Virus record (IMG/VR): IMGVR_UViG_3300025141_000928
Span: 1 to 21,295 of that record
DNA length: 21,295 bases
Direction: 5' to 3' (one strand)
Source: a virus
Shown: positions 1-21,295 of the stretch, one piece after another
Layout of the letters: each line of letters opens with the position of its first letter
Position numbering within the stretch: the stretch's first letter is position 1
Notes under the pieces: generated by a model
The model's database searches: none
The model's input: the letters and a program-made list of their open reading frames with translations, nothing else
Told to the model about the DNA's origin: nothing
Position numbers and translations under genes: made by a program

Positions 1-200
1 ATGAAAGAACATACCAAACAAAAGTAGAAATGAAAGTTCTGGGCTACATTATTGGCGAGGGTAAAAATCAAATAACTCCAAAGGTTGTAATCAGAGAAAC
101 TCAGGCAAGATTTAGGTTAGCAAGAGAAAGAACTATTTTAGAAGATGAAGTAGAACAGATTTCTAATAAGTCTAGCGACGAGAGGTTTTATCGCGGATAA
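1..200 (+). CDS. 3' end of a probable tail completion / sheath-stabiliser protein (gp15-like)
   Basis: This is the last 65 codons of a gene that enters from the left edge, read in the frame whose first full codon is at base 3 and ending at TAA 198-200. The visible residues include VEMKVLGYIIGEGKNQ, then PKVVIRETQARFRLARERTI, and the protein ends RFYRG. From memory this resembles the C-terminus of T4-like gp15, which caps the tail tube and sheath at the neck. Lying directly upstream of the sheath gene fits that role. Only the tail end is visible, so the family call is tentative. An internal ATG at 30 is in frame but is probably not the start, because the frame is open to the window edge. Confidence 0.5.
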   Translation, partial: ERTYQTKVEMKVLGYIIGEGKNQITPKVVIRETQARFRLARERTILEDEVEQISNKSSDERFYRG

Positions 201-222
201 GATAATTTTAGACTTTTCATAT

Positions 223-231
223 ACTATTTAT
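223..231 (+). promoter_or_regulatory. Probable late promoter (ACTATTTAT) for the sheath gene
   Basis: ACTATTTAT followed by ATAAG lies 27 bases before the sheath start codon. The same 9-mer recurs at 3277-3285 and 4937-4945, each time in a gap before a tail gene. TATTTATA (225-232) differs from the T4 late promoter TATAAATA at two positions. Function is inferred from position and recurrence. Confidence 0.5.
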
Positions 232-258
232 ATAAGAGTTAACTAAGGAGACGAAAAT

Positions 259-3249
259 ATGTCATCTATCGACCGCAGATATAAATTTATTTCACCCGGT
301 GTCTTTATTGATGAAATCGATAATTCACAACGCCCAAGAGCCCCAGCCCCAGTTGGACCAGCCATTATTGGCAGAACGGAACGCGGCCCGGGCCTTAAGC
401 CGATAACGGTTTCTTCATTTTCAGAATTTATTGAAGTTTTTGGCAATCCAATCGCTGGTGGTTCTAGCGATGATGTTTGGAGGAATGGCAATTATACATC
501 ACCGACGTATGCAGCCTATGCTGCGCAAGCTTGGCTTAAAAACTCATCTACGGCAACGATTGTAAGGCTCCTCGGCGCTCAGCATGGCGGCGCGACATCG
601 GCCGGCCTAGCTGGGTGGCAGACCACGGCTCTCACTGATGCAGGGCCGGGCAGCGGCGGTGGTGCATATGGTTTGTTTATTGTTCCCAACGAGGATCCCG
701 GATCGGCCGACGACGCCTACACCGCGACGAAAACTGGAGCACTGGCAGCTATTTTTTACTGCAATGAAGGCTGCTTTGAGCTTTCTGGGGCTCTTCGTAA
801 TCCATACTCTTCCAAAGACGGCATCATCGGCGACTTAGAAGTGTCAGGCACATGTGTTATGATCCAAAATGTGGGTAGCAATTATGAATATATTGGTCAG
901 ATTAAAGACGCTGATGGCTCTTTAGTGTTAAAAACAGCCTTTAATTTTAATCCAGATAGTGAAAAATACATCAGAAAAGTATTTAACACTAACCCGGTTA
1001 AAACGAACTCTGACATTAATTCTAGCATAGAAACATACTGGCTAGGTGAGACTTTTGACAACTGGATGGACTCTCAAGTTCAGGAATACAGTACTTCCAC
1101 GACAGGTAGTACAGTCGGATTTGTTGTCGGTCTTATGGCCAGCGGCTCCAACCAAGCCGGCGATCAAGCAAAGCATCGCCATGGTATGACAGATAGCACA
1201 ACTGGCTGGGTGTTTGCGCAAGATACATCAACGAACTCTGGTAGTTATGCTGTTAGTGGTATGCAAAAGTTGTTTTACTTTAAAACAATGGATTCGGGCG
1301 AAGCTACGCAAAGAAAATACAAGATTTCCATTGAGGACATTAGGCCTTCATCGAATAATACGGATCCATATGGTTCATTTTCAGTATCCGTCAGACTTGT
1401 TACAGACACTGATAACGCGCCCAAAGTTGTTGAGAAGTTTTCATCTTGTAACTTGAATCCTAATTCAAACAACTATGTTGGAAAGAAAATCGGCACTGAG
1501 TATCGAACGTGGGATGACACTACTAGAAGATACACAATCAAGGGCGAACACCCGGCTCGTTCTAGGTTTATTAGAGTCGTAATGAATGACGACGTTGACA
1601 GCGGCTATCACGATCCGCAGGTTGTGCCGTTTGGCTGTTATGGCCCGAAAACCATCATTCCATTTTCTGTGGTTAGTAGTTCATACCGCACGAACTCGAC
1701 CGGGGCGCTCTACAATTATCCGAATTCGCCATTGGTGGTTGGATCTACGACCGCCACCGCGAGCAACATTGAAGATGCCGCATATGTTAAGGGCTCAACT
1801 TCAATAATGCAATCTTATGCTGCCAACGGCGCAGAAAAAACTGCTGATGGCAGTTTTGTATTCTTGGGTTACGGCGCTCTTACTGCCTCAATATACTTCC
1901 CAGAGTTGGGCTTGAGAGAAGACAGCAAGTCTGGCTCTCTGGCTAATCCAAAGAATGCTTACTGGGGTGCAACTTATAGTAAATATAATTCGAATCAGCA
2001 CGATCCAAGCTTTGTTGATACAATCAAATACATAAATCACAAAGATTCAATTACTTCTGGGCTTTTAGAAGATTCGTGGACATTTACTTTGGATGATTTA
2101 ATGATTAGTTCCAGCCATGGCTATTGGGCCACCGGCCAAAGAGTTTCGCAAAAATCATTTACATCTGACGCATCAGGCCAAGCAGGCGCGGAAAATGGCA
2201 CATGGAAAGACCTATTAAGAGCCGGCTGGAACAAGTTTACCGTTCCGATGTACGGTGGCGACGACGGTCTGGACATTACAGAAAGCGACCCATTCAGAAA
2301 TAGCCAATGGACTGGCACTCCGACTGACGTGACTAGCTATTCGCTTAACTCGGTTAAGAGAGCTATTGATTCAATTGCCGACCCGGATCAAGTCGAGATT
2401 AATGCAGCCACTGCACCCGGCGTTACTAATGAGACATTGACTAATCAGTTGGTGGAAGTGTGCGAAGGCCGCGGCGATGCTATAGCTATCATTGATGTCA
2501 AGGGCGGCTTTAAGCCAAAGTCTGAAAATTCAGATAGTTTTGCATCTCGCTTAGGTAGCATTGATACAGTAGTTGATAATCTGCAGAATCGTAACTTGAA
2601 TACAAGCTACGGTTGCGCTTACTACCCGTGGGTTAAGATTTCAGATTCGATTAACGCTACTACGTTGTGGGCACCGCCCTCAGTTGTTGCTCTGGGTGTA
2701 TTCTCTAGCACCGACATGAAGGAAGCACCTTGGTTCGCGCCTGCTGGCTTCACCAGAGGCGGCTTAAGCGACGGCGCGGCTGGTATTCCGGTTGTGCAGG
2801 TTGAAGCGCGTCTAACAAAGGATGAGAGAGATGATCTCTATCTAGCCAAGGTTAATCCGATTGCACAGTTCCCGCAAGAAGGGCTGGTCATATTTGGCCA
2901 AAAGACTTTGCAGGCAACGCCATCAGCGCTTGATAGAATTAACGTTCGCAGGCTCATGATTTTCCTTAAGAAGGAAATCTCTAGAGCCTCAAAGTCGCTC
3001 TTGTTTGATCCAAATACGAAAGTAACTTGGAACAGATTTATTGGAATGGTTAAACCATTGCTGTTGAGCGTAAAAGTCAGATTGGGATTGGAAGACTTCA
3101 AGTTGATCCTTGATGAAACAACCACAACTCCTGATTTGATTGATCAAAACATAATGTATGCGAAGATCATTCTTAAGCCAACGAGAGCAATCGAGTTTAT
3201 TGCGATTGATTTTGTAATCACGGATTCAGGAGCATCATTTGAAGACTAA
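259..3249 (+). CDS. Tail sheath protein (gp18-like), unusually large
   Basis: This is the contractile sheath subunit, which forms stacked rings around the tail tube and contracts to drive the tube through the host envelope. The N-terminus has the classic SPGVFIDEID motif (about residues 12-21), followed by a GPAIIGRTERGPG segment. The conserved C-terminal part has a PPSVVALGVFSSTD stretch and an APAGFTRGG motif (about residues 805-838), then a final domain ending VITDSGASFED. The protein is 996 aa against 659 for T4 gp18, and the extra length lies in the Ser/Thr/Gly-rich middle (about residues 130-780). That region is probably made of surface-exposed insertion domains. The ATG at 259 follows AAGGAG at 245-250. 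The tail tube gene comes next, as in T4 (18-19). Identity is secure; the role of the insertion is inferred. Confidence 0.93.
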   Translation: MSSIDRRYKFISPGVFIDEIDNSQRPRAPAPVGPAIIGRTERGPGLKPITVSSFSEFIEVFGNPIAGGSSDDVWRNGNYTSPTYAAYAAQAWLKNSSTATIVRLLGAQHGGATSAGLAGWQTTALTDAGPGSGGGAYGLFIVPNEDPGSADDAYTATKTGALAAIFYCNEGCFELSGALRNPYSSKDGIIGDLEVSGTCVMIQNVGSNYEYIGQIKDADGSLVLKTAFNFNPDSEKYIRKVFNTNPVKTNSDINSSIETYWLGETFDNWMDSQVQEYSTSTTGSTVGFVVGLMASGSNQAGDQAKHRHGMTDSTTGWVFAQDTSTNSGSYAVSGMQKLFYFKTMDSGEATQRKYKISIEDIRPSSNNTDPYGSFSVSVRLVTDTDNAPKVVEKFSSCNLNPNSNNYVGKKIGTEYRTWDDTTRRYTIKGEHPARSRFIRVVMNDDVDSGYHDPQVVPFGCYGPKTIIPFSVVSSSYRTNSTGALYNYPNSPLVVGSTTATASNIEDAAYVKGSTSIMQSYAANGAEKTADGSFVFLGYGALTASIYFPELGLREDSKSGSLANPKNAYWGATYSKYNSNQHDPSFVDTIKYINHKDSITSGLLEDSWTFTLDDLMISSSHGYWATGQRVSQKSFTSDASGQAGAENGTWKDLLRAGWNKFTVPMYGGDDGLDITESDPFRNSQWTGTPTDVTSYSLNSVKRAIDSIADPDQVEINAATAPGVTNETLTNQLVEVCEGRGDAIAIIDVKGGFKPKSENSDSFASRLGSIDTVVDNLQNRNLNTSYGCAYYPWVKISDSINATTLWAPPSVVALGVFSSTDMKEAPWFAPAGFTRGGLSDGAAGIPVVQVEARLTKDERDDLYLAKVNPIAQFPQEGLVIFGQKTLQATPSALDRINVRRLMIFLKKEISRASKSLLFDPNTKVTWNRFIGMVKPLLLSVKVRLGLEDFKLILDETTTTPDLIDQNIMYAKIILKPTRAIEFIAIDFVITDSGASFED

Positions 3250-3255
3250 AAGTGG

Positions 3256-3273
3256 GGGGTGATTTTTCACCCC
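3256..3273 (+). terminator. Hairpin between sheath and tube genes (attenuator or terminator)
   Basis: GGGGTGA, a TTTT loop and TCACCCC form a perfect 7-bp stem just after the sheath stop codon. No T-run follows, so it may be a weak terminator, a processing site or a 3'-end stabiliser. The late-promoter motif begins 3 bases downstream. Confidence 0.5.
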
Positions 3274-3276
3274 TGC

Positions 3277-3285
3277 ACTATTTAT
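3277..3285 (+). promoter_or_regulatory. Probable late promoter (ACTATTTAT) for the tube gene
   Basis: CACTATTTAT lies 23 bases before the tube start. The same 10-mer is found at 4936-4945. It sits directly after a hairpin, the usual 'end one transcript, start the next' arrangement of phage tail genes. Confidence 0.5.
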
Positions 3286-3308
3286 AATGATAAGGGAGAA
3301 AGAAAAAC

Positions 3309-3836
3309 ATGGCACAAGGATTTTGGTCAGACCCTCTAGTAGAGCCTAAAAGACAATATAGGTGGGTATTATATTTAGGCGGCATGCCAACTTGGATTAT
3401 TAAGACAGTTAAGAAGCCGTCATTCACTGTTACTGAGAGCCCTCATCAGTATTTGAATCATACGTTTTATTACCCTGCAAGAGTTCAGTGGAATACGATT
3501 GATATTACTTTGGCAGATCCTGTGGATCCCGATGCTTCAGATTCAATGTTGGCTCGTTTATTTGCTGCGGGCTATGAGTATCCTTTGGATGCGGCTAGTA
3601 CTACCACGGTTTCTAAAGTTAAAGCAAATTTTGCTTTAGGTGAAGTCAAAATTGTACAACTTGGAGCAGAAGGAGAGGCTGTAGAAACGTGGAGTTTGAC
3701 AAATTCTTTTATTACCGCTATTGATTTTGGGACTTTAGATTATGCCTCAGATGAAATGGTTAACATCTCTGCCACAATACGTTATGATTGGGCTGAGCTT
3801 GATGTCCCAGCCGGCCGAACAATCTCGCCGGGCTAA
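3309..3836 (+). CDS. Tail tube protein (gp19-like)
   Basis: This is the inner tail tube subunit that polymerises into the rigid channel for DNA ejection. It is 175 aa (T4 gp19 is 163). The N-terminal FWSDPLVEPKRQYRWVLYLGG stretch, a TVKKPSFTVTE segment with the usual basic residue and aromatic, the NHTFYYPARVQWNTIDITL strand pair and the C-terminal beta strand ending in ISATIRYDWAEL are typical of the T4-like tube fold. The ATG at 3309 has a strong ribosome site (AAGGGAGA, 3292-3299). It follows the sheath gene by 59 bases, an arrangement shared by nearly all myoviruses. It probably has its own late promoter as well as readthrough, which would suit a high-copy structural protein. Confidence 0.9.
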   Translation: MAQGFWSDPLVEPKRQYRWVLYLGGMPTWIIKTVKKPSFTVTESPHQYLNHTFYYPARVQWNTIDITLADPVDPDASDSMLARLFAAGYEYPLDAASTTTVSKVKANFALGEVKIVQLGAEGEAVETWSLTNSFITAIDFGTLDYASDEMVNISATIRYDWAELDVPAGRTISPG

Positions 3837-3860
3837 AGAATAAAAAAAAAGAGGTAATTA

Positions 3861-4721
3861 ATGACACAGAACAGAAACGAAGAGCGTATCGGCTCTATGC
3901 CCGATATCTCTTCGCCAGCACCCATTGCTGAGCAAATGGGCGCTTCATTTGATTTTTCAATTCCAACAGAATTAATTGAACTACCATCAAGGGGAATGTT
4001 TTATCCCGAAAACCATCCTTTGCGCGACAAAGAACACGTTGAAGTGCGCTACATGACTGCGAAGGATGAAGATACTTTAACAAATCGCAGCCTCATTCAA
4101 AAGGGGGTTGTCTTAGATCGGCTAATAAAAAATATTTTAGTTGATAAAACGATTAATGTTAGTTCTCTTTTGTTGGGCGATAAAAATGCTATTATTGTTG
4201 CTGCAAGATCAACAGGATATGGAAATATATACACCACACAGGTTACATGCCCGTCTTGCTTTGAAAACAGCGAACAAAGCTTTGATTTAAATAATCTAAA
4301 ATTGCAGTTCCCCGACAAAGAAAGGTTGGACAGCTTGGCTGTTACGAAAAATGATGATGACACATTTTCATTTACACTGCCGAAAACTAAAGCTGTGGTT
4401 AAAGCTAAATTATTGGCAGGCACAGACGAAAGCAAGCTTGAAAGGCTACAAGCCAACAAAAAGAAGAATAAGCTTCCTGAAACGCCAATAGTTGATCAAA
4501 TTAGGGCTTGTATAACAGCAGTTAATGGGCTTGCAGAGCCAGCAAACGTTAATAAATTTGTTGATGTTATGCCATTGTTTGATGGAAGATATTTTCGAAA
4601 AATTTATAATAAACTAATTCCAAATATTGATATGAGGCATAGTTTTCAATGTTCGCACTGTGATCACGAAGCAGGGGTGGAGGTGCCGCTCACCGCGGAC
4701 TTTTTTTGGCCTGACCGATGA
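3861..4721 (+). CDS. gp26-like baseplate hub / tail assembly protein with two CxxC pairs
   Basis: A 286-aa protein resembling the T4 baseplate (gp26-like) family. It has an ELPSRGMFYP motif near residue 40, a GD-N-AIIVAARSTGYG stretch (about 106-121), a CPSC pair at 130-133 and a CSHC pair at 264-267 that together could bind zinc, and a C-terminal ADFFWPDR. It has a good ribosome site (GAGGTAA) before ATG 3861. Its place between tube and tape measure is that of the tail assembly chaperones (lambda G/GT, P2 E/E', Mu 41-region). The last Phe-Phe-Trp codons contain a run of seven T from which ribosomes could slip into the downstream 63-codon extension. It may therefore act as a chaperone for the tape measure rather than as a structural hub protein. 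Family call fairly good; exact role inferred. Confidence 0.65.
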   Translation: MTQNRNEERIGSMPDISSPAPIAEQMGASFDFSIPTELIELPSRGMFYPENHPLRDKEHVEVRYMTAKDEDTLTNRSLIQKGVVLDRLIKNILVDKTINVSSLLLGDKNAIIVAARSTGYGNIYTTQVTCPSCFENSEQSFDLNNLKLQFPDKERLDSLAVTKNDDDTFSFTLPKTKAVVKAKLLAGTDESKLERLQANKKKNKLPETPIVDQIRACITAVNGLAEPANVNKFVDVMPLFDGRYFRKIYNKLIPNIDMRHSFQCSHCDHEAGVEVPLTADFFWPDR

Positions 4722-4899
4722 ATATATTGAAGCTGTCTATGAGCAGTTTTTTGCATTAAAATATCATGGCGGATGGAGTTTTGTCGAAGCGTATAATTTG
4801 CCAATCAAATTAAGGGCTTGGTTCATGCAGCGTCTGATCAAGCAAAAAGAAAGTGAAAACGAAGCTATAGAAAAAGCAAATAAAAAAAGTAGTAGATAA
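4660..4899 (+). CDS. Small ORF overlapping the gp26-like gene, probably expressed by frameshift (gp51-position tail assembly chaperone extension)
   Basis: The frame is open from a GTG at 4660, but that GTG has no ribosome site, and there is no ATG before the conserved-looking part (GLTDEYIEAVYEQFF, YHGGWSFVEAYNLP, LRAWFMQRLIKQ, then an acidic/basic helix). The only strong ribosome sequence (GGAGGT, 4679-4684) has no start codon in this frame at proper distance. The likely expression route is a +1 or -2 ribosomal slip on TTTTTTT (4701-4707) near the end of the gp26-like gene. That would yield a fusion of about 345 aa (282 + 63). The product is helical and Trp/aromatic-rich with a Lys/Glu-rich tail, as in tail assembly chaperone extensions. 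T4 has gene 51 in this position. Coding is likely; mechanism inferred. Confidence 0.6.
   Translation: MITKQGWRCRSPRTFFGLTDEYIEAVYEQFFALKYHGGWSFVEAYNLPIKLRAWFMQRLIKQKESENEAIEKANKKSSR
4701..4707 (+). promoter_or_regulatory. Candidate programmed frameshift site (T7 run)
   Basis: The codons TTT TTT TGG of the gp26-like gene form a run of seven T. A +1 or -2 slip here joins the frame of the 63-codon downstream ORF. A -1 slip meets a stop (TGA 4712-4714) after three codons. A Mu-type -2 shift would give the same frame. Confidence 0.5.
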
Positions 4900-4930
4900 A
4901 GGACGCCGAATGAGCGTCCTTTATTTTATG
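4898..4930 (+). terminator. Rho-independent terminator
   Basis: AAAGGACGC, a 7-base loop and GCGTCCTTT form a perfect 9-bp stem (4898-4922), followed by the T-rich ATTTTATG. It overlaps the stop codon of the preceding ORF and precedes the next late-promoter motif by 13 bases. Confidence 0.75.
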
Positions 4931-4936
4931 TGAAAC

Positions 4937-4945
4937 ACTATTTAT
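4937..4945 (+). promoter_or_regulatory. Probable late promoter (ACTATTTAT) for the tape-measure operon
   Basis: CACTATTTAT, identical over 10 bases to the tube-gene copy, lies 18 bases before the ATG at 4964 and just after a strong terminator. It would start a transcript running through the tape measure and baseplate genes, which have no other visible promoter. Confidence 0.5.
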
Positions 4946-4963
4946 TCAAAGGAGAATAGATAA

Positions 4964-5296
4964 ATGGAAAAACTCCCAATTATTGAAATTGATTTAAGCT
5001 TTGCAAAAAAGAAAGTATTGAATGAAAATTTATATAGTTTATTTACGGGCGCCGTAGGATTATTTTTAAAAGGCATTGGAGTAGATATTGATAAATTATC
5101 AATTCCAGTAAGAATAACAGGCACTAAAAAAGAAATAGGCGCTTTTAGAACGGCTTTAAACAATTCGAAGCAATATATAGAAACCGCAAAGGCGCATGGC
5201 AAAGATAGCGACGAAGCTGCTTCAAAAAAGAAAGAACTGCTAACCGCCGTTTCAAACTTTGAAGAAGTAACAAAAATTAAATGGCCGGTGAAATAG
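4964..5296 (+). CDS. Small protein upstream of the tape measure, function unknown
   Basis: 110 aa, not recognised. The N-terminal half has alternating hydrophobic stretches (PIIEIDLSF, then SLFTGAVGLFLKGIGVDID). The C-terminal half looks alpha-helical and charged (about residues 55-100, rich in Lys, Glu and Ala). No signal peptide or clear membrane segment is seen. The ATG at 4964 has a strong ribosome site (AAAGGAGA, 4948-4954). It is the first gene of a probable late transcript and sits 12 bases before the tape measure, so a role as a tape-measure partner or chaperone is a reasonable guess based only on position. Confidence 0.75.
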   Translation: MEKLPIIEIDLSFAKKKVLNENLYSLFTGAVGLFLKGIGVDIDKLSIPVRITGTKKEIGAFRTALNNSKQYIETAKAHGKDSDEAASKKKELLTAVSNFEEVTKIKWPVK

Positions 5297-5308
5297 GAAC
5301 TTTAAAAC

Positions 5309-7678
5309 ATGACAGATCCATCAACACTTACACCAGAACAAATACAAAAGATAAAAGCGCAAGTCGATAAAATTACGGACGGCTTTAAAGCTGCAGAAAC
5401 GGCTGTCGAAGATTTTGGCCAAAAGGCCGCCGAGGTCATGGCCAAGGCGACCAAGGAGGCCGAAGGCCTCAATAAAAATACGGTGACTTATGGCCAAACT
5501 ATGCGCGAAATTCAGTATACGATGGAAGCCCAAGAAAGAGTTCATAAAAATATAATTACGCAGTTGGAGACACAAATAAAAGCCGTTCAGGAAAGGACTA
5601 TCGGCGAAAAGAAGACTAAGGCCGAAGCCAAGGAGTTCGAAAAGGCGAAAAAGAAAGAACTTGTAGCGCTTGAAAAACAAAAGAGGATACAAGAGGACAT
5701 TTATGGCATTCAGAAAAAACGGCGGGACAACGAAAAAGAAGGTGTTAAAAATGCTGAAGATTTTCTAAGCGCTCTCGGGGTGGTTAAAAAGAATCAATTT
5801 GGTATTTTTGGAATACTTACAAAAACAACAGAACAGCAAGCCAAGTTCAAAAAAAGGATTACAGAATCAGTTAAATCCGGCGAAATGCTCGCCGGCGCCA
5901 TGAAGAAAGTGGCAGAAGGGGCAATGCAGCTAGCTGTTATGGGCATGAAAGGTGGTAGTCTTTTTGGCATTGATCTTCCCGGTATTGTTGGAGCAATTAA
6001 GGAATCGCTAGTTTTACCCGCAGAATTATATCGTACATACGGTGACATGGAAAGATACAAAAATATGATTGTGGAGAGTAGACAAGAATTGGCCATATGG
6101 GGTGTAACAGAAAAAGAAGCAGGCATGGCACTTGCAGAGCTTGCATCAACAATACCAGAATTTAATATGGCCAGCGTTAGTGCTCAGAAAGAAATGCTAG
6201 CCACCAGTACTGCACTTACTAAAATGGGGTTTGATCTAAAAACAACAGTTAAAACTCAAGAAAACTTAATTAAGACGCTGCGAATGGCCCCGAAAGAAGC
6301 AGCCAAATACACAAAGAGTTTGGCTGGTTTAAGTAAGCAAATGAAAGTTGGTAATAAGTTTTTCCAAGACATGCAAAACTCAATGGAACAACTGGCAGCT
6401 TTCACAAAAGATAAAGCAATAAAAGTTTTTGAAACAATGGCTACTAGAGCCCACGCTTTGGGTCTTGCGATTAATCAACTTTGGAAAACTACTGAAGGAT
6501 TCGAAACTTTTGCAAATGCGTCACAAAAAGTTGCAGAGTTCAATATTGCTCTTGGTGGGCCATATCTTAATACATTAAAGATGATGAAGGCCGCTCACAA
6601 TGAACCAATAAAAGTAATAGAACAAATGCAAGATGCTTTCGCCGCGTCTGGCAAGAGTTTGTCGGACATGTCACCCGCAATGGTAAAATATATGGCAAGC
6701 ACGATTGGTGTAAGCAAAGTTGAACTAAAAAGGATTATGGGCAGCAAAGCTGCGCTTAAAGAGTGGGCAGAACAACAGAAAAAGTCTGAAAAGCGGCAAG
6801 AAGACCTCAACAATATGGTACTAAAAGCACAAGATATTTTCATGGAGCTTAGTGCTGTAATCCGCGAAGTGTTTTTTTCAAATGGCGACTTTATTGAGTC
6901 TATGAAAAGCGCGGTCAGGGGCCTAGGCGATTGGATTAAAAACAATAAATGGCTAATTGAAACACTCATATCACTTTTTACACCGCCCGGCGGATTTATT
7001 GTTCTAGCAATCGCCGGCATCGTGAAATTGGGCTCAGTGTTATTTATGCTTAATCTGCAAATGATGGCTACTAGCGGCGGCACTATGGGCTTGGGCGGCG
7101 CCTTATCGAGCGTGTTCGCCGGCGCCGGCTTAAGTGTCACTTTGGCCGGGATTGCATCCATCGCCATGGCAATTGGCGGCATTGTCATGATTGGATACAC
7201 TGCAATTAGCGTTATTTCAGAACTGATGGCCGCCAAGACCAAACAAGAAAAGACGAAGGCCCGGGCCGGCGCCGGCGGCGCTGTTGTTGGTGCTATAATC
7301 GGCGGAGTGCTCGGCTCGGCTTTGGGGCCGGCCGGCACCGTCCTTGGTGCAGGCGCAGGCAGCATGATCGGCAAGTGGGCTGGCCAAGCCTTTGTTGATG
7401 ATGCCGAATTCAGCCCAGGCTCAGTGAAAGCAATTGTTACGAAAGGCGGCGAAGTCGCCATACCAAGTGCAATGGATACGGTAACCGCCGCAAAACAGCG
7501 AGCCGGCTCATCGGCTAGGACCGACGCGCTGCTGGAGAGGTTAGTTACGTTAACAGAAAAAAACTTAAATAAAAACACCACTATGGTGGTTTCCGGTAAA
7601 GTACTCGGCGAGATCGCTGATTCTCAACGCAACAAGAACGCCACCTATGGCCGACCGGGCACACCAATTGCCGTATAG
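5309..7678 (+). CDS. Tape measure protein
   Basis: This protein sets tail length and is threaded inside the tube until ejection. It is 789 aa. Residues about 10-150 are charged and heptad-like (Lys/Glu/Ala/Gln-rich coiled coil). The middle is helical. Residues about 547-640 are strongly hydrophobic and could span membranes several times. A Gly/Ala-rich segment follows (about 653-695, with many GCC-GGC codons), then a polar C-terminal part ending GRPGTPIAV. Long coiled coil plus hydrophobic patches just after tube and chaperone-like genes is the usual tape-measure signature. With the general rule of about 0.15 nm per residue the tail would be near 118 nm. T4 gp29 plays this role. A long antisense frame in 6595-7581 is only a shadow of the Gly/Ala-rich codons. 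Confidence 0.85.
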   Translation: MTDPSTLTPEQIQKIKAQVDKITDGFKAAETAVEDFGQKAAEVMAKATKEAEGLNKNTVTYGQTMREIQYTMEAQERVHKNIITQLETQIKAVQERTIGEKKTKAEAKEFEKAKKKELVALEKQKRIQEDIYGIQKKRRDNEKEGVKNAEDFLSALGVVKKNQFGIFGILTKTTEQQAKFKKRITESVKSGEMLAGAMKKVAEGAMQLAVMGMKGGSLFGIDLPGIVGAIKESLVLPAELYRTYGDMERYKNMIVESRQELAIWGVTEKEAGMALAELASTIPEFNMASVSAQKEMLATSTALTKMGFDLKTTVKTQENLIKTLRMAPKEAAKYTKSLAGLSKQMKVGNKFFQDMQNSMEQLAAFTKDKAIKVFETMATRAHALGLAINQLWKTTEGFETFANASQKVAEFNIALGGPYLNTLKMMKAAHNEPIKVIEQMQDAFAASGKSLSDMSPAMVKYMASTIGVSKVELKRIMGSKAALKEWAEQQKKSEKRQEDLNNMVLKAQDIFMELSAVIREVFFSNGDFIESMKSAVRGLGDWIKNNKWLIETLISLFTPPGGFIVLAIAGIVKLGSVLFMLNLQMMATSGGTMGLGGALSSVFAGAGLSVTLAGIASIAMAIGGIVMIGYTAISVISELMAAKTKQEKTKARAGAGGAVVGAIIGGVLGSALGPAGTVLGAGAGSMIGKWAGQAFVDDAEFSPGSVKAIVTKGGEVAIPSAMDTVTAAKQRAGSSARTDALLERLVTLTEKNLNKNTTMVVSGKVLGEIADSQRNKNATYGRPGTPIAV

Positions 7679-7687
7679 GAGAAAATA

Positions 7688-8452
7688 ATGCCAGTTAGAA
7701 GAGCAAAAAATATTAAAGAGATCTTATCAGACGAAGCAGAGGCCTCGCGCACAACACTTACTCCTTATACGAAAGAGTATCAAATTAAGTTTGAACACAT
7801 TGCCACAGGGAAGACAGTAAAGTTTTTAGCTTTTTTAACTCAATTCGGCGATTCTTTCAGATCCAATTGGAAAACAGAAAATGTATATGGTAGAATGGAT
7901 CCGTTGGCCGTATTTCAAAATACACAAAGAACTCTCAGCATTGGCTGGAGCATACCTTCAGAGGGTGTTATGGATGGCGCAAACAATTTAACGAAAATAA
8001 GAGATTTTATACGAATGCTATACCCTGTTTATGAAGAGGACTCTCTTGGTGTCTCGGGGATTAAAGCAGCGCCGCTGATCAGGCTGCATTTTGTTAATTT
8101 GGCGGCAGAAGGTCTTACGGGTCTTGTTGGGTTTTTAAGCGGTATTGATTTTGCTCCAGATTTAGAAGCTGGTTTTTTTGACCACAGAACTAAAGAGAAG
8201 GGGGAAAGACTTCTTTATCCTAAATCAATAAAACTTAACTGTACGCTTCAAGTGCTTCATACTAAAAAAGTTGGTTGGGTTGGTAAAAAATTTGCTGGTG
8301 GAAAGAATTCAGCATTTCCTTATTCGGTAGATAAAACACACGTCAGCGAGTGGAGTGCCGCGGCCGAAGCAAGAAATAAACCCCGCGCAGAAAGCAGCCC
8401 TCTTGCCCCGACCACCGAAGCTATGTTTAGAAAGATTACAAAGGGGAAATAA
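7688..8452 (+). CDS. Probable baseplate / tube-initiator structural protein
   Basis: 254 aa. It has an N-terminal beta-rich part with a NVYGRMDPLAVFQNTQRTLS stretch (about residues 63-82), a LYPVYEED motif near 116, an APLIRLHFVNL strand (about 133-143) and a GLVGFLSGIDFAPDLEAGFFD strand pair. The tail is low-complexity and basic. I recall similar proteins in other marine myoviruses in the position between tape measure and LysM-type baseplate protein. There a role at the tube/baseplate junction, like T4 gp48/gp54 or Mu gpN, is plausible. Ribosome site AGGAGA at 7677-7682 precedes ATG 7688, and the stop overlaps the next ATG by one base (TAATG), indicating translational coupling. Structural role likely; precise homology uncertain. 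Confidence 0.5.
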   Translation: MPVRRAKNIKEILSDEAEASRTTLTPYTKEYQIKFEHIATGKTVKFLAFLTQFGDSFRSNWKTENVYGRMDPLAVFQNTQRTLSIGWSIPSEGVMDGANNLTKIRDFIRMLYPVYEEDSLGVSGIKAAPLIRLHFVNLAAEGLTGLVGFLSGIDFAPDLEAGFFDHRTKEKGERLLYPKSIKLNCTLQVLHTKKVGWVGKKFAGGKNSAFPYSVDKTHVSEWSAAAEARNKPRAESSPLAPTTEAMFRKITKGK

Positions 8453-8793
8453 TGGCTATTTCAAGATATGACAATCGTTCACTTATTCACAATGACAGCG
8501 AACTGTATGAAAGCACTTTTAACAAAAGAGGCCTCAAACACGTAGACCAATATGGCACACCCGTCATTGATTTCCCCTTGGCAGAAGAAATAGAAACATT
8601 AGTATTAAAAACTCACACTTGGAGTTCAAATGACAGTTTTTATAAATTGGCCTATGAACACTATAATGATCCATCTTATTGGTGGATTATTCCATGGTTC
8701 AATAAAAAGCCCACCGAGTTCCATTTTCAACTGGGTGATTTAGTTTATATACCACACCCACTATTAGAAGTCTTGGTTATAGCGGGATTTTAA
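8452..8793 (+). CDS. LysM-like baseplate protein (gp53 / gpX type)
   Basis: 113 aa. The C-terminal half reads like a LysM-type module: FYKLAYEHYNDPSYWWIIP, then FQLGDLVYIPHPLLEVL (about residues 63-108). This is the pattern seen in T4 gp53 (baseplate wedge) and P2 gpX. Such proteins sit at the baseplate, clamping wedges together or linking the hub. It starts at ATG 8452 inside the stop of the preceding gene, with AAGGGGA as ribosome site (8441-8447). The N-terminal part (residues 1-50) is less conserved-looking. It is too short to hydrolyse peptidoglycan, so binding or structural use is the better reading. Confidence 0.65.
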   Translation: MAISRYDNRSLIHNDSELYESTFNKRGLKHVDQYGTPVIDFPLAEEIETLVLKTHTWSSNDSFYKLAYEHYNDPSYWWIIPWFNKKPTEFHFQLGDLVYIPHPLLEVLVIAGF

Positions 8794-8796
8794 TAA

Positions 8797-11700
8797 ATGA
8801 CTGAAAAAACAGCCGCACAAAGTTTTGCTGAGCGTGAACGCCAATCGCAGTCGATGATTGAACATCATGACGACTTCATGGGGTTCATTGCTGAAGTTTT
8901 AACCAAAAACACAAAGAGGTGGCACGACCCGGGCTTCGTCGGTCGAGCCATTCTACCGGTGATGAAGATCGCAACCGCGGCTATTACCAAAACTCACCCT
9001 ATAGTTGCTGACGTTTTTGTGCTGCTTCAAGATATACGAGCCGGCGCCGGCGCGAACTGGCCATCGACACCGCAACAGGCGCAATTGGGCCCCAAGCAGG
9101 CGCCTTGGCTCTGGAAGGGTCTGAAGGCTCAAGAAAAATTTAACACAATCACGGAAAAACATACAGTTGGTGAAGGTGACGATAAAAGGCAGCGAGTGTC
9201 AAATCTTGAGTGGCACCACATCACCGCACTGATCAGCCGCTATATCACCAACACCAACGCGATTGATGCCGCCGAGCGCGCAAGACTCAAAGCCATCGGA
9301 ACGGAAGATAATCTACGAGAAAATATTGATGAAATTCTTGGAGATATTGCAGAAACACAACAATTTATTTTAATGAAAGAGTTTATTGAGCGTGAAACTA
9401 ATTTATATCCACGCGGGAGTTCGTTTACCGAAGCGCTTCAGCTATCTGTATTTACACTAGACGTTTCAAAGAATAAAAGGTCATCTTCGGCGGAATTGTA
9501 TTCTAAGATAATAACAAACAAATATGATCCAAAATTTTTAACTATTACAAACGCTCAGTGGTCTTTGTTGGTGCCTAAAATATCTTTGAAGCAAGTGTTT
9601 ATTAAAAGAGAGCGTGGACAATTTAAAATTCAATCTGAAAAAACAAAAAAATATGTTTTTTTAGATCATCTTCACCCGGACAGTTTACAAAACTTAACAA
9701 GTGATAAAATTGGCCGCGGCGACGGAGTGGGCCTCAAAAGTGTTTCTATTGAGCACAGGCAAGAGCATTTTGCAGATAAAAGATATTTTGTAAAAATATC
9801 AATTTTCTTTGAAAATGCACAAACTCTTTATAAACAACATCTTTTGTCAAAGAGCGCGGCTAAAAAACAAGACGATTCTAGCACAGCCAAAAAGAAGAAT
9901 AAGGCCGCACCAACACAGGTTGCTGATTTTATTGATTTATTGAGCTTAACACAAGAAATAAAAAAAGATGGCGGTAGTGAATTTTGGCGCTGGTATCTTA
10001 CTTTTGGTTGGGCCACCCCTCCTGCCGGCGCTATTGTCGGTGATAAAGACGACAAAATAAGAGAATTCGTGGCAAAGCTTCAAACAACGTTGGTGTTAAA
10101 TTTGTGGCGATGGCAATTTAAATTTAATCAAGATGGCTCAGTTGTTTTGGATGTTGAGTTTGTGGCCGATGATGATGAAAGACAATCTAGTGATATTCTT
10201 ATTGCAAAAGAGGACGAGGCCGCGATTGCGCAGGGTAAGACAAGATATGAGGATTCTGTAATAGGTACAAAAGCAGCTAAAAAAGCTTTGGATGCTTTTA
10301 ATAAAACGGGCAAGCTCACAGCGCTCAAAAAAGCATTAAAGGCCGCCGGCATTGATGAAAAAAAATATAATGATTTTAAAAAACGCGCATCTCTCAGTGG
10401 CGAAAAGGCTCTCAGCGCCGACGAAAAAAAAGAGTTTGATCTGCTGCGGAACAAGCGCCAACACATTATTAACCAACGATCCGGCGGTACCGATTTTGCC
10501 GCGGCCCATGAAAAATTGATGCAAGATTACAACAACGCTCTTAATGATCAGGCTATAAAAAAATCTTTTTATTCAAAATACATTTACAGCAATTTTACTA
10601 ACAGGCTGATGCGCACAAATAAAATACATGTAGGTGTTGCTGAGCGCACATTCCTTTCAGAAAAAAAAGGCACGGCAGCAGCGATGAATTATAGGTTCTA
10701 TCCCATGTACAAAATAGCAGCATCTGAGGCGGTTGTTAAAGTACTTGGCCAACCTCAGAACAACGCTCATCAGGCTTCATCCGCCGCAGCAACCGCAGAC
10801 GCAGCAGGAGCAAAAAGCAGCGGTAGCAAAGATAAGCTAAGAAAAGACGCTATGTATAATTTATTAAAGGGGCACAAAAAATTATTAAGAGAGCTTAAAT
10901 ATAAACCAAAGGGAAAACCAACTGATTCAATTGTTATACCTTATTTTTTTGCCGGGGACATTATTGATATAGCTTTTGGAAATCATAATTCGCGTGCTGG
11001 AAAAAGCATAAAGCCAGTGTTGGCATCATTGGATCTCAGCATGAACAGAAGGAGAGATGCTATTAAAGCTGCAAAATCATTCCCCGACAAAAGAAATATT
11101 AGTAATATTCCTATATCATTTACTAGTTTTATGTTGTGGTGGAACAACAAAGTTGTGAGATCACAAAAAGAAGTTTGGCCTTTAAGAATATTTTTACGAG
11201 AATTTTTTGATGAATTCCTTAACAAAATAATTGATAATTATGATCCACTTCATAAAAAATATCTTGGTGTTGAGCCAGATAAAAAAGTTTGGAATAATAC
11301 AGATGCAGATATAACAATAGAAAGCGTTGATATGCCGTATGATTTAACAGGACGAAAGTTCAGAAAAAAAGGCGAAAACTTTGTAATTGATGTTGATAAA
11401 GTTTTGCGTGCCAGAGGTAGAGGAGGCTCCTTGGCGGCTAGTCCCACTGCCCATGAGGCTTCCCCTGATAATTTATTTTCGCACATGTTTATATATGGCA
11501 CAGCCGGCCGCATTTGGTTAAATTGCGTGCCAAAAGAAAATATGCAAAGCGGAATATATCATTTTTTTGTCGGTGGCGATGGCGGCATTATGAAGAGTAT
11601 AGAATTTAATGTAGTGCCAAGCGAATGGCGCCGCACGACACAATTGCTTGATGCGGTTAAAGAAAAGCGAGACCCAAATTTTGTAGAGCAATATGATGTA

Positions 11701-11958
11701 ACAATAAGAATGAGAGGAAATAATATAATAAGGCCGGGAGTTTTAATATATGTTGATTTAAGCTTAATAGGTTTTGGCAAATCAAATCAGCCAAACACAA
11801 TTTCTTATGAACATAATCTTGGGGGCTATTATTTGGTGTACAAGGTGGATCATCAAGTAAGCGGTGATGACTTTGAAACTGTTATAGTGGCTCGCACTGA
11901 TGGATTTTCCGGCAAGGGACTAATAAAAACCGGCAAGGAAAAGAAAGCTAAGAAATAG
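8797..11958 (+). CDS. Large baseplate hub-like protein (gp27 / gpD-type C-terminus)
   Basis: 1053 aa. The C-terminal domain (about residues 911-1045) has an SIEFNVVPSEWRRTTQLLDA segment, then DVTIRMRGNNIIRPGVLIYVDL, GGYYLVYKVDHQVSGDDFETVIVART. This matches the general pattern of hub proteins of the gp27/gpD/Mu gp44 type ('position on an oligomer axis, PG-I-v, Y-v-y-v-dH, T-i-a-r'). The N-terminal ~900 residues are unrecognised and include Lys/Ala-rich linkers (about 350-372, 660-680) and a long helical region (about 490-580). No lysozyme catalytic motif was recognised. It starts 3 bases after the preceding stop with only a weak ribosome site, so it is probably coupled to it. It would form the central hub to which the tube attaches. 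Family call moderate. Confidence 0.55.
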   Translation: MTEKTAAQSFAERERQSQSMIEHHDDFMGFIAEVLTKNTKRWHDPGFVGRAILPVMKIATAAITKTHPIVADVFVLLQDIRAGAGANWPSTPQQAQLGPKQAPWLWKGLKAQEKFNTITEKHTVGEGDDKRQRVSNLEWHHITALISRYITNTNAIDAAERARLKAIGTEDNLRENIDEILGDIAETQQFILMKEFIERETNLYPRGSSFTEALQLSVFTLDVSKNKRSSSAELYSKIITNKYDPKFLTITNAQWSLLVPKISLKQVFIKRERGQFKIQSEKTKKYVFLDHLHPDSLQNLTSDKIGRGDGVGLKSVSIEHRQEHFADKRYFVKISIFFENAQTLYKQHLLSKSAAKKQDDSSTAKKKNKAAPTQVADFIDLLSLTQEIKKDGGSEFWRWYLTFGWATPPAGAIVGDKDDKIREFVAKLQTTLVLNLWRWQFKFNQDGSVVLDVEFVADDDERQSSDILIAKEDEAAIAQGKTRYEDSVIGTKAAKKALDAFNKTGKLTALKKALKAAGIDEKKYNDFKKRASLSGEKALSADEKKEFDLLRNKRQHIINQRSGGTDFAAAHEKLMQDYNNALNDQAIKKSFYSKYIYSNFTNRLMRTNKIHVGVAERTFLSEKKGTAAAMNYRFYPMYKIAASEAVVKVLGQPQNNAHQASSAAATADAAGAKSSGSKDKLRKDAMYNLLKGHKKLLRELKYKPKGKPTDSIVIPYFFAGDIIDIAFGNHNSRAGKSIKPVLASLDLSMNRRRDAIKAAKSFPDKRNISNIPISFTSFMLWWNNKVVRSQKEVWPLRIFLREFFDEFLNKIIDNYDPLHKKYLGVEPDKKVWNNTDADITIESVDMPYDLTGRKFRKKGENFVIDVDKVLRARGRGGSLAASPTAHEASPDNLFSHMFIYGTAGRIWLNCVPKENMQSGIYHFFVGGDGGIMKSIEFNVVPSEWRRTTQLLDAVKEKRDPNFVEQYDVTIRMRGNNIIRPGVLIYVDLSLIGFGKSNQPNTISYEHNLGGYYLVYKVDHQVSGDDFETVIVARTDGFSGKGLIKTGKEKKAKK

Positions 11959-11978
11959 CTGAATAAGGAAATTTTATT

Positions 11979-13319
11979 ATGGCGTATAGAACAGGAGATG
12001 AACAAAGTGCTATTGATCTTATTGTAAAAAGAATTGGCTATGATGTAGCAGTACCGCCTGTTCCGGGCATACAAAATTTTGAAAAAATTCTTAGATTTTA
12101 CGGACTTCAAGATGGCAATAATAATTTTATTATACCCAATCCTACTTTTATCAAGTATGTAAGCAATTCTGATACAGTTTTGGCATTTGATTTTGTTGCA
12201 AATGCTTTTCTTGATTTTCAAAAATTATATGTAGATATGCTGCAAGCTGGCAAAATTTCAAAAGAGTCTGTATATACAAATATAATTTTTGAACCTTTTG
12301 AGGGGTGGTATAACTTTGAAGAAGAATATCGTAATAATGTTAGGTTTCTTATAAAACAAATTAATAGTGTTTTTTTAAGCACGCATGAAGAACAGAAAAA
12401 GATTATAAACATAGACAAATATATTGAATCGTTTATGGGATTTTTCCCCTTAATGGAATCGCTTACAGTAACTAGGGCTAAAATGTTATCTAGTGTATTA
12501 ACAAAAAGAAGTGCATCCGGCTTAGTAATAAAATTAGCAGATGAACAAGAAAATGATGATCAGGTTAAATGGGAAAAGTATTTAAATGATCCAAACTTTA
12601 AAGCAGTCGTAACGCTTGCGCAACAAACTGGATTTTATGTAAGTAAAAATTCTCCATGGACTTTGGTTGCAAATTTGGGTTCGCCAGTGATGAAATTTTA
12701 TATGCGCTTAAATGATTATGAAAAGGAAACAGAAGAGATTTTTAAAAATTTATTTTCGAAAGAACAGCTAAAATATGCTCAAAAAAATGCTGTATTGCCC
12801 TCTGAGACTGCCGATAAATTAAAAGAGCAAGCACAAATCGCCGCGAAAAAGAAAATTATGTCAACGACGAAGTTGCCTATAGAAAAAATATTTAAGAAAT
12901 ATTATTTTGAAACAGCCATGGCCGATTTTAATACTGTCAAAAACATGTTTTATTTTGGATATACTTCATTTTTGATAACAAATCCAGAAGTTAGAGAGAT
13001 AAAACGAGATGAGCATCTTGCTGACCATGCGGCGGGTGGTTACAAGGTTCGCCGGTATTGTCCAAAAGAACAGCAGACCATCCAAGTATACAAATCAAGA
13101 GAATATATTTCTGAAAATGGTTATAACAAAAAATTTGATGATTATTTTTTCTTAAAAATATTTCTTTTTCTTAAAAATTATGAAAATGGTAAAATATTTT
13201 CAGAAAATCGCCTCAAAGTACACCTTAAAAGTATTTCAAAGATCAAGAAAAGAATTGACACATCCGCAGCAATAATGTATATTAATAGTGTGTTTAAGGG
13301 ACTAGAGAGCGTTGCGTGA
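11979..13319 (+). CDS. Unrecognised protein at the end of the structural module
   Basis: 446 aa, not recognised. It is predicted largely alpha-helical, with many aromatic and Lys residues and no Cys until YCPKEQQ near residue 360. It is more A+T-rich than the tail genes before it. The ATG at 11979 follows AAGGAA (11965-11970). It is the last gene before the polymerase, and its stop overlaps the GTG start of that gene by three bases (GTGA). Its final 65 bases also contain a sigma70-type promoter for the polymerase. Position at the end of the tail operon suggests a virion or virion-assembly protein, but nothing in the sequence shows a specific role. Confidence 0.75.
   Translation: MAYRTGDEQSAIDLIVKRIGYDVAVPPVPGIQNFEKILRFYGLQDGNNNFIIPNPTFIKYVSNSDTVLAFDFVANAFLDFQKLYVDMLQAGKISKESVYTNIIFEPFEGWYNFEEEYRNNVRFLIKQINSVFLSTHEEQKKIINIDKYIESFMGFFPLMESLTVTRAKMLSSVLTKRSASGLVIKLADEQENDDQVKWEKYLNDPNFKAVVTLAQQTGFYVSKNSPWTLVANLGSPVMKFYMRLNDYEKETEEIFKNLFSKEQLKYAQKNAVLPSETADKLKEQAQIAAKKKIMSTTKLPIEKIFKKYYFETAMADFNTVKNMFYFGYTSFLITNPEVREIKRDEHLADHAAGGYKVRRYCPKEQQTIQVYKSREYISENGYNKKFDDYFFLKIFLFLKNYENGKIFSENRLKVHLKSISKIKKRIDTSAAIMYINSVFKGLESVA
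13255..13283 (+). promoter_or_regulatory. Sigma70-type promoter for the polymerase / FtsZ-like operon
   Basis: A perfect -35 TTGACA (13255-13260), a 17-base spacer and -10 TATATT (13278-13283) lie 33-60 bases upstream of the polymerase GTG, within the end of the preceding coding region. It marks the boundary between the structural and replication modules. Confidence 0.65.
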
Positions 13320-14491
13320 TTTTTCAATCTTTAGATAAAAAAAATAAATGTAAAGATATCTACTGTGGTGGCAAGATTTACAACAAGACTCCAGAAGATT
13401 TAACTGGTACGTGGGATTATGTTGATGTGCCCCACAATGTAGAATATGCAAAGTTGTATTGTGGCGGCCAATCCATTGAAGATGTTTGCCCCGATCGCTT
13501 AAAGGGACAATGGCTCAACGCAAGTCAGAAGCTTAAAGCGTATTTAAATTCTTTTATGCAAGCAAAAATTTCACTAGAAGAGCACTGTTTTTATGACTTA
13601 GTGCCACAACATTTTCTTTTGGATTTTTTCGAAGTGAAGAATGAAATAACAAAACATGTTTTTGACAATTGTGAGCGTCCTGAAAATTATGATTTTTTGT
13701 TGCAACTTACAAAAATTGTGGAAGACATTAAAAACAGACCTTTAAAGCTAAAAACGAGCAATTTAAACAACTTGGGGCATCAACTAGCAACTAGAAACTT
13801 TTTAAGGCGTCTAAAAGGAGCAAAAAAGCGCGTCAAATATAATATTTTTGGGACGAAAACAGGCAGGCTAACAACAGAGCCAAAATCTTTTCCTATTTTG
13901 ACGCTAAAAAAGGAATATCGTACCATTTTAGAACCAAATAACGATCTGTATGTGGAATTGGACTTTAATGCTGCTGAGCTAAGGACGCTTTTGGCTTTGT
14001 GCGACAAAGAACAACCAAAAGAAGATATACATGAGTGGAATGCTAAAAATGTATTTCGCGAGTCGCGGAAAGAGGCCAAAGAGCGTATTTTTGCTTGGCT
14101 GTATAATCCAGATTCTAAAGATTATTTAGCCAACAGAGCTTATGATAGAACAAGCATTAAAGAAAAGTATTGGGATGGTAAAATAGTAACAACGCCATTT
14201 GGCAGAAAAATAGAGGCGGATGAGTTTCATGCTTTAAACTACTTGATTCAAAGCACAACGGCAGACATGGTATTGCGGCAGTTGATTAAAGTTTATGAAT
14301 TGCTCAAAGAGCATAAGTCGCATGTAGCATTTGTGATACATGATTCGCTGGTGATCGATCTAGCGAAAGAAGACAAACACCTGTTGGAGAACATTTTTAA
14401 TGTTTTTTCGAAAACTGACTTGGGCGAATTCTTAATTTCAGTTAAGGTCGGCAAAAATTTTGGTCAAATGAAGGAAATAAAATGGACATAA
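13316..14491 (+). CDS. Compact family A DNA polymerase lacking an exonuclease domain
   Basis: 391 aa. The polymerase core motifs of E. coli Pol I family are in order: TGRLTTEPKSFPIL (182-195); motif A DFNAAELR (D216, E221, matching D705/E710); motif B R251, K255, F259 and Y263 with the exact 4-residue spacing of R754/K758/F762/Y766; PFGRK (294-298); Q312 in IQSTTAD; motif C IHDSLV, where D343 matches D882 but the next Glu is Ser344. The 35-residue gap between motif A and motif B is shorter than usual. There is no 3'-5' exonuclease domain. The first 70 residues instead hold a tandem YCGG...P..L.G.W repeat with Cys at 12, 17, 49 and 58. It starts at GTG 13316 overlapping the previous stop, and overlaps the next gene by 10 bases. 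T4 relatives normally use family B gp43. Rhodothermus phage RM378 also has a split family A polymerase. Activity is plausible; whether it is the replicase is unknown. Confidence 0.85.
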   Translation: MIFQSLDKKNKCKDIYCGGKIYNKTPEDLTGTWDYVDVPHNVEYAKLYCGGQSIEDVCPDRLKGQWLNASQKLKAYLNSFMQAKISLEEHCFYDLVPQHFLLDFFEVKNEITKHVFDNCERPENYDFLLQLTKIVEDIKNRPLKLKTSNLNNLGHQLATRNFLRRLKGAKKRVKYNIFGTKTGRLTTEPKSFPILTLKKEYRTILEPNNDLYVELDFNAAELRTLLALCDKEQPKEDIHEWNAKNVFRESRKEAKERIFAWLYNPDSKDYLANRAYDRTSIKEKYWDGKIVTTPFGRKIEADEFHALNYLIQSTTADMVLRQLIKVYELLKEHKSHVAFVIHDSLVIDLAKEDKHLLENIFNVFSKTDLGEFLISVKVGKNFGQMKEIKWT

Positions 14492-15336
14492 TTGGATTTG
14501 GCGGCGCCGGTTGCAACGTTGCAAAAACATTTAAAGATTATTCTCAATATAAGATTCATTATATAGACGTTGGCCTTCGCGGCGAGGACAACTATTCTCT
14601 TTTAAGAGCCAACACCATGGAAGAAGCAGAAACAAATGTGCCAAAATTTTCAAAACTTGTTAAAAAACTAAAAGGTGAAGTTGTTTTTATATGTGCTGGT
14701 GCCGGCATAAGCAGTGGTTCAATTTTAGGAACTTTAGAACAATTCAAGCACTTACCGGTAACTGTAATCTATATTAAGCCAGATTATGATCTTTTGGGCG
14801 AAAAAGAAAAACAAAGAGAAAGGGTTGTTCATGGAATATTACAACAATTTGCTAGAACGGGATTGCTCAAACGCATGTATTTGTTTGATAATACAAAAAT
14901 AGCGGAGATGCTGGGCGGGCTTTCGATAGTTGAATACCACCCTAAAATCAATCAAATGATCAGTAACTCTTTTCACATGTTGAATTATTTTAAAAATACA
15001 GATTCTATTATGACAAACGTTTCAGACCCTCAAGAAATTAACAGAATATCAACAGTTGGGGTTTACAATTTTGAGGAAGAGGCCGAAAAATATTTTTATG
15101 ACATTGCAAATCCGCGAGAAAAGCATTTTTATTTTGCTTTTAATGAAGAGACGCTAAATAAGGAAAAAAACCTTTTAAGTAAAATAAGTGAACAAATAAA
15201 AAGTGCTGGACAACCTGAGTTTACTGCTGTATCATATGATATAACGGCGACGACATATGAAGAAAATTTCGCATATATCGAAGCTCATACAAACTTCATT
15301 CAGGGCGAAAAAGTGGTTGACAAAAGCTCAGAATAG
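14482..15336 (+). CDS. Divergent FtsZ/tubulin-like GTPase-fold protein
   Basis: 284 aa. The N-terminus IIGFGGAGCNVA (3-14) matches the FtsZ nucleotide-binding T1 loop. FICAGAGISSGS (69-80) aligns with the GGGTG(S/T)G signature (T4 loop) but in degenerate form. LLGEKEKQRERVVHGILQQ (about 104-122) and LFDNTKI (134-140) match the following FtsZ/tubulin elements (F.FEG..R...A..GI..L and the N-D base-contact region). The catalytic T7 loop, normally N-x-D-x-x-D/E, is not recognisable (the region around 180-196 reads EINRISTVGVYNF). The C-terminal domain is short and there is no FtsZ-style tail. It starts at ATG 14482 with AAGGAA 5 bases before it, 10 bases inside the polymerase gene, so the two are translationally coupled. 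Fold fairly sure; GTP binding likely; polymerisation and hydrolysis open. Confidence 0.7.
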   Translation: MDIIGFGGAGCNVAKTFKDYSQYKIHYIDVGLRGEDNYSLLRANTMEEAETNVPKFSKLVKKLKGEVVFICAGAGISSGSILGTLEQFKHLPVTVIYIKPDYDLLGEKEKQRERVVHGILQQFARTGLLKRMYLFDNTKIAEMLGGLSIVEYHPKINQMISNSFHMLNYFKNTDSIMTNVSDPQEINRISTVGVYNFEEEAEKYFYDIANPREKHFYFAFNEETLNKEKNLLSKISEQIKSAGQPEFTAVSYDITATTYEENFAYIEAHTNFIQGEKVVDKSSE

Positions 15337-15344
15337 GTTATACT
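15317..15344 (+). promoter_or_regulatory. Sigma70-type promoter for the gp32-like gene
   Basis: TTGACA (15317-15322), a 16-base spacer and TATACT (15339-15344) lie at the end of the FtsZ-like coding region. The start of transcription would fall near 15351, exactly at the base of the hairpin that follows. Confidence 0.7.
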
Positions 15345-15353
15345 GTATATGCG

Positions 15354-15374
15354 GGCTGGGAAAACGACCCAGCC
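15354..15374 (+). promoter_or_regulatory. 5' leader hairpin of the gp32-like mRNA
   Basis: GGCTGGG, a 7-base loop (AAAACGA) and CCCAGCC form a perfect stem that would begin within about three bases of the predicted mRNA 5' end. It is followed by an unstructured A/U-rich stretch and AAGGAG (15384-15389). It could stabilise the transcript or take part in gp32 autoregulation. It has no T-run, so it is not a good terminator for the upstream gene. Confidence 0.55.
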
Positions 15375-15399
15375 TATAATTTTAAGGAGAAAAAATAAA

Positions 15400-16125
15400 A
15401 TGGCGTTAAACATGAAGAAAATGAAGAGCAAGATGTCGTCCCTGCAAAGCGGCGGCAACGGTAAGCGGTGGTTCTGGAAGCCGCAGGATGGTGAGCAGAC
15501 TGTTCGAATCGTTCCAGATTCAGATGGCGACCCCTTTCGGGAGTTCTGGTTTCATTACAACCTTGGCGATAAGCCCGGTTTCTTGAGCCCAAAGCGTAAT
15601 TTTGGCGAGGATTGTCCATTGGACACCTTTGTTCGCAAGCTTTGGGAGGATGGTTCTGATGAGTCCCGCGAGTTGGCGAAGAAGCTGATGGCAAAGCAGC
15701 GCTTCTTTTCCCCGGTCATCGTCCGCGGTGAAGAGGATCAAGGCGTTCGACTCTGGGGTTACAGCAAGACCGTTTACGAGAAGCTGTTGGGCCTCGTCCT
15801 GAATCCGGATTATGGCGATATTACTGATCCGGAAACTGGCACCGACCTTACCCTTCGATATGGTAAGAAGTCGGGGGCAATGTTCCCAAGCACGGACATT
15901 GACCCGCGTCGGCGATCTTCTGCTCTTACAGAAGACAAGGAGTTGGCGAAGGAATTCATCAACACTGAGATTGATTATGGTTCAATCTTTACTCGCAAGA
16001 CAACGGAAGAAGTCAAGGAAATGCTTGACGAATACCTTGCTGACAGCGATGGAAATGCTAATGTTGAAAAGTATAATACAGAAAATACGGTAGACAAGGC
16101 ATTTAATGAATTGCTAGCAAGCTAG
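15400..16125 (+). CDS. Single-stranded DNA-binding protein (gp32-like)
   Basis: This protein coats single-stranded DNA during replication and recombination and works with UvsX and the polymerase. It is 241 aa from ATG 15400 (T4 gp32 is 301). I chose this start because AAGGAG lies 10 bases before it. An in-frame upstream start at 15349 would lie at the predicted transcription start and read through the leader hairpin. The N-terminus is basic (MALNMKKMKSKM), then a beta-rich core with RWFWKPQDGEQTVRIVPD (about 23-40), EFWFHYNLG (48-56) and FFSPVIVRG (102-110). The zinc site of T4 (His and three Cys) is reduced: there is a single Cys in EDCPLD (C72). The C-terminal part is acidic, ending in DEYLADSDGNANVEKYN..., as in gp32 recruitment tails. 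Codon use (AAG, CTG, CGC) is more G+C-rich than neighbours, fitting high expression. Confidence 0.85.
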   Translation: MALNMKKMKSKMSSLQSGGNGKRWFWKPQDGEQTVRIVPDSDGDPFREFWFHYNLGDKPGFLSPKRNFGEDCPLDTFVRKLWEDGSDESRELAKKLMAKQRFFSPVIVRGEEDQGVRLWGYSKTVYEKLLGLVLNPDYGDITDPETGTDLTLRYGKKSGAMFPSTDIDPRRRSSALTEDKELAKEFINTEIDYGSIFTRKTTEEVKEMLDEYLADSDGNANVEKYNTENTVDKAFNELLAS

Positions 16126-16133
16126 GCTTGCAC

Positions 16134-16165
16134 AAAAGGGGGGGCTTCGGCCCCCCCTTACTTTT
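16134..16165 (+). terminator. Strong terminator after gp32 with UUCG tetraloop
   Basis: Seven G plus C, the loop TTCG, and G plus seven C form an 8-bp stem (16138-16157) with the very stable C(UUCG)G loop. AAAA stands upstream and TTACTTTT downstream. It would end most gp32 transcripts, leaving readthrough for uvsX. A further run of six G (16166-16171) lies just behind it. Confidence 0.85.
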
Positions 16166-16176
16166 GGGGGGCATTA

Positions 16177-17298
16177 ATGGCGAAAGTAAACAAAACGAGT
16201 GGGCGATTAAGTATCGCTGATATGAAAAAGCTGGTAAACAAGTCAGCGGGCGCAAATGTTGCGTTTTCTTTAAAGGACGAAAATCCAACTGAAGTTAATG
16301 AATTTATTCCAACCGGCTCTAAGTGGCTAGACGGTATTGTTCGCCGCGGCAAGTGGGGCGGCATTCCCGTCAGCAAGATCAGCGAGATCGCTGGTTTAGA
16401 AGCAACGGGCAAATCTTATATGGCAGCACAAGTTGCCGCCAATGCTCAAAAAATGGGCATTGATGTAATTTACTTTGATTCTGAAAGTGCTATTGACCCA
16501 TATTTTTTGGAAAGCGGGGGTTGTAACTTAGAAAATCTGTTATATATTCAGGCCCAATCGGTCGAGTTCGTTTTGGAAACAATTGAGAACCTTCTGGCAA
16601 ATAACGATAATAAAATGCTATTTATATGGGACAGTATGGCAATGACACCTTCAGTTAGTGACATTGAGAGCGACTTCAACCCACTATCAACGATGGCAGT
16701 AAAGCCTCGCATCCTTTCAAAGGGAATGGCAAAGCTGGTTCAGCCGATCGCCAATAAAAAGGCGACGTTACTGATCCTAAATCAGCTAAAAACGAACATC
16801 ACCAGAAGGCCCTCAGAGGCCATGACAACGCCTTATTTCACTCCGGGCGGTAAGGCCCTAGCTTATGCCTATTCGCTGCGTGTATGGCTCACGGCGAGGA
16901 AAGGAAAGGCTAGTTTCATCTATGATGATAAGGGCTTTCGCATCGGAACAGAAGTTAGGGCAAAGATCGAAAAAAGCCGCTTTGGGACACAAGGAAGAGA
17001 ATGCTCTTTTAAGATTCTTTGGGCCGGTGAAGATATCCACATTATGGACAAGGAAAGCTGGCTTGAAGCGATTAAGTCTTCAGAGTATTTAACTAACGCC
17101 GGCGCATGGTATACTTTACACTATGATGATAAGACATCTGAAAAGTTTCAAGGTAAAAATTGGCCTGAAAAACTTGAAGATGAAAAATTTTACAATAGAG
17201 TTGTGGAATTAATGGAACAAGAGATTGTTCTTAAATTTGATAAACGCGAGGGCAAAGCAGCAGATTTTTATGATGTTGATAATACAGAGTCTGAGTAA
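16177..17298 (+). CDS. uvsX: UvsX-like RecA-family recombinase
   Basis: This ATP-dependent recombinase forms filaments on single-stranded DNA displaced from gp32 and drives strand invasion and recombination-dependent replication. It is 373 aa (T4 UvsX 391). Walker A is GLEATGKS (73-80). The DSESAIDP motif (101-108) carries the RecA-type catalytic Glu (E103). Walker B is MLFIWDS (147-153, D152). A QLKTNI segment with a following TPGGKAL region corresponds to the DNA-binding loop 2 area. The C-terminal part is acidic. The ATG at 16177 lies 5 bases after a run of six G that is the only candidate ribosome site. No promoter is seen between gp32 and uvsX, so expression should depend on terminator readthrough. 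Identification is secure from the motifs and the neighbouring gp32. Confidence 0.92.
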   Translation: MAKVNKTSGRLSIADMKKLVNKSAGANVAFSLKDENPTEVNEFIPTGSKWLDGIVRRGKWGGIPVSKISEIAGLEATGKSYMAAQVAANAQKMGIDVIYFDSESAIDPYFLESGGCNLENLLYIQAQSVEFVLETIENLLANNDNKMLFIWDSMAMTPSVSDIESDFNPLSTMAVKPRILSKGMAKLVQPIANKKATLLILNQLKTNITRRPSEAMTTPYFTPGGKALAYAYSLRVWLTARKGKASFIYDDKGFRIGTEVRAKIEKSRFGTQGRECSFKILWAGEDIHIMDKESWLEAIKSSEYLTNAGAWYTLHYDDKTSEKFQGKNWPEKLEDEKFYNRVVELMEQEIVLKFDKREGKAADFYDVDNTESE

Positions 17299-17303
17299 TA
17301 TCC

Positions 17304-17525
17304 ATGAAAATAAAAGAAATCATCGAAGAGCTTAAGAAAGAATACCCACTAAGTAAGGACTACGAATACAGATCCGGCACCGATGATGGCGGCAAAGTCA
17401 TAGAAATACACAAGGTGCCTCAAAAACATGCAAAAAAAGTAAGAAAAAAGATTCCCATGAGATACAAAGGAATGCGAACAATTGTATTTTTTCAGGTGGA
17501 ACGAGAGAAAGAAGAGGATGAATAA
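17304..17525 (+). CDS. Small charged hypothetical protein
   Basis: 73 aa, unrecognised. It is highly charged (Lys/Glu/Arg-rich) with an N-terminal helix-like MKIKEIIEELKKEYPLSKDYEY, a short beta segment and an acidic tail ending REKEEDE. The start is 5 bases after the uvsX stop with only a weak ribosome site, and the stop overlaps the following ATG by one base (TAATG), so it is part of the uvsX transcript. It may be a small accessory or regulatory protein of the recombination genes, but only position supports that. Confidence 0.6.
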   Translation: MKIKEIIEELKKEYPLSKDYEYRSGTDDGGKVIEIHKVPQKHAKKVRKKIPMRYKGMRTIVFFQVEREKEEDE

Positions 17526-17662
17526 TGGCAGCAAAAAAGAATAAAAAAGTTAGTCGCTTATCTTTTAAAAAGACTAGTCAAGGCAACGGCCGATGGTCAA
17601 AGTTTCCACACAACAAAAGATCAAAGTTATACAAAAAGAAGTATCGCGGCCAAGGAAGATAG
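17525..17662 (+). CDS. 45-aa highly basic protein
   Basis: ATG 17525 overlaps the previous stop (TAATG) and the frame ends at TAG 17660-17662. The 45-residue product is almost half Lys and Arg, starting MAAKKNKKVSRLSFKK and ending KKKYRGQGR. It has no acidic residues and no Cys. Its composition suggests a nucleic-acid-binding or ribosome-associated protein. The overlapping start and the absence of an alternative gene here support coding. I recall similar small basic proteins ending in YRGQGR in other phage genomes but cannot name a family. Confidence 0.6.
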   Translation: MAAKKNKKVSRLSFKKTSQGNGRWSKFPHNKRSKLYKKKYRGQGR

Positions 17663-17671
17663 TTTTCCTTG
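17651..17671 (+). terminator. Weak hairpin at the end of the 45-aa gene
   Basis: CAAGGAA, a 7-base loop and TTCCTTG form a 7-bp stem that spans the stop codon. No T-run follows, and its right arm overlaps the -35 box of the next promoter. It might weakly attenuate readthrough from uvsX. Confidence 0.3.
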
Positions 17672-17697
17672 CAACTGAAGCTTAATCCTGTTATAAT
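17669..17697 (+). promoter_or_regulatory. Sigma70-type promoter for the deaminase gene
   Basis: TTGCAA (17669-17674), a 17-base spacer and a perfect TATAAT (17692-17697). The -10 ends 6 bases before ATG 17704, so transcription should start at the ATG itself, giving a leaderless mRNA. Confidence 0.7.
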
Positions 17698-17703
17698 AGG
17701 ATT

Positions 17704-18111
17704 ATGTTTATCACAAATACAAGCAAAAAGACCCAGCGCACACTTGAGCTAGCTAGGCGAGTAGCAATAAACAGCACTTATGGCCGTCTCAAGCATGGCG
17801 CTATTTTAATCAAAGGCGGCAATGTTGTAAATGTCGCTTTTAATAAGCCAAACTTTTCAAGCTTTGGTAATAGATTTAGAAACAATTATACTTGCGGCGA
17901 TGCCACCACACATGCAGAAATTGGAGCAATATTGGGCCTAGCGCGATCTGCAACAGTGGGCGCGACAGTTTTTGTCGTTAGAGTTAATAAACTTGGCGAA
18001 TATCGTATGAGCAAACCTTGCCCGATGTGTGAAGAAGTATTAAAATTTGTGGGCGTTAAAAAGGTGGTCTATACGACCGGCGAAGATACTATGGGAGAGC
18101 ATAGGTTATGA
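17704..18111 (+). CDS. Cytidine / deoxycytidylate deaminase family protein
   Basis: 135 aa. The zinc and catalytic residues are plain: T-H-A-E-I (His70, Glu72) and KPCPMC (Cys106, Cys109), the H-A-E ... P-C-x-x-C signature of the cytidine deaminase superfamily. A GRLKHGAILIKGGNVVNVAFN segment upstream forms the core beta strands, and VVYTTGEDTM follows. The likely role is dCMP to dUMP conversion to feed dTMP synthesis, as in many phages. T4 dCMP deaminase is 193 aa, so this is a compact form, and a deaminase acting on RNA, DNA or other nucleotides cannot be excluded from sequence. The ATG at 17704 has no usable ribosome site, and the promoter is placed for a leaderless transcript. Its stop overlaps the next ATG (ATGA). 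Confidence 0.8.
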   Translation: MFITNTSKKTQRTLELARRVAINSTYGRLKHGAILIKGGNVVNVAFNKPNFSSFGNRFRNNYTCGDATTHAEIGAILGLARSATVGATVFVVRVNKLGEYRMSKPCPMCEEVLKFVGVKKVVYTTGEDTMGEHRL

Positions 18112-18233
18112 TTCAACTTAAAGGCCCAACAGAATGCAACAATTGTGGATGTAACCTCTGGCCATGTTGCCAGAAAAATAAAAAAAAGATGGGAAAAAAT
18201 GAAAAGAGTATTAATACTAGACGGGACAAATAA
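18108..18233 (+). CDS. 41-aa Cys-rich small protein
   Basis: This frame begins at ATG 18108 inside the deaminase stop (ATGA) and ends at TAA 18231-18233. A GGGAGAG ribosome-like sequence lies 9-15 bases upstream (18093-18099). The product starts MIQLKGPTECNNCGCNLWPCC, with Cys at 10, 13, 15, 20 and 21 in a C-x2-C-x-C-x4-CC pattern that could bind a metal. A Lys-rich tail follows. The last 35 bases overlap the start of the RNase H gene. Both the Cys pattern and the coupling support coding, but the length is small enough for chance, and I do not recognise a family. Confidence 0.45.
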   Translation: MIQLKGPTECNNCGCNLWPCCQKNKKKMGKNEKSINTRRDK

Positions 18234-19146
18234 TTTTTATAGAGCGTTTGTCGTAGATCCGAGCATGAGCAGCAATGGAAAGCCCATTGGCGGCGTCAAG
18301 GGGTTTTTGAAAATCCTGCAAAAGCTTATTCGTGAAATAAGACCAGATCAGGTTGTTATTTGTTGGGACGGCGCAGGCGGTTCACAGCGAAGACGACAAA
18401 TGAATAAAAACTACAAAGGCGGCCGAAAAGCAATTCGTCTTAATAGAAACAATAGCATGTTAACACAAGAAGAGGAAATGGAAAACCGAGTTGATCAACA
18501 AATCCGCTTGGTTGAATATATTAACCATATGCCGATAGCACAGTTTGTATTTGATAATGTTGAAGCAGATGATTTGATTTCGGCCGCGAACCAAGAATAT
18601 AAAGGTTGGCAAAAGGTGATTGTTTCAAGCGACAAAGACTTCTTTCAGTTGCTTGACGACGAGACAATTCTTTTACGTCCGATTCAAAAGAAAATTTATA
18701 GTAAAAACACGTTAGTTGAAGAATACGGAATTCACCCAACTAACTTTGCTTTGGCAAGGGCTATAGCCGGCGATAAAAGTGATAATCTGCCAGGAGTGCC
18801 GGGGGCGGGCCTTCCAACTGTTGCTAAGCGATTTCCATACCTTGCCGAAGAAAAAGATTATACAACAAACGATCTTGTAAGCACTTGCTTACATGAAGAA
18901 AAACCACTTAAAGTTCATGAGCGGATCATAGAAAATGAGAAATTAATTAAAGAGAATTATAAAATAATGCAACTTTATAATCCGCTGGTGTCGCCTCAAA
19001 ATAGGGACAAAGTTAAACATGTGATCAATAACTACCCGAAATCTTTCAGCAAAACAGAGATTCGAAAAATGATGCTTATCGATGGATTTCCAGAATTAAG
19101 CTGGCATGATTTATTCGCAGCATTTAATAGGATAGCATTGACATAG
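18199..19146 (+). CDS. rnh: RNase H-like 5'-3' exonuclease (T4 RNase H / FEN family)
   Basis: This nuclease removes RNA primers and 5' flaps during lagging-strand synthesis. It is 315 aa from ATG 18199 (T4 RNase H is 305), chosen over the upstream GTG 18145 because the family begins with the short strand MKRVLILDGTNNFYRAF. The metal-binding acidic residues are in order: D8 (LDGTN), D57 (WDG), E122/D124/D125 (VEADD), D145/D147 (SSDKDF) and D192/D195 (GDKSDNLPG). The last lie at the start of the helix-3-turn-helix DNA-binding motif (PGVPGAG). The arch region (about 62-95) is basic. It lies between the deaminase and the helicase, as expected of a replication module, and its transcript probably comes from the deaminase promoter. 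Confidence 0.88.
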   Translation: MKRVLILDGTNNFYRAFVVDPSMSSNGKPIGGVKGFLKILQKLIREIRPDQVVICWDGAGGSQRRRQMNKNYKGGRKAIRLNRNNSMLTQEEEMENRVDQQIRLVEYINHMPIAQFVFDNVEADDLISAANQEYKGWQKVIVSSDKDFFQLLDDETILLRPIQKKIYSKNTLVEEYGIHPTNFALARAIAGDKSDNLPGVPGAGLPTVAKRFPYLAEEKDYTTNDLVSTCLHEEKPLKVHERIIENEKLIKENYKIMQLYNPLVSPQNRDKVKHVINNYPKSFSKTEIRKMMLIDGFPELSWHDLFAAFNRIALT

Positions 19147-19166
19147 GACCGCAGATCTAGTATGAT
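19138..19166 (+). promoter_or_regulatory. Sigma70-type promoter for the helicase gene
   Basis: A perfect TTGACA (19138-19143), a 17-base spacer and TATGAT (19161-19166). The start of transcription would be near 19173, giving a leader of about 16 bases that carries the TTTGAGG ribosome site. The -35 overlaps the stop codon of the RNase H gene. Confidence 0.72.
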
Positions 19167-19173
19167 CTAGATC
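19154..19173 (+). promoter_or_regulatory. GATC-rich inverted repeat around the helicase -10 box
   Basis: GATCTAG (19154-19160), TATGAT (the -10, 19161-19166) and CTAGATC (19167-19173) form a perfect 7-bp inverted repeat with the -10 at its centre. It contains three GATC sites (19154, 19164, 19170). It could be an operator or a methylation-sensitive site. Confidence 0.5.
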
Positions 19174-19188
19174 CAGTTTGAGGTATTT

Positions 19189-20565
19189 TTGAGACCACTC
19201 GACCCTACAGTAAAAGTTGATTTTTCTAAGTTTGGAATTCGCTTTCAAGAGAATTTAGCAAAGCTTATTACTCTTGATCGCACTTTCGCAGATCAAATTG
19301 GTGAAGTATTGGATACGAATTTCTTTGAGGTTAAGTACCTTCAGGCTTTTACCAAAATGATTTATGATTATAAGGAAAAGTACAAAGTTCATCCTTCATT
19401 GGTGACCCTTGCTACGTTAGTTCGTAGCATGGAGGGTGAAAATGAAGTAGTTGAAAAACAAGTAAGAGATTTTCTTGTGAGAATTCATTCAACTAGGGAT
19501 GTGGAGGGTAAAGATTTTATTAAAGACGCTGCGCTTGATTTTTGTCGCAAGCAGAAATTGAAAGAAGCAATTATCAAGTCAGTTGATCTACTAAACAACT
19601 CTTCATTTGATGAGATTTCAGAAATTATTAACAAAGCACTAATCCTTGGCCAAAACAATGATTTTGGTTATGATTATATAAGGGATTTTGAAAGGCGATT
19701 TGAGGTTAAAACTAGAGATCCGGTTTCGACAGGCTGGAAACAGTTTGATGAAATTATGCGCGATGGCCTAGGAAAAGGCGAATTGGGTGTTGTAATCAGT
19801 CCAACTGGAACAGGAAAATCTCACATTTTGGTTCATTTGGGTGCACAAGCGCTAAAACAGGGCAAAACGGTCGTTCATTACACATTTGAATTAGCTGATA
19901 CAATGATTGCGAGAAGATATGACGCCTGTCTTACGGGCACGCCGCTTTCAGATTTAAACACTTTTAAAGATCAAATCTTAGAAGACATTAAAGAGATCGA
20001 CGGCCAATTAATAGTGAAAGAATATCCAACGAAATCAGCCACAACCGTGGCGCTGCGCAGTCATTTAGAAAAACTGGTAAACCGCGATATTGACATTGGG
20101 ATGATTATTGTTGATTATGCAGATTTAATTAAACCAAAAAAGCTTTATAATGAGAAGAGACATAGTTTAGAATCTATTTATGAAGAGTTGCGAGGAATAG
20201 CTCAAGAGTTCAAGTGTCCAATCTGGACAGCATCACAAACAAACAGGACTGGTTATAATGCTGAAATTGTCACGATGGAAAGTATATCTGAAGCGTTTAA
20301 TAAATGTTTCGTGGCCGACTTCATCTTCACGCTATCACGAACCGTTGAAGACAAGAATGCTAATTCTGGCAGGTTTTTTGTAGCAAAAAATCGATTCGGC
20401 CCAGACGGGCTGGTTTATCCAATTGACATGGATGCAGGCAAAGTAAAGGTAAAAATTGCAAACGGCGCTGCAGGGAAAAATGGCAATCCGGCAAAAACAC
20501 AAGAACAAATATTAAAAGAAAAATATAGAGAATTAATGGGGAATAATAATGGAACTAGCAAATGA
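19189..20565 (+). CDS. Replicative DNA helicase, T4 gp41 / DnaB type
   Basis: This hexameric 5'-3' helicase drives the replication fork. It is 458 aa (T4 gp41 475). The N-terminal domain (1-160) is helical. The RecA-like domain has Walker A SPTGTGKS (204-211), HYTFELAD with the catalytic Glu (E234), Walker B IIVDYADLI (306-314), an ASQTNRTG motif (348-355) and a KNRFGPDG motif (400-407) with the probable finger arginine R402. The start is TTG 19189, with TTTGAGGT 5 bases before it, and no ATG lies nearby in frame. It has its own sigma70 promoter. It overlaps the reductase gene by 17 bases. No primase gene is visible in the window. Confidence 0.9.
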   Translation: MRPLDPTVKVDFSKFGIRFQENLAKLITLDRTFADQIGEVLDTNFFEVKYLQAFTKMIYDYKEKYKVHPSLVTLATLVRSMEGENEVVEKQVRDFLVRIHSTRDVEGKDFIKDAALDFCRKQKLKEAIIKSVDLLNNSSFDEISEIINKALILGQNNDFGYDYIRDFERRFEVKTRDPVSTGWKQFDEIMRDGLGKGELGVVISPTGTGKSHILVHLGAQALKQGKTVVHYTFELADTMIARRYDACLTGTPLSDLNTFKDQILEDIKEIDGQLIVKEYPTKSATTVALRSHLEKLVNRDIDIGMIIVDYADLIKPKKLYNEKRHSLESIYEELRGIAQEFKCPIWTASQTNRTGYNAEIVTMESISEAFNKCFVADFIFTLSRTVEDKNANSGRFFVAKNRFGPDGLVYPIDMDAGKVKVKIANGAAGKNGNPAKTQEQILKEKYRELMGNNNGTSK

Positions 20566-21295
20566 AATTTTGTCTAACATTACAGTGCATATGAAATATG
20601 CAAAATACCTTCCAAAGAAGAAAAGACGCGAGACTTGGAGAGAGCTTGTAAGCAGAAACAAGCGAATGCATCTAAAAACTTATCCAGACATGAAAGATGA
20701 AATTCATGCTGCTTATAAGTTTGTAATGGCTAAAAAAGTTTTACCTTCTATGAGATCGATGCAATTTGGTGGAAAGCCGATCGAAATAAACCCTTCAAGA
20801 ATTTATAATTGTGCTTTTGCCCCCGTTGATGATTGGCGCGTGTTTAGCGAGATTATGTTTTTGCTTCTTGGCGGAACTGGCGTTGGGTACAGCGTTCAGC
20901 GGCATCATATTGAAAAACTACCAGAAATTAGAAAGCCAAATCCCAATAGATCTCGCAGATTTTTAGTCGGCGATAGCATCGAAGGGTGGGCAGATGCGGT
21001 AAAAGTATTAGTGAGAAGCTATTTTTATGGCGGATCCACCATAAGATTCGACTTTAGTGACGTCAGACCCAAGGGCGCGAGACTAGTTACTTCGGGTGGT
21101 AAAGCGCCCGGACCACAGCCTCTAAAAGAGTGTTTACTCAAGGTTAGAGGAATTTTGGACGAAAAATCGGAGGGCGATAAACTTGAGTCTATTGAAGTTC
21201 ATGATATCATTTGCTACATTGCTGATGCTGTTCTTGCTGGCGGCATCCGCCGTGCTGCTCTCATCAGCCTCTTCTCTGCTGACGATGACGAAATG
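20549..21295 (+). CDS. nrdJ: Adenosylcobalamin-dependent ribonucleoside-triphosphate reductase (class II), 5' part
   Basis: This enzyme reduces ribonucleotides to deoxyribonucleotides using vitamin B12 as radical source. The first 249 residues are visible, and the gene continues past the right edge. The match to Lactobacillus leichmannii RTPR is clear: NPSRIYNCAF with the redox Cys (C88, like C119), GTGVGYSVQRHHIEKLP (110-125), FSDVRPKGARL, SGGKAPGPQPL and ADAVLAGGIRRAAL. The N-terminus is short, with no ATP-cone domain. It starts at ATG 20549, with a GGGG ribosome site at 20538-20541, 17 bases inside the helicase gene. Class II enzymes need no second subunit and work with or without oxygen. 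Many marine phages carry one, so the host likely makes or imports B12. Confidence 0.9.
   Translation, partial: MELANEILSNITVHMKYAKYLPKKKRRETWRELVSRNKRMHLKTYPDMKDEIHAAYKFVMAKKVLPSMRSMQFGGKPIEINPSRIYNCAFAPVDDWRVFSEIMFLLLGGTGVGYSVQRHHIEKLPEIRKPNPNRSRRFLVGDSIEGWADAVKVLVRSYFYGGSTIRFDFSDVRPKGARLVTSGGKAPGPQPLKECLLKVRGILDEKSEGDKLESIEVHDIICYIADAVLAGGIRRAALISLFSADDDEM

Follow-up and report, generated by a model that had tools for sequence, protein, structure and literature searches.

A putative T4-type tail assembly chaperone gene predicted to yield two products by +1 ribosomal slippage on UUU_Y

The locus described here raises the question of whether a phage gene resembling T4 gp26, whose end overlaps a small open reading frame, is read in two lengths, and if so, how ribosomes pass from one frame to the other. 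Chaperone pairs made by frameshifting are a general feature of long-tailed phages, and a review describes them as widely conserved 'except T4' (PMC5009743). The material analysed was one virus record of 21,295 bases (the window), in which the + strand carries in order the tail sheath, tail tube, gp26-like gene, +1-frame small ORF, a 110-aa ORF and the tape measure. The initial annotation had placed the pair between tube and tape measure; this gene order bears it out, and the gp26-like gene with its extension thus lies in the interval characteristic of G/GT-type chaperones. From comparison with related sequences, we propose that the locus very probably encodes a T4-type tail assembly chaperone made in two lengths through +1 ribosomal slippage on UUU_Y. 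The features concerned are listed in Table 1. Elsewhere in the window, a 284-aa protein (14482-15336) has glycine-rich motifs (GGAGCNV and GAGISSGSILGTL) and appears FtsZ/tubulin-like by eye, and Pfam and PHROG searches with it gave no match. Positions 13316-14491 hold the C-terminal part of a family A DNA polymerase as a 391-aa ORF starting from GTG, which may represent a split polymerase.

Table 1. Coordinates of the features of the chaperone locus in the window
Feature	Position	Strand	Basis or remark
Tail tube gene	3309..3836	+	phrog_4542 tail tube, E 1.5e-20
gp26-like gene, putative short chaperone form (TAC-N)	3861..4721	+	ATG, 286 aa, PF12322
Predicted frameshift product (TAC-NC), 345 aa	3861..4899	+	by inference
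GTG near overlap, in frame with extension	4660..4662	+	GTG at same place in 10/72 clusters
GGAGGTG within G-rich tract upstream of slip site	4679..4685	+	synonymous bias across relatives
GAC codon preceding T run	4698..4700	+	C-ending bias among relatives
Putative slip site TTT-TTT-TGG	4701..4709	+	UUU then U/C in 72/72 +1 clusters
+1-frame extension (C-terminal or T domain, putative gp51-C type)	4702..4899	+	65 aa including two Phe
Frame-0 stop TGA ending short form	4719..4721	+	sequence
Tape measure gene	5309..7678	+	phrog_167 tape measure, E 7e-6

The 3' end of the gp26-like gene reads GAC (4698) TTT (4701) TTT (4704) TGG CCT GAC CGA TGA (4719-4721), and the +1 reading of the same stretch is TTT TTT GGC CTG ACC GAT GAA TAT. 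The small ORF was observed to overlap the end of this gene as first annotated: the frame that contains GGC (4708) and runs to a stop at 4897-4899 is +1 (equivalently -2) relative to the gp26-like frame and is open from 4636. The ORF comprises 63 codons, reaches 59 codons beyond the gp26 stop, and when the two frames are joined at the T run the product is 345 aa, the length that had been estimated. In the 70 nt before the gp26 stop, GTG 4660 is the sole in-frame ATG, GTG or TTG listed; on comparison with relatives it looks like a stray codon and is not a credible start. Compared with two near relatives, L003 and L006, the extension of the window differs in a 1:2:3 codon-position ratio of 6:1:15 and 7:1:19, counted in the +1 frame, and it is therefore under protein-level selection in this frame.

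The gp26-like protein was found to be a member of PF12322 (T4_baseplate), scoring 55.3 bits against a curated cut-off of 24.5, and it matched phrog_150 with an E value of 8e-17 over profile positions 11-233 of 282. It contains two CxxC pairs, which are zinc-ribbon-like, and its N domain is of the T4 gp26 type, unlike lambda G. The gp26-like part and the extension were modelled as two separate structures. Among PDB entries, the gp26-like model (pLDDT 86) matched the HK97 tail assembly chaperone 2OB9 best, though weakly (Z 5.5, rmsd 5.3, 89 residues), and Foldseek gave no match for this model at E <= 0.001 (2OB9 E 4.6); the modelled likeness to the HK97 chaperone is suggestive only. Since the family is named 'baseplate hub' in PHROG and GenBank, the frameshift might occur and yet give a structural baseplate-hub protein instead of a chaperone. 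We consider this unlikely: a chaperone is favoured by the location between tube and tape measure and the two-form design, by the fold, which weakly matches that of the HK97 chaperone, and by the work of 2022, as cited in PMC10885494, in which the chaperone genes of T4-like phages were identified.

The extension was predicted to form three helices, with a mean pLDDT of 91. T4 gp26 (208 aa) and gp51 (249 aa) each match the whole length of the PF12322 profile, which is consistent with the two being the T4-like chaperone genes, as Vladimirov et al. are said to have reported in 2022. T4 gp51 has a C-terminal surplus of 48 residues where the window extension would sit. The phrog_150 profile covers this gp51-type tail (positions 235-282). 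It is matched within positions 206-282 by the short ORFs that occupy the shifted frame in P-SSM2, S-PM2, HTVC008M and phiM12; the one in P-SSM2 is annotated as gp51, and the annotation of the small ORF of KVP40 notes similarity to the gp51 C-terminus. With the joined product of the window the phrog_150 match ends at 235, and in a direct profile comparison with T4 gp51 the window extension fell at the expected place (209-245) without reaching significance, the distance being too great. Based on these relatives, it would be reasonable to regard the window extension as a putative gp51-type C-terminal domain. The gp26/gp51-type pair of the initial annotation is best read as a gp26-type N domain plus a putative gp51-type C-terminal domain, not as two whole gp26 and gp51 homologues.

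A second family resembles the extension. Against DUF6760 (PF20546) the window extension scored 17.5 bits, below the cut-off of 27, and is not a member, and 24 of 44 relatives matched DUF6760 at E <= 0.1 (best 8e-5); by sequence, then, the window extension resembles DUF6760 below the cut-off. In contractile-tail loci of Bacteroidota and Pseudomonadota, gp26-like and DUF6760-like domains were observed in one ORF. The fused ORF L236:2977-3732 directly follows the sheath and tube, with both PF12322 and DUF6760 above their cut-offs, and L237 and L241 carry similar fusions; few matches above the cut-off were obtained in the DUF6760 searches of these two phyla. The fused bacterial ORFs support reading the window's two ORFs as one long form. 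A separate bacterial injection-type locus (L235:647-1194, - strand) has a short gp26-like gene and, after it in the -1 frame, a DUF6760 ORF that contains no ATG, GTG or TTG; GGGGG lies at the junction. This is a single case of a possible chaperone frameshift in such a locus.

In viral contigs, phage records and bacterial genomes, scanning found 192 loci with a readable gp26-like end, which fell into 78 clusters at 80% protein identity; the clusters share descent, and cluster counts therefore overstate independent events. In all 192 loci a shifted frame is open for at least 40 codons beyond the gp26 stop (+1 in 184, -1 in 8), and the remaining shifted frame usually has far fewer open codons. 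The extension lies in the +1 frame in 72 of the 78 clusters, and it is conserved in an alignment of 44 sequences. The initial annotation had pointed to a conserved slippery run and missing starts as features to look for in relatives, and both were found. UUU followed by U or C occurs at the same two codons in every one of the 72 +1 clusters: 50 have TTT-TTT-TGG-CC, nine TTT-CTT-TGG and six TTC-TTT-TGG, while each of the remaining forms, UUU_CGU among them, occurs in one cluster. Seventeen of the 72 have no ATG, GTG or TTG at all from the preceding in-frame stop to the conserved domain. TGG is rare in the gp26 family: outside the slip site, the gp26 genes of the 72 clusters use it 14 times in total. 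Annotations of these phages enter the extension as a separate ORF, as a truncated ORF or not at all.

The TTT-TTT-TGG of the window, taken by itself, would also allow a -2 shift or transcriptional slippage. A Mu-like -2 slip of the ribosome on the T run, initially offered beside +1, would lead into the same frame with one extra residue; phage Mu provides a precedent (PMC5009743), and in the window, as in most relatives, T7 permits re-pairing of UUU at -2. At 18 of the 72 +1 clusters, however, the first or second site codon is TTC, CTT or CTA, and there -2 re-pairing fails while the frame relation is still kept. The forms TTC-TTT-TGG, TTT-CTT-TGG and TTT-CTA fit +1 only; a -2 slip is on this evidence very unlikely. 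The T7 run present at the site in most relatives might equally cause RNA polymerase to add or drop a base, giving mRNAs of mixed frame. Such a run alone carries little meaning, because seven T7 runs occur on the + strand of the window, six of them besides the slip site, and the arrangement persists in variants with no more than 3-4 T in a row (TTTCTTTGG, TTCTTTTGG, TTTCTATGG), which leaves transcriptional slippage with scarcely any probability. Slippage of the ribosome by +1 is best supported, because re-pairing at -2 fails at the site variants, where no long T run is available to a slipping RNA polymerase either.

Hardly credible, and the least probable of all, is independent translation of the small ORF, whether from GTG 4660, from an unconventional codon (CTG 4711, for example) or through reinitiation past the gp26 stop. 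In its favour, a GTG is available in the window, and in the cyanophages and KVP40 the annotation treats the counterpart as a small gene of its own. The wholly startless clusters speak against it, ATG is absent from 47 of the 72 +1 clusters, such upstream starts as exist differ in position, and relatives have CTA or CTC in place of CTG 4711; the conserved UUU_Y and the avoidance of a preceding T (below) would also be left unexplained. An ATG of the extension's own, which the initial annotation had named as evidence against a frameshift, was observed in only two of the scanned clusters (L186 and L191), a few bases past the gp26 stop (3706), and in both the UUU codon at the site is absent. These two count in favour of independent translation, and with UUU lost and an own ATG present they can also serve as natural controls for +1 slippage on UUU_Y.

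The base immediately before the T run bears on the direction of the slip. Codon choice at this place would be expected to follow the habit of the gene, because the +1 frame is unread upstream of the slip. In the +1 clusters we observed a departure from this habit: Asp directly 5' of the two Phe codons is GAC in 20 cases and GAT in none (elsewhere 355 versus 975), Asn is AAC in 12 and AAT in none (elsewhere 324 versus 665), and Ser is AGC by 5 to 0. Pyrimidine-ending codons before the run have C as third base in 44 of 45 cases in the +1 lineages (log10 P about -23 given per-locus usage), the sole exception among +1 clusters being L202. A T before the run would form T_TTT_TTY, the classic -1 heptamer. 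In the window, the third-base C of GAC at 4698..4700 keeps the run from forming T_TTT_TTT, such a -1 heptamer.

The lineages with the extension in the -1 frame show the reverse. With the split cases L186 and L191 set aside, all ten carry T before the run (T_TTT_TTY): Pseudomonas phage Paride, Agrobacterium phage Atu_ph07, L172, L009/L010, P-SSM2, S-PM2, HTVC008M, phiM12, KVP40 and RaK2. The association of T before the run with extension frame had a Fisher P of 5e-12, uncorrected for phylogeny or shared descent. Within the clade of the window itself, the single cluster L009/L010 has a -1 extension together with GAT preceding the run, a combination compatible with a possible recent switch of direction. 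In the -1 phages that have an own ATG for the extension, the slip is presumed only. Taken together, it seems rather likely that one T4-type chaperone family switches between +1 and -1 on a near-identical U-run, that the preceding base marks the direction, and that selection purges T in +1 lineages. If this is true, a preceding T would give the X_XXY_YYZ heptamer and -1, any other base would give UUU_Y and +1, and these phages would provide a natural series in which a single base may set the direction of slippage.

How might the two forms be made? Phe-tRNA on UUU is able to re-pair with UUU or UUC one base on. We hypothesise that the majority of ribosomes would read the gp26-like gene to its TGA, giving the 286-aa short form. 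In a fraction of them, peptidyl-tRNA(Phe) on UUU, with the rare TGG next, would re-pair one base 3' on UUU, and these ribosomes would enter the +1 frame at GGC and produce the 345-aa form with a three-helix gp51-type C-terminal domain. As in lambda G/GT, coating of the tape measure may fall to the short form and recruitment of tube subunits to the long form. We infer the occurrence and rate of slippage, the exact slip codon and the chaperone role; the first and second UUU are indistinguishable as slip codon at most sites.

UUU_Ynn is especially prone to a +1 shift in bacteria, and tail genes are known that frameshift with no stimulator (PMC5009743). When the 81 nt past the site were folded for 12 loci, only two had z < -2 and no downstream stimulatory structure was shared, which agrees with those other tail genes. 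Since no conserved downstream RNA structure was found, frameshift efficiency may be low. Upstream, between -33 and -13 from the slip site (4668-4688 in the window, and in relatives), there is a synonymous excess of G (GAG over GAA, CCG over CCA or CCT) forming a Shine-Dalgarno-like tract, with no start codon at a suitable distance from it.

The initial annotation had held that frameshifting is not generally recognised for gp26/gp51-type pairs. This is partly outdated: the T4-like tail assembly chaperone genes were identified by Vladimirov et al. in 2022, according to the reference in PMC10885494 and PMC12846349, and the title cited there proposes a mechanism other than frameshifting. A statement in PMC12846349 credits the same authors with poly-T -1 signals in T4-like phages. 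In the literature searched, there was no report of the +1 UUU_Y site, of its spread or of a link between preceding base and direction. What appears to be new here is the +1 UUU_Y variant, its spread over uncultured and several cultured phages, and the link of the preceding base to direction. T4-type relatives, including the cultured Microcystis phage Mel-JY01, Flavobacterium phage immuto, Bacillus phage SP-15 and Listeria phage LIS04, appear to frameshift, which suggests that the two-gene arrangement of T4 is a special case. Annotators could restore the missing part of the gene in such phages.

The arrangement shares with lambda G/GT, and with P2, Mu and others, the position between tube and tape measure, a short and (here by prediction) a frameshift-extended form, and an extension without an independent start; it differs in that lambda shifts -1 on another site, whereas here the predicted shift is +1 on UUU_Y. 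In T4 the two forms come from two genes, gp26 and gp51, on opposite strands, and here they would come from one gene and a shifted frame. The cyanophages, the Pelagiphage, KVP40, phiM12 and RaK2 have the same two domains in overlapping or abutting frames with a U-run at the junction, but the frame is -1 and the site T_TTT_TTY, and in several of them the small ORF has an ATG. Outside tail genes, the likeness is to the RF2 (prfB) site CUU_U and the influenza PA-X site UUU_CGU, where a pyrimidine codon in the P site slips +1 onto UUU or UUC. Here the A-site codon is usually TGG, neither a stop nor CGU, and no Shine-Dalgarno of the RF2 kind was seen at 3 nt before the slip site. A prfB-like CUU_UGG occurs in nine of our clusters and a PA-X-like UUU_CGU in one, and the +1 codon GGC is shared with the yeast Ty1 site.

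Follow-up and report, generated by a model that had tools for sequence, protein, structure and literature searches.

A predicted tubulin/FtsZ-fold protein encoded directly behind a compact DNA polymerase in uncultured phages

Tubulin-fold proteins are filament-forming GTPases of division, segregation and transport, so a viral locus in which such a fold is encoded directly behind a DNA polymerase gene raises the question of what the protein does there. The locus lies in a window of 21,295 nt of virus DNA (IMG/VR record IMGVR_UViG_3300025141_000928, positions 1-21,295), which is the whole stretch that was analysed and which, by its gene content, covers part of the genome of a T4-like tailed phage. 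Genes for tail sheath, tube, baseplate hub, tape measure and wedge precede the replication genes, and the order after the tail genes is an unknown gene called 'up', the polymerase gene (pol), the gene in question (X), gp32, UvsX, dCMP deaminase, a 5'-3' exonuclease and a DnaB-type helicase. The features of the locus are:

11979-13319, + strand: 'up', a conserved, fast-evolving gene found upstream of pol in all testable relatives
13255-13283, + strand: sigma-70-like promoter TTGACA-17-TATATT for pol-X (consensus match, 11/12)
13316-14491, + strand: pol, compact family-A DNA polymerase of 391 aa with a GTG start (Pfam DNA_pol_A; palm and fingers motifs)
14470-14491, + strand: ribosome-binding-like GAAGGAAAT, start of X (14482) and stop of pol (14489-14491), read from the sequence
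14482-15336, + strand: X, 284-aa protein of predicted tubulin/FtsZ fold with an ATG start (AlphaFold2 model, PDB structural matches)
15317-15375, + strand: promoter-like TTGACA-16-TATACT plus hairpin between X and gp32 (sequence; enrichment in relatives)
15400-16125, + strand: gp32-like ssDNA-binding protein, conserved start at 15400 (Pfam gp32, phrog_1192)
16177-17298, + strand: UvsX-like recombinase (phrog_97, E 2.4e-52)

The two reading frames and their 10-nt overlap, from which the original prediction of an FtsZ/tubulin-like protein coupled to a polymerase had started, were confirmed at 13316-14491 and 14482-15336. The start codon of X lies 10 nt before the end of the pol stop codon with GAAGGAAAT just upstream, and the two genes are likely to be translationally coupled. 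X is a real gene, since 134 distinct homologues were found in which Y23, Q121 and H165 are invariant. A hairpin made of G and C only (GGGGGGGCTTCGGCCCCCC) is present at 16138-16157 of the window, between gp32 and UvsX. In the 'up' protein, for which neither a family nor a PDB match was found, G218, F219 and P226 are invariant among relatives and W227 is nearly so.

The survey of relatives that had been proposed as a check returned the pol-X pair without exception wherever it could be tested. In all 129 distinct loci that hold both genes pol is upstream of X; the genes overlap in 70 of these and lie within 30 nt of each other in another 16. An upstream pol on the same strand accompanies 164 of 175 X ORFs, ten of the other 11 being at contig ends and the last (L039) having its start set too far upstream, and no pol without X was found among the testable X-family loci. 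About 40 loci carry an extra ORF between the two genes. A ~103-aa ORF that is MazG-like by motif only (KLVRDKIPEII, EExxE/ExxD-type), an identity unconfirmed by Pfam or NCBIfam, occupies this position at L058:9182-9493 and in about 35-40 further loci, roughly a quarter to a third. Large single insertions occur at L117:4854-5999, L174:4934-6001 and L123:3410-5962, and the ORFs in L117 and L174 resemble nucleotidyltransferases by eye. Between X and gp32 there is often a ~90-aa ORF (GTFxKKDGxxRxMxFVxLxDLP), as in L069, L076, L050 and ~30 others.

Promoter-like sites delimit the pair. Sigma-70-like sites occur before pol in 47% of 113 loci (2% in shuffles), where in the window the site falls within the 3' end of 'up', and at the end of X in 54% of 136 loci (3% in shuffles), where the site and its hairpin mark the end of the unit. 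Before X itself they are not enriched (4%, vs 2% in shuffles) and the window has none there; before 'up' they occur in only 1% of loci. Enrichment before pol and after X, and not before X, suggests that pol-X is its own two-gene transcription unit behind a host-type promoter, and this unit looks like an early operon, in line with the shared, probably early promoter that had been predicted for the two genes.

The first gene of this unit encodes a family-A polymerase, with a Pfam DNA_pol_A score of 58.9 bits (cut-off 34.3) and motifs A, B and C of palm and fingers. Its profile matches Klenow and Bst/Taq fragments at residues 163-253 and 302-386, and between the two matched blocks it is ~40 residues shorter than Klentaq (247 to 302 vs 355 to 450). 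The protein has no recognisable 3'-5' exonuclease domain, and a search of the long X-containing contigs for a PolA exonuclease gave no match. In eleven such contigs of 102-204 kb, which may be incomplete, neither a family-B polymerase nor a T4 clamp gp45 was found by searches with T4 or phiKZ as positive controls. The clamp-loader candidates inspected in X-containing contigs were ClpX, MoxR-like and PhoH-like proteins and were rejected.

As far as prediction can show, the second gene encodes a protein with the tubulin/FtsZ fold. An AlphaFold2 model built from a 60-sequence alignment reached pLDDT 93.5 and pTM 0.91 (pLDDT 56.5 from only 7 sequences), and its 50 best PDB matches are all CetZ, TubZ, FtsZ or tubulin, with Z from 24.4 to 21.1 and top values of 24.4 for CetZ, 23.0 for TubZ and 22.6 for FtsZ. 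The alignments span residues 1 to ~278, covering both domains of the predicted architecture (GTPase domain, core helix H7 and C-terminal domain); Foldseek agrees in placing the model in the tubulin superfamily, and PhuZ is among the matches in the viral library. The original assignment, C-terminal domain included, is thus borne out by the model, and the plain Rossmann fold lacking that domain, for which the fold check was also run, did not appear.

Sequence comparison is much quieter. Neither the window X protein nor its profile found anything significant in Pfam, PHROGs, NCBIfam or PDB sequences, including no match of the window protein above the curated Pfam Tubulin cut-off (PF00091), and this silence was not counted as absence of the fold. 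Eight of 60 family members do match PF00091 (best E 2e-4), and in 11 contigs with X, which may be incomplete, no further tubulin above the Pfam cut-off was found. In the profile-profile comparison that had been suggested, the X profile aligns with ten FtsZ proteins over 158 columns with T1 to H7 in register, at a weak score (E 0.0073; hhalign gives a probability of just 5%). The accepted pair of FtsZ and PhuZ, run as a control, came out similarly weak in this test (E 0.0028, probability 11%), and alignments of X to single FtsZ or PhuZ sequences were too weak for use.

The loops of X indicate how this fold may be used. The window protein has GFGGAGCN at T1, a degenerate AGAGISSGS at T4 and a DN element. 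Among the 134 homologues the T1 glycines G5, G7 and G10 are each kept in 130-132 and together in 128, and N12 of T1 in only 68. T1 and the DN element are present as first read, and the E/R element, also listed then as kept, is only partly so (E113 in 93/134, R114 in 77/134). The reading of a degenerate GGGTGSG loop holds for the family, whose T4 is GxGxISGAS and departs from the GGGTG(S/T)G signature. The catalytic T7 acid was likewise correctly described as not visible, none being invariant over the 134 homologues: residues 172-188 contain no invariant acid, and position 185 is acidic in 93. FtsZ helices H8 and H9 are absent from the model, in which H7 ends at 171 and S7 starts at 189 (elements matched by secondary structure), and the C-terminal tail is short and variable. 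From sequence and model together, X seems unable to hydrolyse GTP.

The nucleotide pocket has a history of its own. N137 and N157, kept in 123 and 125 of the 134 homologues, are assigned, by the profile alignment and by what is known of FtsZ and tubulin structures, to the positions at which T6 and H7 of FtsZ contact the base. Where position 75 of T4 is not acidic (120 members), both are always intact; the 13 members in which it is acidic have lost N137 in 11 cases and N157 in nine (Fisher p 2e-14 and 3e-11, uncorrected for relatedness). These losses take five to six parsimony steps and arose several times independently, and the lineages concerned still have X linked to pol. Such a pattern is expected if most X proteins bind guanine nucleotide and some lineages gave this binding up. 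Q121, R125, H165, Y23 and Y259 are jointly kept in 132 of the 134.

X is encoded in at least 581 viral contigs. Two different members used as tblastn queries matched none of 50,697 public phage records, and the genome contigs of 84,980 species gave as sole match one piece of a WOR-3 MAG, where up-pol-X-gp32-UvsX lies between runs of N in a 'chromosome' (L105:5514-10873, CP070664.1), probably as a scaffolding artefact. No report of the family was found in the open-access literature searched. Bacterial hosts are suggested by the sigma-70-like promoters together with the ClpX-like proteins encoded in two of the long phage contigs (L183 and L184). The whole up-pol-X-gp32-uvsX block is syntenic across relatives, and the same block with a similar compact polymerase occurs in Flavobacterium phage immuto, Microcystis phage Mel-JY01 and a 484-kb uncultured phage, in all three of which no X was detectable. 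Since these relatives share the block, the likely history is that X entered between pol and gp32 in the present lineage and has stayed there. A small conserved family (HRKKESNTLYTINALNELI) adjoins or lies near pol in the relatives that lack X (L210:1346-1801, L211:3813-4256, L212:5374-5763) and was not found among the ORFs of X loci.

What the computations show is the fold, a unit of two coupled genes, pol and X, with a host-type promoter in front of it, and the lack of H8/H9 and of an invariant T7 acid. Beyond this, the reading given about an even chance is that in X a protein of the tubulin/FtsZ fold has been adapted to act alongside the phage DNA polymerase as a non-hydrolysing scaffold or organiser. 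It would be made early together with the polymerase, and in most lineages would keep an unhydrolysed guanine nucleotide bound as a structural cofactor. As a dimer, or as a short polymer without dynamics, it may tether the compact polymerase, which has no exonuclease domain, or organise it at sites of replication close to DNA covered by gp32. Binding, and not GTP turnover, would be the essential activity, because the pocket was lost several times while the gene stayed behind pol. The genes around X are those of replication (gp32, UvsX, 5'-3' exonuclease, DnaB-type helicase), and the results together suggest a tubulin fold turned into a helper of DNA copying.

A more specific form of this proposal, put forward tentatively and held to be clearly less probable, makes X a replisome subunit, the first known tubulin-superfamily accessory or processivity factor of a DNA polymerase, with nucleotide binding structural and repeatedly lost. 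Several results temper the polymerase-partner reading in either form. In a mirror-tree comparison X-pol co-evolution was no stronger than X-UvsX (partial r 0.27 vs 0.29), the synteny of the entire block makes the adjacency of pol and X weaker evidence for physical partnership, and the relatives without X indicate that a similar compact polymerase can work without it. X as a clamp substitute is not specifically supported, a recognisable gp45 clamp being also absent from immuto, Mel-JY01 and the 484-kb phage.

Four other readings bear on the same evidence. It is unlikely that X serves host takeover early in infection by stopping division, as an FtsZ-like subunit that has no T7 or H8 and caps or poisons the filaments of host FtsZ. 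The early-type operon would fit such a role, a filament cap would be expected to look like X, with a nucleotide face and no T7 face, and FtsZ is a known phage target, as in T5 Hdi (PMC10714956) and lambda Kil (PMC3961180). However, X is only ~10-15% identical to FtsZ structures, is strictly behind pol in every testable genome and persists as a gene in the ~10% of members that have lost pocket residues, so that a decoy role is less likely. Equally doubtful is a regulatory role in place of a structural scaffold, in which X would bind nucleotides and control the polymerase or the nucleotide pool, or sense dNTP or GTP for them: the base-contact residues intact in most members, the MazG-like ORF (motif only) between pol and X in ~40 loci and the nearby dCMP deaminase gene would suit it, whereas the repeated loss of pocket residues without loss of X argues against it. 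A PhuZ/TubZ-type cytoskeletal tubulin, forming dynamic filaments that position phage DNA, is a little less likely still. The common fold, the TubZ match and the presence of PhuZ among the viral matches speak for it, but X lacks H8 and an invariant T7 acid, has a degenerate T4 and a short, variable tail, and the chimallin-type shell protein (phrog_4795) found in a phiKZ control was not found in the 11 X contigs of 102-204 kb, which may be incomplete. With no shell protein found and no invariant T7 acid, a PhuZ-type spindle is unlikely, and the comparison with PhuZ drawn in the original prediction does not extend to function. Finally, a Rossmann look-alike (an oxidoreductase or other nucleotide fold unrelated to tubulin) is hardly credible, since the weak listing of TrkA_N and pyridine-nucleotide oxidoreductases in single-sequence searches is overruled by full-length structural matches of the pLDDT 93.5 model that fall only within the tubulin superfamily.

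If the preferred reading of X as a polymerase scaffold is true, DNA replication has acquired the tubulin fold as a partner in a role outside the cytoskeleton, and the place of X in one two-gene operon makes that idea testable. The work also describes a replication module with a compact, exonuclease-free PolA, in which no PolB or T4-type clamp was found, from a widespread group of phages of which the records searched contain no cultured representative.

Among known systems, the closest structural match is archaeal CetZ (3zid, 4b45, 4b46; Z 24.4, rmsd 2.8 A over 254 residues), with which X has a GxGxAG-type T1 in common; unlike CetZ, X has neither H8/H9 nor an invariant T7 acid, its GGGTGTG loop is incomplete, and it is encoded in a phage polymerase operon. 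With FtsZ it shares the two-domain fold (Z up to 22.6), the T1 loop and Asn at the T6 and H7 base-contact places, and differs in its degenerate T4, missing T7/H8, ~10-15% identity and, for the window protein, the missing Pfam Tubulin match. PhuZ (phiKZ gp39) and TubZ are likewise phage- or plasmid-encoded tubulin folds (TubZ Z 23.0), and the phage tubulins described so far are filament GTPases of these two kinds (PMC4244570, PMC3678025); in shell-forming phages PhuZ, a GTPase, assembles into dynamic filaments (PMC4244570) and its T7 interface is competent (PMC3678025), whereas X occurs in polymerase operons with no shell protein found and no conserved T7 acid. As a phage polymerase accessory, if that interpretation is right, X would be analogous to the thioredoxin of T7 polymerase and to the T4 gp45 clamp, whose folds are unrelated to it. 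X shares the tubulin fold, departs from an active GTPase and differs in gene context, which sets it apart from FtsZ, TubZ and PhuZ and makes it, by its predicted fold, a new, probably non-catalytic branch of the tubulin/FtsZ superfamily.
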